Source: Paracoccus limosus (GTDB lineage Bacteria > Pseudomonadota > Alphaproteobacteria > Rhodobacterales > Rhodobacteraceae). Taken from it: a stretch of DNA of 64,000 nucleotides. Under the pieces are notes generated by a model. It saw only the letters and a list, made by a program, of their open reading frames with translations, had not been told where the DNA came from and did no database searches. Position numbers and translations under genes: made by a program. Within the stretch, counting starts at the first letter, position 1; each line of letters starts with the position of its first letter. Positions 1 through 64,000 of this stretch are shown piece after piece. Where the stretch lies: the NCBI RefSeq assembly GCF_009711185.1, contig NZ_WMIF01000015.1:1-64000 (forward strand), in the 5' to 3' direction.

Positions 1-124
1 GAAGCCGTCCAAATGGCCGCCCATTTTGCCGTCTCGTTCCAAGCCAACACCTCCGACGTTCATGCGCACGGAGATTGGCCCGTTCAGATCACCAGCGGCA
101 GGAGGGGATCAGCGTCGCGCTTAC
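1..124. mobile_element. End of an IS66-family-like insertion sequence (partial)
   Basis: The permease reading frame on the minus strand ends abruptly at about 125. What follows, read on the minus strand from 124 leftwards, begins GTAAGCGCGACGCTGATC. IS66-family elements are known to have terminal inverted repeats beginning GTAA and often GTAAGCG, so 124 is the likely outer end of such an element, with the rest beyond the left edge of the window. The eight bases 125-132 (agatgatc) would be one copy of an 8-bp target duplication. No transposase gene is visible inside these 124 bases. The family call is an inference from the terminus only. Confidence 0.45.
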
Positions 125-557
125 AGATGATCGGCGCATCGCCCACGCCAAAGACCATCACCGCAATCGGCATCCATGACAGCGGCGAGATCATGCGCAG
201 GAACTGAAAGGCGGGGGTGGTGGCGGCCTCGGCCCGGCGCGAGGCCCCGACCAGCAGGCCCAAGGGCACGCCCACCGCCAGCGCCACCGCAAGCCCGATC
301 AGCACCCGCTTCAGGCTGACCACGACATGCGGCCAAAGCGCACCCGACAGCATCAGGGTCCACAGCGCCGGCAGCGCGGCCGTGGGGGAAAAGCGATGCG
401 CAAAGCTGGTCTTGGCCACCATCAGATCGGTCGCCGCCCACCACAGCGCCAGCAGCACCAGCAGGCCGGAAAGCCCATAGGCCAGCCCCGCCAGCCGATG
501 CGGCGCGCCGCGCCCGGCCTCGCGGGTGCGGCCCTTGGGAATGGATTGATCGCTCAC
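125..557 (-). pseudogene. ABC transporter permease, SsuC/TauC type, 3' end lost to insertion
   Basis: Inner-membrane permease of a nitrate/sulfonate/taurine-type ABC importer, encoded with the ATPase and binding protein just upstream. Translation starts at a GTG (557) that overlaps the TGA of the binding-protein gene. About 144 codons are intact: a hydrophobic segment (GLSGLLVLLALWWAA), then a region matching the start of the BPD_transp_1 domain (SLKRVLIGLAVALAVGVPLGLLVG) and MISPLSWMPIAVMVFGVGDAP. Family members are about 250-270 residues. Here the frame reads into foreign DNA after GDAPII and stops about 16 codons later, so the last membrane helices are missing and the importer is presumably non-functional unless a second copy exists. 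Confidence 0.75.
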
Positions 558-1741
558 GCCTGCAGCACTTCCTCGCGGGTCCATGCGTCGGGCAGGCCAA
601 AGGCAGCCAGCCCGCCGATGTCCTGCAGCGCCTTGCGCACGAAACGGTCATCGACCAGATCCTGCGCGGCAAAGGCCGGGTCCAGCGCATCTAGGAAAGC
701 GCGGTCGCCCGCGACCTCGGTTTCCTTGAGCAGCCGCACCAGCTCCTCGGTATAGGAGGGGAAGGGATAGGGCTGAAAGTCGATCCGCCGCTCGCGCCAT
801 TCCGGGTGCCGGATCGCGCCCGAGGCGACATAGGCCGCCTCGTCGGCTTCGGCCGGGGTCAGCACGCGGGCCAGGATTTCCGGCGAATGCGGGGTGTATT
901 TCTGCGGATTGGCCGAGGACAGCAGCTCGGCCGTCTCGGCGCGGTTGTCGCGGGTCCAAAGCTGGGCCTTGACCATCGCATTGACCACCTTTTGCGACCA
1001 TTCGGGGCGGTTGTTCAGATCGTCCTCTTGCATGAAGACCAGACAGCAGGCGTGATCCTTCCAGACATCGCCGGTAAAGCGCAGCACCTTGCCGACCTGA
1101 TTGACCTCGGCGGCGGCATTGAAGGGTTCGGCCACGATATATCCCGCGATCTGGCCCGAGGCGAGCGCCGGCACCATGTCCGAGGGCGACATCAGCACCA
1201 GATTGACCTCATCGGCCGCAGGCGTGCCCGAGGTCACCACCTTCAGCCCGTTTTCGCGCAGAAGCTTTTGCAGCACCGCGTTGTGGATCGAATACCAATA
1301 GGGGATGGCGACGGTCTTGCCGCCCAGTTCCTTGACCGAGCCGATGTCATTGGCCGCCGTCAGCCCCGAGCCCGAGGTGTGGTTCCAGGCGACGACCTTG
1401 GCCGGAACCTTGCTGCCATAGCGCGCCCAGACGGTGATCGGCGACAGCAGATGCACGACATTGACCTGTCCGGCCAGAAACGCCTCGACGATCTGCGACC
1501 AGCCCCGGAACAGCACCGGTTTTTCGACCTGCAGGCCCTCGGCCTCGAAAAAGCCCTTGCCATGCGCGACCAGCAGCGGCGTGGCATCGGTGATCGGCAG
1601 ATAGCCGATCCGCACCGGCGCGTCGGGCTCGGCGGCCCGGGCCGCGCGGGCATTCAGCAGCGGCAGCGCGCCGCCCGCGCCCAGCAGGGCGGCAAGCCGC
1701 ATCACGTCGCGGCGGGAAAACAGGCTGTCCTCGGTGGGCAT
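554..1741 (-). CDS. ABC transporter substrate-binding protein, NrtA/SsuA (NMT1) type, Tat-exported
   Basis: Periplasmic binding protein of 395 residues for an organosulfur, nitrate or similar small-anion importer. The N-terminus carries a twin-arginine signal (SRRDVMRLAALLGAGGALPLL) ending near ARAARAAEP, so it is probably exported folded. The mature part opens with VRIGYLPITDATPLLVAHGKGFFEAEGL, the classic start of NMT1/SsuA-like proteins, and contains FRGWSQIVEAFLAGQVNVVHLL, matching the ligand-pocket region of this class. It lies 15 bp after the ATPase gene and overlaps the permease start (GTGA). The exact ligand cannot be read from sequence; the flavoprotein and AhpD-like neighbours favour an organosulfur compound. 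Confidence 0.85.
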   Translation of the reverse strand: MPTEDSLFSRRDVMRLAALLGAGGALPLLNARAARAAEPDAPVRIGYLPITDATPLLVAHGKGFFEAEGLQVEKPVLFRGWSQIVEAFLAGQVNVVHLLSPITVWARYGSKVPAKVVAWNHTSGSGLTAANDIGSVKELGGKTVAIPYWYSIHNAVLQKLLRENGLKVVTSGTPAADEVNLVLMSPSDMVPALASGQIAGYIVAEPFNAAAEVNQVGKVLRFTGDVWKDHACCLVFMQEDDLNNRPEWSQKVVNAMVKAQLWTRDNRAETAELLSSANPQKYTPHSPEILARVLTPAEADEAAYVASGAIRHPEWRERRIDFQPYPFPSYTEELVRLLKETEVAGDRAFLDALDPAFAAQDLVDDRFVRKALQDIGGLAAFGLPDAWTREEVLQA

Positions 1742-1756
1742 GGGGGATACCTTCGC

Positions 1757-2539
1757 TTATGCGGTCTTTGACAGGGGGCGGATGGCCGCGCGCAGGCGGG
1801 CCACGATGTCGATGCGGATGCGGCCCAGTTCGGCCACCAGATCGTCGCGGGGGCGGGGCAGGGTGATCTGCCATTCGCCGATGCAGGCCGCGGGCGTGCC
1901 GCCCAGCAGCAGCACGCGGTCCGAGACCAGCAGCGCCTCGTCGATGTCATGGGTGACCAGCACGGCGGCGGTGCCGTAATCGGCCACGACCTTGACCAGC
2001 AGGGCCTGCATTTCGGCGCGGGTGACCTCGTCCAGCGCGCCAAAGGGTTCGTCCAGCAGCAGGACGCGGGGCTGGCGCGCCAGACAGCGGGCCAGGGCCG
2101 CGCGCTGCGCCATGCCGCCCGACAGCGCATCGGGGCGCAACCGGCGGGCATGGGTCAGGCCGACCTCGGCCATGGCGCGCGCCACCCGGTCGTGGCGCGT
2201 GGCGGCGTCCAGCCGGGGCTGGCTGCGGAAATCAAGGCCGAAGGCGATATTGCGTTCGACATCCAGCCAGGGCAGCAGGCCCGGCTGCTGGAAGGCCATC
2301 GCCAGTCGCGGATGCACCCCGGCCAGCGGCGCGCCCTGAAAGGCGATCTGGCCGGCATCGGCGCGTTGCAGCCCGGCCAGAACCCGCAACAGGCTGGATT
2401 TCCCGACGCCGCTGGGGCCAAGGATCGAAACGATCTCGCCCGCGCGCAGATCAAGGTCAAAGCCGCGCAGCACCGGCCGCGCCGCGCCGGGATAGCGCAG
2501 CGCGTTGGCCTTGGCCGTCAGGATCGGTCCGTCGCTCAT
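1757..2539 (-). CDS. ABC transporter ATP-binding protein, SsuB/TauB type
   Basis: Cytoplasmic ATPase of 260 residues that energises the adjacent importer. Walker A is GPSGVGKSS at residues 41-49, the signature LSGGMAQ at 139-145, Walker B LLLDEP at 160-165 and the switch histidine in VTHDIDEA near 197. The Q-loop reads AFQQPGLLPWLDV, typical of the SsuB/TauB/NrtD group. The ATG (2539) overlaps the TGA of the upstream flavoprotein gene (ATGA), indicating translational coupling within the five-gene operon. Confidence 0.88.
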   Translation of the reverse strand: MSDGPILTAKANALRYPGAARPVLRGFDLDLRAGEIVSILGPSGVGKSSLLRVLAGLQRADAGQIAFQGAPLAGVHPRLAMAFQQPGLLPWLDVERNIAFGLDFRSQPRLDAATRHDRVARAMAEVGLTHARRLRPDALSGGMAQRAALARCLARQPRVLLLDEPFGALDEVTRAEMQALLVKVVADYGTAAVLVTHDIDEALLVSDRVLLLGGTPAACIGEWQITLPRPRDDLVAELGRIRIDIVARLRAAIRPLSKTA

Positions 2540-3609
2540 GCCGCCATCTTGGCCGCCGCCAGCGCCGCGCGCAACTGCACGATGCTGGGGGTGATGACCG
2601 GGATAAAGGCCGACTCGCGCCAGCGGCGGGCAAATTCGCGCCCCGGCCCGGCAAGATAGCAGCGCCCGCCCCCGGCCTGCAGCTCCAGCGCCAGTGCCTG
2701 TGCGACCAGATCGGCCAGACGGATGCGCAACCGGAACAGCTCGGCCGGGGCGGTGACGAAACGGCGCTCGCGCAGGCCGCTGGCGATTGCCGCCGCCGCC
2801 TCGGCCAGATCGGTGCGGCGTGCGGCCAGATCGGCGGCCAGCACCGTGCGACCGGCGCCGCCGCTGGCCTCGGCCTCGTCCAGCGCCCGCTCGGCCAGCC
2901 CCAGCGCCATGCCGCATTGCAGGGCGATGAACACCGGGCGCACCCCGGGCAGCCAAGCCGGCGCATCCTCGGCGATGATGCGGTCGCGGCCGATGCGGAT
3001 GCCCGCCAGATCCACCGCCGCCGTATCCGAGGAACGCATCCCCAAAAGCTCAAGATCGGCGCTGCGCGTCAGCCCGGCATCGTCCGAGGACAGGGCGATG
3101 ACCCGCGCCGGCCCGCCTTCGGCCGGATCTGCCGCCGCCGCGACCCAGAACCCCTCGGGGCGCAGGTTGGTGACCCAGGGCAGCTTGCCATCCACCAACA
3201 GCGCCGCGCCCTGATCGCGCGTCCGCACCTGCAGCGGCTCCAGCCCGGCAAGATGTTTCATCGCATTGGACAGCGCCGAGGCCCCGGCCACCCGCGCCGC
3301 CAGCACATCGGGCAATTGCCGTTCGCGCAGCGCGGGATTGCTGCTTTGGACCAGAAACTCGACATAGCAGCGATGACCCCAGAGCACGAAGGCCGCGGCA
3401 AGGCTTTCACGCGCGACCCCGGCCACGGCGGCCATGGCATCGGCAGTGTCGCCGCCGGCGCCGCCCATGGTTTCGGGCACGCCGATCCGCGTCACCCCGG
3501 CCTTGGTCAGCTGCGGCAGGATGCCGGCGGCCGGGACGGCGCCCTGATCGATGGCGCAGGCATTGGCCGCAAGCCAGCCGCGCAGCCCGGCGTCCAGCCC
3601 CGCGCTCAT
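2536..3609 (-). CDS. Acyl-CoA-dehydrogenase-fold flavoprotein (SfnB/DszC-like)
   Basis: A 357-residue protein of the acyl-CoA dehydrogenase fold. Visible features are the N-terminal helical domain (LPQLTKAGVTRIGVPETMGGAGGD), a middle beta domain (LLVDGKLPWVTNLRPEGFWVAA) and a C-terminal four-helix region. Linked to an ABC importer and an AhpD-like gene, it most resembles flavin-dependent members used in sulfur scavenging (SfnB, DszC) rather than fatty-acid oxidation; this is inference from context. I start it at the ATG at 3609, whose ATGA overlaps the stop of the upstream gene; the longer upstream frame has no protein-like character. It is coupled to the ATPase gene downstream in the same way. 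Confidence 0.7.
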   Translation of the reverse strand: MSAGLDAGLRGWLAANACAIDQGAVPAAGILPQLTKAGVTRIGVPETMGGAGGDTADAMAAVAGVARESLAAAFVLWGHRCYVEFLVQSSNPALRERQLPDVLAARVAGASALSNAMKHLAGLEPLQVRTRDQGAALLVDGKLPWVTNLRPEGFWVAAAADPAEGGPARVIALSSDDAGLTRSADLELLGMRSSDTAAVDLAGIRIGRDRIIAEDAPAWLPGVRPVFIALQCGMALGLAERALDEAEASGGAGRTVLAADLAARRTDLAEAAAAIASGLRERRFVTAPAELFRLRIRLADLVAQALALELQAGGGRCYLAGPGREFARRWRESAFIPVITPSIVQLRAALAAAKMAA

Positions 3610-4181
3610 GCCCCTGCGGTGGCCGGGGCCACCCCTTCCCATGCAAAGGGCGCAAGTTCGGGGTTCAGCTCGGACTGGCCGAGGTTGTTGGCAAAGTTGC
3701 ACAGCGTCGCCAGACTGACGCCCAGCACGACCTCAAGCGCGGCCTGCTGCGTGAAACCGGCGGCCAGAAAGGCATCCAGATCGGCATCGGCGACATTGCC
3801 GCGCGTGGCGATCACCGCCTTGGTGAACTGCGCCACCGCATCAAGCCGCGCATCGGGGATGGTGCCGGTGGCGCGGATCGCCTTGACCACGGCGGCATCC
3901 AGCTGCGCCTTTTTCGTGGCGATGGCGGTATGGCCGGCCACGCAAAAGCCGCAGCCGTGGATGGCGGCGGCGGTGATCTGCACCACCTCGCGCTCGGCCA
4001 GCGTCAGCGAGGCGCGGGCATTGATCGCCGAAACCGTCTGATAGGTTTCCAGCGCGACCGGGGCATTGGCGAGCACGCGCACGAGGTTGGGAAGAAAGCC
4101 ATTGTTCTGCAAGGCGGTCTGAAGGCGGGGACGGGCCTCTTCGGGGGCGTCTTCGATCGAGCGCAGCGGCAGCCGGGACAT
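3606..4181 (-). CDS. Carboxymuconolactone decarboxylase / AhpD-like peroxidase-related protein
   Basis: First gene of the operon, 191 residues. The AhpD-type redox motif is intact: Glu64, then Cys77-Gly-Phe-Cys80 and His84 (AAAIHGCGFCVAGHTA), the residues that relay protons and electrons in alkylhydroperoxidase D. The N-terminal part (LQNNGFLPNLVRVLANAPVALETY) matches the peroxidase-related subgroup of PF02627. The ATG at 4181 is preceded by CAGGAG at a good distance. A role in disposing of peroxides made by the flavoprotein downstream is plausible but inferred. Confidence 0.8.
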   Translation of the reverse strand: MSRLPLRSIEDAPEEARPRLQTALQNNGFLPNLVRVLANAPVALETYQTVSAINARASLTLAEREVVQITAAAIHGCGFCVAGHTAIATKKAQLDAAVVKAIRATGTIPDARLDAVAQFTKAVIATRGNVADADLDAFLAAGFTQQAALEVVLGVSLATLCNFANNLGQSELNPELAPFAWEGVAPATAGA

Positions 4182-4270
4182 CGGGCAAACTCCTGAAACG
4201 GGGCCCGGACGATGGATCCCGCAGGGGGGCCGGGCCGAATGACGCGCCAAGACTATGCCAGATTTGCCTG

Positions 4271-4446
4271 ACATACAATTGGACATACATCCTTTACCTG
4301 CGGGCCATGCAGTTTACGATTTCCCTGAAAGGGCGCGGTCTGTGGAACGGTGGTCTCTTTCGAAAGGTGGCCGGGTATGAGTGGGAAGGTGATTCGGATT
4401 CGGCTGCTGAGGGGATGCATACAATTTGGAATGAATGTATGTATAA
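4271..4446. promoter_or_regulatory. Upstream region with repeated CATACAATT(T)GGA / ATGTAT elements
   Basis: The 322-bp gap between the AhpD-like gene and the TonB receptor (4182-4503) has no convincing gene. It holds two related elements: acatacaattggacatacat at 4271-4290 and gcatacaatttgga followed by atgaatgtatgtataat at 4417-4446. Both contain CATACAATT(T)GGA followed by ATGTAT/ATACAT inverted half-sites, an arrangement seen in GntR-type operators. They sit upstream of the ABC operon (start 4181) and downstream of the receptor gene, so they more likely control the ABC operon. The regulator is not in this window. Confidence 0.35.
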
Positions 4447-4503
4447 TCTCGGCAGCCCGAAGGGCGCGGATGCCCGCCGGCACCCGCACCCCCGGATGCC
4501 GGC

Positions 4504-6987
4504 TCAGAAACGTCCGCGCAGGGTCAGCGTCGCATTCCGGGGCTCGCCATACCAGTTGCCGCCGGTGGGGGTGCCAAGTGCGGCGTAATAATCCTTGTCA
4601 AAGAGGTTGTTCACGTTCAGGTCCATCTGCCAGCGGTCGTCGATGCGATAGCCGACATGTGCGTCCCAGACCGCATAGCCGCCCTGCCGGATGTCATAGG
4701 CTTGGGTCGTGCCCGCAATCCGCGCCGTGCCGGTGCTGGCCTGTGCGCTTTTCACCGTCACCCCGGCGCCAAGGCTCCATTTCGACCAGTCGCCGGGCAG
4801 GGTGTATTCGGTCCAGAGCTTCAGCATGTGGCGCGGGGTCAGGGCGCTGAACACCACGTCGTCGCGGGTATTCTTGTTGTGGTTCCAGGTATAGCCCGCG
4901 AACAGCTGCCAGTCCGGCGCGATCTCGCCCGACAGTTCCAGATCCAGACCCTCGCTGATGATGCGCCCTTGCGCGACATAGCAGCAGGACAGGCCGCTGT
5001 TGTCGCTGTCGGGCCATGCCGGGTCCAGCACCGCCTCGCCCTTGCGTTCGATGCGGTAAAGCGCGGCCGAGGCGTTCAGCGCGCCGCCAAGCAGGCTGGC
5101 CTTGGCGCCCAGTTCGTAATTGCGGCCGGTGATCGGGTCCAGCGGCCGGGCGCGCCCGGGCGGGCCCGACAGGTAATTCGCCTTCGGCTTGTAGATCTCG
5201 GTCAGGCTGGCATAAAGGCTGACATCGGGGCTGAGGTCATAAATCGCGGCGGCATAGGGGGTGAAGATGCCGGTATCCTTGAATCCGGTCTTGCTGGAGG
5301 ACAGCAGCGCCCCCGTCTCGCTGTCGTAATAGTCATTGAGCGAACTGTAGTCGTAATTTCCGTAACGCCCGCCGACGATGATGTGCAGCCGGTCGGTGGC
5401 CTCGATCTGCAAGCGCCCGTAAAGCCCCTTTTGCGTGGCGCCATAGGCCGGAAAGGTGAACCACGGGAACAGCACATCGGGGCGGGCGCCGTTCAGCTGG
5501 TCGAAATCATCCAGCCCGATGGTGTCGGGGGCATGGACCTCGCTCAGCACATACATGTTCTGATGCGCGTCGCTTTTGCGCCAGTCCGCGCCGACCAGCA
5601 GCTTGTGCTCGCGGCCCCACAGGTTGAACCGGCTCTCCAGATTCAGGTCCGCCGCCTTGGAATGGTTGCCGGTTTCCTCAAAGCGCGAAAACACATCGGC
5701 AAAGGTGCCGGTCTCGCGCGAAATCGGGCCGGTCGGGTTGATGCGCAGCGTGTCGGAATCGAATTTCTGCCGCATGGCCGAGAATTTCAGCGTCCAGTCC
5801 GCGCCCAGCCGATGCTCGACCGAGGCAAAGACATCGGTGATCTTGCGGTTGGCATAGGCCCAGTCGGTGTTCAGCGCCCGGCCGCGATCAATGTCGAGCA
5901 GCCGGAAATCATCCCAGGTCGGCAGGCCCATGAACCATGTATTGCCCTTTTGCCGCTGCTGGCTGATTCCGGCGCTGATGGTCGTGTCGGGCGTCAGGTC
6001 ATATTCCAGCACGCCGTAAAGCACCTGCTTGTCCTGATGGGCCGGGGCATAGAAGAAATCGCGCTTTTGCCATGCACCGACCAGACGACCGCGCAGGGCG
6101 CCGTCGCGGGTCAGGGGGCCGCTGATGTCGGCCTCGATGCGGCGGTTGTTCCAGCTGCCATAGGACAGGGCGACGCCGGACTGGAACTGCGAGGTCGGGC
6201 GCTTGCGCGCCAGATTGACGCTGCCCCCCGGCTCGCCCGCGCCCGAAAACAGCCCCTCGGCGCCGCGCAGCACCTCGACGCGGTCATAGATCGCCATGTC
6301 GAAATCGGGGCGGAACGAGGATTCATAGGCGGTGCCCAGACCATCGATCTGGTAATTGTTGATTTTGAAGCCGCGGGCATAGAAATTCGGCGCGCTGGTG
6401 GATTCGCGGTTGGCGACGATGCCGGGGGTGCGCGACATCGCCTGTTCCATCGTGGTCAGGTTCTGGTCGTCCAGCGTCTGGCGGGTCAGCACGGTCACCG
6501 ATTGCGGCACCTCTTTCAGGCTGTCCGCGCCACGGGTGATGCTGGCCACGCCCGAGGTGTATGAGCCGCTGCCCTCGGTCGCGGCGCCGGCGGTCAGCAC
6601 CACCGTATCCAGCACCACGCTGCCCTCGGCGGCGGCAGGTGTCGCGTCCGCGCCTGTGACCGAGATGGTGATGCCGTTTTCACCCACGCGCCGGGCCGAG
6701 GCGCCGGTGCCGGCCAGCATCCGCGCTAGCGCCTGATCGACGGAATAGCTGCCGCTGAGCGGGTTCGAGGTCAGGCGATAGGCGGCCTCGCCGCCATAGA
6801 ACAGCTGCACGCCGGTTTGCCGCGACAGCGCCTCAAGCGCGCGTGGCAGGGGCTGGGCCGGGATCGACAGCCGGTATTGCCGCGCGTTTTGGGTCTGGGC
6901 TTGCGCGGGCGCGGCCAGCATCGCGGCCAAGGGCAGGGTGGTGCCGGTCAGCAGCACCGCCAGCAGGGGAATTCGGGAAGGAAACAT
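4504..6987 (-). CDS. TonB-dependent siderophore receptor with STN signalling domain (FpvA/FecA-like)
   Basis: Outer-membrane receptor of 827 residues. A signal peptide ends at about residue 30 (AAPAQAQ). Residues 40-110 form a secretin/TonB N-terminal (STN) domain (LSIPAQPLPRALEALSRQTG), the part that contacts FecR in surface signalling. A TonB box follows (LDTVVLTAG, about 126-134), then the plug (SLKEVPQSVTVLTRQTL; VEVLRGAEGLFSGAGEPGG) and a 22-strand barrel ending in TLTLRGRF with a terminal Phe. The plug sequence resembles FpvA/FhuE receptors for hydroxamate or mixed siderophores. The ATG at 6987 has GGAGAG upstream. It is the third gene of a fecI-fecR-receptor cassette; the ligand is not identifiable from sequence. 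Confidence 0.9.
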   Translation of the reverse strand: MFPSRIPLLAVLLTGTTLPLAAMLAAPAQAQTQNARQYRLSIPAQPLPRALEALSRQTGVQLFYGGEAAYRLTSNPLSGSYSVDQALARMLAGTGASARRVGENGITISVTGADATPAAAEGSVVLDTVVLTAGAATEGSGSYTSGVASITRGADSLKEVPQSVTVLTRQTLDDQNLTTMEQAMSRTPGIVANRESTSAPNFYARGFKINNYQIDGLGTAYESSFRPDFDMAIYDRVEVLRGAEGLFSGAGEPGGSVNLARKRPTSQFQSGVALSYGSWNNRRIEADISGPLTRDGALRGRLVGAWQKRDFFYAPAHQDKQVLYGVLEYDLTPDTTISAGISQQRQKGNTWFMGLPTWDDFRLLDIDRGRALNTDWAYANRKITDVFASVEHRLGADWTLKFSAMRQKFDSDTLRINPTGPISRETGTFADVFSRFEETGNHSKAADLNLESRFNLWGREHKLLVGADWRKSDAHQNMYVLSEVHAPDTIGLDDFDQLNGARPDVLFPWFTFPAYGATQKGLYGRLQIEATDRLHIIVGGRYGNYDYSSLNDYYDSETGALLSSSKTGFKDTGIFTPYAAAIYDLSPDVSLYASLTEIYKPKANYLSGPPGRARPLDPITGRNYELGAKASLLGGALNASAALYRIERKGEAVLDPAWPDSDNSGLSCCYVAQGRIISEGLDLELSGEIAPDWQLFAGYTWNHNKNTRDDVVFSALTPRHMLKLWTEYTLPGDWSKWSLGAGVTVKSAQASTGTARIAGTTQAYDIRQGGYAVWDAHVGYRIDDRWQMDLNVNNLFDKDYYAALGTPTGGNWYGEPRNATLTLRGRF

Positions 6988-7117
6988 CCGGGGCTCTCCA
7001 ATGAAACTGGCCCTACGGCTGGCGGCGCGCTTGCGATGCGGGGTCTTATCGAACAGGACGCAGCCGGCGCGGCTTTCCCCCATCTGCGAGGTGAAGAAAT
7101 CTGCGGTCCAGCCTGCG

Positions 7118-8068
7118 TCAGCGGATCACGGTCAGCGCGCCGGCCAGATGATGGGTCGAAAGGCCCAGCGTTTCGGCAATCAGACGGATCGCAGCATCGG
7201 GATCTGCGGTCGAAAAGGCGCCCGTTACCGGCAGCTCTGCCACCCGGTCGTTCAAAAGCAGGATCGGCCCGCGCCGATAGCGGGCAAGTTCGGCCACGAC
7301 CTGCGACAGCGGCGTGCGGTAAAACACCATCCGGCCCTGACGCCATGCGGTGCGGCTGTCGGCGTCGAAGCTGCCGGGCGGGCTGATCCCGGCGTCGCGC
7401 AATTCGGCCTGTTGGCCCGGTGCCAGCGTCACCCCGGCGCCGCCGTGGCCCGGCAGCAGCCGGACCGAGCCCTCGACCAGCGCCACCCGGTCGCCCTCGG
7501 GCGTCAGGTCGATGTCGAAACTGGTGCCGGTCACGCGCAGGGCGCCATTCGGCATCTCGACCACGAAGGGATGGGCGGCATCATGGGCGACCTGAAAGAA
7601 GGCCTCGCCGCGCAGCAGCCGCACCCGGCGCTCGGCAGGGGTGAAATCGACCGCCAGCGCCGCGCCGCTGTTCAGATCGACCCGGGTGCCATCCGCCAGC
7701 GTGACCTGCCGGCGCTGCCCGGTCCAGGCGATATGATCGGCGCGCAGGCTGTCCCAGAGATCGGGCCCCTGCCACAGGCCCAGCCCGGCCAGCAGCGCCA
7801 GCACCAAGGGCAGCACGGCGCGGCGCGCGCGCCGGGGCCGCGCCTCGGCCAGCAGGGCGGCGATGGCTGCGGGATCGGGCAGAGCGGCGGGCGGCGCCAG
7901 CGCCTGCCACAGCGCCTGTGCCCGGTCAAAGGCGGGCAGGTGGCGCGGATCGGCGGCGATCCACCGCATGAAGGCGTCATGCGCGTCGGCCTCGGCCTCA
8001 CGCAGGCGCAGGTGCCAGCGCGCGGCCTCGGCAAAGATGCGGTCGGCTTCGTCACGGTCGGATGTCAT
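7118..8068 (-). CDS. fecR: FecR-type anti-sigma factor / transmembrane signal transducer
   Basis: A 316-residue inner-membrane protein linking the TonB receptor to the ECF sigma factor. The N-terminal cytoplasmic DUF4880-like part (residues 8-50, with AFMRWIAADPRHLPAFDRA) binds the sigma factor in known family members. A single membrane span lies at about 84-101 (AVLPLVLALLAGLGLW). The periplasmic FecR domain follows (RQVTLADGTRVDLNSGAAL, RRVRLLRGEAFFQV), and the C-terminal part (TADPDAAIRLIAETLGL) is STN-like. The ATG at 8068 has GGGGAAG upstream. It lies 70 bp after fecI and 130 bp before the receptor gene. Confidence 0.9.
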   Translation of the reverse strand: MTSDRDEADRIFAEAARWHLRLREAEADAHDAFMRWIAADPRHLPAFDRAQALWQALAPPAALPDPAAIAALLAEARPRRARRAVLPLVLALLAGLGLWQGPDLWDSLRADHIAWTGQRRQVTLADGTRVDLNSGAALAVDFTPAERRVRLLRGEAFFQVAHDAAHPFVVEMPNGALRVTGTSFDIDLTPEGDRVALVEGSVRLLPGHGGAGVTLAPGQQAELRDAGISPPGSFDADSRTAWRQGRMVFYRTPLSQVVAELARYRRGPILLLNDRVAELPVTGAFSTADPDAAIRLIAETLGLSTHHLAGALTVIR

Positions 8069-8138
8069 CGGCACTTCCCCTTGCGGACGGTCCCGACAGG
8101 GGGACGCGCGCCGGGGGGGCATCTCCCCATCCGCGCGC

Positions 8139-8657
8139 TCAAAATTCGCGCCCCGCTGCTTGCAGCGCCGCCCGGCAGCGCAGCATCGCCTTGAGCAGAT
8201 GTTTCTCGACCGTGCTTTCCGAGACGCCCATCTGGCCGGCGATCTCGCGCATGCTCAGGCCGTGGTCGCGCGACAGCAGAAAGGCCACGCGGCATTTCGG
8301 CGGCAATCCGGCGATGGCGGCGCGCAGGATCGCAAGCTCGTGGCGCGATTGCAGGATCGTTTCGACCGGCGGCTGCGGGGCCGGGGCCTGATGCGCGGGG
8401 TCAAGCCCGGTCTGCACCACCGCCTCGCGCACGCGCTTGCGCCGCAGGTGATCCAGCGCCGCATTGGTCGCCGCCCGCGTCAGATAGTTGCGCGGTTGCT
8501 GGATTTGCGGCGCATCGCGGCGCAGCAGGTTCACAAAGACGTCCTGCACCAGATCCTCGGCATCGGTCTGGCTTTTCAGCACGATGCCGACCCGGCGCAG
8601 CAGCCGGCCGCGCTCGCTGCGAAACAGGGCGCCGATCTGAAGAGACAAGGGGACCAT
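8139..8657 (-). CDS. fecI: ECF sigma factor, FecI type
   Basis: RNA polymerase sigma factor of 172 residues, released from the FecR partner when the receptor binds its siderophore. Region 2 is recognisable (DAEDLVQDVFVNLLRR, about 32-47) as is region 4 (GLPPKCRVAFLLSRDHGLSMREIAGQMGVSESTVEKHL), which contacts the -35 element. FecI-type factors typically drive the downstream receptor gene. I could not identify a Fur box with confidence in the short upstream gap (8658-8746). Confidence 0.9.
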   Translation of the reverse strand: MVPLSLQIGALFRSERGRLLRRVGIVLKSQTDAEDLVQDVFVNLLRRDAPQIQQPRNYLTRAATNAALDHLRRKRVREAVVQTGLDPAHQAPAPQPPVETILQSRHELAILRAAIAGLPPKCRVAFLLSRDHGLSMREIAGQMGVSESTVEKHLLKAMLRCRAALQAAGREF

Positions 8658-8746
8658 GACATGCCGATGCGGAAACTGCGCGCTGCATATCCCGAGAGAT
8701 TTTGTAAAGCAATCGGCTGGCGGCCAGATCCGGGGCGCGCGCCGGC

Positions 8747-9403
8747 TCAGCCGAATTCCGCGCCCGCCTTCTCGCGCCAGCGGAAATCGGGGCGATAGAT
8801 CAGTTCCAGCTGGGCGCGGGCATTGGCGCTGAGATCGGCGGGCGACAGTTTCGGGCCGCCGCGCTGCTCATGCGGCAATTGCAGGGTGCGGCCGGTGCGC
8901 TGGTTCAGCTCGGCCAGCATGCGTTCCAGCCCGTCCATGGGAAAGATGCGGTGGAAATAGCCCGGATCGCGGCCCAGAAAGCTGATCTGCGGTGCGCAAT
9001 GGTGCCGGATCGAGGCCGAGAATTCGCGATAGATCTCGATCCGCTCGACAAAGGTTTCTAGATCCGGGTCTGGGATCGCCCCGGCCTTGCGCGCCTGTGC
9101 CGACAGCGCCTTTTCCGACAGCTCGCGGTGATGCAGCACGCGGTTGGAATAGCAGGACAGAAAACGCGCAATGGGATCGCGATAGATGGCAAAGCGCCAG
9201 AACCCCTCCAGCGGCCCTTGATCGACCCGGCCAAAGGGCACGGTGCCGTAGAAATTATGAATATGGAACATCTGCCCATGCCGGACCAGCGGCCTGAACG
9301 GCACCCCGTTCTCGATCTGGAAGAACAGGCTTTTGATCGAGGTGCAGGCCGATTTCGGCACCGGGAAATAGGCGATGCGCTGCTGGGGAAGGATGACGGG
9401 CAT
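8747..9403 (-). CDS. Sulfotransferase family protein (Sulfotransfer_2-like)
   Basis: A 218-residue cytosolic sulfotransferase that would move sulfate from PAPS to an acceptor, probably a glycan given the neighbours. The 5'-phosphosulfate loop is at residues 14-27 (FPVPKSACTSIKSL) and the 3'-phosphate motif at about 74-87 (YRDPIARFLSCYSN); both match carbohydrate sulfotransferases of this class. I start at the ATG at 9403, with AGGAA upstream, rather than the TTG one codon earlier. It is the last gene of the seven-gene glycan cluster. Confidence 0.82.
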   Translation of the reverse strand: MPVILPQQRIAYFPVPKSACTSIKSLFFQIENGVPFRPLVRHGQMFHIHNFYGTVPFGRVDQGPLEGFWRFAIYRDPIARFLSCYSNRVLHHRELSEKALSAQARKAGAIPDPDLETFVERIEIYREFSASIRHHCAPQISFLGRDPGYFHRIFPMDGLERMLAELNQRTGRTLQLPHEQRGGPKLSPADLSANARAQLELIYRPDFRWREKAGAEFG

Positions 9404-9417
9404 CAAGGGGGTTCCTT

Positions 9418-9441
9418 GCTCCCGGCATTGCTGCCGGGAGC
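9418..9441 (-). terminator. Intercistronic hairpin between pyruvyl transferase and sulfotransferase genes
   Basis: A perfect 10-bp inverted repeat (gctcccggca / tgccgggagc) with a four-base loop lies 7 bp after the pyruvyl transferase stop and 15 bp before the sulfotransferase start. There is no T-run, so it may act as a weak terminator or an mRNA-stability element that lowers sulfotransferase output relative to the upstream genes. Confidence 0.5.
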
Positions 9442-9448
9442 GTGTGGT

Positions 9449-10630
9449 TCAGGCGACTTCGCGCTGCGCATCCACCGCGCCGCCGGCGGCGATATCGGCA
9501 AGATAGGCGGCGGGCTTGAGGCCGGTGCCGGTCAGGAATTCGATGTAGCGGGCGCATTTCATCGCCCGGAACTCGTCGTATTTCTGGCCGTCAAAGGGCA
9601 GCAGCTCGCGCAGCTTGGTCCGGGTCAGCGGTTGCGTCAGATCCGATGCGCGCAGGAAGGGCACGCCGGTTTCGTTGCACATTTCCTCGGTGCGGGTGTC
9701 GATGGTGACGGTGCAGGCCATGCGCTCGGCCTGAATGGCCAGCTGCGCGCCATGGAAACGCGGCCCGATCAGCAGGTCATAGCGGCGCAGCTCGTCCATC
9801 CAGGTGGCGACATCGTAATACGAGCGGGCGTAGTTCAGCGCCCAGTCCTTGAACTGCTCGGGCGTGTAATGCGGCACGGTGTGCTTGTGCAGGCGTTCCA
9901 GCGCCTCGGGCTCGATCTCGTCGAATGCGCCGCGCGACAGCTTGATCATGTTGCCCATGGACTGGACGATATAGACGCCCGGGAACTGCGGATCCATCAT
10001 CATGCTGATGAGCTGCTGTTCGATATCGCGGGTGTTGCGCCAGGCTTCGTGACCGCCGGCGACCGCGATCCGCTGCGGCAGCGGATGCGCCTCCCAGTTC
10101 TTCTGGATGCGGCGTCCCAGATCGGGCCGCGGGTTGATGAAATGCGACGGGCAGCCATTCGCCACCGTCTGGGCGCCGGTCAGCTTTTCGATCTGCTCCG
10201 AGGTGTAGGGGCCACGGGTATAGATGTTCTGGATATTATGCTGACGACCGTTTTCGATCAGGACATCCAGCCACGCCCGGGTGCCTTCGGTCAATTCGAC
10301 ATCGGCTCCGAATTCCTTGGCCTGCGCGCCCAGCCCGATGGCGACGATCGGTTTGGTCACTTGCTGCAGGTTCTTGGCCAGACCGCCCAGATCCGTATGT
10401 TTGCCAAGCTGGTTGGCACAGGGGATCACAACGAAATCGACATTCTTGTTCAGAACTTCCGGCCGGACATGCCAGGGGTAATAATGAATCTCCGCGTCGA
10501 TCTGACTGCGGACGGCATGCACGAATGCAAGGTTGCCGTTATTATGTCCGACCTTGCGATAAAGCGTCTCGAAATCGGAGTTCGAATAAAGTCCGCAGTT
10601 TTCACTTTCCCACAAAAGCCCGATTTTCAT
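9449..10630 (-). CDS. Polysaccharide pyruvyl transferase family protein (PF04230)
   Basis: A 393-residue CsaB/WcaK-type enzyme expected to transfer pyruvate from phosphoenolpyruvate to a sugar, creating an acidic ketal on a surface polysaccharide. Recognisable parts are FVVIPCANQLGKHTDL, IGLGAQ, the segment YTRGPYTSEQI and the conserved C-terminal LIGPRFHGAQLAIQAE. Two ATGs lie in frame, at 10636 and 10630; the second has AGGGG at the better distance, so I use it. Some family members (glycan methyl- or amido-modifying variants) are known, so the exact transfer is not certain. Confidence 0.78.
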   Translation of the reverse strand: MKIGLLWESENCGLYSNSDFETLYRKVGHNNGNLAFVHAVRSQIDAEIHYYPWHVRPEVLNKNVDFVVIPCANQLGKHTDLGGLAKNLQQVTKPIVAIGLGAQAKEFGADVELTEGTRAWLDVLIENGRQHNIQNIYTRGPYTSEQIEKLTGAQTVANGCPSHFINPRPDLGRRIQKNWEAHPLPQRIAVAGGHEAWRNTRDIEQQLISMMMDPQFPGVYIVQSMGNMIKLSRGAFDEIEPEALERLHKHTVPHYTPEQFKDWALNYARSYYDVATWMDELRRYDLLIGPRFHGAQLAIQAERMACTVTIDTRTEEMCNETGVPFLRASDLTQPLTRTKLRELLPFDGQKYDEFRAMKCARYIEFLTGTGLKPAAYLADIAAGGAVDAQREVA

Positions 10631-10677
10631 TCCCATTTCCCCTTGATTGGATGGTATCTGTCAAATTGAATTCAAGA

Positions 10678-11949
10678 TCAGCCGACCTTTTTCAGGTCGC
10701 GCTCCTTTTTCAGATCCCGCTCGGCTGCAGGGGTGCAAACCCGCTCCCACTCGGCTTGGAAACCCGCCAGATCCAGCGGCGGTGTGATCCGGGCCTTGTG
10801 TTCCGCCAGAAGCTCGGCGTCGCCGTGGACCGACAGGATGGCGGCGGCCAAGGCGGCGGCGTCTCCGGTGCGGAACTGGATGCCCCAGCCGGCGGTCTTT
10901 TCCGCCATGCCGCCGATGTCCGAGGCGATCATCGGCGTGCCCGCCGCGCGGGCCTCCTGGATCACCACCGGAGAGTTCTCCCACCAGACCGAGGGGATGA
11001 TGATCCAGCCATAGCCGCGCATGATGTCGACGCAGTCCTGCGGGCGATAACGGCCACGAAAGCGCACGCAGTCGGGCAGCTCCAGATCCGGCCACAGCCG
11101 GGCAAAGCCGGCCTTGTCGACGCCGTGGATTTCAATGTCCAGCGGCACCTCGCTTTCGGGAACCTGCGCCTCGATCAGGGCGGCGGCGCGGATCAGCACG
11201 TCCAGCCCCTTGGTCGGCGTGGCCTGCCCGAAGAAGGCAAAGCGGCCGCTTTTGCGCATCAGCTCTTGCGGCGTTTCGGCGGTGGCGGCGTCGGCATGGT
11301 CCAGCCCGTTCTCGATCACTGCGATACGGCCGGGCGCGACGCCCCAGTCCTCGAAGCGCAGGCGCAAGAATTCGCTGGGCGACAGCAGCTGGTCAAAGCC
11401 CTCCAGCATCTCCAGCATTCGCGCGCGGCGCAGCACGAAATCGACCGGCGGCCGCGCAAGGCAGGCGGCGCAGGCGACCTCGCTGGAACTGTAGCACAGC
11501 TCGCCCGAGCGTTTCACCATCTGGCCGTGATTGGCGCAGATCGCGGTCAGCTCGTGCAGGGTGCAGATGAAGCGCGCCTTGGGCAGGGCCGCACGCAGCC
11601 GGCGGATGGTGCCGGCGCCGATGTTCCAGAAATGGTGGAAATGATAGACATCGGCGCGAAAGGCCAACAGGAACTCGACCAGCCAATCCTCATCGGCGAT
11701 GCGCGGCTGGTCCATGGTAAAGCTGTCCATGCCGCGCCCCTGCAGGCAGAAATCGCGCGGGCTGAAGCTGAGAACCTGCTGACTGCGGCCAAAGAACTTG
11801 TCGCTGTCCTCGGGGCCGATGGTCGAGCCGACGAAATAGGCGTCCTCTCCCAGGCTCAGCAGGTGCTGGAACTGGCGATAGGCCGCGACCTCGCCGCCGC
11901 CATAGCGCAGGTTGGGGTGGGAATGCGAGACGATGACGATGCGGGTCAT
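10678..11949 (-). CDS. Glycosyltransferase family 4 protein
   Basis: A GT-B fold, retaining glycosyltransferase of 423 residues. The N-terminal acceptor domain starts MTRIVIVSHSHPNLRYGGGEV. The C-terminal nucleotide-sugar domain shows FFGQATPTKGLDVLIRAA and SVWWENSPVVIQEARAAGTPMIASDIGG, with the E-x7-E-like donor site. A cysteine-containing stretch (LCYSSSEVACAACL) may bind a metal. The C-terminus ends in a duplicated ERDLKK hexapeptide, encoded by a short DNA repeat at 10684-10716. The ATG at 11949 overlaps the stop of the upstream gene (ATGA). Confidence 0.85.
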   Translation of the reverse strand: MTRIVIVSHSHPNLRYGGGEVAAYRQFQHLLSLGEDAYFVGSTIGPEDSDKFFGRSQQVLSFSPRDFCLQGRGMDSFTMDQPRIADEDWLVEFLLAFRADVYHFHHFWNIGAGTIRRLRAALPKARFICTLHELTAICANHGQMVKRSGELCYSSSEVACAACLARPPVDFVLRRARMLEMLEGFDQLLSPSEFLRLRFEDWGVAPGRIAVIENGLDHADAATAETPQELMRKSGRFAFFGQATPTKGLDVLIRAAALIEAQVPESEVPLDIEIHGVDKAGFARLWPDLELPDCVRFRGRYRPQDCVDIMRGYGWIIIPSVWWENSPVVIQEARAAGTPMIASDIGGMAEKTAGWGIQFRTGDAAALAAAILSVHGDAELLAEHKARITPPLDLAGFQAEWERVCTPAAERDLKKERDLKKVG

Positions 11950-13505
11950 GCGGCCAGAGCCTCCATCAGCTTGCGGCTTTCGGCATCGTAAAGATGCAGG
12001 TCCATGCCGCCGGGCAGCAGCCGGGCACAGGGCCCGCTGCGGCCGGTGAAATGCAGCGTGCCGGGCAGGGCCTCGGCCTCGGTCAGCCCGGCTTGCAGCA
12101 GGCGCTCGGCGACATGGCGCAGCCGCGCCTCTTCGGTCAGATAGGGGCGCGGGGCCTGGGCCAGCAGGGCCAGCAGGCTGGCGGTCGGGCCCAGCAGCGC
12201 AAAGGGCAACAGATCGCGCTGGAACCGTGCCGCCAGATCGCCGGGCGCGCCGCCGATGGCGCCGATGGCGTCCAGCGCGCACAGGTGGAAGGGCTGCGGC
12301 CCAAGCGGCTGGAACACTCCGGCCAAAGCCGGCAGCTGGAACAGGGTCGAGCTGCGGCCAAAAAGCAGCGTCTCGGCCCCGGCGCCGGGCAGGTCCAGCC
12401 CGGGCGCCGCACCACGCAGCCGCAGGCCATGCGGCAATTCGCGCGTCGCGCCCTCGATCGCCTCGACCAGCGGCCGGCTGAGTGCTTCGCGCAGCAGGAA
12501 CAGCTCAATCGGGCGCTGCAGGCGCTGGCCGATGCGGCGCAGCACGTCGCGCAGGTCGTGATCGGCCAGATCATGGTCCAGAACCAGCAGCACCGACCCG
12601 CCGGGGCGCGCGGAGGGCAGGGACGCGGGCGGCTGCCAGCCGGGCAGCGGGTCCAGCATGGCGCTGCGCAGCCGGCGTTGCAGGGCCGGCACCGGCAGGT
12701 CCAGCCGCACCTGACACAGCTCGGCCGCGAAATCATCGGCGGGCAGGGTGGCGGCCGGGGCCAGCACGCCGGCGGCGTTTTCCTGTCCCGGCACGATGAA
12801 CAGCATCCGAACCGGGCCGCGCAGCGGCTGGCGCAGCAGGAAACCGCCGCAATAGCCGTCATCGCCGGTAAAGCGATAGCGCGTGCCATAGGGCGCCAGA
12901 TCGGCGCGGGGCAGGGCGCCGGCGAACAGCTCGACCCGGCAGATCTGCTGGTCGTCCATGGCCAGCGCCAGCAGCGGCTCGGTCTGGGCGATGGCGGGCA
13001 GGAACCAGCCCGACGCGAGTCCCTGTCCGGCGCCGTCGATCATGCAGCGATCGATGCCCAGACCGAAATCGTCGCTTTCGCGCGGCAACAGCGGCGCAAA
13101 GCGCAGCCGCGCCACCGCTGCCTGCGCCAGATCGCCTTGCGGATCGGCCAGCTCGCCCGCCGCCAGCAGGCGCAGCCAGGCAAAGAACAGCTCGTCCACG
13201 CCGATCTCGACCAGACGCAGCTGGTCGGTGACCAGACGCTCGGGGTGGATTTCCAGAAATTCGTGGCCGGATTTGATATGCACCGTGGCGCTGCCGGCAA
13301 TGTCCAGCCCGTCAAGGTCAAAGACCGCCAGCACGCCGAATTTCTCGGCCGTGCGCAGGTCGCGCCGGGCGTGGCGGGTGACGAGGCGGGGGCGCAGCCG
13401 CGCCTCGTCCAGATACAGCTCCAGATCAAGCCAGAGATCGCTGCTCCAGCCCGCGACGATCAGCGCCGTCTCATCGGCAAAGCAGAAATCCAGGTTCAGG
13501 GCCAA
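11946..13505 (-). CDS. Hypothetical protein of the glycan cluster
   Basis: I do not recognise this 519-residue protein. It has no signal peptide or membrane span and is rich in short hydrophobic beta-type segments (ALIVAGWSSDLWLDLELYLD; GVLAVFDLDGL). There may be a Rossmann-like half further on (GGSVLLVLDHDLADHDLRDVLRRIG). The best start appears to be a TTG at 13505 with AAAGGAA eight bases upstream; an ATG at 13544 is in frame but lacks a spaced ribosome-binding site and adds 13 atypical residues. It sits between a GT4 gene and another unknown in the same operon, so a role in recognising or modifying the same glycan is likely. Confidence 0.6.
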   Translation of the reverse strand: MALNLDFCFADETALIVAGWSSDLWLDLELYLDEARLRPRLVTRHARRDLRTAEKFGVLAVFDLDGLDIAGSATVHIKSGHEFLEIHPERLVTDQLRLVEIGVDELFFAWLRLLAAGELADPQGDLAQAAVARLRFAPLLPRESDDFGLGIDRCMIDGAGQGLASGWFLPAIAQTEPLLALAMDDQQICRVELFAGALPRADLAPYGTRYRFTGDDGYCGGFLLRQPLRGPVRMLFIVPGQENAAGVLAPAATLPADDFAAELCQVRLDLPVPALQRRLRSAMLDPLPGWQPPASLPSARPGGSVLLVLDHDLADHDLRDVLRRIGQRLQRPIELFLLREALSRPLVEAIEGATRELPHGLRLRGAAPGLDLPGAGAETLLFGRSSTLFQLPALAGVFQPLGPQPFHLCALDAIGAIGGAPGDLAARFQRDLLPFALLGPTASLLALLAQAPRPYLTEEARLRHVAERLLQAGLTEAEALPGTLHFTGRSGPCARLLPGGMDLHLYDAESRKLMEALAA

Positions 13506-13557
13506 GAGAGTATTCCTTTGTCGGGGGCCATGCCTGACCGGCATGGCCTTGGAGGGA

Positions 13558-14136
13558 TCAGACCAGCGTGATGGCGAGGCCGCTCAGCAGCAGGCGGGCC
13601 GGCGGATGGCGCAGGTGGATGATGACGCGGTGGCCGCTGGTGCCCTCGTCCGGCTCGGGCAGCTCAATGCAGCACAGCGACAGCGCATCGCGGGTGATGC
13701 GCCATTCGCGATGGCCGCCGTCCTGCACCTGCCCGTCCTCATCGAAGCTGCGCAGGAACACATCCGCGACCAGCGGCGTATCGGCGCCGGCGATGCATTC
13801 GATGAAACATTTCGTGGCCGGTTCCGCGCTGTCGGGCAGCGGCGCCTCCAGCGTCATCCAGGTCAGGCCGGCGCCGCGCAGCTCGATGGCGGTCTCGCCA
13901 TCGGTGCCGGGCAGGATGTCATAGCGCATGCCATCGGGCAGGCAGGCGCCAAAGGCGGGGGTAATGGCGTTATAGCCGCCCGTCAGGCCCAGTTTCGGGC
14001 GCCCGACCATGGCCGAGCGCGCCTCGTCCAAAAGGTCGATGCGGGCGGATTGCAATGCGGTCAAGACCGAGGCGGCAGCTTCGAAATTGCGCACCGCGGC
14101 AGCATAAAGCGTCGTCAATTCAAATCGTCCTTTCAT
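13558..14136 (-). CDS. Hypothetical protein, small beta-rich member of the glycan cluster
   Basis: A 192-residue protein I cannot assign. Its first part is helical (TTLYAAAVRNFEAAASVLTAL); the rest is beta-rich (AIELRGAGLTWMTLEAPLP; CFIECIAGADTPLVADVFLRSF; RVIIHLRHPPARLLLSGLAI). The pattern resembles segments in the two larger unknown proteins of this cluster and is compatible with a carbohydrate-binding beta sandwich, though this is only an impression. The start overlaps the end of the GT2-GT4 fusion by 17 bp, so the two are translationally linked. Confidence 0.6.
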   Translation of the reverse strand: MKGRFELTTLYAAAVRNFEAAASVLTALQSARIDLLDEARSAMVGRPKLGLTGGYNAITPAFGACLPDGMRYDILPGTDGETAIELRGAGLTWMTLEAPLPDSAEPATKCFIECIAGADTPLVADVFLRSFDEDGQVQDGGHREWRITRDALSLCCIELPEPDEGTSGHRVIIHLRHPPARLLLSGLAITLV

Positions 14137-16762
14137 GAGCGTTCATCTGCCGTTTCCTGCAGACCGGCTCCTCCCAATGTCCTGCCAGCCAGTCCAGCAG
14201 GGGCGCAGCACTGCTGGCCCAATCCCTGACGCTGGCCGAGGCAGTCTCTGACACCCGCCGCAACGATGCGCGGTCCGCGTGCAGCGCCAAAATGCGCTGG
14301 ACGAAGGCCGCCTCGCAGTCCTCCTCGGGGATGACAAAACCGTTCACACCGTCCTCGATCGCCTCGCGCATGGCACCGACATCGGTGGCCAGCACGACCA
14401 CGCCCAGCCGCTGCGCTTCCAGCACCGACAGCGGCAGGCCCTCGTAATGCGAGGGCAGCACCATCACATCGGTCTGCAACAGCAGCCCGGTCAGCGCGCG
14501 CGGGCCCCGCATCGCGCCCATCTGGCGGGTCTGCGGCGGCATGTTGATCTCGACGGGGTTGTCGACGATGGCCTGTCCGGCGATCGCCAACTGGATCTCG
14601 GGCAATTGCTGCGCCAGCCCGGCATAGATCGTGGCCAGCCGCGCCACGCCCTTTTGCGGGTCGAGCCGGCCCATGAACAGCACGCGCAGCGGGCTTGTCG
14701 CCACCGCTCTGCCGCGCTCTTCCAGCACGGTGCGCACCCGGTCGGGATCTATCGGATAGCCCGGGGCGTTCACCACCGGCATCAGCTTGTTGCGCGGCAT
14801 GCCCTGCGCGTTCAGCCAGCCCGCCAGCCCGTGCGAGCAGGTCAGGAACAGGTCATAGGCATGCTCATAGGCCAGAGCCAGCTTGGGCGGGCCATAGTTG
14901 CGGCCATAGATGCTGCGTTCGACCAGATGCTCATGATCGATCATCAGCACGCCCTGCCGCCGCAGCCGGTCGGAGACCTTGTGCGTCGCGGCGGAATGGG
15001 CGTTGATGACCGCATCCATCGAGCCGAGCAGCCCGACCAGATCGGCGCGCTCCATGCCCTCGCCCCAAGCGGGTTCGGCGGTCCCCATGTATTCGGGCCC
15101 CGACCAGTCCAGCGTCGCGGGATCGGGCAGCCAGTTCACCGTCTCAAAGGATTGCAGCGCCCAGCCATCGCCATGGATCGGCCGGTCACTGGCCACGAAC
15201 AGATGCAGCCGGTGCCCGGCCGCCGCCAGTTCGCGCGCAAGGCTGGCCGCCACCTTTTCGACACCGCCAAAGTCAAAGATCGGCAGCACCAGCCCGATAT
15301 CCTTGCGGCCGGGCTGTTTCAGCAGCGGAAAGACCACACCGCCCGAACACAGCTTGCGCGGGATCTCGACCGCCATAGCGCGGCTGGAGGCGCCGCCCGG
15401 CTCGCGCCAGCGCCATTGTTGCTCCAGCGCCGGGCGAAAGCGGCTGCGGTGCATGGCCAGAAGAAAGCCGCGCATGAGCTCGCCCGCCGAATCTGTTTGC
15501 GGCGGCAGCGGCGACATGCCGTCGATCTCGATGCCCCAGCTGCTGACCGGATGCGGGTTCGGCGCGCGTTCGACATCGCGGATCCAGCCGATATCGCCCC
15601 AGCCGGCCAGCCGGCGCAGCCCGTCAAGCCCAAGGACCATGCCATCGGCAGGCCGTTCGGGATTGCCGCAATCATTGCTGATGACATGGCCGGTTTCCGA
15701 CAGGTCCAGAAAGAACAGGTCAAGGTCCGATGCCACCCGCCGCGCCTGCCGCCGTTCGCAGATCCACAGGAAATTGCGCAGGAGCCGCGCCTGTTTCAGC
15801 CGTGCCGAAACCCCCTCGCGCAGCACGATCAACAAGCTGGGGGCGTGATGGGCATAGGGTTCGGCGAAATGCGCGAAATAGCGCCGCTCCAGCTCGGCCA
15901 AAGTGATCGGCTCGGCATGGTCGGGGTCGGTGCACAGGATCGCGCTGTTGCCCTCGATGATGGCATAACGGGGGAAACGCTCGGCTTCCAGCGCGAGCAG
16001 CTTGGGACAGGAAAACAGCCAGCGGTGCTTGCTTTCCAGAAACCGCCGCAGCTCGCCGTCCAGATCGTGGGAATGCGACAGCATGCTGGCCGGGCGCTTG
16101 CGGTAAAGCAGCACCGGCTCAGCCAGAGGCAGGCCGCGAAAGCCGGCGGCGGCGGCCGAGAGCCAGAAATCCCAATCCTCATAGCCTTTTTTCATCGCCT
16201 CGTCGAAGCGGATGCCGGCCTCGAAGACGCGCCGGCGGATCAGGCTGCCGGCCTCGCAGATGTTGAGATGGGCGTGAAACAGCAGGCTGGGATCGCGGTC
16301 GACGATATAATGGCCCTTTTGCCCGAAAAAGTCAAAATCGGGGTAGAACCAATCGTGGTCCGGGTGGCGGGCCAGCGCGCGCAGGCAGGCCGCCCCCGCG
16401 CCTTCGGTCAGGGTATTGTCGGCATCCAGCAGCAGGATCGCGTCGATGTCGGGATCGGCCGCCAGCGCGGCCTTGATGCCGCGATTGCGCGCCGCGCTCA
16501 GCCCGCCATTGGGGTAATGCAGCGCCAGCATCGTCTCGCCCATGATCGCCTGCCAGCTGGCGATGCTGGCGCGCGTCTCGTCATGCGTGCAGCCGTCGTC
16601 GATCACCACCAGCCGGCGGATGGCGCCCGAGGCCATTTCGCGATGCACGGCGGCGATGGCATCGTCGAGCAGGACCGGATGGCCCTTGGTCGGAATGATG
16701 ACCGTGATCGGCGCGACTTCGGTTGCGGCGGCAGGCGGGACGGCAGGCATGGCAGGGGTCAC
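14120..16762 (-). CDS. Two-domain glycosyltransferase: GT2 (N-terminal) fused to GT4 (C-terminal)
   Basis: An 880-residue enzyme likely to add two sugars in sequence. Residues about 20-250 are a GT-A/GT2 domain: VIIPTKGHP (21-29), VVIDDG, GGLSAARNRG and the metal-binding LLLDADN (111-116), then KKGYEDWDFWLSAAAAGF, typical of the ED-W acceptor region. From about residue 490 a GT-B/GT4 domain begins (IGLVLPIFDFGGVEKVAASLA), with VLFMGRLDPQKGV and VMVLPSHYEGLPLSVLEAQRLGVVVLATDVGG-like sequence. A middle region of about 200 residues is unassigned. The GTG start (16762) overlaps the upstream stop. Confidence 0.85.
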   Translation of the reverse strand: MTPAMPAVPPAAATEVAPITVIIPTKGHPVLLDDAIAAVHREMASGAIRRLVVIDDGCTHDETRASIASWQAIMGETMLALHYPNGGLSAARNRGIKAALAADPDIDAILLLDADNTLTEGAGAACLRALARHPDHDWFYPDFDFFGQKGHYIVDRDPSLLFHAHLNICEAGSLIRRRVFEAGIRFDEAMKKGYEDWDFWLSAAAAGFRGLPLAEPVLLYRKRPASMLSHSHDLDGELRRFLESKHRWLFSCPKLLALEAERFPRYAIIEGNSAILCTDPDHAEPITLAELERRYFAHFAEPYAHHAPSLLIVLREGVSARLKQARLLRNFLWICERRQARRVASDLDLFFLDLSETGHVISNDCGNPERPADGMVLGLDGLRRLAGWGDIGWIRDVERAPNPHPVSSWGIEIDGMSPLPPQTDSAGELMRGFLLAMHRSRFRPALEQQWRWREPGGASSRAMAVEIPRKLCSGGVVFPLLKQPGRKDIGLVLPIFDFGGVEKVAASLARELAAAGHRLHLFVASDRPIHGDGWALQSFETVNWLPDPATLDWSGPEYMGTAEPAWGEGMERADLVGLLGSMDAVINAHSAATHKVSDRLRRQGVLMIDHEHLVERSIYGRNYGPPKLALAYEHAYDLFLTCSHGLAGWLNAQGMPRNKLMPVVNAPGYPIDPDRVRTVLEERGRAVATSPLRVLFMGRLDPQKGVARLATIYAGLAQQLPEIQLAIAGQAIVDNPVEINMPPQTRQMGAMRGPRALTGLLLQTDVMVLPSHYEGLPLSVLEAQRLGVVVLATDVGAMREAIEDGVNGFVIPEEDCEAAFVQRILALHADRASLRRVSETASASVRDWASSAAPLLDWLAGHWEEPVCRKRQMNAHERTI

Positions 16763-18135
16763 TCGGCCGCCAGCGGCAGGATGTTGCGCCGGGTGATGCG
16801 GAAACCGCGAAACAGCCCCCAGCTGTGGTCATTGGCGCGGTCCGAGGCCAGCGACACCGCCAGCAGGATGTCGGCGCGCCCGACGATCGGCTCGACCGGG
16901 ACGCAATGCGCCTGCGACCAGCCCTGCGGCGGCAGACCATGCACCCATGGGCCCATGCGGCGCTGCCAATAGCCATCTTCGTCCACCGCGCCATGCGGCG
17001 CCACGCCGACGCTGAAGTTCAGGCTGGGCGCGCGCGGATGGCCCACGTTCACCAGCGCCGACAGATGCGCCAGCGCCGGCAATTCGACCCCCCGGATCAC
17101 CGCGCAGACCGCGCCATGGCGCGAAGGATGCACCATGACCGCATCCTCGTTTTCCCAGAACGAGGCCGAGACATGGTCATCGACCAGCGGCGGTGTGGCA
17201 AAGAGTTCGGGCTTGGGCAGGTCCGAGGGCGACAGGAAACCTGCATCCGAGGTCAGCGCCGGCAGATCGCCGCCAAGGATCGGCGTCGCCTCGGGCAGGC
17301 GCACGCCGGGCAGGGATTTCCAGATCCTGAGCGCCAGGACATGGTCCTGCGGCTCGGCCTGTTCCAGATGCGCGGCATAGGCGGGATCGGGCACGGCATT
17401 GCCAAGGCCAAGGGCCAGGGGCTCTTTGCCGGCCCAGCTGAGCCGCAGCGCGCAATCCTGTTCGGGCACCTGCAGGGGGGCGGGCAGCGAAAAGCGCACC
17501 CAGCCCGCGTCGATGCCGCCAAGCGTCGGCGTCGCCCGCAGCGTATGGCCCTGACCCGAGGCGCAGACCAGCCGGCAGTCCAGATGCGCCAGCACCTCGC
17601 GGGGGGCGGTGGGAAACCAGATGTCCACCGCCGAGATCGAGGCCGCGCCCACCGGCAGGTTCTGCAGCAGCGACTGGCCGGGGGCGATGGTGATCAGCCG
17701 GCCGACCGGATCCCAGGACAGCGCCCGCATCGCGCGCGGATTGCCGAGCGTATAAAGGAAATTCTCGACCGATTTCAGGTTTTCTTCCAGGGACTGGTTT
17801 TCACGCCGCAGAATCGAGGCCGAAAGCCGCGCCGAACCGGCATCCTCTTCGGCCCTTTTCAGACGGGCGGACAGCAGATCGATAATATTGGCGGCGAGTT
17901 TCGACGTATCGTCGGGGTCGAAATCCAGCCGGGGCAGGCGGCTGAGATGATGGGGCAGCGGCACCGATTTTCCGCGCGCGGGTTTGCGCGTCACGATCGC
18001 CAGCGGCGCCTCGCCCGGGGTCAGGGGGCTTTCGCTGCGCAGCCCGTCGATTTCGACGCAGGAAATCGCGTCGCATTGAATGATGGCGCGGACGTTATCC
18101 CGCAATCCCTGCTGAACGAGGACGATAGAGCGCAT
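16759..18135 (-). CDS. Hypothetical coiled-coil protein heading the glycan cluster
   Basis: First gene of the cluster, 458 residues, not recognised. Residues about 85-135 form a charged, heptad-like helix (SARLKRAEEDAGSARLSASI then RRENQSLEENLKSVENFL), probably a coiled coil for oligomerisation. Two beta-rich stretches follow (GWVRFSLPAPLQVPEQDCAL; AVCAVIRGVELPALAHLSAL) that recall lectin-like sandwiches. No signal peptide or membrane span. The ATG at 18135 has GGAG ten bases upstream; a longer frame to 18285 is not protein-like. It could be a glycan-binding or length-sensing subunit, but this is speculation. Confidence 0.6.
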   Translation of the reverse strand: MRSIVLVQQGLRDNVRAIIQCDAISCVEIDGLRSESPLTPGEAPLAIVTRKPARGKSVPLPHHLSRLPRLDFDPDDTSKLAANIIDLLSARLKRAEEDAGSARLSASILRRENQSLEENLKSVENFLYTLGNPRAMRALSWDPVGRLITIAPGQSLLQNLPVGAASISAVDIWFPTAPREVLAHLDCRLVCASGQGHTLRATPTLGGIDAGWVRFSLPAPLQVPEQDCALRLSWAGKEPLALGLGNAVPDPAYAAHLEQAEPQDHVLALRIWKSLPGVRLPEATPILGGDLPALTSDAGFLSPSDLPKPELFATPPLVDDHVSASFWENEDAVMVHPSRHGAVCAVIRGVELPALAHLSALVNVGHPRAPSLNFSVGVAPHGAVDEDGYWQRRMGPWVHGLPPQGWSQAHCVPVEPIVGRADILLAVSLASDRANDHSWGLFRGFRITRRNILPLAAE

Positions 18136-18292
18136 GCTTTGTGTTCTCCAAACAGAGCAGACTCCCGCAGGAATCGAAGATGGAACAACCGAAAGAGCGT
18201 AAATGGCACAAATGGGCGCGCAGGAATTGCCGCGATCAGGCCTGGCTGCTGCAATTGGCGGGCTGATCGCGAACTTAATGCACAACTGGAGG

Positions 18293-18320
18293 GGATAAAG
18301 TTCCCGCGCCCGATCGTCAA
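18293..18320 (-). promoter_or_regulatory. Candidate sigma-70 promoter of the glycan operon
   Basis: On the minus strand, TTGACG (18320-18315) is followed after 16 bp by TTATCC (18298-18293). This would give a leader of about 150 bases before the first gene at 18135. The surrounding gap 18136-18766 has no gene I can support. Confidence 0.4.
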
Positions 18321-18619
18321 TAGAGGTTAACGCGACTTATTTGTGACGTGGATCTGCCTGAAAACCGGAAAGTGGAATTTAAAGATCATTATGTCTTTAT
18401 GTTCAGATGCGTGCCGAATAATCCGCAGGGCAAATGCGCATTTTGCCTGCCTTGATCGCAATGGGCGTGATGATGCCGGTTGTGGCAACTGCCTGATAGC
18501 GGCAACATCTGCCCGGAAAATCGGCAGCAGGCGAAGCGGCGGGCGGGCGCGGGGCTTGGGCGAGTTGCACTAATCGCGGGGCAGGGCGGGCGGCCGTGGC
18601 GCTGGCTGCGCGGGTGGCT

Positions 18620-18690
18620 GAGGGGGCTGTCTGCCCCCTCTTGCGGCTGCGCCGCAATTCACCCCCGAGAATATTTGACCACGAAAGAAG
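18620..18690 (-). repeat. Interspersed intergenic repeat, copy A
   Basis: Read on the minus strand this begins CTTCTTTCGTGGTCAAATAT, continues with CGGGGGTGAATTG and ends in a GGGGG..CCCCC hairpin (18622-18638). It shares the CTTTCGTG..CAAATAT core with 53943-53970 and 61158-61184. It lies between the divergent glycan and biotin operons. The rest of the 631-bp gap (18136-18766) shows only the candidate promoter at 18293-18320 and the ribosome-binding site of bioM. Confidence 0.6.
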
Positions 18691-18766
18691 TCTGCCGCCC
18701 TGATCAGCAGGCTTTCGCGGGCGGGCAATCTGCGTTTAAAGGGGCGCGCATCGGTGGGGAGCAGGC

Positions 18767-19507
18767 ATGGAGCGGCCAGAGACGGCCAGGTTCGAGATCC
18801 GCATGGACGGGCTGGGCTATGAGGTGGCCGGCCGGCCCGTGCTGGAGGGGCTGGAGCTGAGGGTTGCGGCGCGCCGGATCGGTGTGGTCGGGCGCAATGG
18901 CTCGGGCAAGAGCACGCTGGCGCGGATATTGGCCGGGCTGATCGCGCCGACATCGGGCCAGTTGCGGCTGGGCGGCATCGACCCCTGTGCCGATCGCCGC
19001 GCCGCGCTGCGGCTGGTGGGCATCCTGTTCCAGAACCCCGAGCATCAGATCATCTTTCCCCGCGTCGGCGAGGAGATCGCCTTTGGCCTGCGCCAGCAGG
19101 GGTTGGGCAAGGCCGAGGCGCAGGCGCGGGTGGCGGCGATGCTGGCGCAGTTCGACAAGCGGCATTGGCAGGATGCGCCCGTCGACGCGCTGTCGCAGGG
19201 GCAAAAGCATCTGGTCTGCATGATGGCGGTGCTGGCGATGCGGCCGCAGCTGCTGATCCTCGACGAGCCCTATGCCGGGCTGGACATTCCGACGCGGCGC
19301 CAGCTGGGCCGCTATCTGCGCGCTGCCGCCCCGCATCTGCTGCATATTTCGCATGAGCCCGAGGATCTGGCCGATTGCGAGCGGCTGTTCTGGCTGGATC
19401 GTGGCCGCATCCGTGCCGAGGGGCCGGCGGCCGAGATCCTGCCGGTCTTTACTGCCGAGATGGACCGGCTGGGAGAGCTTGATGATATCGCTGACCTCGC
19501 CGGTTAG
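18767..19507 (+). CDS. bioM: Biotin ECF transporter ATPase BioM
   Basis: Energy-coupling ATPase of 246 residues for biotin uptake. Walker A is GRNGSGKST (42-50), the Q-loop FQNPEHQ (Gln90 region, typical of ECF/CbiO ATPases), Walker B LLILDEP (162-168) and the switch His at 196 (HISHEPED). The signature is LSQGQ (142-146) where most ABC proteins have LSGGQ; this is common in ECF ATPases. The ATG has GGGGAG six bases upstream. The gene overlaps bioN by 26 bp. I saw no BioR-type TTATMKATAA site upstream. Confidence 0.9.
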   Translation: MERPETARFEIRMDGLGYEVAGRPVLEGLELRVAARRIGVVGRNGSGKSTLARILAGLIAPTSGQLRLGGIDPCADRRAALRLVGILFQNPEHQIIFPRVGEEIAFGLRQQGLGKAEAQARVAAMLAQFDKRHWQDAPVDALSQGQKHLVCMMAVLAMRPQLLILDEPYAGLDIPTRRQLGRYLRAAAPHLLHISHEPEDLADCERLFWLDRGRIRAEGPAAEILPVFTAEMDRLGELDDIADLAG

Positions 19508-20099
19508 GACGCGGGCGCAGGACTGGCCGGCGGGGGCCAAGCTGGCGGCGCTGTGTCTGGTCTCGACCGGGTTGTTTCTGGCGCGCGGCCTGCCGGTGCA
19601 GCTGGGCGCGCTGGCCGTGGTGGCGGTGCTTTATGCGCTGCCGGGGCCGGTCTTTTTGCGCGCCGGGCTGCGCAGCCTGCGGGTGGTGCTGCCCTTTGTC
19701 GTGGTGCTGCTGGTCTGGCACGGGGTGCTGGGCGATCTGCGCGGCGGGCTGGTGGTTGTGCTGCGCATGGTGGTGCTGGTGGCGCTGGCGAACCTGGTCA
19801 CCATGACCACGGCGCTGGAAGAACTGGTCGATCTGCTGTCATGGCTGCTGACGCCGCTGCGCCGGCTGGGGCTGCGCACGCAACCCCTGGAGCTGGCGAT
19901 CCCCTTGGTGCTGCGCTTTACCCCGGTGCTGGTGGCGCGGGCGGGCCGGCTGGCCGAGGCATGGCGGGCGCGCTCGCGTCGGCGGCCGGGCTGGCAGCTG
20001 ATCCTGCCGATGACCCTGTTGGCACTGGACGATGCCGATCATGTCGGCGAAGCTTTGCGGGCGCGGGGCGGGGCCTTGCCGCCGTTGGATGACGATTGA
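19482..20099 (+). CDS. bioN: Biotin ECF transporter transmembrane protein BioN (T-component)
   Basis: A 205-residue inner-membrane protein that couples BioM to BioY. Hydrophobic spans are at about 20-60, 65-83, 88-110 and 139-152, and the two short Ala-Arg-Gly-like coupling motifs that contact the ATPase are at 163-165 (ARS) and 194-196 (ARG). The ATG at 19482 has GGGAG upstream and lies inside the end of bioM in another frame. Confidence 0.88.
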   Translation: MISLTSPVRTRAQDWPAGAKLAALCLVSTGLFLARGLPVQLGALAVVAVLYALPGPVFLRAGLRSLRVVLPFVVVLLVWHGVLGDLRGGLVVVLRMVVLVALANLVTMTTALEELVDLLSWLLTPLRRLGLRTQPLELAIPLVLRFTPVLVARAGRLAEAWRARSRRRPGWQLILPMTLLALDDADHVGEALRARGGALPPLDDD

Positions 20100-20112
20100 A
20101 ACGGAGACATCG

Positions 20113-20685
20113 ATGGAACGCAATATTGCGCAGGTTGCCCTGTTTGCCGCGATGATCGCGGCGCTGGGGCTGGTGCCGCAGATCTCGCTGGGTTTTGGCG
20201 TGCCCATTACCGCGCAGACGCTGGGCGTGATGCTGGCGGGGGCCGTGCTGGGCGCGCGGCGGGGGGCGGCTGCGGCGGGGCTTTTGATGCTGCTGGTGGC
20301 GCTTGGCCTGCCGCTTTTGGCCGGCGGCCGCGGCGGGCTGGGGGTGTTTACTTCGCCCACCGCAGGCTTTGCGCTTGGCTGGCCGGTCGCGGCCTTCGTG
20401 ACCGGGCTTTTTGTCGAGCGGGTGCGGCTGCGCTCGGCCGGGCTGGCAGCCGGGCTGGGGGCGGTGCTGGGCGGCATCGTCGTGCTGTATATCATGGGCG
20501 CGAGCGGACTTGCCATCGTCACCGGCCGTTCGCTGCCCGAGGCGTTCCGGCTGGTCGCGGTCTTTATCCCCGGCGATCTGCTGAAGGCCGGCATCACCGG
20601 TATGCTGGTGCAGGCGCTGGCACGGGTGCGTCCGGGCGCGCTGGCATGGCATCGCGGCGCTGCGACGGGTGGCCTGCGGCTGTGA
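20113..20685 (+). CDS. bioY: Biotin transporter BioY (S-component)
   Basis: Substrate-binding membrane protein of 190 residues with about six hydrophobic segments. Family landmarks include GVPITAQTLGVMLAGAVLGARRG, GGRGGLGVFTSPTAGFALGWPVAAFVTGL and the C-terminal FIPGDLLKAGIT. It binds biotin and works with or without BioMN in characterised relatives. The ATG at 20113 has CGGAG upstream; the stop overlaps the GTG start of the ligase gene. Confidence 0.92.
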   Translation: MERNIAQVALFAAMIAALGLVPQISLGFGVPITAQTLGVMLAGAVLGARRGAAAAGLLMLLVALGLPLLAGGRGGLGVFTSPTAGFALGWPVAAFVTGLFVERVRLRSAGLAAGLGAVLGGIVVLYIMGASGLAIVTGRSLPEAFRLVAVFIPGDLLKAGITGMLVQALARVRPGALAWHRGAATGGLRL

Positions 20686-21827
20686 CCCCGACCGGGGACT
20701 GGTTTGCGCTGAACGGCCGGGCCGAGGCGATCGGCTGCGGCGCGCGCGGGCAGAACCGGGATGCGGTGCGCGCGCTGCTGGACTGTCTGGCCCGGCGGCT
20801 GCCGATCCATGCCAGCCTTGATGGTGTGCGCGCGGCCGAGGGCGCGGGGCCGTGGCTTTATTGCCAAAGCTCGGGCTCGGGCGGGCGGGTCAAGACCATC
20901 CGCCGCAGCCAGTCCTCGTGGATCGCAAGCTTTCTGGTCAACCGCGACACCTATGGGCTTGGCGCGGCGGATCGCTATGCAGTGCTGGGCCAGCTGGGCC
21001 ATTCGCTGGCGCTTTATGCCAGCGTCGAGGCGCTGCATCTGGGCGCCGGGCTGGAGGTGCTGGCCAGCGACGGGCCGCGCCGCCAACTGGACGCGCTGGC
21101 CCGGGGCGTCAGCGTGATCTATGCCACGCCCACGCAATTGCAGCGCCTGCTGGGCGCGGCCGGGGCACCGCTGCCGGGCGTCGCACATGTGTTCTGCGGC
21201 GGCGGCCGGCTGGACCCCGCCTCACGCGCGGCGCTGGGGGAGCTGTTCCCTGCGGCCATGATCCGCGAATTCTATGGCGCCTCAGAGACGAGCTTCATCG
21301 CCATTGCCGATGGCGCGACGCCGCCCGGTTCGGTCGGGCGCGCCTATCCGGGGGTCGAACTGGACCTGACCGACTGCGCCGAGATCCGGGTGCGCAGCCC
21401 CTATCTGGCGGCGGGCTATGCCGAGCCGGACCTGAAGCTGGCCTTGCAGGATGGCTGGCTGGCCACCGGCGACGTCGGTGCGCTGGACGCGGCCGGCCAT
21501 CTGTTCCTGCGCGGGCGGCTGGGGCGGATGGTGACGGTCGCCGACCGCAACCTGTTTCTGGAGGATGTCGAGGCGGCGATGCGCGCGGCGGGTGCCGGCC
21601 TTTGTGCGGCGCTGGCGCTGCCCGATCCTTTGCGCGGCCATTCGCTGCTGGCGGTGGTCGAGGGGGCGCCGGACGATGCGCTGGCCGCCCGGCTGCGCCG
21701 GCATTGCCGCGCCACGCTGGGCGATCACGCCGCGCCGCGCCGGGTGGTGTTTCTGGAGCGGCTGCCGCTTTTGGCCTCGGACAAGCCCGATCTGGCCGGG
21801 CTGGCCGCGCGATTCGCGGCGCCATGA
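20682..21827 (+). CDS. AMP-dependent acyl-CoA ligase-like protein (YhfT-like), short form
   Basis: A 381-residue member of the AMP-binding (ANL) superfamily that would activate a carboxylic acid to its CoA thioester. Visible motifs are the P-loop SSGSGGRVK (about 62-70), FYGASETSFIA, the GWLATGDVG hinge and GRLGRMVTVADRNLFLEDVE. It is about 100-150 residues shorter than typical ligases, mainly in the N-terminal part. The GTG start overlaps the bioY stop and its own stop overlaps the thiolase ATG. Bacillus subtilis has a bioY homologue (yhfU) with a ligase (yhfT) and a thiolase (yhfS), so this looks like the same functional unit. The natural acid is unknown; biotin or a pimelate-like precursor are candidates. 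Confidence 0.75.
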   Translation: MTPTGDWFALNGRAEAIGCGARGQNRDAVRALLDCLARRLPIHASLDGVRAAEGAGPWLYCQSSGSGGRVKTIRRSQSSWIASFLVNRDTYGLGAADRYAVLGQLGHSLALYASVEALHLGAGLEVLASDGPRRQLDALARGVSVIYATPTQLQRLLGAAGAPLPGVAHVFCGGGRLDPASRAALGELFPAAMIREFYGASETSFIAIADGATPPGSVGRAYPGVELDLTDCAEIRVRSPYLAAGYAEPDLKLALQDGWLATGDVGALDAAGHLFLRGRLGRMVTVADRNLFLEDVEAAMRAAGAGLCAALALPDPLRGHSLLAVVEGAPDDALAARLRRHCRATLGDHAAPRRVVFLERLPLLASDKPDLAGLAARFAAP

Positions 21828-22933
21828 CCGCGCCGGTGATCGTCGCGGCCCGGCGCAGCGCGGTGGTGCCGCGGGGCGGCGCCTTGGCGCGGCTGGGGAT
21901 CCATGATCTGGCCGCGCCCGTGCTGGCGGATCTGCTGCGCGACGCGGGGCTGGCTGCGGATCGGGTCGGCGAGCTGATCCTTGCCAATGCCCTTGGCGGC
22001 GGCGGTAATCCGGCGCGGCTGGCGGCGCTGGCCGCCGGCCTGCCCGAGCGCGTCGCGGGGCTGAGCCTTGACCGGCAATGTTGCGGCGGCATGGATGCGG
22101 TGCTGCTGGCCGATGCGCTGATCCGGGGCGGGTTGCATGAGGTGGTGGTGGCCGGCGGCGCCGAAAGCTATTCGCGCCGCCCGTTGCGGCTGCGCACCGA
22201 TCCCGAGGGCGGCGCGCCTGTGGCCTATGACCGCCCGCCCTTTACCCCCTGGCCGGATCGCGACCCCGAGATGCCCGAGGCGGCCGAGGCTTTGGCCCGC
22301 GCGCTGGCGATCCCGCGCGCCGATCAGGACCAATGGACGGTTGCCAGCCATGCCCGGGCGCTGGCTGCGCGCGACCGGCTGCGGGCCGAGATCACGCCGC
22401 TGCTGGGGCAGGATCACGACGCCTTTGCCCGCGCCATCTCGCTGCGCACCTGCGGCCGGGCGCCGGTGCTCTGTGGCAGCGTCACCGCCGCCAATACGGC
22501 GGTGGCGGCGGATGGGGCGGGGCTGTGCCTGCTGATCCCCGGCGCGCGGGCGCGGCGGCTGGGACTTTCGGGGCTGCGGATCGTGCATGGCGTGACGCTG
22601 GGCGCCGATCCGGCGCTGCCCGGGCTGGCGCCGGTGCCGGCGATCCGGGCGGTGCTGGCCGAGACCGGGCTGGCGCCCGGGGCCTTTGCCGCCATCGAGG
22701 TGATGGAGGCCTTTGCCGTGCAGGCCATCGCCTGCCTGCGCGAAACCGGCCTGCCGCCCGAGCGGGTCAATCCGGGCGGCGGCGCCTTGGCACGCGGCCA
22801 TCCCATCGGCGCCTCGGGCGCGATCAACGTGGTGCGGCTGTTTCACGAATTGCGCGAGCCGGGGCAATTGGGCCTGTGCGCCATTGCCGCCGCCGGGGGG
22901 CTGGGCACCGCGCTGGTGGTTGAGCGGGTCTAG
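21824..22933 (+). CDS. Thiolase family protein (acetyl-CoA acetyltransferase-like, YhfS-like)
   Basis: A 369-residue thiolase. The nucleophilic cysteine lies in LDRQCCGGMDA (about residue 85-86), the conserved His in GGGALARGHPIGASGA, and the second Cys in LCAIAAAGGLGTALV near the end. It is slightly short of the usual 390-400 residues. Located after bioMNY and the ligase gene with a 4-bp overlap, it would cleave or form a beta-ketoacyl-CoA connected with biotin or its precursor. The stop codon shares the palindrome CTAG with the stop of the convergent nitroreductase gene. Confidence 0.82.
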   Translation: MTAPVIVAARRSAVVPRGGALARLGIHDLAAPVLADLLRDAGLAADRVGELILANALGGGGNPARLAALAAGLPERVAGLSLDRQCCGGMDAVLLADALIRGGLHEVVVAGGAESYSRRPLRLRTDPEGGAPVAYDRPPFTPWPDRDPEMPEAAEALARALAIPRADQDQWTVASHARALAARDRLRAEITPLLGQDHDAFARAISLRTCGRAPVLCGSVTAANTAVAADGAGLCLLIPGARARRLGLSGLRIVHGVTLGADPALPGLAPVPAIRAVLAETGLAPGAFAAIEVMEAFAVQAIACLRETGLPPERVNPGGGALARGHPIGASGAINVVRLFHELREPGQLGLCAIAAAGGLGTALVVERV

Positions 22934-23601
22934 AAGCCGCGAAAGCTGGCGTATTCGTCAAGCCCGGCGCGTTCGGTGCGCAGCCGGTTTTCCGGCGCAT
23001 CCGGGTCGGCATGACCCAGCGCCACGCCGCAGACCACCAGTTGACCTGCGGGCAGGTCCAGCAGCCGATGCACCTGCGGCCCGTAATTGGCCAAGGCGCC
23101 GATGCCGGTCGCGCCCAGCCCCCGCGCCTCGGCCGCCAGAAACAGCGCCATCAGGCTCATCCCCAGATCCATGAAACAGCCCTTGCCCATGGCGCGGTCG
23201 ATGGTCACGACCATGCCGACCGGCGCGCCGAAAAAGCCGTAATTGCGCAGGAATTGCTGCTGGCGTCCGACGATGTCGCGCCGCGCGATCCCCAGCGCCT
23301 GATACAGCGCATAGCCCGCCGCGCGCTGGCGCTGTTTCAGCACCGGCGGCATCGGGTCGGGGAAATAGGAATATTCGCTGGTCTCGGGGGTGCCGGCGCC
23401 GATCTCGGCCTGCAGGGCGCGGGTCAGATCGGCCAAAGGCGCGCCGGTCAGGACGTGGAAATGCCCCGGTTGCAGATTGGCACCGCTGGGTGCGGTGCGG
23501 GCCAGACGCAGGATCTCGGCCACGGTGTCACGGTCCACCGGCTGGTCGGTATAGGCCCGGACCGAGCGGCGGCCGCGCAAGAGCTGGCTGAATTCCTGCA
23601 T
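22930..23601 (-). CDS. Nitroreductase family flavoprotein
   Basis: A 223-residue FMN-dependent NAD(P)H oxidoreductase. The typical N-terminus FSQLLRGRRSVRAYTDQPV and FMN-contacting ARTAPSGANLQPGHFHV are present, as is GLGATGIGALANY in the C-terminal part. An ATG at 23601 has AAGGAA upstream and fits the usual family start; an in-frame ATG at 23616 is an alternative. The substrate is not predictable. It faces the thiolase gene, the two stops overlapping by 4 bp. Confidence 0.85.
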   Translation of the reverse strand: MQEFSQLLRGRRSVRAYTDQPVDRDTVAEILRLARTAPSGANLQPGHFHVLTGAPLADLTRALQAEIGAGTPETSEYSYFPDPMPPVLKQRQRAAGYALYQALGIARRDIVGRQQQFLRNYGFFGAPVGMVVTIDRAMGKGCFMDLGMSLMALFLAAEARGLGATGIGALANYGPQVHRLLDLPAGQLVVCGVALGHADPDAPENRLRTERAGLDEYASFRGF

Positions 23602-23700
23602 CGCATTCCTTGCCATTTCGGGCCTCGTGCCATTTCCGACCTCGTCCCATGGCCGGGCGCGGGCAAATTGTCGGATGCCGGGGCGGGGGTCAAGCCGGGC

Positions 23701-24351
23701 TCAGAACCGCAGCACCAGATCGGCGGGCCGGCTTTCATGCGCCACCACGCGGCCATTGGGCAGATCGTTTTCCTGCAGCTTGAACGCAATCTCGGCCTCG
23801 TCCAGCCCGTGGCGCTGCCAGCGGCGCAGCAGGCGGCGGTGCAGCTCGTCCTCGGGCACCTCGATCATCGCTGTCAGATCGAAGCCGGCGCGCAGCCTGT
23901 CCCAGCCGGGGCGATCCAGCAGCAGGTAATTGCCCTCGATCACGATCAGCCGCGCCTCGGGCCCGATGATGCGGGCGCTGCCGCGCGAGATTTCCAGATC
24001 GCGGTCAAAGACCGGCACCGCCACCGCGCCCTCGGCCGGATCGCGCAGCCGCGCCAGCATCGCGCCAAGCCCGCCCAGATCGAAGGTGTCGGGCGCGCCC
24101 TTCCACGGCCGGCGGCCCATCTGGTGCAGCACCGCATCATCGTAGTGGAACCCGTCCATCGGCAGGATCGCCACCCGCCCCGGCGGGTCATCCAGCTGCG
24201 CGGCCAGCCGCTGGGCCAGCCGCGACTTGCCCGAACCGGGCGGCCCGGCAATCGCCAGCACCTGCCGCCCCGGTCGCGCCAGCAGCCCCTGGGCTGCGGC
24301 CACCAGCGGCGCAATATCGATCTGCGGCCGGTCGTCCCGTTCCTGCGCCAT
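23701..24351 (-). CDS. P-loop kinase of the uridine kinase / phosphoribulokinase-like family (FrcK-like)
   Basis: A 216-residue NTP-binding protein with Walker A GPPGSGKS (36-43) and the family segments ILPMDGFHYDDAVL, KGAPDTFDLGGL and LIVIEGNYLLLDRPGWDRL. Relatives include FrcK, encoded near fructose ABC transporters in rhizobia, whose role is not settled; pantothenate and uridine kinases share the fold. No transporter is adjacent here. ATGs at 24360 and 24351 are both possible; AAGG is better spaced for 24351. Confidence 0.75.
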   Translation of the reverse strand: MAQERDDRPQIDIAPLVAAAQGLLARPGRQVLAIAGPPGSGKSRLAQRLAAQLDDPPGRVAILPMDGFHYDDAVLHQMGRRPWKGAPDTFDLGGLGAMLARLRDPAEGAVAVPVFDRDLEISRGSARIIGPEARLIVIEGNYLLLDRPGWDRLRAGFDLTAMIEVPEDELHRRLLRRWQRHGLDEAEIAFKLQENDLPNGRVVAHESRPADLVLRF

Positions 24352-24422
24352 TCCCCGCATCCCTTGCTGTGGCGCGCCGACTATAGCGGCGCCTGTGCGC
24401 GCATCCAGAGCGGTCCTGCCTA

Positions 24423-24501
24423 TACCCCACAGGAATTTTTCCGTGGGGTAGGAAAGTGCGCGGCATCGTGCTATACCCCACGGGAATATTCATGTGGGGT
24501 A
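24423..24501. promoter_or_regulatory. Two tandem 28-bp palindromes (TACCCCAC-N12-GTGGGGTA) upstream of a GSU2403-family gene
   Basis: Copy 1 is 24423-24450 and copy 2 is 24474-24501, exactly 51 bp apart, each with perfect 8-bp arms taccccac / gtggggta and a GGAAT-rich centre. Both are preceded by TA, giving TATACC -10-like boxes. The right arm of copy 2 overlaps the ribosome-binding site (GGGGTAGGA) of the downstream gene. It may be a double protein operator about five helical turns apart or RNA hairpins that occlude the ribosome-binding site. Gap 24352-24509 has no other feature. Confidence 0.7.
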
Positions 24502-24509
24502 GGATGCCC

Positions 24510-25529
24510 ATGCAGAACCTGTCTCCGGTGGCGGTCGCGGCCTGGACCGACCTGCTGCGGCATTTGCGCGACGGCGCCGTGGCCGGGCTGCGCGGCACGC
24601 CGCGGCTGAAACAGGTCGGCCGCAAGAGCTATTGGTATGATCATTTCCGCATCGGCGCGCAGACCGTGGACCGCTATATCGGCGAGGACAGCCCCGAGCT
24701 GCAGGCCCGCATCGCCCGCGCCGAAACCCTGCGCGCCGCCATGCGCGAGCGTGAGCGTGAACAGGCCCGGCTGGTGCGCATCCTGCGCGCCGAGGGCTGC
24801 CTGATGACCGACCGCGCCACCGGGCAGGTGGTCTCGGCCATGGCGCGGGCCGGGGTGTTCCGGCTGGGCGGCACGCTGATCGGCACGCAGGCTTTCCGCT
24901 GCTACGAGGGCGAATTGGGCCAGCGCATCGGCTTTGATCAGGCGGCGATGACCGATGACGTCGACATCGCCAGTTTCGAGCGGCTGTCCATCGTCTTGCA
25001 GGATCAGGTGACCGAGCCGCTGACCGAGGTGTTCCAGGGTCTCAGCTTCGAGCCGCTGCCCTCGGTTGATGGCGCGCGGGTCTGGCGCTGGCGGCAAAGC
25101 AGCCAGCAGACGCTGGTCGAATTCCTGACCCCCGCCTTTGGCGCCGAAGAGGCGATTCGCGACCTGCCGGCGCTGGGGGTCTCGGCGCAGGCGCTGCATT
25201 ACCTGAATTACCTGATCGCCGACCCGATACAGGTGCCGCTGCTGTATCGTTCGGGTGTGCTGGTGCAGGTGCCGCGCCCGGAACGCTTTGCCATCCACAA
25301 GCTGATCGTCGCCGACCGCCGCCGCGATGGCCCCGAGACGCTGAAGGCGCGCAAGGACCGCGCTCAGGCCGAATTCCTGATCCGCGCGCTGGCCGAGGAC
25401 CGCCCCGAGGATCTGCGCGAGGCCCTTGAGCTGGCGCGCGACAGCGGCCCGGCATGGCGCAGCCGGTTGCAGGCGACGCTTTCGCGGATGCCGCAGGTGG
25501 CCGCCATGCTACAGGGGCTGGGCGCGTGA
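24510..25529 (+). CDS. GSU2403-family nucleotidyltransferase-fold protein (PF12281-like)
   Basis: A 339-residue protein. A helical N-terminal region (about 1-95, with a charged ERERE stretch) precedes the nucleotidyltransferase-type core: GGTLIGTQAFRCYEGELG (120-137) and AAMTDDVDIAS (145-155), where the D-x-D acidic pair would bind metal. The function of the family is not established; related folds occur in toxin-antitoxin and abortive infection proteins. ATGs at 24504 and 24510 both fit; AGGA is better spaced for 24510. The twin palindromes just upstream suggest tight, perhaps autogenous, control. Confidence 0.7.
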   Translation: MQNLSPVAVAAWTDLLRHLRDGAVAGLRGTPRLKQVGRKSYWYDHFRIGAQTVDRYIGEDSPELQARIARAETLRAAMREREREQARLVRILRAEGCLMTDRATGQVVSAMARAGVFRLGGTLIGTQAFRCYEGELGQRIGFDQAAMTDDVDIASFERLSIVLQDQVTEPLTEVFQGLSFEPLPSVDGARVWRWRQSSQQTLVEFLTPAFGAEEAIRDLPALGVSAQALHYLNYLIADPIQVPLLYRSGVLVQVPRPERFAIHKLIVADRRRDGPETLKARKDRAQAEFLIRALAEDRPEDLREALELARDSGPAWRSRLQATLSRMPQVAAMLQGLGA

Positions 25530-25577
25530 GCAGAGGGCGGCTTGACCCGGCCGCCACGCGGGACTATGCGCCGCGCC

Positions 25578-25628
25578 ATGACCCGCAAGGCCCTGATCCT
25601 GACCAGCCGCTATTATCCGCTGCCCTGA
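25578..25628 (+). other. Possible 16-codon gene remnant
   Basis: ATG to TGA encodes MTRKALILTSRYYPLP, which looks like the beginning of a larger protein (for example a glycosyltransferase or hydrolase) that has lost the rest. There is no clear ribosome-binding site. It lies in the 204-bp gap between the GSU2403-family gene and the tyrA-like gene, where nothing else is apparent. Confidence 0.2.
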
Positions 25629-25733
25629 CGCAGCGGATGCCTTGCCATGCCACCGCTGTCCCTCTGCCAGCGGTCCGGCCCATGCCCTGAAAGCCCCTCG
25701 TGACCCTGGCGTTCTTTAGTAAAGGAAACCGCC

Positions 25734-26471
25734 ATGATCACCCGTCCCGCTTCGACGCCCGCGCTCCAGCCCTCGCTGCTGCTGGTGGGCTTTGGCGCCT
25801 TTGGCCGGCTGTGCGCCCGGCTGCTGGCGCCGCATCTGCGCCTTGCGGTCTGCGACCCCGATCCGCAGGCCGGGGCGCTGGCGCGGCAGATGGGGCTGGC
25901 CCTGGCCGCGCCCGAGGCGGCGGGGGATTTCGATTTCGTGCTGCTGGCCGTGCCGGTCCCGGCGCTGGAACCCAGCCTGCGCCGGATCGCGCCGCATTTG
26001 CGGGCCGGGCAGATGGTGCTGGATGTCTGTTCGGTGAAAGAGGGGCCGGCGGCGCTGATGCTGCGGCTTTTGCCCGAATCGGTGCAGCTGCTGGCCACGC
26101 ATCCGATGTTCGGCCCGCAAAGCTGCACCGGCGCGCCGGCAGGGGGGCGGGTCGTGCTGTGCCCCTTGCGCGGGGAATGGCGGCGAGTGGCGGGCTTTCT
26201 GCGTCGGCTGGGCCTGCGCCCGATCCTGAGCACACCGCAGGACCACGACCGCCACGCCGCCATGACGCAGGGGCTGACGCATCTGTTGGCGCGGGCCATG
26301 GCGGGGTTCGACCCGCATCCGGCGATCCGCACCCGCAGCTTTGATCTGCTGATGCAGGCGCTGGCGATGGTCGGTCAGGACGCGCCCGAGGTCTATGAGG
26401 CGGTGACGCGCGGCAATGCCCATGTCGCGCCGCTGCGCGAGCGGCTGATGCGCAACCTGGCGCAGGGTTAG
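25734..26471 (+). CDS. Prephenate/arogenate dehydrogenase family protein (TyrA-like)
   Basis: A 245-residue NAD(P)-dependent enzyme expected to oxidise prephenate or arogenate in tyrosine synthesis. The Rossmann motif is LLVGFGAFGRLCARLL (16-31), and catalytic-site ATHPMFGPQS places the key His at 123. VCSVKEGP matches the conserved D-x-x-S-x-K segment of the family. It is a compact form without an ACT domain. The ATG has AAAGGAAA upstream. Not part of an obvious aromatic operon here. Confidence 0.8.
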   Translation: MITRPASTPALQPSLLLVGFGAFGRLCARLLAPHLRLAVCDPDPQAGALARQMGLALAAPEAAGDFDFVLLAVPVPALEPSLRRIAPHLRAGQMVLDVCSVKEGPAALMLRLLPESVQLLATHPMFGPQSCTGAPAGGRVVLCPLRGEWRRVAGFLRRLGLRPILSTPQDHDRHAAMTQGLTHLLARAMAGFDPHPAIRTRSFDLLMQALAMVGQDAPEVYEAVTRGNAHVAPLRERLMRNLAQG

Positions 26472-26514
26472 GGCGGATTGGCCGAGGTTCGGGGACAGGT
26501 TTCGCAAAATCATT

Positions 26515-26538
26515 CGGGCGGCCGAAACCGGCCGCCCG
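26515..26538 (+). terminator. Strong hairpin after the tyrA-like gene
   Basis: A perfect 10-bp stem (cgggcggccg / cggccgcccg) with a four-base loop lies 44 bp after the stop. There is no T-run directly behind it; a second small hairpin (ggcgaaacattcgcc) follows. Probably ends tyrA transcription. Confidence 0.6.
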
Positions 26539-26587
26539 CAAGGCGAAACATTCGCCAGAACAAATCGTTACAACAACAAACAGGCAC

Positions 26588-26597
26588 TTGTTAACAA
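26588..26597. promoter_or_regulatory. TTGTTAACAA palindrome in the leader of the gluconate-type SDR gene
   Basis: An AT-rich palindrome in an otherwise GC-rich 285-bp gap (26472-26756), preceded by ttacaacaac. Perfect palindromes of this type are typical of LacI/GntR operators, but the regulator is unknown. No gene is seen in the gap. Confidence 0.3.
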
Positions 26598-26756
26598 CTG
26601 AAGGCCTTTTGCCAGACTTCGCGCATAAGGTGAACATGACCATTTGGACAGGATCGCTGTCGGGTGGTCTGGACCGGCCGGACAAGCGCGGTTGAAGCGG
26701 GCAGGGCAATCCGTCTAACTCGGCGCCGGGAGAAAATCGAAAGGGAGCCGCCGACC

Positions 26757-27524
26757 ATGAGCCTGAAGCTGTTTGACCTGACCGGGCGCACCGCGCTGAT
26801 CACCGGATCCTCGCGCGGGCTGGGCCGGGCCATGGCCGAGGGGCTGGCCGCTGCCGGCGCCCGCGTCATCCTGAACGGCAGCAATGCCGAGCGTCTGGAA
26901 AGCGCGGCGGCGGAAATGCGCGCCCAAGGCTTTGACGTGCTGACCGCCCCCTTCGATGTCGTGGACGAGGCCGCGGTTCTGGCCACATTCGCCCGCTTCG
27001 ATGCCGAGGGGGTCGAGGTCGATATTCTTGTCAACAATGCCGGCATCCAGTTCCGCCGCCCGATGTTGGAGCTGGACACCGCCGACTGGCGCCGCGTTCT
27101 GGATGTGAATCTGACCGCCGCCTTTGTCATCGGCCGCGAGGCCGGGCGGCGGATGGCGGCGCGGGGGCGGGGCAAGATCGTCAACCTTGGCTCGCTGACC
27201 TCGGATCTGGCGCGGGCGACGATCGCGCCCTACACGGTCTCGAAAGGCGGCATCAAGATGCTGACCAAGGCCATGGCCGCCGAATGGAGCCAGCATAACG
27301 TGCAGGCCAATGCCATCGGGCCGGGCTATATGCTGACCGACATGAACCAGGCGCTGCTGGCCGACGCCGCCTTCGACGCTTGGGTCAAGGGCCGCACCCC
27401 CGCCCGGCGCTGGGGCCGCCCGGACGAGCTGGCGGGGCTGGCGATCTTTCTGTCCTCCGAGGCCTCGAACTATATCTCGGGGCAGATCATCTATGCCGAT
27501 GGCGGGCTCAGCGCGGTGCTCTAG
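26757..27524 (+). CDS. SDR family oxidoreductase, gluconate 5-dehydrogenase-like
   Basis: A 255-residue short-chain dehydrogenase. Cofactor motif TGSSRGLG (16-23), NNAG (93-96) and the catalytic Ser146, Tyr159 and Lys163 are all present. FDLTGRTALITGSSRGLG at the start and GRWGRPDEL-like sequence near the end are typical of Gno/IdnO enzymes that interconvert gluconate and 5-ketogluconate. The ATG at 26757 has AAGGGAG ten bases upstream. Close relatives act on other sugar acids, so the substrate is provisional. Confidence 0.78.
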   Translation: MSLKLFDLTGRTALITGSSRGLGRAMAEGLAAAGARVILNGSNAERLESAAAEMRAQGFDVLTAPFDVVDEAAVLATFARFDAEGVEVDILVNNAGIQFRRPMLELDTADWRRVLDVNLTAAFVIGREAGRRMAARGRGKIVNLGSLTSDLARATIAPYTVSKGGIKMLTKAMAAEWSQHNVQANAIGPGYMLTDMNQALLADAAFDAWVKGRTPARRWGRPDELAGLAIFLSSEASNYISGQIIYADGGLSAVL

Positions 27525-27622
27525 CCGTCACGGGGCCGGCCCCGCCTTGCCTTGCGCCGCCGCGCGGGGCTAGACCCAAGCCGCCGGCCGCCTGCGGCCT
27601 TTCGTCCGAAATGAGGTGCCCC

Positions 27623-28654
27623 TTGTCCCGCCCCGCCATCAGCGTCGATGCGCTTTTGTCCGAAGTGACCGAAATCCTGACCGGCGCCGGGTTCTGCGAT
27701 GCGCAGGCCCGCGCGCTGGCTGCCACCATCGTCGCCGGCGAACGCGACGGCTGCAAATCGCATGGCATCTATCGGCTGGAAGGCTGCCTGCGCACGGTCA
27801 AGGCCGGCAAGGTCGATCCGACCGCACTGCCCGAACTGGCCGATGCCGGCGGCGGCGTGATCCGGGTGCTGGCCCATGACGGGTTCTCGCCCGCCGCCTT
27901 TGATCTTGGCCTGCCGGTCCTGTGCGAGCGCGCCCGCGATCTGGGGCTGGCGGCGCTGGTCATCAACGATTGCACGCATTTCTCGGCGCTTTGGCCCGAA
28001 ATCGAGGCGATCACCGCCCAAGGGCTGGCGGGTCTGGCGATGTGCCCCAGCTATGCCACCGTCGCCCCGGCCGGCGGCAGCGCCGCGCTGTTGGGCACCA
28101 ACCCGCTGGCCTTTGGCTGGCCGCGCGGCGATGCGCCGCCCTATGTCTTTGACTTTGCCACCTCGGTTGCCGCGCGCGGCGAGATCGAGCTGCACCGTCA
28201 GGCCGGCAAGCCGCTGCCCGAGGGCTGGGCCGTCGATGCGCAGGGCCAGCCCACCACCGACCCCGAGGCGGCGCTGGCCGGCGCCATGCTGCCCTTTGGC
28301 GCGCACAAGGGCTCGGCCATCTCGACCATGATCGAGCTGCTGGCCGGCGCGATGATCGGCGATCTGACCAGCCCCGAGGCACTGGACTATCTGGGCACCA
28401 CGACGCTGGCGCCCCATCACGGCGAGCTGATTCTGGCCCTTGACCCGGCGAAATTCGCAGCCGGGCGCGCCGGCGATCCGATGGCGCGGGCCGAGGGCCT
28501 GTTCACCGCGATTCTGGGGCAGGGCGCCCGCCTGCCGTCGCAACGCCGCTTTGCCGCCCGTGAACAGGCGCTGACGCAGGGCATCGCGCTGACCGAGGCC
28601 GAGGTTGCGCTTTTGGCCCGGCTGCGCCGCCAGGGGCTGGATGCGGTCGATTGA
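27623..28654 (+). CDS. Ldh family oxidoreductase (malate/L-lactate/imine reductase type)
   Basis: A 343-residue member of the NAD(P)-dependent Ldh_2 family, which includes malate, ureidoglycolate and 2,3-diketogulonate dehydrogenases and piperideine-2-carboxylate reductase (DpkA). Landmarks are GERDGCKSHGIYRLEG, INDCTHFSALWPEIE, LGTNPLAFGWP and PFGAHKGSAISTMIELLAGA. The serine-lysine pattern around KSHGIYR is closest to the DpkA/imine-reductase subgroup. I prefer the TTG at 27623 with GAGGTG upstream; an ATG at 27611 is in frame but has no ribosome-binding site. Confidence 0.75.
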   Translation: MSRPAISVDALLSEVTEILTGAGFCDAQARALAATIVAGERDGCKSHGIYRLEGCLRTVKAGKVDPTALPELADAGGGVIRVLAHDGFSPAAFDLGLPVLCERARDLGLAALVINDCTHFSALWPEIEAITAQGLAGLAMCPSYATVAPAGGSAALLGTNPLAFGWPRGDAPPYVFDFATSVAARGEIELHRQAGKPLPEGWAVDAQGQPTTDPEAALAGAMLPFGAHKGSAISTMIELLAGAMIGDLTSPEALDYLGTTTLAPHHGELILALDPAKFAAGRAGDPMARAEGLFTAILGQGARLPSQRRFAAREQALTQGIALTEAEVALLARLRRQGLDAVD

Positions 28655-28755
28655 CGCAACGGACCGATGCGGCGGGTTGATGCGGCCGACCCCCCTTGCA
28701 CTTGGCCGGACATGAGGGTTCATTCCTCTGGTCTGCCAGCGCAAAGGGATCGCCC

Positions 28756-29772
28756 ATGTTCTCCAGCCAGCCTGTCGACGGTGACCTGACCGCCAATGCC
28801 ATCTTCCTGACGCTGTCGTTGCACGGGGATGATGCGGCGCTGCAGGCCTTTCGCGATTTTTGTGCCGATCTGCCGGGGCTGATCCGTGCGGTCGGCTTTC
28901 GCAATGCCGGGGCCGGGCTCAGCTGTGTCCTTGGCATCGGCGACGGGCTTTGGGACCGGCTGGCCATGGGCGCGCACCCGCAGGGCCTGCACCCGTTCCG
29001 CGAGATCGCGGGCGTGCATCGGGCGCCTGCGACGGCGGGCGACATCTTGCTGCATATCCGCGCGACCCGGCCCGATTTCTGTTTCGAGCTCGCGACCCAG
29101 ATCATGCGCCGCCTTGGCAGCGTGGCCACCGTCGAGGACGAGACGCAGGGTTTCAAGTTCTTTGACAACCGCGACCTGCTGGGTTTTGTCGATGGCACCG
29201 AAAACCCGGCCGGCGCGGATCGCAGCAGTGCCGTGCTGATCGGCGATGAGGATGCGGGTTTCGCCGGCGGCAGCTATGTCATCGTGCAGAAATACCTGCA
29301 TGACATGGCCCGCTGGGAGGCGATGAGCACCGAGGCGCAGGAACAGGTGATCGGCCGCCACAAGCTGTCGGATATCGAATTTCCCGATGCCGAAAAGGCC
29401 AGCCACGCCCATAACGTGCTGACCAACATCAATGACGCCGAAGGCAATCAGTTGCAGATCCTGCGCGACAACATGCCCTTCGGCAGCCCGGCGCGCTGCG
29501 AATTCGGCACCTATTTCATCGGCTACGCCTGCGAGCCGGGCCGGATCGAGACCATGCTGACGAACATGTTCGTCGGCCTGCCGCCGGGCAATTACGACCG
29601 CATTCTGGACGTCTCGACGCCGGTGACGGGGGCGCTGTTCTTTGTGCCCTCGGCCGGTCTGCTGGACCGCATCGGCGCGGGCCAGCCGGCCCTGCCGCCC
29701 GCCGCGCCGAATGAACCCGACCCGCGCCCGCAGGGTTCGCTGGGCATTGGATCCTTGAAACAGGGGAACTGA
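28756..29772 (+). CDS. DyP-type heme peroxidase carrying an encapsulin cargo-loading peptide
   Basis: A 338-residue dye-decolourising peroxidase. Distal GFVDGTENP holds catalytic Asp146, the proximal heme ligand is His217 (KASHAHN) and the ILRDNMPFG segment supplies Arg237 and Asn239, matching the B-type group (Rhodococcus DypB). After the catalytic domain a Pro-rich linker (about 310-325) ends in GSLGIGSLKQGN, which fits the known C-terminal peptide that directs DyP cargo into family 1 encapsulins. The shell gene begins one base after its stop, so both are made together. The ATG has AAAGGGAT upstream. Confidence 0.95.
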   Translation: MFSSQPVDGDLTANAIFLTLSLHGDDAALQAFRDFCADLPGLIRAVGFRNAGAGLSCVLGIGDGLWDRLAMGAHPQGLHPFREIAGVHRAPATAGDILLHIRATRPDFCFELATQIMRRLGSVATVEDETQGFKFFDNRDLLGFVDGTENPAGADRSSAVLIGDEDAGFAGGSYVIVQKYLHDMARWEAMSTEAQEQVIGRHKLSDIEFPDAEKASHAHNVLTNINDAEGNQLQILRDNMPFGSPARCEFGTYFIGYACEPGRIETMLTNMFVGLPPGNYDRILDVSTPVTGALFFVPSAGLLDRIGAGQPALPPAAPNEPDPRPQGSLGIGSLKQGN

Positions 29773-29773
29773 C

Positions 29774-30571
29774 ATGGACAACCTTCACCGCAGCCTTGCC
29801 CCGATCAGCGATGCCGCATGGGCCCAGATCGAGGAAGAGGCCGCGCGCACGCTGAAACGCTATCTGGGCGCGCGCCGCGTCGTCGATCTGCACGGTCCCG
29901 AGGGGTTCGACCTGTCGGCCATAGGCACCGGGCATCTGCGCCCGGCCAGCGCGCTGGCCGAGGGCGTCGATTGCCGCCAGCGCGAGGTCAATCCGCTGGT
30001 CGAGTTGCGCGTGCCGTTTCGCCTGAGCCGCGCCGCCATCGACGATGTGGCGCGCGGCGCCAATGACAGCGATTGGCAGCCGCTCAAGGATGCCGCCCGC
30101 CAGATCGCGCTGGCCGAGGACCGGCTGGTGTTTCAGGGTTATGCCGATGCCGGCATCAAGGGCATCCTGCCCGAAAGCAGCAATGCCGCCGTGCCGCTGC
30201 CGAAGGATGTCGCGGATTACCCCGAGGCGGTGGCCCGCGCCGTCAGCGGGCTGCGGCTGGCCGGCGTCAACGGCCCCTATGCGCTGGTCCTTGGCACCGC
30301 CGCCTTTACCGAGGCCACCGGCGGCGCCGAGGACGGCTATCCGGTGCTGAAACATCTGGAAAAGCTGGTCGATGCCCCGGTCGCATGGAGCCAGGCGCTG
30401 GAGGGCGGCGCCGTGGTGAGCACGCGCGGCGGCGATTTCGACCTGTGGCTGGGTCAGGACATCTCGATCGGCTATCTCAGCCATGATGCCGCAGGCGTGA
30501 CGCTGTATCTGCAGGAAAGCCTGACCTTCCAGATGCAGACCAGCGAGGCGGTGGTGGTGCTGAAGGCCTGA
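29774..30571 (+). CDS. Family 1 encapsulin nanocompartment shell protein
   Basis: A 265-residue HK97-fold shell protein (linocin M18 type). The N-terminal MDNLHRSLAPISDAAWAQI, ARRVVDLHGPEGFDLSAIGTG and the C-terminal ISIGYLSHDAAGVTLYLQES are diagnostic. Proteins of this length form 60-subunit T=1 shells about 24 nm across. The ribosome-binding site AGGGGAA lies in the last codons of the DyP gene. The shell would package DyP through the SLGIGSLK peptide and is linked to oxidative stress in characterised bacteria. Confidence 0.95.
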   Translation: MDNLHRSLAPISDAAWAQIEEEAARTLKRYLGARRVVDLHGPEGFDLSAIGTGHLRPASALAEGVDCRQREVNPLVELRVPFRLSRAAIDDVARGANDSDWQPLKDAARQIALAEDRLVFQGYADAGIKGILPESSNAAVPLPKDVADYPEAVARAVSGLRLAGVNGPYALVLGTAAFTEATGGAEDGYPVLKHLEKLVDAPVAWSQALEGGAVVSTRGGDFDLWLGQDISIGYLSHDAAGVTLYLQESLTFQMQTSEAVVVLKA

Positions 30572-30737
30572 TCGCCCGGCGACACGACCGATCAAAATGG
30601 CGAGAGTCTGCCAGACCCGGCTTTGCAGCAGCAAAATCGGGGAAAGACATGGACGCTGCTCGCCTGAGCGGTTACTGAGAGACACAAAACAGCGACCCGC
30701 GGGATTCTCGCGGGCCAGAGGATCGGACAGAACCGCG

Positions 30738-31511
30738 GTGCAGGCGCAAGGCAAGAACAATGGCGCGACGCGCAGAGTCGCGAGCGTGAAACCTTTGCAG
30801 GTCAGGGGCCGGTTCTTTACCGCCATCGCCCTGCATCTTACCGGGCGCGCCGATCAGGCCTTTTTCGACGCGCTGGATGAAAAGCTGCTGCAGACGCCGC
30901 TGTTTTTCGAAAATGCACCGCTGGTGCTGGATCTTGAGGAATCGCAGGGTCTGGGCGGTCCGCGCGATCTGGCCGATCTGGCCGAGGCGCTGCGCGCACG
31001 CAGGCTTTCGGTCTTTGGCGTGCAGAACGGCACAGCCGAACAGGCCGAGGCCGCGATTGCGGCGGGCCTTGTCGTGCTGCCGCCCGGTGGCGGGCGCAGC
31101 GTGCCGCTGGAACGCGTCTCACGCGATCACAGCCCGCGCGACCCGAAACAGGCACTGGCCGCCGCCGCAGCCGAGCCCCTGCCCACGACGCGGCTGATCA
31201 CCCAGCCGGTGCGCTCGGGCCAGACCATCTTTGCCGACCGGGGCGATCTGATCATCATCGGCCCGGTCAGCTCGGGCGCCGAGATCATCGCCTCGGGCAA
31301 TATCCATGTCTATGGCCGGTTGCGCGGCCGCGCTCTGGCTGGGGTGAACGGCGACACCACGGCGCGCATCTTCTGCAATGCGCTGGATGCCGAGCTGCTG
31401 GCGATCGCCGGGCTTTACACCACCAGCGAGGCTTTGGCCGCCGACACGCCGCGCCAGTTCGTCCAGGTCTTCCTGGAGGACGAGAAGCTGCGCGTCGAAA
31501 CCCTCAAGTAA
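30738..31511 (+). CDS. minC: Septum site-determining protein MinC
   Basis: Inhibitor of FtsZ polymerisation at cell poles, about 257 residues. The N-terminal domain starts near VKPLQVRGRFFTAIALHLTG, and the C-terminal beta-helix domain that binds MinD runs from about 150 (RSGQTIFADRGDLIIIGPVSSGAEIIASGNIHVYGRLRG). The start is uncertain: GTG at 30738 is used here, GTG at 30786 is the shorter choice, and neither has a strong ribosome-binding site. A small hairpin (30696-30714) lies in the leader. Followed by minD after 21 bp. Confidence 0.85.
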   Translation: MQAQGKNNGATRRVASVKPLQVRGRFFTAIALHLTGRADQAFFDALDEKLLQTPLFFENAPLVLDLEESQGLGGPRDLADLAEALRARRLSVFGVQNGTAEQAEAAIAAGLVVLPPGGGRSVPLERVSRDHSPRDPKQALAAAAAEPLPTTRLITQPVRSGQTIFADRGDLIIIGPVSSGAEIIASGNIHVYGRLRGRALAGVNGDTTARIFCNALDAELLAIAGLYTTSEALAADTPRQFVQVFLEDEKLRVETLK

Positions 31512-31532
31512 CACACGGAAAGGAATCGTTTC

Positions 31533-32354
31533 GTGAGCAAGGTCATCGTAGTGACATCCGGCAAGGGCGGGGTCGGCAAGACCACCTCGTCGGCCGCCAT
31601 CAGCGCAGGGCTCGCGATGCGCGGGCACAAGACGGTCGTGATCGATTTCGATGTGGGTCTGCGCAACCTCGACATGATCATGGGCTGCGAACGCCGGGTG
31701 GTCTTTGACTTCATCAACGTGATTCAGGGCGACGCCAAGCTGAAACAGGCGCTGATCAAGGATCGCCGGCTGGAAAACCTGTATGTCCTGCCGACCTCGC
31801 AGACCCGTGACAAGGACGCGCTGACCAAAGAGGGCGTCAAGAAGGTTCTGGACGAGCTGCGCGAGGATTTCGACTATATCGTCTGTGACAGCCCCGCCGG
31901 GATCGAGCGCGGCGCGCATCTGGCGATGTATTACGCCGATGAGGCGGTCGTCGTGACCAACCCCGAAGTGTCGTCCGTGCGCGACAGCGACCGGGTGCTG
32001 GGCCTGCTGAATTCCAAGACCTTCCTTGCCGAAAAGGGCGATGGCAGCAACGTCAAGGCGCAGCTGCTGCTGACCCGTTTCGACCCGGCCCGTTCGGCCA
32101 AGGGCGAGATGATGAGCGTTCAGGACGTGCTGGAGATCCTTGCGATCCCGCTTTTGGGCATCATCCCGGAAAGCACGACCGTGTTGAAGGCCTCGAACGA
32201 GGGCACGCCGGTGATTCTGGACGAGACCTCGGGCGCGGCCAAGGCCTATATGGATGCCGTCGGCCGTCTGGTCGGCGAACAGATCGAGATGAAGGTGACT
32301 TCGGGTGATCAGCGGCGCGGGTTCCTCCAGCGGCTGCTGGGGCGGACGGCCTGA
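31533..32354 (+). CDS. minD: Septum site-determining ATPase MinD
   Basis: A 273-residue membrane-associated ATPase of the division-site oscillator. The deviant Walker A KGGVGKTT is at 11-18, VIDFDVGLRNLD follows at about 38-49, and the C-terminal amphipathic membrane-targeting helix is RGFLQRLLGR. The GTG start has AGGAA seven bases upstream. The TGA overlaps the ATG of minE. Confidence 0.95.
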   Translation: MSKVIVVTSGKGGVGKTTSSAAISAGLAMRGHKTVVIDFDVGLRNLDMIMGCERRVVFDFINVIQGDAKLKQALIKDRRLENLYVLPTSQTRDKDALTKEGVKKVLDELREDFDYIVCDSPAGIERGAHLAMYYADEAVVVTNPEVSSVRDSDRVLGLLNSKTFLAEKGDGSNVKAQLLLTRFDPARSAKGEMMSVQDVLEILAIPLLGIIPESTTVLKASNEGTPVILDETSGAAKAYMDAVGRLVGEQIEMKVTSGDQRRGFLQRLLGRTA

Positions 32355-32629
32355 TGTTCAGTTCGCTTTTCCGTCCACGCAAGCCGAATTCGGCCCAGAC
32401 CGCCAAGGACCGCTTGCAGATCCTGCTGGCGCATGAACGCGCCGGCGGCTCGGTCGCCAATCCCGATTTCCTGCCGATGCTGCAGCGCGACATCCTTGAA
32501 GTCGTGCGCAAGCATCTGGAAATCGACGGCGATGCGGTCGATGTGAAGCTGGAACGCAGCGATGATCTGTCCAGCCTTGAAATCAATATCGAACTGCCGG
32601 GCAATTCGCGTCAGCGCCCGCGCGCCTGA
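32354..32629 (+). CDS. minE: Cell division topological specificity factor MinE
   Basis: A 91-residue partner that stimulates MinD ATPase. The N-terminal amphipathic part (MFSSLFRPRK) and the anti-MinCD segment (AKDRLQILLAHERAG) are clear, followed by the dimerisation domain (DILEVVRKHLEIDGDAVDVKLER). Confidence 0.95.
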   Translation: MFSSLFRPRKPNSAQTAKDRLQILLAHERAGGSVANPDFLPMLQRDILEVVRKHLEIDGDAVDVKLERSDDLSSLEINIELPGNSRQRPRA

Positions 32630-32640
32630 TCCGCAACGAC

Positions 32641-32664
32641 GGTGGGGCGGTTTCCCGCCCCGCC
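32641..32664. terminator. Bidirectional terminator-like hairpin between minE and ribH
   Basis: An inverted repeat ggtggggcgg / ccgccccgcc with a short loop lies in the 42-bp gap between these convergent genes and contains one G-T mismatch. Confidence 0.5.
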
Positions 32665-32671
32665 GATGCCG

Positions 32672-33109
32672 TTACACCGCCAGCGCGGCGACCATGCGCA
32701 CGGCATTGGCCGCCTCGGCGCCCTTCTTGACGAAATGCTCGCGGTAGAAATGCTTGTGTTCGTCACTGGCATGGAAATGATGCGGCGTCAGGCTGACCGA
32801 GAACGTCGGCACGCCGGATTCCATCTGTGCCTGCATCAGCCCCGACACCACCGCCTGAGCGACGAAATCGTGGCGATAGATGCCGCCATCCACCACCAGT
32901 GCGGCGGCAACGATGGCATCATATTTGCCGGTCTGCGCCAGTTTCTTGGCCAGAAGCGGCATCTCGAACGCGCCGGGCACGTCGAAGGCCGCGACCGTGC
33001 AAGGCGTGCCGGCATCGGCCATATCCGAGGTAAAGCCTTCCAGCGCGCGATCAACGATATCTGCGTGCCAGCGGGCCTTGATGAAGGCGATATTGAGGGG
33101 TTTAGTCAT
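32672..33109 (-). CDS. ribH: 6,7-dimethyl-8-ribityllumazine synthase, RibH2 type
   Basis: Penultimate enzyme of riboflavin synthesis, 145 residues. It begins MTKPLNIAFIKARWHADIVD, with the conserved FDVPGAFEMPLLAKKLA and VVDGGIYRHDFVAQAVVSGLM segments. The C-terminal SVSLTPHHFHASDEH replaces the usual VLTT..QA.ER motif and is typical of type II (RibH2) synthases known from Brucella and rhizobia. It stands alone downstream of an FMN riboswitch rather than in a rib operon, so another riboflavin locus is expected elsewhere. Confidence 0.9.
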   Translation of the reverse strand: MTKPLNIAFIKARWHADIVDRALEGFTSDMADAGTPCTVAAFDVPGAFEMPLLAKKLAQTGKYDAIVAAALVVDGGIYRHDFVAQAVVSGLMQAQMESGVPTFSVSLTPHHFHASDEHKHFYREHFVKKGAEAANAVRMVAALAV

Positions 33110-33189
33110 GGTATCGGAACCTTTCCTGATCACAGAATGGCCCCAAGGCGATCGCAGGACAGGCCACGGCATGCCATGACCAGCCCCAT

Positions 33190-33316
33190 TCTCTTTCATC
33201 CGGACTATGACCGTCGGCCCCGGAATTTCACCGGATCTGCTGACCCCCTGCCGGCTGGCAGGGGCGCTCGCGGGCTATCACCGCCGGTGGGGAGTCTCAC
33301 CCCGCCCCGAGAACGT
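33190..33316 (-). promoter_or_regulatory. FMN riboswitch (RFN element) controlling ribH
   Basis: Read on the minus strand, the conserved blocks occur in order: GTTCTCGGGGCGGGGTGAGA, CTCCCCACCGGCGGT, AGCCCGCGAGCGCC, GGTCAGCAGATCCGGTGA, ATTCCGGGGCCGACGGT and AGTCCGGATGAAAGAG. A variable stem (ccctgccggctggcaggg) is also present. FMN binding would lower expression of ribH, whose ATG is about 80 bp downstream. Confidence 0.95.
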
Positions 33317-33326
33317 TGTATTTCTG

Positions 33327-33362
33327 GACCGGGCCCGGGGGAATGACAAGCCCCCGGACCCG
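33327..33362 (-). terminator. Terminator hairpin of the transketolase gene
   Basis: A 13-bp stem (ccgggcccggggg with cccccggacccgg, one G-T pair) and a nine-base loop start about 7 bp after the tkt stop on the minus strand and precede the FMN riboswitch. No clear T-run. Confidence 0.6.
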
Positions 33363-33368
33363 GCTTTG

Positions 33369-35399
<2,031 letters not shown>

Positions 35400-35454
35400 G
35401 GCAATCCTCCGGTTTTGCGGCTGCATAACCCGCTCTGGCAGCGATAACAACAAT

Positions 35455-35483
35455 AATCACAAACGGTAATCACAATGTCACAA
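35455..35483. promoter_or_regulatory. Candidate DeoR-type operator repeats between tkt and the DeoR gene
   Basis: Three copies of TCACAA occur in tandem (35457-35462, 35470-35475, 35478-35483), the first two as the 8-mer AATCACAA 13 bp apart. DeoR-family sites are often built of such direct repeats. The AT-rich 144-bp gap (35400-35543) serves both divergent genes. Confidence 0.4.
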
Positions 35484-35543
35484 AAATAATGTTGCGAATT
35501 GCGTGGTTCGTGTTAGAACCGCGCCGAACAGGGGGGACTTCGG

Positions 35544-36308
35544 GTGAAGCGCGACGACCGCAGACAGGCGATCATGGATCTGCTGGCCGCCAGTCGCGCG
35601 GTCGAGCTGGACGCGCTTGCCGATCGTTTTGGCGTCTCGCGCATGACCATCCACCGCGATCTGGACGACCTTGAGCAGGCGGGCCTGCTGCGCAAGGTGC
35701 GGGGTGGGGCGACCATCGAGGCCGGAACCCAGTTCGAAAGCGATTTCCGCATCCGTGAATTGCAGGATGCCGATGCCAAGGCGCGCATGGCCCGCGCCGC
35801 GCTGGATCTGGTCGAACCGGGCATGACCGTCATGGTCAACGACGGCTCGATGGCGGCGCTTTTGGGCGCGCGGCTGACCGACAAGGCGCCGCTGACCGTC
35901 ATCACCAACAATGCCGCCGTGATCGAGGCGCTGAAATCCGCGCCGCGCGTCACGCTGATCGCGCTTGGCGGCACGTTCAGCGCCAAGTTCAACGGCTTTT
36001 TCGGCGTCGTGACCGAGGATGCGCTGGCGCGGCTGCGCGCCGATCTGGCCTTTGTCTCGACCCCCGCCGTGGCCGGGCTGCACGCGTTCCACATGGACGA
36101 TGCCGCCGTGCGGGCCAAGCGCGCGATGATCGCCGGCGCCGACCGCGCCGTGCTCATGGTCAATCACAACCGTTTCGGACGTTCGGCCCTGCATGAGCTG
36201 GCCGCGCTGTCCGATTTCCACGCCATCATCACCGATGCCGCCCCGCCGCCCGCCGATCGCGCCGCGATCGAGCGCGCCGGCCTGCGGCTGACCATCGCAA
36301 AGGACTGA
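35544..36308 (+). CDS. DeoR/GlpR-family transcriptional regulator of the polyol cluster
   Basis: A 254-residue repressor. The N-terminal helix-turn-helix spans about 5-55 (RRQAIMDLLAA; DALADRFGVSRMTIHRDLDDLEQAGLLRKVRGG) and the C-terminal sugar-phosphate sensor domain contains VNDGSMAALLGARL and AGADRAVLMVNHNRFGR. It is the first gene of a run into eryH, separated by 3 bp, as in Brucella and Rhizobium erythritol loci. Start is a GTG with GGGGACTTCGG upstream. An effector such as a tetrose or tetrulose phosphate is likely but unproven. Confidence 0.88.
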   Translation: MKRDDRRQAIMDLLAASRAVELDALADRFGVSRMTIHRDLDDLEQAGLLRKVRGGATIEAGTQFESDFRIRELQDADAKARMARAALDLVEPGMTVMVNDGSMAALLGARLTDKAPLTVITNNAAVIEALKSAPRVTLIALGGTFSAKFNGFFGVVTEDALARLRADLAFVSTPAVAGLHAFHMDDAAVRAKRAMIAGADRAVLMVNHNRFGRSALHELAALSDFHAIITDAAPPPADRAAIERAGLRLTIAKD

Positions 36309-36311
36309 AAG

Positions 36312-37079
36312 ATGACCGACTTCTGGATCGGCACCAGCTGGAAGATGAACAAGACCCTGGCCGAGGCGCAGGCCTTTGCCACCGCGCTGGCCAGTGCCGA
36401 CGCCGCGCGCGATCCCCGCATCCAGCGCTTTGTGATCCCGCCCTTTACCGCCGTGCGGCAGGTCAAGGAAATTCTTGCCAACACCTCGGTCAAGGTGGGC
36501 GCGCAGAACATGCACTGGGCCGACGACGGCGCCTGGACCGGCGAGATCAGCCCGCTGATGCTGACCGATTGCGGGCTGGACATTGTCGAGCTGGGCCATT
36601 CCGAACGCCGCGAGCATTTCGGCGAAACCAATGAGACCATCGGCCTGAAAACCGCCGCCTCCGTTCGCCACGGCCTGATCCCGCTGATCTGCATCGGCGA
36701 GACTCTGGCCGAACGCGAGGCCGGCCGCGCTCGCGAGGTGCTTGAGACGCAGGTGCGCGGTGCGCTGGCTGGCGTCGCTGACAGCGATGCCCCGGTCCTG
36801 CTCGCCTATGAGCCGGTCTGGGCCATCGGCGTGAACGGCATCCCCGCCACCTCGGATTACGCAGATGCGCGTCAGGCCGAGATCATCGCGGTGGCGCAGG
36901 AGGTTCTGGGCCGGCGCGTGCCCTGCCTCTACGGCGGCTCGGTCAATCCCGAGAACTGCGAGGAACTGATCGCCTGCCCGCATATCGACGGGCTGTTTAT
37001 CGGGCGCTCGGCCTGGAAGGTCGAAGGCTATCTGGACATTCTGGCGCGGTGCGCCGCAACCATCGGAGACGTGAAATGA
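36312..37079 (+). CDS. eryH: Triosephosphate isomerase homologue TpiA2/EryH (D-3-tetrulose-4-phosphate isomerase)
   Basis: A 255-residue TIM barrel. Catalytic residues Lys11 (SWKMNK), His (ELGHSERR) and Glu (AYEPVWAIG) are kept. The opening [10 protein letters not shown] has Thr-Ser where glycolytic enzymes have Gly-Asn, a mark of the TpiA2 branch. Work on Brucella showed this branch isomerises D-3-tetrulose 4-phosphate to erythrulose 4-phosphate in erythritol use. The gene sits between deoR and eryI and overlaps eryI (ATGA). A separate glycolytic tpiA is expected elsewhere. Confidence 0.92.
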
Positions 37080-37537
37080 AACTGGCAATCGCAGGCGACA
37101 GCGCGGGTGAAGGTCTGGCCAAGGTTCTGGCCGATCACCTGAAAGACAAGCACGAGGTTGCCGAGATCTCGCGCACTGACGAGGGCCCGGACGCCTTCTA
37201 TGCCGATCTGTCGGATCGGGTGGCAAATGCGGTGCGGGACGGCAAATATGACCGCGCCATTCTGGTCTGCGGCACCGGCATCGGTGTCTGCATCTCGGCC
37301 AACAAGGTGCCGGGGATCCGCGCCGCGCTGACGCATGACACCTATTCGGCCGAGCGCGCCGCGCTGTCGAACGACGCCCAGATCATCACCATGGGCGCCC
37401 GCGTCATCGGCACCGAACTGGCCAAGGCCATCGCCGATGCGTGGCTGGCCCAGACGATGAATTTCGATCCCAAAGGCCGTTCGGCCGGCAACGTCTGCGC
37501 CATCGAAGATGTCGAAGCCAAATACATGAAGGGCTGA
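37076..37537 (+). CDS. eryI: RpiB homologue EryI (D-erythrose-4-phosphate isomerase)
   Basis: A 153-residue RpiB/LacAB-type isomerase. The active-site Cys lies in [31 protein letters not shown], the standard RpiB pattern. In Brucella this protein converts erythrulose 4-phosphate to D-erythrose 4-phosphate. Its ATG overlaps the eryH stop and the next gene (fbp) begins 3 bp after its stop. Confidence 0.92.
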
Positions 37538-37540
37538 GCG

Positions 37541-38521
37541 ATGCTGAAGCTGCCCAATGATGGCCCGGCGCAGGGCCGCCTGCTTTCGGACGTGCTGACG
37601 GGGGATGGCCCCGCCGCCATCGTTCTGGCGGTCGCCGAGGCCCAGCCGCCCCTGGCCGCGCGCCTTGCCGCTGGCCGGATGCATGGCGACCCCGAGGCCA
37701 TCGTCGGCACCAATGACAGCGGCGACAAGCAGAAGGCACTGGATGTCGCCGCCCACGATCACATGATCGAGGTTCTGCGCGCCGCCGGTGTCCGGCAGGT
37801 GCTGTCCGAAGAGGCCGAAGAGGTCATCACCCTGAACCCCGGCGGCGACTGGGACGTGGCCATCGACCCGATCGACGGCTCGGGCAGCATCGGCATCGGC
37901 GCGCCTTTGGGCATGCTGTTTTCCATCCTGCCCGCCGCGCCCGAGGGGTTCTTGCGCGACGGCCGCGCCGTGGTTGCGGCAGGCTATGCCAGTTTCGGCC
38001 ATTCGGTCGATTTCGGCTGGTCGCTGGGCGATGGCACCCATATCGCCACCTGGGACGCCGAGGCCGGCGCCTTCCGCGTCACCCGCGAAAACGTCATGCT
38101 GAAACCCACGGCCTCGACCATGGCCTATAACGCCTCGAACGAACGGCACTGGGCGCCCGGCCTGCAAGCCTGGGTGGCCGATCTGCGCGCGGGCAAGGAC
38201 GGGCCGCGCGGGCGCGATTTCAACATGCGCTGGCTGGCCGCCGCCGTGGGCGAATTGCACCGCATCCTGCTCAAGGGCGGGCTGTTCATCTATCCCGCCG
38301 ACGCGCGCAAGGGCTATGAGAACGGCCGGCTGCGTCTGGTCTATGAATGCGTGCCCATCGCCTTTCTGATCGAGCAGGCCGGCGGGCTGGCCTCGGACGG
38401 CACGCAACCGATCCGTTACCGCAAACCGTTAGCGTTACATGACATGACGCCGCTGGTTTTCGGCGCTAAGGACGAGGTCGAAACGGTCCTCGACTATCTT
38501 TCCGGGCCCAGAAAAGGATAA
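37541..38521 (+). CDS. fbp: Fructose-1,6-bisphosphatase class I (FBPase/CbbF type)
   Basis: A 326-residue class I enzyme. The metal site includes EEAEE (90-94) and DPIDGSGSIGIG (109-120); substrate contacts include YNASNERHW and RLRLVYECVPIAFLIEQAGG. It resembles the CbbF subgroup and may also act on sedoheptulose 1,7-bisphosphate, which would matter if erythrose 4-phosphate is condensed by the aldolase encoded next. Placed 3 bp after eryI and 6 bp before fba. Confidence 0.92.
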   Translation: MLKLPNDGPAQGRLLSDVLTGDGPAAIVLAVAEAQPPLAARLAAGRMHGDPEAIVGTNDSGDKQKALDVAAHDHMIEVLRAAGVRQVLSEEAEEVITLNPGGDWDVAIDPIDGSGSIGIGAPLGMLFSILPAAPEGFLRDGRAVVAAGYASFGHSVDFGWSLGDGTHIATWDAEAGAFRVTRENVMLKPTASTMAYNASNERHWAPGLQAWVADLRAGKDGPRGRDFNMRWLAAAVGELHRILLKGGLFIYPADARKGYENGRLRLVYECVPIAFLIEQAGGLASDGTQPIRYRKPLALHDMTPLVFGAKDEVETVLDYLSGPRKG

Positions 38522-38527
38522 GATTTC

Positions 38528-39568
38528 ATGGCTATGATTACCCTGCGCCAGCTTCTCGACCATGCGGCAGAGAATGGTTACGCGGTCCCTGCCTTCAACA
38601 TCAACAACATGGAGCAGGGCCTGTCGGTGATGACCGCGGCCGTGGCCACCAACAGCCCGGTGATTCTGCAGGCCAGCCGTGGCGCGCGTGCCTATGCCAA
38701 CGATCTGGTTCTGGCCGGTCTGATCGAGGGTCTGTCGCGCGCCTATCCCGACATTCCGATCTGTATGCATCTGGACCATGGCAACGGTCTGGCGACCTGC
38801 GCCACCGCGATCCAGAACGGCTTTACCTCGGTGATGATGGACGGCTCGCTGAAGGCCGATGGCACCACCCCGGCCGATTACGCCTATAACCGCGACATCA
38901 CTGCCAAGGTGGTCGAGATGGCCCATGCCTGCGGCGTCTCGGTCGAGGGCGAGCTGGGCGTTCTGGGCAGCCTCGAAACCGGCATGGGCGATCAAGAGGA
39001 TGGCCATGGCGCCACCGAACAGCTGAGCCATGACCAGCTGCTGACCGACCCCGACGAGGCGGTGCGTTTCGTCAATGACACCCATGTCGACGCGCTGGCC
39101 ATCGCCATGGGCACCAGCCACGGCGCCTATAAATTCACCCGCAAGCCCGATGGCGACATCCTGGCCATGCATGTGATCGAGGAAATTCACCGCCGCCTGC
39201 CCAACACCCATCTGGTGATGCATGGCTCGTCCTCGGTGCCCGATGATCTGCAGCAGATCATCAACAACTATGGCGGCGACATCAAGCCGACCTGGGGTGT
39301 GCCGGTCGAGGAAATCCAGCGCGGCATCAAATCGGGCGTGCGCAAGGTCAATATCGACACCGACAACCGGCTGGCGATGACCGCCGCGATCCGCAAGGTC
39401 TTTTCGGAAGAGCCGGCCGAGTTCGATCCGCGCAAATACCTCAAGCCCGCAATGGCGATGATGACCGAGATCTGCAAGGCCCGGTTCGAGGCCTTCGGCA
39501 CCGCCGGCAATGCCTCCAAGCTGCGGCCGCTGCCGCTGGCCTCGATGGCGAAACGCTACAACGGCTGA
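38528..39568 (+). CDS. fba: Fructose-bisphosphate aldolase class II (Calvin-type, CbbA-like)
   Basis: A 346-residue zinc aldolase. The zinc-site motif is MHLDHGN (80-86), and [13 protein letters not shown] and [11 protein letters not shown] follow. The length and NINNMEQ start match the class IIA CbbA/FbaA subtype found in Calvin and polyol operons. It could join erythrose 4-phosphate with dihydroxyacetone phosphate. Last gene before a strong terminator. Confidence 0.93.
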
Positions 39569-39621
39569 TCCGGCACCTGCGGGTCGCGCCCCTGCGGCCC
39601 GCGACACCCGGCAGCCTTGAT

Positions 39622-39656
39622 CGGGGCGGGCCTTGGCCCGCCCCGTTTGCATCTTT
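39622..39656 (+). terminator. Rho-independent terminator of the deoR-eryHI-fbp-fba operon
   Basis: A perfect 11-bp stem (cggggcgggcc / ggcccgccccg) with a TT loop is followed by gtttgcatcttt, with a loose T-tract. It lies 54 bp after fba. Confidence 0.8.
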
Positions 39657-39747
39657 CCGTGACGGCATGGCCGCTGCCCGGCGCTGGCGGAACCCGCGCC
39701 CGCAGACTAGGGTTGTGCCCCGACCCCTCACCAGCACGGAACATCAC

Positions 39748-40866
39748 ATGACCCGGAACGCCGCGCTTTTCGACGCCCTGACCCTTGGCGGGATTCATGC
39801 CCGCAACCGCATCGTCATGGCGCCCCTGACCCGTTCGCGCGCCACGGCGCAGGAAAACATGCCCACGGCGCTGAATGCCGAATATTACGCGCAGCGCGCG
39901 GGCGCCGGGCTGATCGTCAGCGAGGCCACCCAGATCAGCCCCGAGGGGCAGGGCTATGCCTGGACCCCCGGCATCTTTTCCGAAGATCAGGTGCGCGGCT
40001 GGAAACTGGTGACCGATGCCGTCCACGCGCAGGGCGGCAAGATCGTCTGCCAGCTTTGGCATGTCGGCGCGATCAGCCATGGCGTGTTCCAGAACGGCGG
40101 CGCGCCGGTCTCGTCCAGCGTCTGGACGCCGCAGGGCGAGGCCTTTGTCGGCGATCTCTTGGCCGATGGCCCGCTGGCCCCGCACCCCGAGGCCCGGGCG
40201 CTGCGGCTGGATGAAATCCCCCGGCTGCTGGCCGATTACCGCCACGCCTGCGAATGCGCCCGGCGCGCCGGTTTCGACGGGGTCGAGGTGCATGGCGCCA
40301 ACGGCTATCTGATCGACCAGTTCCTGCGCTCGTCGGTGAACCGGCGCGAGGACGCCTATGGCGGCCCGGTCGAAAACCGCATCCGCCTGCTGGTCGAGGC
40401 GATCGAGACGGCGGCTGCCGTCTGGGGCGCCGATCACGTCGGCGTGCGTCTGTCGCCCACCGGCGGCCCGGGTGGCAGTTTCGATGCCGATCCGCATGGG
40501 CTTTATACCGCCGCCGCCGCCGCGCTGTCGGGCCGGGGGCTGGCCTATCTGCATGTGATCCGCCCCAACAGCCACACCGGCCCCGAAAGCGGGCGCGAGG
40601 ACAGGATCGGCGATCTGGTCGGCGACATGCGCCGCGCCTTTGACGGGCCCTTCATCGCCAATGGCGAGTTTACCCCCGAAGAGGCCGCCGACTGGGTGCG
40701 CGAGGGGCGCGCCGATGCCATCGCCTTTGGCCGGCTGTTCATCTCGAATCCGGATCTGCCGCAGCGGATCGCGGCGGGCGGGCCCTATGCCAGCCCAAAT
40801 CCCGCGACCTTCTATGGCGGCGGCGCGCAGGGCTATACCGATTACCCGGCGCTGGCGCAGGCCTAG
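39748..40866 (+). CDS. Old yellow enzyme family alkene reductase (NemA-like)
   Basis: A 372-residue FMN-dependent ene reductase. Typical features are LGGIHARNRIVMAPLTRSRA, the FMN and substrate motif VEVHGANGYLIDQFLRSSVNRREDAYGG, and the C-terminal FGRLFISNPDLPQRI. Members reduce N-ethylmaleimide, nitrate esters and enones. The ATG at 39748 has no strong ribosome-binding site. It is inserted between the fba terminator and eryD and faces eryD, so it is probably not part of erythritol catabolism. Confidence 0.88.
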   Translation: MTRNAALFDALTLGGIHARNRIVMAPLTRSRATAQENMPTALNAEYYAQRAGAGLIVSEATQISPEGQGYAWTPGIFSEDQVRGWKLVTDAVHAQGGKIVCQLWHVGAISHGVFQNGGAPVSSSVWTPQGEAFVGDLLADGPLAPHPEARALRLDEIPRLLADYRHACECARRAGFDGVEVHGANGYLIDQFLRSSVNRREDAYGGPVENRIRLLVEAIETAAAVWGADHVGVRLSPTGGPGGSFDADPHGLYTAAAAALSGRGLAYLHVIRPNSHTGPESGREDRIGDLVGDMRRAFDGPFIANGEFTPEEAADWVREGRADAIAFGRLFISNPDLPQRIAAGGPYASPNPATFYGGGAQGYTDYPALAQA

Positions 40867-40872
40867 GCGGGG

Positions 40873-41826
40873 TCACTCTTCGGCCAGGATCGCCCTGGCC
40901 GAGACCTCATCGGTGATCAGGCCCGACAGGCGGCCGCTTTTCAGCACCGCTTTCAGCGCCGCGACCTTGCCCGGCCCGCCGGCGATTGCCACGATCCGGC
41001 TGCCGGGCGGGCCATCCAGCCCCACCGACAGCGTGCGCGCGCTCAGCGCGGTTTCCAGCACGCGGCCATCCTTGTCAAAGAAATGGCCCAGAATCTCGCC
41101 CACGCCACCGGCGGCATTGATCTCGGCGATCTCATGGGGCTCGATCATGCCCGAGGAGACCAGCTGCGCGCTGGCATCGACCGCGCCCATGCCGGCGAAT
41201 TTCAGCGTCGCGCCATTGGCCATGTCGAACAGGTCGCGCACCCCCGGCTGCGTCAGCAGCACCGCCAGATCCCGGTCGGAATTGGTGAAGAAGGGCACCG
41301 GCAGCACATAGGATTGCGCCCCGGTGCGCTGCGCCAGCGCATACATCACATCATGCGGGTTGGTGGCATAGTCACGGGTGAACCCGCCCAGCAGCGATAC
41401 GAAGCGCGTGCCGTTCGCGGTGATGCGCGGCATCTGCTGCACGGCCGAGGCCAGCGTGCGGCCATGACCCAGCCCGATCACCGCATCCTCGCCGCGCTCG
41501 ATCTCGCGGCGCAAAAAGGCCGCGCCCGCCAGTCCCAGCGCGCGCAGCGGCAGGTCGTCCTCGGCCAGATCGGGGGCGACCTCGCAATAGCTCAGGCCAT
41601 AGCGGGCGCAAAGCTGGTCCTCAAGCGCAGCGCATTCGACGATCTCGCCGTCGATGGCGACCTTGACCACGCCATCGGCCACCGCCCGGGCGATCAGCCG
41701 ATGCGCCTTGACTGAAGGCACGCCCAGCCGTTTCGCCACCGCCGCCTGCGTCAATCCGCCGGCGTAATGCAGCCATGCCGCGCGGATGGCGAGGCTTTGT
41801 TCGGGGTCGATGGGGCTGCGGCTCAT
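40873..41826 (-). CDS. eryD: SorC-family transcriptional regulator EryD
   Basis: A 317-residue repressor of the eryABCD type. The helix-turn-helix is near the start (YYAGGLTQAAVAKRLGVPSVKAHRLIARA region, about 20-48) and the sugar-binding domain has GLGHGRTLASAVQQMP and PGSRIVAIAGGPGKVAALKAVLKSG. In Brucella EryD represses the ery operon and is relieved by erythritol. It is last in the eryABCD operon, 24 bp after eryC. Confidence 0.9.
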   Translation of the reverse strand: MSRSPIDPEQSLAIRAAWLHYAGGLTQAAVAKRLGVPSVKAHRLIARAVADGVVKVAIDGEIVECAALEDQLCARYGLSYCEVAPDLAEDDLPLRALGLAGAAFLRREIERGEDAVIGLGHGRTLASAVQQMPRITANGTRFVSLLGGFTRDYATNPHDVMYALAQRTGAQSYVLPVPFFTNSDRDLAVLLTQPGVRDLFDMANGATLKFAGMGAVDASAQLVSSGMIEPHEIAEINAAGGVGEILGHFFDKDGRVLETALSARTLSVGLDGPPGSRIVAIAGGPGKVAALKAVLKSGRLSGLITDEVSARAILAEE

Positions 41827-41850
41827 GGCGCTGATCCTTTGGCTTTCGCC

Positions 41851-42783
41851 TCAGATATTCAGCTTATCCGCGCCGGTGTCGATATGCGGCGCCCAGAAGG
41901 CCACGCTTTCGGCGATCTGGGCGATGACCTGACGGTCGTTCGGCTCGCGTTCCTTGAAGCTGAGTTCAAGGCAGATCTCATTGTCCACGGCGCCACCTTC
42001 GGCGAAGGCTGCCAGCAGCGGTTCGGGCTGGATGCGGCCCTTGGCGTTGAACTCGGCGGTAAAGGGCTTGTGGCCGGATTTGTCCATCATCGACTGCTTG
42101 ATGTGGATGATCGGGCTGACACGCGGTACGGCGCGCGCCCAGGCGTAGGGGTTGGTGTCGTCAGGGTTGGGGCTGGTCACGTCGCCATGGTCGATATCGG
42201 CCATCATCCACATCGGCACCGCCATTTTCGCCGCCGTCAGCCGATCTTGCAGCGCCATGGTCGCGGCGATGGTTTCGCCGAATTCGCGCCCCACGCTCAT
42301 CGGCTCCCAATAGACATAGCTCAGGCCCGCCGATTTCGCATGCTCGGCCACCTCGGCCCAGCAGTCGATGGCGATCTGGATCAGTTCTTCGCGCCGCGCG
42401 GCATCGTCGAAATCGCGATAGGTAAAGATCGCGAATTGCGTGCCCACCGAGACCCCGCCCAGATCGGCGGTGATATCGGCGAAGGTCTTGAACCAGTCGA
42501 CGTAATAGCGCCGGACGTCGCGGTCGGGATGGCCGAAGTGGTTCAGCCGCCCATAGGGCCCGGTCATGCCGCTGGTGACGCGCACCCCGGTCCGCGCCAG
42601 TGCCGCAGACATCTGGCGCGTCAGGCAGCGGATCACCGGGGCGGGCCAGCTTGGGTTGATGAATTCATGCGTCAGTTGCAGGTCGCGGATCTTCAGATCG
42701 CGCGCCACAGTGTCGATCAGGTCATCTGGGTCGGCAAAGCGGTTGACCAGCGGATTGGTGTTCAGCGAAAGCGTCAGGGCCAT
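41851..42783 (-). CDS. eryC: L-3-tetrulose-4-phosphate racemase/epimerase EryC
   Basis: A 310-residue sugar-isomerase-fold (xylose isomerase-like TIM barrel) protein. The start MALTLSLNTNPLVNRFADPD and metal-site segments YVYWEPMSVGREFGET, MWMMADIDHGD and CLELSFKE are conserved. Brucella EryC interconverts L- and D-3-tetrulose 4-phosphate. The ATG at 42783 follows eryB by 7 bp with GAGG upstream. Confidence 0.9.
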   Translation of the reverse strand: MALTLSLNTNPLVNRFADPDDLIDTVARDLKIRDLQLTHEFINPSWPAPVIRCLTRQMSAALARTGVRVTSGMTGPYGRLNHFGHPDRDVRRYYVDWFKTFADITADLGGVSVGTQFAIFTYRDFDDAARREELIQIAIDCWAEVAEHAKSAGLSYVYWEPMSVGREFGETIAATMALQDRLTAAKMAVPMWMMADIDHGDVTSPNPDDTNPYAWARAVPRVSPIIHIKQSMMDKSGHKPFTAEFNAKGRIQPEPLLAAFAEGGAVDNEICLELSFKEREPNDRQVIAQIAESVAFWAPHIDTGADKLNI

Positions 42784-42790
42784 GGCGTCC

Positions 42791-44308
42791 TCAGGCAGCT
42801 TGCGCCAGATCCGAGCGGTCGAACCACTCGGCAAATTCGCGGCGCTGGTCTTCGGTCAGATGCAGGTAATGTTTGGTGCGGCGATACAGGATGTCGTCGG
42901 GGCGCAGCGCCCATTCGCGCGCGACCAGATAGCGCACCTCGGCCTCATAAAGATTGCCACCGAAATGCCGGCCCAAGCCTTGCAGCGACAGCGCGCCCGC
43001 CACCACGTCGCGGGTGCGGGTGCCGTAAAGCCGACCGTAATGCTGCACCAGCGGGCGCGGCATCCACGGATGCAGTTCGCGCAGCAGCTCGGCAAAGCTT
43101 TCGTAATCGGCATTGGCCATGTCGCCGCCGGGCAGGGGGGCGGTTTCGGTCCAGTCCGGGCCCATGGCCGGAAAGATCTCGCGCAGGCGGTGCATGCCGC
43201 GTTCCGCGAGTTCGCGGAAGGTGGTGATCTTGCCGCCGAACACGTTCAGCAGCGGCGCGCCGCCCGTCTGGTCCAGATCAAAGACATAGTCCCGCGTCAC
43301 CGCCGAGGGGTTGCCCTTGCCGTCGTCAAACAGCGGCCTGACCCCCGAGAAGGAATGCAGCACGTCCTCGCGCCGCAGCTTTTCCTTGAAATAGCGGTTC
43401 ACGGCGGCCAGCAGATAGTCGATCTCGGTCTCGTCCGCCGTCACATCCTCGGCCCGGCCCTGATAGGCAATGTCGGTGGTGCCGATCAGCGCCTTGTCGC
43501 CCTCATAGGGGTTGATGAAGATCACGCGCTTGTCGTGGTTCTGCACCAGATAGGCGTTCGATCCCGCCCACCATTTCGGCACGATGATATGGCTGCCCTT
43601 GACCAGCCGGACGTTGCGGCTGGAGTGCGAGCCGGCCACGCGACCGATCACGTCGCTGACCCATGGCCCCGCGCAATTGACGATGCAGCGGGCGCGGAAG
43701 CTGCGGATTTCGCCGGTGATCTCGTTGCGGGTCTCGACGGTCCATGCGCCATTCTCGCGCCGGGCCGAGATGCAGGGGCTGCGCGTCAATACCTCGGCGC
43801 CGCGCTCGGCAGCGTCCAGCGCGTTCAGCACCACAAGGCGGGCGTCATCGACCCAGCAATCGCTGTATTCGAAACCCTTGACGTATTGGTCCAGAAGCGG
43901 CGCGCCCTCGGGGTCGCGGCGCAGATCCAGCGTGCGGGTGCCGGGCAGTTTCTTGCGCCCGCCCAGATGGTCGTAAAGAAACAGCCCCAGCCGCACCAGC
44001 CATGCCGGGCGGTCCTGCGGCGAATGCGGCAGCACGAAGCGCATCGGCCAGATGATATGCGGCGCGGCGTTCAACAGCACCTCGCGTTCGATCAGCGCCT
44101 CGCGCACCAGCCGGAATTCGTAATATTCCAGATAACGCAGCCCGCCATGCACCAGTTTGCCCGAGCGCGAGGACGTGCCCTGCGCCAGATCGTCCTTTTC
44201 GCACAGCACGACCTTCAGGCCGCGCCCGGCAGCATCGCGGGCGACACCGGCACCGTTGATGCCGCCGCCGATCACGAAAAGGTCGATCATGTCCTGATCC
44301 TTGGTCAT
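42791..44308 (-). CDS. eryB: Erythritol-4-phosphate dehydrogenase EryB (GlpD-like flavoprotein)
   Basis: A 505-residue FAD enzyme that oxidises L-erythritol 4-phosphate to L-3-tetrulose 4-phosphate. The FAD-binding start is LFVIGGGINGAGVARDAAGRGL, then SSRSGKLVHGGLRYLEYYEFRLVREAL, NCAGPWVSDV and FGGKITTFRELAE as in GlpD. The ATG at 44308 has AAAGGAG upstream and lies 1 bp past the eryA stop. Electrons probably enter the quinone pool at the membrane. Confidence 0.9.
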   Translation of the reverse strand: MTKDQDMIDLFVIGGGINGAGVARDAAGRGLKVVLCEKDDLAQGTSSRSGKLVHGGLRYLEYYEFRLVREALIEREVLLNAAPHIIWPMRFVLPHSPQDRPAWLVRLGLFLYDHLGGRKKLPGTRTLDLRRDPEGAPLLDQYVKGFEYSDCWVDDARLVVLNALDAAERGAEVLTRSPCISARRENGAWTVETRNEITGEIRSFRARCIVNCAGPWVSDVIGRVAGSHSSRNVRLVKGSHIIVPKWWAGSNAYLVQNHDKRVIFINPYEGDKALIGTTDIAYQGRAEDVTADETEIDYLLAAVNRYFKEKLRREDVLHSFSGVRPLFDDGKGNPSAVTRDYVFDLDQTGGAPLLNVFGGKITTFRELAERGMHRLREIFPAMGPDWTETAPLPGGDMANADYESFAELLRELHPWMPRPLVQHYGRLYGTRTRDVVAGALSLQGLGRHFGGNLYEAEVRYLVAREWALRPDDILYRRTKHYLHLTEDQRREFAEWFDRSDLAQAA

Positions 44309-44309
44309 C

Positions 44310-45878
44310 TCAATCTCCTTTCGGGGCGCGGGCCTGTGCCAGCGCGTCCCATGCCGGCGGCAGGGCCTGCCTTGCGGCGGAAAATGCGGGGAAAAGCCGG
44401 TCATATGCGGCGACCAGGCCGGGTTCGGGCGGCTCGGCCGCGCCCAGCAGCGGCGTGACCCATTCGGCAATGCAGGCATCCATGTCGGGATAGGCGCCGA
44501 TGGCGACGGCGGCCATCATCGCGGCGCCCGCGGCCCCCGCCTCATCGCGGGCCGAGACGCGCACCGGCGCGTTCAGCGCCGCCGACAGGATGGCGCGCAG
44601 CGCGCCGGAACGCGCAGCCCCCCCGGTCAGGCGCAATTCGCCGGGCAGGGGTCCCATGGCGGCGTAGCAATCGCGCATCGCCATGCCCAGACCTTCGGCC
44701 ACGGCGCGCACCAGATCGGGATAGCGATGCCCCGCCGACAGGCCGACAAAGCCCGCCCGCGCATCGGCGTTCACAAACGGCCCGCGTTCGCCCGCGTCCG
44801 AGATATAGGGGTGGTAAACGATCTGGCCGGGGCGGGATTGCGCCAGCCAGCCGTCGATGCGCGCCACCAGATCGCGATGCGTCACCGGTTGGCCCATGTC
44901 GGACAAAAGATCAGCCGCCACGCCCAGAATCCAGTCAAGGTTCAGGGTCGCGGCCATATTGGTCTGCACCTGCGTCACGATGCCCGGGACCGGCAGGCAG
45001 ATGACATAGCCGGTGCCCTGCGCGTTCAGATGCACGTCCTCGGCCCGCACGGCGCGCAGATGCACCCCGGTCGAGCCGACGGTGGAGCAGGCGATATCGC
45101 CCGCCGCCTGCCCGCCATAAACCCCGGCGCCAAGCGCGGTCATCACCATGTCCACATAGCCCAGACTGACCGGCGTGCCAGCGCGCAGCCCGGTCGCGGC
45201 TGCCGCCTCGGGGGTCAGCGGAGAGGTCTGGCGGGTGCCATCGACGATCTGCGGCAAGAGGTTGCGGCGGTGACCCAGCCCCAGCGCCTCGATCACCAGC
45301 GGGTCATACTGCCGGTCGCGGAAATTGCCAAAGGTAAAGCTCGCCTCGGACGGGTCGGTGGCGCGCACCCCGGTCAGGTTCAGATACAGCCAGTCCTTGC
45401 AATGCAGCGCCACCTCGGCCCCGTCCAGAAGCTCGGGGAAATGCGCATCCATATGCGCCATCTGGCTGCCCTGCTGGCAGGTGTTAAGCCCGGTGCCCGT
45501 CGCCTCGAACCGGGCGCGGTTCTGCGGATGGCCTGCCAGCGCCTGCACCGTGGGCGCGGCGCGCGCGTCCAGCCACAGCCAGGCATCGCCCACCGGCCCG
45601 TCGCGGCCCACGAGCCAGGTTCCGTCGCCCTGCGCCGTGACCGACAGCGCGGCGGTGCGCGCCGCCAGATGCGGCACCTTTTCGCCCAAGCCCCGCAGCG
45701 CGGCGGCGCAATCGGCCCAAGTCTGGGGCAGGGATTGGGTGGCCGCGCCGTCGCGGCCCATGTGATAGCGGTTGGCGACCGCAGCGGCGGCCAGTTGCCG
45801 CCCGGCCAGATCAAAGGCCACGGCCTTGATCACCGATGTCCCGGCGTCAATGCCGATCAGGATGTCAGTCCCGGACAT
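44310..45878 (-). CDS. eryA: Erythritol kinase EryA (FGGY family)
   Basis: A 522-residue carbohydrate kinase. The phosphate-binding GIDAGTSVIKAVAFD is at about 8-22, QGDGTWLVG and the FGGY-type DYLNLTGVRATDPSEASFTF-like region follow, and GGAARSGALRAILSAALN is the C-terminal ATP site. It phosphorylates erythritol as the first step. The ATG at 45878 heads eryABCD. A longer frame to 46001 reads into the promoter and is not used. Confidence 0.9.
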   Translation of the reverse strand: MSGTDILIGIDAGTSVIKAVAFDLAGRQLAAAAVANRYHMGRDGAATQSLPQTWADCAAALRGLGEKVPHLAARTAALSVTAQGDGTWLVGRDGPVGDAWLWLDARAAPTVQALAGHPQNRARFEATGTGLNTCQQGSQMAHMDAHFPELLDGAEVALHCKDWLYLNLTGVRATDPSEASFTFGNFRDRQYDPLVIEALGLGHRRNLLPQIVDGTRQTSPLTPEAAAATGLRAGTPVSLGYVDMVMTALGAGVYGGQAAGDIACSTVGSTGVHLRAVRAEDVHLNAQGTGYVICLPVPGIVTQVQTNMAATLNLDWILGVAADLLSDMGQPVTHRDLVARIDGWLAQSRPGQIVYHPYISDAGERGPFVNADARAGFVGLSAGHRYPDLVRAVAEGLGMAMRDCYAAMGPLPGELRLTGGAARSGALRAILSAALNAPVRVSARDEAGAAGAAMMAAVAIGAYPDMDACIAEWVTPLLGAAEPPEPGLVAAYDRLFPAFSAARQALPPAWDALAQARAPKGD

Positions 45879-46316
45879 GGTGCGACCTGCTGCCCGGATC
45901 GCTTGCGTGCTGGCGCATGGCTCTCCTCCTCGGCCGCCGGCCATGCGGCCGGGCGGCATGCCATCCCCGGTGGGCATGGCCAATTCCTCGGTCTGTTTCA
46001 TAGCGCAGACTCACCGGCGCGGGAATGATTTTTTTTGCAGACACAGAAAAAAATTTCAGCTACCTTTGCCGTAACGACGGGATTCGGGCCGCACCCGGAT
46101 CGCGCCAGATGACGAGGAGGACGCCGGGCTGATCGCCTGCCCGGCCGCATGACCAGCCAGAGGAGGGGCCGGAAAATGCACGGAATTTCCCAGGATCGCC
46201 TGTGCGCGGCCAAGGGGCGCGGCAGAATGCGCCGCCCCGGCCTGTGCTGATTCGCCGATCCGACTGGCCGGCCGCCCGCCGGTCCCAGCCCCACCCATAA
46301 GAACCGAGGCCCGAAC
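45879..46316. promoter_or_regulatory. Divergent control region between eryA and the polyol importer
   Basis: A 438-bp gap without a gene. An A/T-rich imperfect palindrome, attttttttgcag then acacagaaaaaaat, occupies 46028-46054 with 8-bp perfect outer arms and stands out against the GC-rich background. It is the best candidate for the EryD binding site or the twin promoters. The part from about 46150 to 46316 is GC-rich leader. No -35/-10 pair can be assigned with confidence. Confidence 0.4.
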
Positions 46317-47012
46317 ATGGTCCAGAGCACTGCCCCCGCCGGCGCCGTCCCGAAGTCCACCACCCCGAAGACACCGGCCCCGAAGGCGCCGGCGCCCTCG
46401 CGCCGTGGTCTGATCATCGCTCTTGCCGCCGTCGCCGCCGTGGTGGCCGGCATCGCGCTGGATACCCGCGTCGTCCACATCGGGTCCGAGGCGGATGTGC
46501 GCCAGCAGGCCTTTTCCCCCGACGCTTACGGCCAGAAGGAATTCCCCCGCATCGCCGAGGCGATCAAGGCCAAGGCCGGCGCGGCGCCGGAACTGGCGGC
46601 CGCGATTGCTGCCGACAAGGATGCGGCCATCGCCAAATACGGCGCGCCCTCGACCACCGGCGCGATCATGTCGGTGCGGGTAACGGGCGTGGCGGGTGAG
46701 GCCAAGGCCGGGATCTATCCGCTGACCGTCGCCGGCATGCCGGATGGCGTGAATGTCCGCGTGCAGACCGGCCCGGCGATCAACGGCACCGACCTGCGCG
46801 ATGCGCCCGGCGACATTGCCTTTGGCGGCTTCAAGAACCAGATCGAATATCAGAACGCCGGCGCTGGCATCAACCGCGCCATGAAGGCCGCCGTGCTGGA
46901 CAAGATCGACGCTGCCAACCTGACCGGCAAGACCGTCGAGGTCACCGGCGCCTTCCGCCTGATCAACCCCAAGAACTGGCTGATCACCCCGGTCGAGGTG
47001 GTGGTGAAATGA
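46317..47012 (+). CDS. DUF2291 family lipoprotein/membrane-anchored protein of the erythritol importer operon
   Basis: A 231-residue protein with an Ala/Pro-rich N-terminus, one membrane anchor (GLIIALAAVAAVVAGIAL, about 31-48) and a periplasmic beta domain (YPLTVAGMPDGVNVRVQTGPAINGTDLRD; GAFRLINPKNWLITPVEV). DUF2291 genes accompany polyol ABC importers of this class in rhizobia, where the role is unclear but may be structural. The stop overlaps the ATPase start (ATGA). Confidence 0.85.
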   Translation: MVQSTAPAGAVPKSTTPKTPAPKAPAPSRRGLIIALAAVAAVVAGIALDTRVVHIGSEADVRQQAFSPDAYGQKEFPRIAEAIKAKAGAAPELAAAIAADKDAAIAKYGAPSTTGAIMSVRVTGVAGEAKAGIYPLTVAGMPDGVNVRVQTGPAINGTDLRDAPGDIAFGGFKNQIEYQNAGAGINRAMKAAVLDKIDAANLTGKTVEVTGAFRLINPKNWLITPVEVVVK

Positions 47013-48532
47013 GCCGCGCCCCCTTTACCAAGGGCGAGGTGGTGCTGGCGGCACGCCAGGTCGCCAAATCCTATGGCAATGTCCATGCGCTGAAAGGCGT
47101 GAATTTCGACATTCATCGCGGTCAGGTCACGACGCTGTTCGGCGAGAACGGCGCCGGCAAGTCCACGCTGATGAAGATCCTGTCGGGCGTCATCCAGCCC
47201 ACCACCGGAGAGATCGTGCTGGACGGCCAGCCCGTCGCCTTCGGCAGCGCCAATGAGGCGCGCGACCGCGGCATCTCGATCATCCATCAGGAACTCAGCC
47301 TCGCGCCGAACCTATCGGTGCGCGACAATATCTTCATGGGCCGCGAGATCATGGGCCCGACCGGTGTGAACTTTGCCGAAGAAGAGCGTCAGGTCCGCCG
47401 CCTGATGGAGGAACTGGAAGAGGACATCGATCCGCTGACCCCGGTCGAGGAATTGCGTCTGGGCCAGCAGCAGATCGTCGAGATCGCCCGCGCCCTGTCC
47501 GTGGACAGCCGCATCCTGATCATGGACGAGCCGACCAGCGCGCTGTCGGCAAGTGAAGTCGAGGTGCTGTTCAAGGTCATCCGCGACCTGACCGCCAAGG
47601 GCGTTTCCATCGTCTATATCTCGCACCATCTGGAAGAGGCGCTGACAATCACCGATCATGCCGTGGTGCTGCGCGACGGCACCATGACCGCCTATGCGCC
47701 GCGCGCCGAGATCGATCTGGAATGGATCGTGCGCAATATGGTCGGCGAAAACTACGATCTGGGCGCGCCGCCCGCCACCACCTTTGGCGAGGTGGCGCTG
47801 TCGGTCCGCAACCTGTCGGTGCCCGATCCGGCGGGCTTTGATCTGGTGGACAAGCTGTCTCTGGATGTGCGCGCGGGCGAGATCGTCTGCATCTATGGCC
47901 TGATGGGCGCCGGCCGCACCGAGCTTCTGGAGACCTGCGCCGGACGTCTGACCGCCTCGGGCGGCGAGATCGTGCTGGAGGGGCGCGAAATCTCGCATCT
48001 GTCGATTGCCGAGCGTATCTCGCGCGGTCTGGCGCTGGTCCCCGAGGACCGGCAGCGCGACGGTCTGGTCCAGACGATGAGCGTGGGGCAGAACCTGTCG
48101 CTGGCCTCGATCAGCAGCTTTACGCGCGGGCTCTTCACCAGCCGCCGGGCCGAGCGGCAGCTGATCGAACATTCGATCAAGACCGTCACCGTCAAGACCG
48201 CCGGCGGCCATGCCGCCATCGGCTCGCTCTCGGGCGGCAACCAGCAGAAGGTGGTGATCGGCAAGATGCTGGCCACCAACCCCCGCGTCATCATGCTGGA
48301 CGAACCCTCGCGCGGCATCGACATCGGCGCCAAGGCCGAGGTGTTCAAGCTGCTCGCCAAGGGCGCCGAAAGCGGGCTGGCCGTCATCTATACCACATCC
48401 GAAGTCAGCGAAGGCCTGTCCATCGCGCATCGGATCATCGTCATGCACAAGGGCCGCATCTCGGCCGAATTCGATTCCACCGTCACCAAAGAAAAGATCA
48501 TGGCCGCCTCGGGCGAGTCCGTGGCCGCCTGA
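47009..48532 (+). CDS. eryE: Sugar/polyol ABC transporter ATPase, double domain (EryE-like)
   Basis: A 507-residue carbohydrate-class ATPase with two ABC modules. The first has Walker A GENGAGKST and signature LRLGQQQ with Walker B LIMDEPTSAL; the second has a degenerate GLMGAGRTEL Walker A, signature LSGGNQQK and Walker B IMLDEPSRG. This tandem layout is that of RbsA/MglA. With the permease and binding protein it would import erythritol or a related polyol. Confidence 0.9.
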   Translation: MSRAPFTKGEVVLAARQVAKSYGNVHALKGVNFDIHRGQVTTLFGENGAGKSTLMKILSGVIQPTTGEIVLDGQPVAFGSANEARDRGISIIHQELSLAPNLSVRDNIFMGREIMGPTGVNFAEEERQVRRLMEELEEDIDPLTPVEELRLGQQQIVEIARALSVDSRILIMDEPTSALSASEVEVLFKVIRDLTAKGVSIVYISHHLEEALTITDHAVVLRDGTMTAYAPRAEIDLEWIVRNMVGENYDLGAPPATTFGEVALSVRNLSVPDPAGFDLVDKLSLDVRAGEIVCIYGLMGAGRTELLETCAGRLTASGGEIVLEGREISHLSIAERISRGLALVPEDRQRDGLVQTMSVGQNLSLASISSFTRGLFTSRRAERQLIEHSIKTVTVKTAGGHAAIGSLSGGNQQKVVIGKMLATNPRVIMLDEPSRGIDIGAKAEVFKLLAKGAESGLAVIYTTSEVSEGLSIAHRIIVMHKGRISAEFDSTVTKEKIMAASGESVAA

Positions 48533-48557
48533 CGGATCATGTGAGGGAGGAAAACCC

Positions 48558-49598
48558 ATGTCCGCAACCACCGCCCCGGCGCATCCGGCCCGCAAGTCCA
48601 ATTTCAGCATCGGCCGCATCCTGCTGGAAGGCCGCGCCTTTTTCGCCCTGATCGCCATCATCGCGGTCTTTTCGTTCCTGTCACCGAACTATTTCACCCT
48701 GTCGAACTTCCTGATCATGTCCTCGCAGGTGGCGATCTACGGCATCCTGTCCATCGGTATGCTTCTGGTGATCCTGAACGGCGGGATCGATCTGTCTGTG
48801 GGCTCGATCCTGGCACTGTGCGGCGTCGTCGCAGGCGCGATGATGCAAGGGGTCGAGCTGGACTGGGCAGGGGTCATCCTTTACCCGCCGGTCTGGGCCG
48901 TGGTGGTGCTGACCATCGCCGTTGGCGGGGCAGTGGGCGCGCTGAACGGGGTGCTGATCTCGGTCTTCAAAGTGCCGCCCTTTGTCGCCACGCTGGGGGT
49001 GATGTATGTCGCGCGTGGTGTTGCGCTGCTGATGACCAACGGCCTGACCTACAACAACCTGCGCGGCGCGCCCGAGTTGGGCAATACCGGCTTCAACTGG
49101 CTGGGCTTCAACCGCATCGCGGGAGTTCCAATCTCGGTCATCGTGCTGGCGACCATCGCCATCTTGGCCGGGCTGATGCTGTCGCGTTCGGCCTTTGGCC
49201 GCTGGCTTTACGCCTCGGGCGGCAATGAGCGTGCAGCCGAGCTGTCGGGCGTGCCGACGCGCCGGGTCAAGATCACCGTTTACACGATCTCGGGCGCGCT
49301 GGCGGCGATTGCCGGGCTGGTGCTCAGCTCGCAGCTGACCTCGGCCGGGCCCACTGCCGGCACCACCTATGAGCTGACGGCCATCGCGGCGGTCGTCATC
49401 GGCGGCGCGGCGCTGACCGGCGGGCGCGGCACGGTGCGCGGCACCATGCTGGGCGCCTTTGTCATCGGCTTTCTGTCGGCGGGCCTCGTCATCATCGGGG
49501 TGTCGTCCTACTGGCAGACGGTGTTCACCGGCGCGGTGATCGTCCTCGCGGTGCTGATGAACTCGATCCAATACGGGCGCGGTGGCCGCAAGAGCTGA
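48558..49598 (+). CDS. eryF: Sugar/polyol ABC transporter permease (EryF-like)
   Basis: A 346-residue inner-membrane protein of the RbsC type with about ten hydrophobic segments. LNGGIDLSVGSILALCGVVAGA, FVATLGVMYVARGVALL and GGAALTGGRGTVRGTMLGAFVIGFLSAGL are family landmarks. The ribosome-binding site is GGGAGG. Followed after 85 bp by the binding protein gene. Confidence 0.9.
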   Translation: MSATTAPAHPARKSNFSIGRILLEGRAFFALIAIIAVFSFLSPNYFTLSNFLIMSSQVAIYGILSIGMLLVILNGGIDLSVGSILALCGVVAGAMMQGVELDWAGVILYPPVWAVVVLTIAVGGAVGALNGVLISVFKVPPFVATLGVMYVARGVALLMTNGLTYNNLRGAPELGNTGFNWLGFNRIAGVPISVIVLATIAILAGLMLSRSAFGRWLYASGGNERAAELSGVPTRRVKITVYTISGALAAIAGLVLSSQLTSAGPTAGTTYELTAIAAVVIGGAALTGGRGTVRGTMLGAFVIGFLSAGLVIIGVSSYWQTVFTGAVIVLAVLMNSIQYGRGGRKS

Positions 49599-49613
49599 CG
49601 CGCAGACCTTTGC

Positions 49614-49657
49614 GCCGGGGCGGAACGGCCGCCCGGCGAAAGCCTGCCTTCGGGCAG
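49614..49657 (+). terminator. Hairpins between the permease and binding-protein genes
   Basis: Two adjacent inverted repeats, gccggggcgg / ccgcccggc (49614-49637, one bulge) and cctgc..gcagg-like (49643-49657). Such hairpins often raise the steady level of binding-protein mRNA relative to the permease. Confidence 0.45.
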
Positions 49658-49683
49658 TGAATTAACCCAAGGGAGTGAGACCA

Positions 49684-50631
49684 ATGTTCAAACTGACCCG
49701 TCGCGCGCTGCTGGCCGCCGCTGCGTCGCTGCCGCTGATGGCCGCCGCCGCCTCGGCCGAAGGGCTGATCTCGATCATCGTCAACGACCCGGCGAACCCC
49801 TATTGGTTCACCGAAGGCGAGGTCGCCAAGAAGACCGCCGAGGAGATGGGATATACCGCCAATGTCGGCGCCCACCGTGGCGACACCAACGCCGAAAGCA
49901 CCCTGATCGACACCGCGATCACCAACAAGTCGGTTGCGATCATCCTTGACCCGGCCAATGCCGATGGCTCGGTCGGTGCTGTGCAAAAGGCGGTCGATGC
50001 CGGCATTCCGGTGATCCTCGTCAATGCCGAGATCAACCAGGAAGGTCTGGCCAAGGCGCAGCTGGTGTCGAACAACGCCCAGGGCGCCGCGCTTGGCGCG
50101 CAGGCCTGGGTCGAGGCGGTCGGCGACAAGGGCAAATATGTCGAACTGTTCGGCGCCCCTTCGGACAACAACGCCCAGACCCGCTCGAACGGCTATGAGA
50201 CCGTGCTGAGCCAATACCCGGATCTGGAAAAGGTGGGTCAGGAAGTCGCCGACTGGGACCGCACCAAGGGTTACCAGAAGATGCAGTCGCTGCTGCAGGC
50301 CAATCCCGACATCAACGGCGTGATCTCGGGCAACGACGAGATGGCGCTGGGGGCGATCGCCGCGCTGAAAGAGGCGGGCAAGCTGAACGCCGTCAAGGTC
50401 GGCGGCTTTGACGGCTCGCCCGATGCGGTCGCGGCAGTGAAGGCGGGTGAACTGCAATATACCGTGCTGCAGCCGGTTGCCGTGTTCTCGGCGGCGGCGG
50501 TCAAGCAGGCGGATTCGGTGATCAAGACCGGCAAGACCGGCGTGGATACCGAAAAGCAGCTGTTCGACTGCATGCTGATCGACCAGTCGAACGCCGACAA
50601 ATACACGGCGCCCTTCGTGCTGGAACAATAA
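49684..50631 (+). CDS. eryG: Polyol ABC transporter substrate-binding protein (EryG-like)
   Basis: A 315-residue periplasmic binding protein of the RbsB class. The signal peptide is MFKLTRRALLAAAASLPLMAAAASA, then EGLISIIVNDPANPYWFTEGEVAKKTAEEMGY. Repeated Asn/Asp residues in NDEMALGAIAALKEAG and GGFDGSPDAVAAVKAG are typical ligand or hinge sites. The ATG at 49684 has GGGAG upstream. Ligand is likely erythritol or another short polyol, from context. Confidence 0.88.
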   Translation: MFKLTRRALLAAAASLPLMAAAASAEGLISIIVNDPANPYWFTEGEVAKKTAEEMGYTANVGAHRGDTNAESTLIDTAITNKSVAIILDPANADGSVGAVQKAVDAGIPVILVNAEINQEGLAKAQLVSNNAQGAALGAQAWVEAVGDKGKYVELFGAPSDNNAQTRSNGYETVLSQYPDLEKVGQEVADWDRTKGYQKMQSLLQANPDINGVISGNDEMALGAIAALKEAGKLNAVKVGGFDGSPDAVAAVKAGELQYTVLQPVAVFSAAAVKQADSVIKTGKTGVDTEKQLFDCMLIDQSNADKYTAPFVLEQ

Positions 50632-50669
50632 GACCACCATGGTGGCGCGGGCCCCCCTCGCGCCTCATT

Positions 50670-50705
50670 GGTCCCGCGCCTGCCTCCCCCCCGGGGCGCG
50701 GGACC
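50670..50705 (+). terminator. Long hairpin between the binding-protein gene and the second kinase gene
   Basis: An 11-bp stem (ggtcccgcgcc / ggcgcgggacc) with a 14-base C-rich loop lies between the importer and the second kinase, and probably lets only part of the transcription continue. Confidence 0.5.
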
Positions 50706-50751
50706 ACCCCGATGACCGGCCCGGCCCCGTCCGGGCACGACGAGGAAACCC

Positions 50752-52275
50752 ATGCCCCTGCTTCTTGGCGTCGACAATGGCCTGACGGTCACCAAGGCGG
50801 TCGTCTTTGACGAAACCGGCCGGGTGCTGGCGCTGGCGCGCCGCCGGGTGCCCCAGATCATGCCCGCCCCGCATCATGTCGAACGCGACATGGATGTGCT
50901 TTGGACCCAGACCGCCGCCGCCATTGCCGAGGCGGTCGCCGCCTGTGGCCGCCCGGCGTCGGAAATCGCCGCCGTCGCCGCCACGGCGCATGGCGATGGC
51001 GTCTATCTGCTGGACGCCGCCCGCCGCCCGCTGGGCCATGGCATCCTGTCGCTCGACAGTCGCGCCGCAGCGACCGTGGCCGCATGGCAGACCGATGGCA
51101 CCGCCCGCCGCGCGCTTATGCGCACCGGGCAGATGCCGCATGCCTCGGCCCCTTCGGCGCTGCTCGCGCATCTGCGCGATCATCAGCCCGACCGTTTTGC
51201 CCGCATCGCCCATGTGCTGGCCTGCAAGGACTGGCTGCGCTTTTGCCTGACCGGCCGCATCGCCACCGACCTGACCGAGGCCAGCACCTCGTTCACCGAT
51301 GTCGCAACCCAAGGCTATGCGCCCGACATCCCCGACCTGTTCGGTCTGGGGGCGCTTTCGGGTGCCCTGCCGCCGGTGCTGGCGCCGGCCGGCATCGCAG
51401 GCCATGTCACGCCCGAGGCCGCCGCCCTGACCGGGCTGATCGCCGGCACGCCGGTCGCCGCCGGGTTGCATGACGTGACCGCCTCGGCGCTTGGCGCGGG
51501 CGGGCATCGCGCCGGCACCGTCGCCATCGTCGCCGGCACCTATTCGATCAACGAAACCGTCTCAGAGGCGCCGCGCGTCGATGAACGCTGGTTCTGCCGC
51601 AACGGGCTGGCCTTGGGCGAATGGAACAACATGGCGATTTCGCCAGCCTCTGCCGCCAATTACGACTGGTTCCTAGACACGCTCTGCGGCGCCGAACGCC
51701 GCGAGGCCGAGGCGGCCGGCCGCGCCTTTCACGCCGAGATCATCCCCGAGATCGAGGCCGCGATGGCCCGCCCCTCGACCGCGCTGTTCCATCCGTTCCT
51801 GTTCGGCTCGCCCATGGGCGCCGAGGCCAGCGCCGGATTCTTTGGCCTGCGCGGCTGGCAGGATCGCGGCGACATGCTGCGCGCGGTGATCGAGGGCATC
51901 GCCTTCAACCACCGCATCCATGTCGATGCCCTGCGCGACGGCTTTGCCCCGCAGGCCGCGCGGCTGACGGGCGGCATCTCGCGCAGCCCGCTGTTTGCGC
52001 AGCTCTTTGCCGATGCGCTGGCGATGCCGGTGTCAGTCAGCGCCACGGATGAGGCCGCGGCCTGGGGCGCGGCGCTTTGTGCCGGCGCGGCGGTCGGGCT
52101 TTATGACGATCCGCGCGCCGATCCGCGCGACATGGCGGCGCTTGTCACCACCTATTCCCCCGATCCCGACCGGGCGGCGGCACTGGCCGCGCGCTTTGAC
52201 GTCTTTACCGAACTGGGCCGTGCGCTCGCTCCGATCTGGCCGCGGATCGAGGCGCTGGCGAAAGGAACCGCATGA
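50752..52275 (+). CDS. FGGY-family carbohydrate kinase (second kinase of the polyol locus)
   Basis: A 507-residue kinase, unlike EryA in detail but of the same superfamily. GVDNGLTVTKAVVFDETGR is the N-terminal phosphate loop, ATAHGDGVYLLD and ACKDWLRFCLTGRIATDLTEASTSF follow, and TGGISRSPLFAQLFADAL is the C-terminal ATP site. Closest in feel to L-xylulose (LyxK) or sugar-alcohol kinases. Its stop overlaps the start of a second GlpD-like gene, so the pair probably acts on one substrate. That substrate is not erythritol if EryA already serves; candidates are threitol, glycerol or a pentitol. Confidence 0.85.
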   Translation: MPLLLGVDNGLTVTKAVVFDETGRVLALARRRVPQIMPAPHHVERDMDVLWTQTAAAIAEAVAACGRPASEIAAVAATAHGDGVYLLDAARRPLGHGILSLDSRAAATVAAWQTDGTARRALMRTGQMPHASAPSALLAHLRDHQPDRFARIAHVLACKDWLRFCLTGRIATDLTEASTSFTDVATQGYAPDIPDLFGLGALSGALPPVLAPAGIAGHVTPEAAALTGLIAGTPVAAGLHDVTASALGAGGHRAGTVAIVAGTYSINETVSEAPRVDERWFCRNGLALGEWNNMAISPASAANYDWFLDTLCGAERREAEAAGRAFHAEIIPEIEAAMARPSTALFHPFLFGSPMGAEASAGFFGLRGWQDRGDMLRAVIEGIAFNHRIHVDALRDGFAPQAARLTGGISRSPLFAQLFADALAMPVSVSATDEAAAWGAALCAGAAVGLYDDPRADPRDMAALVTTYSPDPDRAAALAARFDVFTELGRALAPIWPRIEALAKGTA

Positions 52276-53939
52276 GCGCCGCATCCCCGCAAGACATCGA
52301 CGTGCTGATCCTTGGCGCCGGCATCAATGGCGCGGGCCTGTTTCGCGACCTTTGCGAACAGGGCGTCACCTGTATCATCTCGGACAAGGGCGATTTCGGC
52401 GGCGGCACCTCGGCCGCCCCTTCGCGGCTGATCCATGGCGGCATCAAATATCTGGAAACGGGCGAGCTGGGACTGGTCGCGCAATCGACGCTGGAACGCA
52501 ACCTGCTGCTGAAAAACGCCCCACATCTGGTGCGGCCGCTGCCCACCGTGATCCCGATTTTCTCGTGGCTCAAGGGGATCCCCGCCGCGCTGCGCACGCT
52601 GATGGGCTCGACCACGGCGCCGCGCAGCCGGGGCGCGGTGCTGATGAAGATCGGCCTTGCCATGTATGATTTCTACGGCCGCCGCCACCGGGTCATGCCG
52701 CGCCATCAGCTGTGGTCGCGCCGGCGCGCGCTGCAGGAAATCCCGCCGCTGACCCCGCGCATCGTTGCTGCCGGGCAATATTACGACGCCACCGTCACCC
52801 AGCCCGAACGGCTGGTCTGGGAACTGATCGCTGACGGGCTGCGCGCCAACCCGGCCAGCCGGGCGCTGAACCACACCGCCATCGCCGGCAGCGATGGCAC
52901 GCAGGTGACCCTCGGCACACCGGATGGCGCGCTGCCCCTGCGCCCGCGCCTGATCGTCAATGCCGGCGGTCCGTGGATCGACCGCATCAACGCCCAGTTT
53001 GGCCTTGCCTCGAAACTGATCGGCGGCACCAAGGGCTCGCATATCCTGCTGGACCACCCCGAGCTTCTGGCGGCCCTGAACGGCCGGATGATCTATTTCG
53101 AGGCCGATGACGGCCGCATCTGTCTGGTCTTCGACTATCTCGGCCGCGCGCTGGTCGGCTCGACCGACATCCGCGCCGACGATCCCGACAGCGTCACCTG
53201 CACCGAGGCCGAGATCGACTATTTCATGGCGGCGCTGGCCGGCCTGCTGCCGGGGCTGCAATTCGACCGCAGCCAGATCGTCTATGCCTATGCCGGCATC
53301 CGCCCGCTGCCGAATTCCGAAGGCGTGGCCCCCGGCCTGATCAGCCGCGATCACTCGGCCCCGGTCGCCGAACCCGAGGGCCAGCGTCGCTGGCCGATCA
53401 TCTCGCTGGTCGGCGGCAAATGGACCACCTTCCGCGGCTTTTCCGAGGAGGTCGCCGATACGGTGCTGGCCCGCCTTGGCCACCCACGCCGCGTCTCGAC
53501 CCAAGGCCTGCCGATCGGCGGTGGCCGCGACTGCCCCACGGAGGGCACCGCGCGTCAGCACTGGATCGACCAAACCGCTCGCGCCACCGGCGCCCGACCG
53601 TCGCGCGCGGCCCGGCTTCTCGACCGCTATGGCAGCACCGCCCATGCCATCCTCGCCCATGAAGGCGCGACCCCCACCATGCTGCAGGACGCGCCCGATT
53701 ACAGCCTGCAGGAATTCGACTGGATGGTCCGCCATGAACAGGTCGGCCATCTCGCCGATGTCGTCATGCGCCGCAGCGCCATCGCCGTCACCGGCCAGCT
53801 TTCGACCCGCGACCTTGCCAGCATCGCTGCCCTCTGCGCCCGCGCGCTCGGCTGGGACAGCACCCGCGAACAGCAGGAACTGGCCCTGACCCGCGATCTG
53901 CTCATCGACCGCCACCGCATCCGGCTTGGCGCGGCCTGA
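52272..53939 (+). CDS. GlpD/EryB-like FAD-dependent polyol-phosphate dehydrogenase (second)
   Basis: A 555-residue flavoprotein. It begins DVLILGAGINGAGLFRDLCEQGV, with APSRLIHGGIKYLETGELGLVAQSTLERNLL, NAGGPWIDRINAQFG and LVGGKWTTFRGFSEEVADTVL. It has a longer C-terminal domain than eryB, like GlpD. Coupled to the kinase by ATGA overlap. It would oxidise the phosphorylated product of that kinase. General glycerol-3-phosphate dehydrogenase activity is an alternative. Confidence 0.88.
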   Translation: MSAASPQDIDVLILGAGINGAGLFRDLCEQGVTCIISDKGDFGGGTSAAPSRLIHGGIKYLETGELGLVAQSTLERNLLLKNAPHLVRPLPTVIPIFSWLKGIPAALRTLMGSTTAPRSRGAVLMKIGLAMYDFYGRRHRVMPRHQLWSRRRALQEIPPLTPRIVAAGQYYDATVTQPERLVWELIADGLRANPASRALNHTAIAGSDGTQVTLGTPDGALPLRPRLIVNAGGPWIDRINAQFGLASKLIGGTKGSHILLDHPELLAALNGRMIYFEADDGRICLVFDYLGRALVGSTDIRADDPDSVTCTEAEIDYFMAALAGLLPGLQFDRSQIVYAYAGIRPLPNSEGVAPGLISRDHSAPVAEPEGQRRWPIISLVGGKWTTFRGFSEEVADTVLARLGHPRRVSTQGLPIGGGRDCPTEGTARQHWIDQTARATGARPSRAARLLDRYGSTAHAILAHEGATPTMLQDAPDYSLQEFDWMVRHEQVGHLADVVMRRSAIAVTGQLSTRDLASIAALCARALGWDSTREQQELALTRDLLIDRHRIRLGAA

Positions 53940-53942
53940 CGG

Positions 53943-54022
53943 CTTCTTTCGTGGTCAAATATCCCGGGGGAACGTTTTCCGCGCCCGTCGAGGGCATGGA
54001 AAACGTCGGGGGCAGAGCCCCC
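53943..54022. repeat. Interspersed intergenic repeat, copy B
   Basis: CTTCTTTCGTGGTCAAATAT at the left, CGGGGG, an inner inverted repeat (gttttcc..ggaaaac), then the GGGGGCAGAGCCCCC hairpin (54008-54022). It lies between the convergent ends of the second dehydrogenase and lpdV, so it probably works as a two-way terminator. Confidence 0.65.
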
Positions 54023-54030
54023 GGCCGCCC

Positions 54031-55419
54031 TCAGACATGCAGCGCCTGCCCCAGTGCCCGCAGACAGGCCTCGTGCAGTGCCTCGCCCCGGGTCGGATGG
54101 GCGTGCATGGTGCCGGTGATATCCTCCAGCCGCGCCCCCATCTCCAGCGCCAAGGCAAATCCGCCGGCCATCTCGGCGATGCCCGGACCCACGGCCTGAA
54201 TGCCCAGCACCTCATGGGTATCGCTGCGCGCGGTGACGCGGACAAAGCCGCTGTCATCGGCGGCGGTCATCGCCCGGCCATTGGCGGCAAAGGAAAAGAT
54301 CCCGGTCATTACCTCGATGCCCTGCGCACGGGCCTCGTCGGGCGCAAGGCCAAGGCTGACGATCTCGGGATCGGTAAAGCAGACCGCCGGGATCGCGCGC
54401 CGGTCCCAGCTGCGGCGGGTGCCGGCGACGATCTCGGCCACCATCTCGCCCTGCGCCATGGCACGATGCGCCAGCATCGGCTCGCCGGTGACATCGCCGA
54501 TGGCATGGACGCCGCTCATTGACGTGCGGCAGCGCTCGTCCACCGCGATGAAAGGGCCGGCCATGGCCAGTTGCAGGCCCTCGATCCCCGCGCCGGTGGC
54601 GCGCGGGCGTCGGCCAACCGTGACGAGCACCTTGTCGGCGGCAATGTCCTCGGCGCCATCGACCCCGGCCACGCGCAGCGCGCCGGTTTCGGACAGGCCG
54701 CCGGCCCGCGCCCCGGTCAGCACCCGCACCCCCAGCGCTGCCAGCCGCTGCGCCATCGGCCGCGTCAGTTCGGCGTCATATTGCGGCAGGATGCGCGGCC
54801 CGGCCTCGATCACCGTGACCTGCGATCCCAGCTTGGCATAGGCGGTGCCCAGCTCCAGCCCGATATAGCCGCCGCCGACCACGGCCAGCCGCTCGGGCAC
54901 CTCGGTCAGGGCCAGCGCCCCGGTCGAAGAAATCACCTTGCCGCCAAAGGGCAGGGTCGGCAGCTCGACCGGCTCCGAGCCGGTGGCGATCACCAGCACC
55001 TCGGTGCGGATGCGCACCGGGCCCTCGGGCGTGGTGATCTCGGCGGTCTTGCCATCGGTCAGCCGTGCCTCGCCCGTGATCAGCCGGATCCGCGCCTTGC
55101 GCAAAAGGCCGGCGATGCCGCCGGTCAGGCGGCTGACGATGCCGTCTTTCCATGCCATGGTCGCGGCCAGATCCAGCCGGGCGCCAAACGCGCCGATCCC
55201 CATCGAAGGATTCGAGGAAAGGCCGACAATCCGATGATATTCCTCGGCGGCATGGATCAGCGCCTTGGACGGGATACAGCCGGTGTTCAGGCAGGTGCCG
55301 CCGGGGCGGGCGGCATCGACCAGCACGGTGTCGACGCCCAGCTGCCCCGCGCGGATCGCGCAGACATAGCCGCCGGGGCCGGCGCCGATCACCAATAGCC
55401 TGCATTGGATCTCGCGCAT
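54031..55419 (-). CDS. lpdV: Dihydrolipoyl dehydrogenase (E3) of the branched-chain complex
   Basis: A 462-residue FAD/NAD flavoprotein that reoxidises dihydrolipoamide. Redox cysteines are Cys43 and Cys48 (GGTCLNTGCIPSK), the NAD-binding GGGYIGLELGTAYAKLG follows, and the catalytic C-terminal HPTRGE is at 441-446. Last gene of bkdA1-bkdA2-bkdB-lpdV, one base after the E2 stop. Confidence 0.93.
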   Translation of the reverse strand: MREIQCRLLVIGAGPGGYVCAIRAGQLGVDTVLVDAARPGGTCLNTGCIPSKALIHAAEEYHRIVGLSSNPSMGIGAFGARLDLAATMAWKDGIVSRLTGGIAGLLRKARIRLITGEARLTDGKTAEITTPEGPVRIRTEVLVIATGSEPVELPTLPFGGKVISSTGALALTEVPERLAVVGGGYIGLELGTAYAKLGSQVTVIEAGPRILPQYDAELTRPMAQRLAALGVRVLTGARAGGLSETGALRVAGVDGAEDIAADKVLVTVGRRPRATGAGIEGLQLAMAGPFIAVDERCRTSMSGVHAIGDVTGEPMLAHRAMAQGEMVAEIVAGTRRSWDRRAIPAVCFTDPEIVSLGLAPDEARAQGIEVMTGIFSFAANGRAMTAADDSGFVRVTARSDTHEVLGIQAVGPGIAEMAGGFALALEMGARLEDITGTMHAHPTRGEALHEACLRALGQALHV

Positions 55420-55420
55420 C

Positions 55421-56725
55421 TCAGCCCTCCACGAAGATCAGCGCCGGGGTCTCCAGCAGCTCTTTCAGCCGCGCGACGAAGACGGCGGCATCCCAGCCGT
55501 CGACCACCCGGTGATCGAAGCTGCACGACAGGTTCATCATCTTGCGCGGCTCAAAGGCGGTGCCGTTCCAGAAAGGCCGCACCGCCAGCCGGTTGACGCC
55601 GACGATCGCCACCTCGGGCACGTTCAGGATCGGCGTGGTGGCGATCGCCCCCAAAGGCCCCAGCGAGGTGATGGTGATGGTCGAACCCGACAGCTCGTCG
55701 CGCCGGGCCTGACCGTCTTTGGCGGCGGCGCCCAGTCGGGCGATTTCGGCGGCAAGGCCGCGCAGGTCCAGCGCCTCGGCATGGCGCACCACCGGCACCA
55801 TCAGCCCCTGCGGCGTCTGTGCGGCAATGCCCAGATGCACGGCGCCAAAGCGGCGGATCAGCCCAGCGGCGGCATCGTAATGCGCGTTCAGCATCGGCTG
55901 GTCCTGCACGGCGCGGATGATGGCGCGGGCGATGAAGGGCAGGGGATTCAGACGCAGCCCCGCTGCACCGCCTTGCAGCCGGGCGTTCATCCGCGTGCGC
56001 AGATCCTCAAGCGCGGTGGCGTCCAACTCCTCGACAATGGTGATCTGCGGCACCCGGTTTGCCGCCTCCATGCGCTCGGCAATGCGGCGGCGCAGGCCGA
56101 TGACGGGGATTTCCTCGATCCTGTCATCGGGGCGCGGACCGCTGGGCGCGGGCAGGCCGCCGCTGGCGATGAAGGCGTCCAGATCCTGATGCGAGATGCG
56201 CCCCGCCGGACCCGAGCCGCGCACCAGCCGCAGATCCACCCCCGCCTCGCGGGCGCGGGCGCGGACCGAGGGCGCGGCGGTGGGCTTCTGCCCCTCGGGG
56301 CGCAGGGGGCTGGCGTTCGCGGTTGGGGGGGCGGTGTGGGGGGCAGGCCGGGGCGGTTCGGGGCGCGGTTCCGGTCTGGGGGCGGGGTCCGGGCGCGGCT
56401 CGGGCTGGGGCGGGCGCGGCTCGTCGGCCTGCGCCCCGACCTCTGCCCCGACAACGGGTGCCTCGCCCGCGACATTGCCGGCGCCGTCCACCTGCAGGCG
56501 GATCAGCTCGGCCCCGACGGCGATCATCGTGCCGGGCGTGCCGGCCTGCCAGACCACGGTGCCGGTGACGGGAGAGGGGATTTCCACCGTTGCCTTGTCG
56601 GTCATCACCGCGACCATCGGATCGTCCTCGCGCAGCACGTCGCCGGGCTGCACCAGCCATTCGGCGATCTCGGCCTCGGCAATGCCTTCGCCGATGTCGG
56701 GCATTCGGATTGCGTGGAGTCCCAT
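55421..56725 (-). CDS. bkdB: Branched-chain 2-oxoacid dehydrogenase E2 (dihydrolipoyl acyltransferase)
   Basis: A 434-residue core protein. Lipoyl Lys44 is in [13 protein letters not shown], a proline/arginine-rich linker spans about 100-140, the peripheral subunit-binding domain is about 150-185 ([26 protein letters not shown]) and the catalytic domain ends with [10 protein letters not shown] (His405, Asp409). The ATG at 56725 is 1 bp from the E1 beta stop. Confidence 0.93.
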
Positions 56726-56726
56726 C

Positions 56727-57743
56727 TCAGTCCACCTCGACCAGTTGACGCAAAGCCTCGGCCACCCGTGCGGGGCCGGGGAAATAGCTCCATTCATGCG
56801 TATGCGGATAGGGCGTGTCCCAGCCGGTGACGCGGCGGATCGGTGCCTCAAGATGCCAGAAACATTCCGCCTGCACCAAGGCCGCCAGCTCCGCGCCAAA
56901 GCCCGAGGTCAGCGTCGCCTCGTGCAGCACCATGCAGCGGCCGGTCTTGCGGACCGAGGTCACGATGGTTTCCATGTCCAAGGGCAGCAGGGTGCGCAGG
57001 TCGATCACCTCGGCATCGACGCCCGACTCGGCGGTGGCGGCCAGCGCGACATGGACCATGGTGCCATAGGTCAGGACCGTCACCGCCTGCCCGGCCCGGC
57101 GCAGCGCCGCCCGACCCAGCGGCACGGTATGGACGCCCTCGGGCACCTCGGCCAGCTCATGCGTCTTCCATGGCGCGACCGGCCGGTCGTGATGGCCGTC
57201 GAAGGGGCCGTTATAAAGCCGCTTCGGCTCCAGAAAGATCACCGGATCGGGGTCGGCGATGGCCGACAGCAGCAAGCCCTTGGCGTCCTGCGGGTTCGAG
57301 GGCACCACGGTCTTCAGCCCGGTGACATGGGTGAACAGCGCCTCGGGCGACTGGCTGTGGGTCTGGCCGCCAAAGATGCCACCGCCGGTGGGCATGCGGA
57401 TCACCATCGGGCAGGTGAACTGCCCGGCCGAGCGATAGCGCAGCCGCGCCGCCTCGGACACGATCTGGTCATAGGCGGGATAGACGTAATCGGCGAACTG
57501 GATTTCCACCACCGGCTTCAACCCGTAAGCCGCCATGCCGATGCCGGCACCGACGATGCCGGATTCGTTGATCGGCGTGTCGAAACAGCGGGTCTTGCCG
57601 TATTTCGCCTGCAGGCCGGCGGTGCAGCGGAACACGCCACCGAAATAGCCCACATCCTCGCCAAAGACGACCACGCCGGGGTCTTGTCCCATGGCCACGT
57701 CCAGCGCGTCGCGGATCGCCTCGATCATCGTCATGCGTGCCAT
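56727..57743 (-). CDS. bkdA2: Branched-chain 2-oxoacid dehydrogenase E1 beta subunit
   Basis: A 338-residue thiamine-enzyme subunit, beginning [72 protein letters not shown] and [22 protein letters not shown] are diagnostic of the Bkd rather than Pdh branch. Starts 1 bp after E1 alpha. Confidence 0.93.
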
Positions 57744-57744
57744 G

Positions 57745-59722
<1,978 letters not shown>

Positions 59723-59726
<4 letters not shown>

Positions 59727-60604
59727 TCGATCTTCTGGGCCGCCAGCCTTTCGCGCAGCCAGCGCGCGGCGGGGCCGCAGGGGCGCTGCTTGTGCCAGAC
59801 CATCTCCAGCGCGACGGGGTGATTGCCGCGATCAAAGCTCAGCTTCGGCATCGCCAGTTCAGGCGCCACCGGCGATTCGCGCATGATGTGATTGGGGATC
59901 AGCGCCCAGCCCAGACCCTGCCGCAGCATCTGCAGGATCACCCAATGGCTTTCGACCCACCAGACCTCGGCGGCCACGCGCAGCCGCTGCTTTTCCGGCC
60001 CCTCGGTGCGACCCGAGACCATGATCTGGCGAAAGCGCTTCAGATCCTCCCAGCCGACCGGACCTTCGGCCAGCGGATGATCGCGGCCGCAGACCAGCCG
60101 CAACGGCACCCAGCCCAGCGTCAGAAAGCCCAGTTCGGGCGGCAGCTGTTCCTGCCGCCACATCACGCCTAGATCGGCCTTGCCATCCAGCACCAAGCGG
60201 CTGGTGTCCTCCATGGTGGGAAACAGCAATTCCAGCTCGACATGCGGGAAATCGCGGGCGAAATCGGCGAACAGCTCGCCCACCGCCGGCTCGGGGTAAA
60301 GCTCGTCAAAGGCCACGGCCAGCCGGTGCTCGACATGGCTTTCCAGCCCCGCCGCGACCCCGATCAGATGCTGGCGCCGGTCAAGGATCAGCCGCGCCTC
60401 GGGCAAGAGCCGCACCCCCGCCACCGTCAACACCGGGTTGCGCCCCGAGCGGTCGAAGAGCTCCAACCCCAGATCGATCTCCAGATTGGCGATCTGGGTG
60501 CTGATCGCCGACTGCGCCTTGCCAAGCGCCCGCCCCGCCGCAGAAAACGAGCCATGCTCGGCCGCCGCAGCAAAGGCCGCCAGCTGTTCGATCGAAACAC
60601 TCAC
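59723..60604 (-). CDS. LysR-family transcriptional regulator
   Basis: A 293-residue regulator. The winged helix-turn-helix is at the N-terminus (LAAFAAAAEHGSFSAAGRALGKAQSAISTQIANLEIDLG) followed by the two-lobed effector domain. GTG start at 60604. It is divergent from the PACE efflux gene with a 94-bp gap containing cagatggcag and atgccagat elements, so it most likely controls that gene. Confidence 0.88.
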
Positions 60605-60698
60605 CTATCTCATTTCCAGATGGCAGCCAACTTTCCTTTCGCAGGATGCCAGATAGAACCCCCCTCGCACAACCACATGAACCGATGACGAGCCTGAT

Positions 60699-61145
60699 AT
60701 GACCACCCGCAGCCTGCCCGACCGCCTTCGCCACGCCCTCAGCTTCGAGTTGATTGGGCTTGCGATTTTCACCCCGCTTGCTGCACTGGTCTTTGACCAG
60801 CCGGCCCAGCACATGGGTGTGGTGGGGCTGGTCGCCGCGACCGTGGCGACGCTGTGGAATCTGGTGTTCAACATGGGCTTCGACCGGGCCATGGTTGCGC
60901 TGACCGGCAGTGCGGTCAAGTCGATCCGGGTGCGGATCCTGCACACGCTGCTGTTCGAGGCCGGTCTGGTGCTGGCTCTGGTGCCGATGCTGGCATGGTA
61001 TCTGGGCATCGGGCTCTGGCAGGCACTGGCGATGGATCTGGCGATCGTGGTCTTTTACCTCGTCTATACCTTCTTCTTCAATCTGGCCTATGACCGGATC
61101 TTCCCGCTGCCCCAACCTAGGCGGCAACCAATCCCCGCCGCCTGA
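60699..61145 (+). CDS. PACE-family efflux transporter (AceI-like)
   Basis: A 148-residue membrane protein with two repeated bacterial transmembrane pair domains, four helices in all. Glu17 (SFELIGLAIFTPLAALVF) matches the key proton-coupling acid of AceI. The paired WNLVFNMGFDRA and FFFNLAYDRIFP motifs are the family signature. Members export chlorhexidine and short diamines. Divergent from the LysR gene, the usual arrangement. Confidence 0.9.
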   Translation: MTTRSLPDRLRHALSFELIGLAIFTPLAALVFDQPAQHMGVVGLVAATVATLWNLVFNMGFDRAMVALTGSAVKSIRVRILHTLLFEAGLVLALVPMLAWYLGIGLWQALAMDLAIVVFYLVYTFFFNLAYDRIFPLPQPRRQPIPAA

Positions 61146-61157
61146 GGACCCAGCGCC

Positions 61158-61184
61158 CGGCTTCTTTCGTGCCCAAATATCCCC
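61158..61184. repeat. Interspersed intergenic repeat, copy C
   Basis: cggCTTCTTTCGTGCCCAAATATCCCC, the shorter form of the repeat at 18620-18690 and 53943-54022. It lies between the convergent PACE and nucleoside hydrolase genes; the remaining GC-rich sequence to 61244 may pair as a terminator. Confidence 0.6.
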
Positions 61185-61244
61185 GCCGGAGGCCCCGGCC
61201 GCGCCAATCGCACTGCCGCCTGCCACCGGCGCGCGGCCATTGCC

Positions 61245-62156
61245 TCAGGCGCCGTGCCGGGCCAGCGTGTCCATGAACAGGCCCTTGATCGCCGCCGCAT
61301 CGCAATCCAGCGCCGCCCGGCTCTGTGCCGCGCCCGCCCGGCGCACGGTGCGGCCCGATTGCGCCGCCGAGGTGATGGCGGCCAGCCCGGTCTCTTCGCA
61401 GGTGAACAGATCGGGCCTGATGCAGGCGATCACCGCCATCGGGTCATGCAGCGCGCAGCCCGGCTGGCCCAGCGAGGCATAAAAATCCAGATAAAGCCCG
61501 GCCATGTCGCGCAACAGCCCGCCGTCCTGTGGCGCGGCGCCGGCCAGCGCCTCGAAATCGCCTGCGACCATCTGGGCGCGCATGGTCACATCCAGCCCGA
61601 TCATCGTCACATCCGCACCCGAGCGCAGCACGATGTCCATGGCATCGGGGTCGTGATAGGCATTGGCCTCGGCATGGGCCGAGATATTGCCCGGCGCGTC
61701 CAAAGCCCCGCCCATCAGCACGATCCGGCGGATATTGCCGGCGAATTCCGGGTCCAGCCGGATCGCCTGCGCGACATTGGTGATCGGCCCGACCGGGCAT
61801 AGCGTGATCTCGCCCGGCATCTCGCGCGCCAGCCGGGTCATGAAGCGCGCCGCATCCTCGGTGATGGCGCGGCCCTGCGGCGCGGGGGCAGGGCGGTGGC
61901 CAAAGCCCTCGGCGCCATGGATATGTGCTGGCGGCACAAACGGCGGCAGGACCAGCGGCCGGCCCGCGCCTTGCGCCACCGGGATCTGCAGCCCGCAATG
62001 CTCGACCAGCGCCAGCGCGTTGCGGGTGGCGGTCTCGACAGAGACATTGCCAAAGACGGTGGTCAGGCCGATCAGCTCGATCCCGGGGTGGCGGGCGGCG
62101 AACAGGATGGCCATGGCATCGTCAATGCCGGGGTCGGTGTCGATCAGCAGCTTCAT
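61245..62156 (-). CDS. Nucleoside hydrolase (inosine-uridine preferring type)
   Basis: A 303-residue enzyme that hydrolyses the N-glycosidic bond of nucleosides. The calcium site begins with DTDPGIDDAMAI (Asp6, Asp8, Asp12, Asp13), followed by GLTTVFGNVSVETATRNAL, and the ribose-binding NISAHAEANAYHDPDA and HDPMAVI. The ATG at 62156 has AAGGA upstream; a longer frame is not convincing. Confidence 0.9.
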   Translation of the reverse strand: MKLLIDTDPGIDDAMAILFAARHPGIELIGLTTVFGNVSVETATRNALALVEHCGLQIPVAQGAGRPLVLPPFVPPAHIHGAEGFGHRPAPAPQGRAITEDAARFMTRLAREMPGEITLCPVGPITNVAQAIRLDPEFAGNIRRIVLMGGALDAPGNISAHAEANAYHDPDAMDIVLRSGADVTMIGLDVTMRAQMVAGDFEALAGAAPQDGGLLRDMAGLYLDFYASLGQPGCALHDPMAVIACIRPDLFTCEETGLAAITSAAQSGRTVRRAGAAQSRAALDCDAAAIKGLFMDTLARHGA

Positions 62157-62317
62157 CGCGGGCGGTCCTTGCGGTTTTCGGCGCAGGCTAGCGGTGGCGG
62201 CGGGCGGGCGCAATCTGGCCCGCTCTCTCGCGCCGAAGGACGCAATCTGACACTCGCGCCGGGGCCGCGCCCATGCGATAAGCCATGGCAAAGCGATCAG
62301 GATCAGGGGCTTTCCTT

Positions 62318-63292
62318 ATGCCAGCCACGCCAAGCGGCGCCATCGACCTGGGCGGAACCAAGATCGAAGCCCGGCTTTTCGATGCGGCGATGCAGACGCT
62401 GGAGCTGCGCCGGGTGCCGACGCCGACCGGGGATTTCGACAGCTTTCTGGCGGCGCTGGTTGGCCAGATCCGCTGGCTGGAAGGGCGGGCCGGCGATCCC
62501 GCCCTGCCGGTGGCGCTGTCGGTCGCGGGCGTGGTCGCGCCGGACACCGGCCTGTGCACAGCGGCCAATATCCCGATCACCGGCCGGCCGCTGGGCCAGG
62601 CGCTGCAGGCGGCGCTGGGGCGGGCGCTGCCGCTGATCAACGATTGCATGGCCTTTGCCTATTCCGAGGCGCATGGCGGCGCGGGCGATGACGCGGGCGA
62701 TGACGCGGGCGAGGGCGCGGGCGAGGGCGCGGTGCTGGGGCTGGTCCTGGGCACCGGGGTCGGCGCCGGGCTGGTCATCGGCGGCCGCATCCCGCCGCGC
62801 CACGCCGGGCTTGCGGTCGAGATCGGCCATGTCGGCATCCCCGCGCGGGCGCTGGCACGCCATGGGCTGCCGCTCTGGCGCTGCGGCTGCGGGCGCGAGG
62901 GCTGTTTTGAAAATTACGTCTCGGGCACCGGCCTGCGCCGCATCGCCGCCTGGGCGGGCATCGAGGATGCCGACCCCGCCCGGCTTGCCGCGCGCATCCC
63001 GCGCGATCCGCTTGCGGCGCGGGTCATGGCGATCTGGACCGACCTTGCCGGCGAGATGCTGGATACGCTGCAACTGCTTCTGGACCCGCAGGTGATCGTG
63101 CTGGGCGGCGGGCTGTCGAACCTGCCCGACCTGCCGGCGCGGCTGCAGGGGGCGCTTGCGGCCTTGCGGCTGGGGCAGGCGCGGGCGCCGCTGATCCGGG
63201 TGGCGCGCCATGGCGACAGTTCCGGCGCGCGCGGCGCGGCGCTGATGGCGCGCGCGGGGCTGGCGGATTCCGGCCTGCGGGCGGCACGATGA
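62318..63292 (+). CDS. ROK-family sugar kinase (N-acetylglucosamine/fructose kinase-like)
   Basis: A 324-residue kinase with the phosphate loop DLGGTKIE (10-17) and LVLGTGVGAGLVIGG. The structural zinc site is complete: His171, Cys189, Cys191 and Cys196 (WRCGCGREGCFEN). A Gly/Asp/Glu-rich insert coded by a 12-bp repeat lies between SEAHGG and LGLVLG. The ATG at 62318 has AGGGG upstream. It overlaps the KbaZ/GatZ-like gene by 4 bp, pointing to amino-sugar or tagatose metabolism. Confidence 0.85.
   Translation: MPATPSGAIDLGGTKIEARLFDAAMQTLELRRVPTPTGDFDSFLAALVGQIRWLEGRAGDPALPVALSVAGVVAPDTGLCTAANIPITGRPLGQALQAALGRALPLINDCMAFAYSEAHGGAGDDAGDDAGEGAGEGAVLGLVLGTGVGAGLVIGGRIPPRHAGLAVEIGHVGIPARALARHGLPLWRCGCGREGCFENYVSGTGLRRIAAWAGIEDADPARLAARIPRDPLAARVMAIWTDLAGEMLDTLQLLLDPQVIVLGGGLSNLPDLPARLQGALAALRLGQARAPLIRVARHGDSSGARGAALMARAGLADSGLRAAR
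62681..62728 (+). repeat. Four tandem 12-bp repeats inside the ROK kinase gene
   Basis: Two exact copies of gcgggcgatgac are followed by two exact copies of gcgggcgagggc. They encode an AGDDAGDDAGEGAGEG stretch in a loop. The unit is in frame, so copy-number change would lengthen or shorten the loop without a frameshift. Confidence 0.85.
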
Positions 63293-64000
63293 CCGATCTG
63301 CTGACCCCGATCGTGCGCGCCGTGCGCCAGCAGATCGGACAGGCGATCCCGGCGGTGGCCTCGGTGCTGCCCGATGTGATCGCCGCCGCGCTGCGGCAGG
63401 CGCGTGACCATGACATGCCGGCGCTGATCGAGGCGCCCGCCGATGAGGTCAACCGATTTGGCGGCAGCTCGGGCCTGACGCCGGACGGGTTCGCGGCGCT
63501 GGTGCGCGGCATCGCGGCGAGCCAGAACCTTGACCGGGTGCCGCTGATCCTTGGGGCGGCGGGTCTTGGCCCCCTGCCCACGGCGGGGCTGGGGCGCGAG
63601 GCCGCCCTGCTGCGCGCCGAACGCGAGGTGATGGATTTCGCGGCGGCGGGCTTTACCCGCCTGCAATTCCACGGCCCCGACGCCGAAAGCGTGGCGCGGC
63701 TGGTTGCCGCGGCCGAGGCCAGCGCCCCCGCGCCCGCCGCGCTGTGCCATGCCCTGCCGGCCGATTTCGTGCCCGATGGCGACGTGACCACGCCCGAGAC
63801 GCTGGCCCGCGCGCTGGATCTGCACGAGGCGGCCTTTGCCGGCGCCGGCCTGGGGCCGGCGGTCTGGCGGCGCGTGCGCACGGTCGTGGTGCGGCTGGGC
63901 CTTGGCTATGGCCCGACCTATGTCGAGCGTTTCGACATGGAACAGCCCGACCTGCTGAGCGCGGTCTTGCAGGACCGCGACCGCATCGCACTGGAGGTGC
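63289..64000 (+). CDS. KbaZ/GatZ-type tagatose-bisphosphate aldolase subunit-like protein (5' part)
   Basis: The frame is open from ATG 63289 to the window edge (237 codons, no stop seen). The start MTDLLTPIVRAVRQQIGQAI and EVNRFGGSSGLTPDGFAALVRGIAASQNLDRVPLILG match the GatZ/KbaZ family, which supports the catalytic class II aldolases GatY/KbaY in galactitol or N-acetylgalactosamine use. The ROK kinase just upstream fits such a pathway. The gene continues beyond the window. Confidence 0.8.
   Translation, partial: MTDLLTPIVRAVRQQIGQAIPAVASVLPDVIAAALRQARDHDMPALIEAPADEVNRFGGSSGLTPDGFAALVRGIAASQNLDRVPLILGAAGLGPLPTAGLGREAALLRAEREVMDFAAAGFTRLQFHGPDAESVARLVAAAEASAPAPAALCHALPADFVPDGDVTTPETLARALDLHEAAFAGAGLGPAVWRRVRTVVVRLGLGYGPTYVERFDMEQPDLLSAVLQDRDRIALEV

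Follow-up and report, generated by a model that had tools for sequence, protein, structure and literature searches.

Here, we identify the thiolase-fold enzyme encoded in the biotin transporter operon of Paracoccus limosus as one of a group of ligase-linked proteins that have lost the base Cys of thiolases in every readable member. This loss, the linkage of the same ligase/thiolase pair to an MECR-like reductase and a thioesterase in other lineages, and the absence of BioB from most carriers in the family of P. limosus (hereafter, the host family) are new here. We tentatively propose that the module salvages a side-chain-shortened biotin vitamer, with bisnorbiotin as the candidate, by activation, two-carbon addition, reduction and release, a reading that we rate as somewhat short of probable. 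More speculative is the general form of this proposal, a vitamin-repair pathway not described before. Bacteria unable to make biotin would take up its shortened catabolites and restore the valeryl side chain by means of a dedicated chain-extension kit that can spread horizontally and in which a former thiolase, now KAS-like and decarboxylating, would carry out the condensation. Many bacteria depend on external biotin, and in the literature that we found, the ligases and thiolases encoded in biotin operons are named by homology only. If such catabolite repair takes place, auxotrophs could live on material that is possibly scored as inactive in biotin assays, and vitamin-exchange models for soil, sea and host communities would change. 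The loss of the base from every readable thiolase provides a concrete and cheap handle on function.

The window, i.e., the whole 64,000-nt stretch of DNA analyzed (NZ_WMIF01000015.1), contains the five genes on the + strand at 18767–22933 in the order bioM-bioN-bioY-ligase-thiolase, with each junction overlapping or ≤13 bp wide, in agreement with the first-pass annotation, which had treated them as one unit. bioM (18767..19507) encodes the ECF transporter ATPase (Pfam ABC_tran, 88.9 bits; cut-off 25); its top NCBIfam matches are ECF ATPases, all under the cut-offs of those families. bioN (19482..20099) encodes the T component (Pfam CbiQ, 32.2 bits; cut-off 25), and its ATG at 19482, read from the sequence, gives a 26-bp overlap with bioM. 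bioY (20113..20685, ATG 20113) encodes the biotin S component of 190 aa (Pfam BioY, 109.9 bits; cut-off 25). The ligase gene (20682..21827) encodes an acyl-adenylate-forming enzyme with a short N-terminus, for which GTG 20682 (381 aa) and ATG 20646 (393 aa) are candidate starts. As a reading of the sequence, GTG 20682 is more likely because it creates a 4-bp GTGA overlap and because the annotated P. yeei and P. aminovorans relatives share 4 bp with bioY; in the 393-aa version, residues 1–72 lie outside the AMP-binding match. The thiolase gene (21824..22933, ATG 21824) overlaps the ligase gene by 4 bp and encodes 369 aa (TIGR01930, 267.9 bits; cut-off 240.55). Its stop is overlapped by 4 bp by a convergent gene on the − strand (22930..23616) for a nitroreductase-family flavoenzyme (Pfam Nitroreductase, 95.9 bits; cut-off 23.5), the nearest structures of which are 3gr3 and NfnB (7dp0-7dp2). 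A nitroreductase gene lies near the ligase/thiolase pair in 13/40 host-family loci, and we regard it as a probable associated gene, in which case the earlier boundary at 22933 was probably drawn too early.

The thiolase-fold enzyme belongs to the thiolase (acetyl-CoA C-acyltransferase) family by sequence, fold and its Cys/His pair, and departs from it at the base Cys and the oxyanion-hole Asn. The predicted model (pLDDT 92.6) has thiolases as its best PDB matches (TM about 0.9), and the protein shares about 35% identity, the fold, the nucleophilic Cys (Cys86) and the catalytic His (His326) with biosynthetic thiolases of the Zoogloea ramigera type, such as PhaA of Ralstonia. Unlike these enzymes, which keep the base Cys378 of the CxG motif and Asn316 of the NEAF motif, it has Ala355 and Met294 at these positions. 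Among 123 readable sequences, the nucleophilic Cys and catalytic His are always retained and the base Cys is always replaced (78 Gly, 38 Ala, 4 Ser, 3 Pro). The GHP triplet is intact in 119 and reads GHA or GHG in four actinobacterial sequences; the oxyanion-hole Asn is Met in 41, which make up the P. limosus branch, and Asn in the other 82. This count omits L039, which is frameshifted past the first motif and whose C-terminal letters are not real, the incomplete L091, and L089 and L161, which have no linked thiolase (L161 lies at a contig end). Four ordinary thiolases from the same genome retain the base Cys; a fifth match, the SCP2-like L084, was left out of this comparison. A proton-abstracting role has been described for the base Cys of thiolases (PMC3406046). 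With this residue gone from every readable member, the annotation “acetyl-CoA acetyltransferase” is doubtful and, judged by sequence, should be wrong for this clade. In a tree of 32 chosen linked thiolases and the four ordinary ones, the linked proteins form a single clade (0.947) and the 11 Met-type proteins one clade within the tree (1.0); because the outgroups are few, a single origin of the linked thiolases is only weakly evidenced.

We suggest that BioMNY imports biotin together with shortened vitamers such as bisnorbiotin, and that the ligase turns the vitamer into a thioester at its carboxylate. The Cys of the thiolase-fold enzyme would then accept the acyl chain, which would be lengthened by two carbons supplied by a malonyl donor. 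Reasoning from base loss, this step may be a decarboxylative condensation with malonyl-CoA or malonyl-ACP, in which KAS-like decarboxylation of the donor would yield the enolate; the base Cys would thus be dispensable, as in KAS enzymes. In the P. limosus branch, the replacement of the oxyanion-hole Asn by Met weakens the case for such enolate chemistry. Subsequently, the 3-keto group would be reduced, dehydrated and reduced again, in some lineages by a dedicated SDR, enoyl-CoA hydratase and MECR-like reductase and elsewhere by borrowed fatty-acid-synthesis enzymes, with the nitroreductase as a possible replacement for one step in Rhodobacterales, and a thioesterase would free biotin. The substrate, the direction, the malonyl donor and every reaction are what we infer for this scheme, and our literature search found no report linking bisnorbiotin to these genes. 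The Cys-based decarboxylative condensation is proposed by analogy with BioZ (PMC11089781) and FabH-type KAS III of the alpha-proteobacterial pimelate pathway. These enzymes belong to a different family, those here being a thiolase subfamily, and most carriers searched here lack BioB.

Recurrence across distant phyla, as claimed in the first-pass annotation, was recovered in our genome survey: bioY and the ligase/thiolase pair occur together in Alpha- and Gammaproteobacteria, Actinomycetota and one cyanobacterium, and the linkage is not rare. The ligase gene adjoins the thiolase gene in 40/40 fetched host-family loci (39 by script, L050 by coordinates) and in 78/80 loci of the genome scan (77 by script, L134 by coordinates). 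A bioY lies within 6.5 kb in 33/40 and 67/80 of these loci, respectively; the 13/80 scan loci without it include some at contig ends. The host-family counts for pairing and for bioY proximity exceed chance. Within 6.5 kb, the 80 scan loci contain an MECR-like MDR in 37 cases, a hotdog thioesterase in 34 and both in 33, each spread across 15 genus-level groups. SDR (ketoreductase) and ECH (enoyl-CoA hydratase) genes are each found in 7/80, and their low identities to the seeds (26–47% and 27–33%, respectively) indicate that they are not one conserved pair. In Erwinia aphidicola, SDR-bioM-bioN-bioY-MDR-thioesterase-ligase-thiolase-ECH lie together between lpd and acnB along with one LuxR-type regulator gene; E. 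persicina has the nine-gene set between the same neighbors, and in Pantoea sp. A4 and Rouxiella silvae the order of the nine genes matches that in Erwinia, with neither lpd nor acnB in the fetched flanks. The set shows signs of moving as a unit, and its predicted activities are reductive, with a release enzyme. In the host family, the counts within 6.5 kb are 0/40 for MDR, 1/40 for thioesterase, 1/40 for SDR and 0/40 for ECH, with a piece of an MDR beyond that distance in L072. The nearest solved relatives of the linked MDR include the human mitochondrial 2-enoyl thioester reductase (E about 1e-25). MECR/ETR1 enzymes are its nearest PDB relatives of named function, although its similarity to 3gms, a putative NADPH:quinone reductase, is greater; it keeps the INPSD...GAY motif. 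A profile search found no ligase, thiolase or bioY gene within 6–7 kb of remoter MDRs (31–36% identical) on five plasmids, and no relatives were found in viral contigs.

The ligase has the hallmarks of the ANL superfamily, i.e., the Pfam AMP-binding and AMP-binding_C domains (PF00501, 67.1 bits; PF13193, 38.5 bits; both above cut-off), a P-loop, which in P. limosus has diverged to SSGSGGRVK, the YG.SE motif and the A10 Lys. The catalytic Lys is present in 126/127 ligase sequences, the remaining one having a gap. The name “yhfUTS-like” given earlier to the operon holds for gene content and not for orthology: against PRK07638 and PRK06690, which we take to represent Bacillus YhfT and YhfS, the P. 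limosus ligase scores 152.9 bits (cut-off 518; third-best match within its own genome) and the thiolase 238.2 bits (cut-off 498), and for each model one of 14 control genomes scores above the threshold. The bioY, ligase and thiolase families are tied to biotin uptake in both settings, and the P. limosus operon differs in including a dedicated ATPase and T component. yhfS-yhfT is reported to be a BirA target in Staphylococcus aureus (PMC6391492, PMC7235819), as is BirA repression of bioY together with the yhfS and yhfT genes downstream of it in Bacillus subtilis and S. aureus (PMC11089781).

BioB above the family cut-off is missing from 38/42 host-family ligase carriers (present in 4/42), and in 33/42 a single BioY is present and BioB is missing. 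Host-family genomes that lack the ligase are equally often devoid of BioB (Fisher p 0.62). Outside the host family, 19/32 carriers lack BioB and 13/32 have it, and the P. limosus genome itself encodes BioB (C22:35186-36103). Operators were sought with consensus sequences that we presume to be those of BioR and BirA. The window contains no BioR box (TTATMKATAA), even with one mismatch allowed; two perfect sites occur in the 126 fetched loci (1.73 Mb) versus 2.0 expected, i.e., no enrichment, and eight chosen loci gave only weak matches to BirA-type boxes.

Side-chain salvage is favored by the tight pairing, the proximity of bioY, the linked reductive set, the loss of the base Cys and the lack of BioB in most host-family carriers. 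Against it stand the unlinked reductive set in host-family loci, the rarity of SDR and ECH genes in the scan loci, the scan loci without bioY, the BioB of outside carriers and the BioB statistics in the host family, together with the lack of operator support and of a ligase-specific change in the BioY pocket. An explanation without C-C bond formation is that the ligase esterifies biotin or a vitamer with CoA or AMP, after which the Cys-His enzyme hands the acyl moiety on to another thiol or amine (ACP, carrier protein or lysine), thereby trapping or delivering the vitamin, while any chain building is left to ordinary fatty acid synthesis. The two thiolase branches share just the nucleophilic Cys and the catalytic His, the P. 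limosus branch has neither of the residues on which enolate chemistry depends, and host-family clusters have almost no linked reductase or dehydratase genes, all of which favors this explanation; it is nevertheless unlikely in our judgment, as it leaves the MDR, thioesterase, SDR and hydratase beside the same pair in other lineages unexplained. Gene families typical of acyl-CoA metabolism, and the report that, in a reporter strain, BirA and biotin repress the yhfS-yhfT promoter of S. aureus (PMC6391492), would also suit a biotin-sparing route in which, with acetyl-CoA carboxylase failing in biotin shortage, the ligase and reductive enzymes act on fatty acids from outside, using or extending them, and not on a biotin-like substrate. 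However, malonyl-independent condensation requires the lost base Cys and the pair usually adjoins its own biotin importer, making this route quite improbable.

Two further readings follow suggestions made earlier for this operon. Activation and elongation of a dicarboxylate, e.g., glutarate to pimelate, for de novo synthesis would be comparable to BioZ; the reaction set fits a C5-to-C7 elongation, and BioB is available in P. limosus and a minority of outside carriers. Because 38/42 host-family carriers lack BioB, as do most others, such a precursor could not be finished there, so that feeding biotin synthesis cannot be the general role and a pimelate-type function is very unlikely. As for the side chain, both shortening and rebuilding had been raised, and they fare differently. 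The ligase and thiolase are by name the first and last steps of beta-oxidation, which would make them enzymes of biotin catabolism, but thiolysis requires the base Cys that is gone in all 123 sequences, the oxidoreductase linked to the pair is an enoyl-reductase-type enzyme, a thioesterase is present and no acyl-CoA dehydrogenase was recognized among multi-genus neighbor families (printed examples judged by eye); beta-oxidative shortening is therefore hardly credible. Rebuilding is favored by the accessory reductive genes in other lineages.

BioMNY is predicted to be a biotin importer of the ECF type, with BioY above cut-off and linked A (ABC_tran) and T (CbiQ) components; bioM and bioN usually adjoin bioY in the loci examined. 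BioY matches the BioY structure 4dve (E 1.4e-21). In this alignment, the GDxxK stretch is kept, the Asn of GGNGG is Arg and the Arg of GYR is Ala, all three of which we take to be biotin-binding positions. A BioY change specific to ligase carriers was sought by aligning 106 ligase-linked BioY proteins with 21 from genomes or locations where no ligase match occurs, and was rejected. The GGRGG stretch is present in the examined linked proteins and missing in 19/21 unlinked ones; of the two exceptions, L185 is in fact linked (L186), and L175 (stretch L187) lies in a bioMNY without nearby ligase or thiolase genes. GGRGG may therefore track the M/N module rather than the ligase. The bioMNY2 genes on the Paracoccus denitrificans megaplasmid share the transporter families and, like the P. 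limosus operon, have no reported BioR site; a linked ligase or thiolase, present in P. limosus, is not mentioned for bioMNY2 in the available part of that account (PMC4554459). Ligase relatives occur on nine Paracoccus plasmid records, with bioMNY or bioY alongside in both annotated regions examined. aroQ lies upstream of the ligase gene in 8/40 host-family loci; simple patterns detected neither accB nor accC in nine loci.

All five genes that the first-pass annotation had assigned to a biotin transporter operon extended by an acyl-CoA ligase and a thiolase (bioM, bioN, bioY, ligase and thiolase; 18767-22933, + strand) are present as described, on one strand and near-contiguous: three junctions overlap (by 26, 4 and 4 bp) and the fourth is a 13-bp gap. 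By Pfam and NCBIfam, they encode an ABC ATPase, a CbiQ/EcfT protein, BioY, an AMP-binding ligase and a thiolase; we read the starts of bioN (ATG, 19482) and of the ligase gene (GTG, 20682) from the sequence. The nearest annotated relatives of the ligase are encoded on Paracoccus plasmids (61-69% identity). The window ligase is short and has a diverged P-loop, and residues 1-72 of its 393-residue reading lie outside the AMP-binding domain match; across the family the catalytic residues are preserved, with the catalytic Lys kept in 126 of 127 sequences and the remaining one having a gap. In PMC6391492, PMC7235819 and the 2024 review PMC11089781, yhfS-yhfT, putative counterparts of the thiolase and ligase genes, is described as BirA controlled, and both genes carry names based on homology alone. 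Among the matches listed from the open-licence literature, no title or abstract opening described the gene set or the rebuilding of biotin in bacteria. We found no operator sites supporting control by BioR (window and fetched loci) or BirA (eight loci).

The ligase matched in 42 of 248 Rhodobacteraceae genomes (window ligase as query, E ≤ 1e-30). A distant relative's thiolase as query matched four genomes, including two new ones (G100 and G210), in both of which bioMNY, ligase and thiolase lie together; the count thus rises to at least 44 of the 248 genomes. Neighborhoods were fetched for 40 of the 42, leaving out the window itself and G195, where the match is very short and at a contig end. 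Ligase and thiolase are adjacent in all 40 loci (39 by script and L050 by coordinates); 33 of them have bioY at most 6.5 kb from the ligase, 13 have a nitroreductase gene and eight have aroQ. Because bioY and the ligase gene share a strand in only four of the 33 loci with bioY, their association is more than one inherited operon. In nine Rhodobacterales loci, aroQ (type II 3-dehydroquinate dehydratase) is upstream of the ligase gene, mostly directly; accB and accC patterns had no match in the fetched stretches of aroQ-bearing loci.

Beyond this family, we scanned 84,980 species, one genome each, with the ligase alignment and took the best 80 loci, which include Streptomyces, Nocardiopsis, Arthrobacter, Rhizobiaceae, Azospirillum, Shimia, Bartonella, Erwinia, Pantoea, Rouxiella and Leptolyngbya. 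The thiolase adjoins the ligase in 78 of them (77 by script and L134 by coordinates), the exceptions being L089 and L161 (of which L161 sits at a contig end), and bioY is within 6.5 kb of the ligase in 67. All counts are per locus rather than per independent event, and those over the best 80 loci are non-independent because 14 are from Shimia and 12 from Azospirillum. Six Bartonella loci have the ligase-thiolase pair with bioY absent within 6.5 kb; in one of them (L096), the gene directly upstream of the pair is ilvD (1191.7 bits, cut-off 710).

When the unassigned neighbors of the best 80 loci were clustered, two families each spanned 15 genus-level groups and two others spanned fewer. At most 6.5 kb from the ligase, 37 loci encode a MECR-like MDR oxidoreductase and 34 encode a YbgC/FadM-like hotdog thioesterase, with both present in 33; an SDR, the presumed ketoreductase, and an enoyl-CoA hydratase are encoded in seven loci each. 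The closest solved relative of the oxidoreductase is 3gms, a putative quinone reductase, followed by human mitochondrial 2-enoyl thioester reductase. Five plasmid regions that encode more distant relatives of the oxidoreductase (31-36% identical) served as a control and had no match to ligase, thiolase or bioY. In Erwinia aphidicola, genes for ketoreductase, bioM, bioN, bioY, oxidoreductase (reversed), thioesterase, ligase, thiolase, hydratase (reversed) and a LuxR-type regulator lie between lpd and acnB, and in E. persicina the nine genes other than the regulator gene are flanked likewise. In Pantoea sp. A4 and Rouxiella silvae, these nine genes keep the Erwinia order, but lpd and acnB are not in the fetched flanks, suggesting an island that is transferred as a whole. 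The ketoreductase and hydratase steps look to have been recruited more than once, because the SDRs and hydratases are only 26-47% and 27-33% identical to the seeds, respectively. In five Rhizobium loci, several of them plasmid borne, the order is oxidoreductase-thioesterase-ligase-thiolase and the transporter is not nearby; BioB was not found in any of the three genomes searched for these loci. In the window, a nitroreductase-family (NfnB-like) gene (22930-23616, - strand) that recurs in the neighborhoods overlaps the thiolase stop by 4 bp, and its product may take the place of the enoyl reductase. Several Rhodobacteraceae loci have the nitroreductase gene convergent with the ligase-thiolase pair and overlapping bioY.

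In thiolases, Cys378 is the base that removes the substrate proton, and Asn316 and His348 form the enolate oxyanion hole, as described in PMC3406046. In an alignment with the Ralstonia and Bacillus thiolases, Met replaces the NEAF Asn and Ala replaces the second catalytic Cys in the window thiolase. We aligned 125 thiolases (40 from Rhodobacteraceae loci, six from plasmid loci, 78 from scan loci and that of the window) and counted 123, L039 (frameshifted) and L091 (truncated) being unreadable at the catalytic positions; in L039, the frame is broken in the last part, by contig error or decay. The nucleophilic Cys and catalytic His are conserved in all 123 and the base Cys is replaced in all 123 (Gly 78, Ala 38, Ser 4 and Pro 3). 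The NEAF Asn is retained in 82 sequences and is Met in the other 41. Two residues before the catalytic His, the Met-type enzymes have Arg (40 of 41), whereas the Asn-type enzymes have Leu (80 of 82), and the Met-type members form one clade (11 of the 32 members chosen for the tree). Asn and base Cys are both kept in four ordinary thiolases of the window's genome. The predicted structure of the window thiolase (pLDDT 92.6) best matches thiolases. The annotation "acetyl-CoA acetyltransferase" is therefore doubtful for this clade.

Our tentative reading is salvage of biotin vitamers, with the substrate and the direction of the pathway being what we infer throughout. Ligase, condensing-type enzyme, ketoreductase, hydratase, enoyl reductase and thioesterase would together complete one two-carbon extension turn, with free acid in and free acid out. 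Because a biotin importer is nearby and the cells lack BioB, the simplest substrate on these sequence grounds would be a biotin whose side chain is two carbons short, with bisnorbiotin as the candidate; bisnorbiotin is a human metabolite of biotin accounting for 13-23% of total urinary biotin, according to PMC9106636. Loss of the base Cys disfavors acetyl-CoA condensation and chain shortening by thiolysis, as far as these follow the known mechanism, and is compatible with decarboxylative condensation using a malonyl donor. The Cys, His and Asn set left in the Asn-type enzymes resembles that of KAS III. For the window's own Met-type branch, the condensation reading is weaker; a serious alternative there is that the acyl group is transferred to ACP and then extended by ordinary fatty acid synthesis.

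BioB occurrence bears on a pathway ending in a biotin precursor, which would be useless to carriers without BioB. BioB was above the family cut-off in 33 of 248 Rhodobacteraceae genomes and in four of the 42 ligase carriers (38 without), with no difference in its lack between carriers and noncarriers (Fisher p 0.62); it was not found over the cut-off in G100 and G210. Exactly one BioY and no BioB were found in 33 of the 42 carriers, a few of which are only 75-85% complete, and BioY was not among the matches in G209 and G216. Among the best 80 scan loci, 32 carriers were searched and 19 had no BioB match. The window's genome has BioB, encoded on another contig next to a second bioY (C22:34710-36103); this bioYB arrangement is similar to that of P. 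denitrificans as reported in PMC4554459.

Elsewhere in the window, an FMN riboswitch (33184-33318, - strand; 110.4 bits) is the sole Rfam match at gathering thresholds. A DUF6212 protein is encoded at 16759-18285 (- strand) beside a large ORF (14120-16762) whose product, on visual inspection, resembles a glycosyltransferase.
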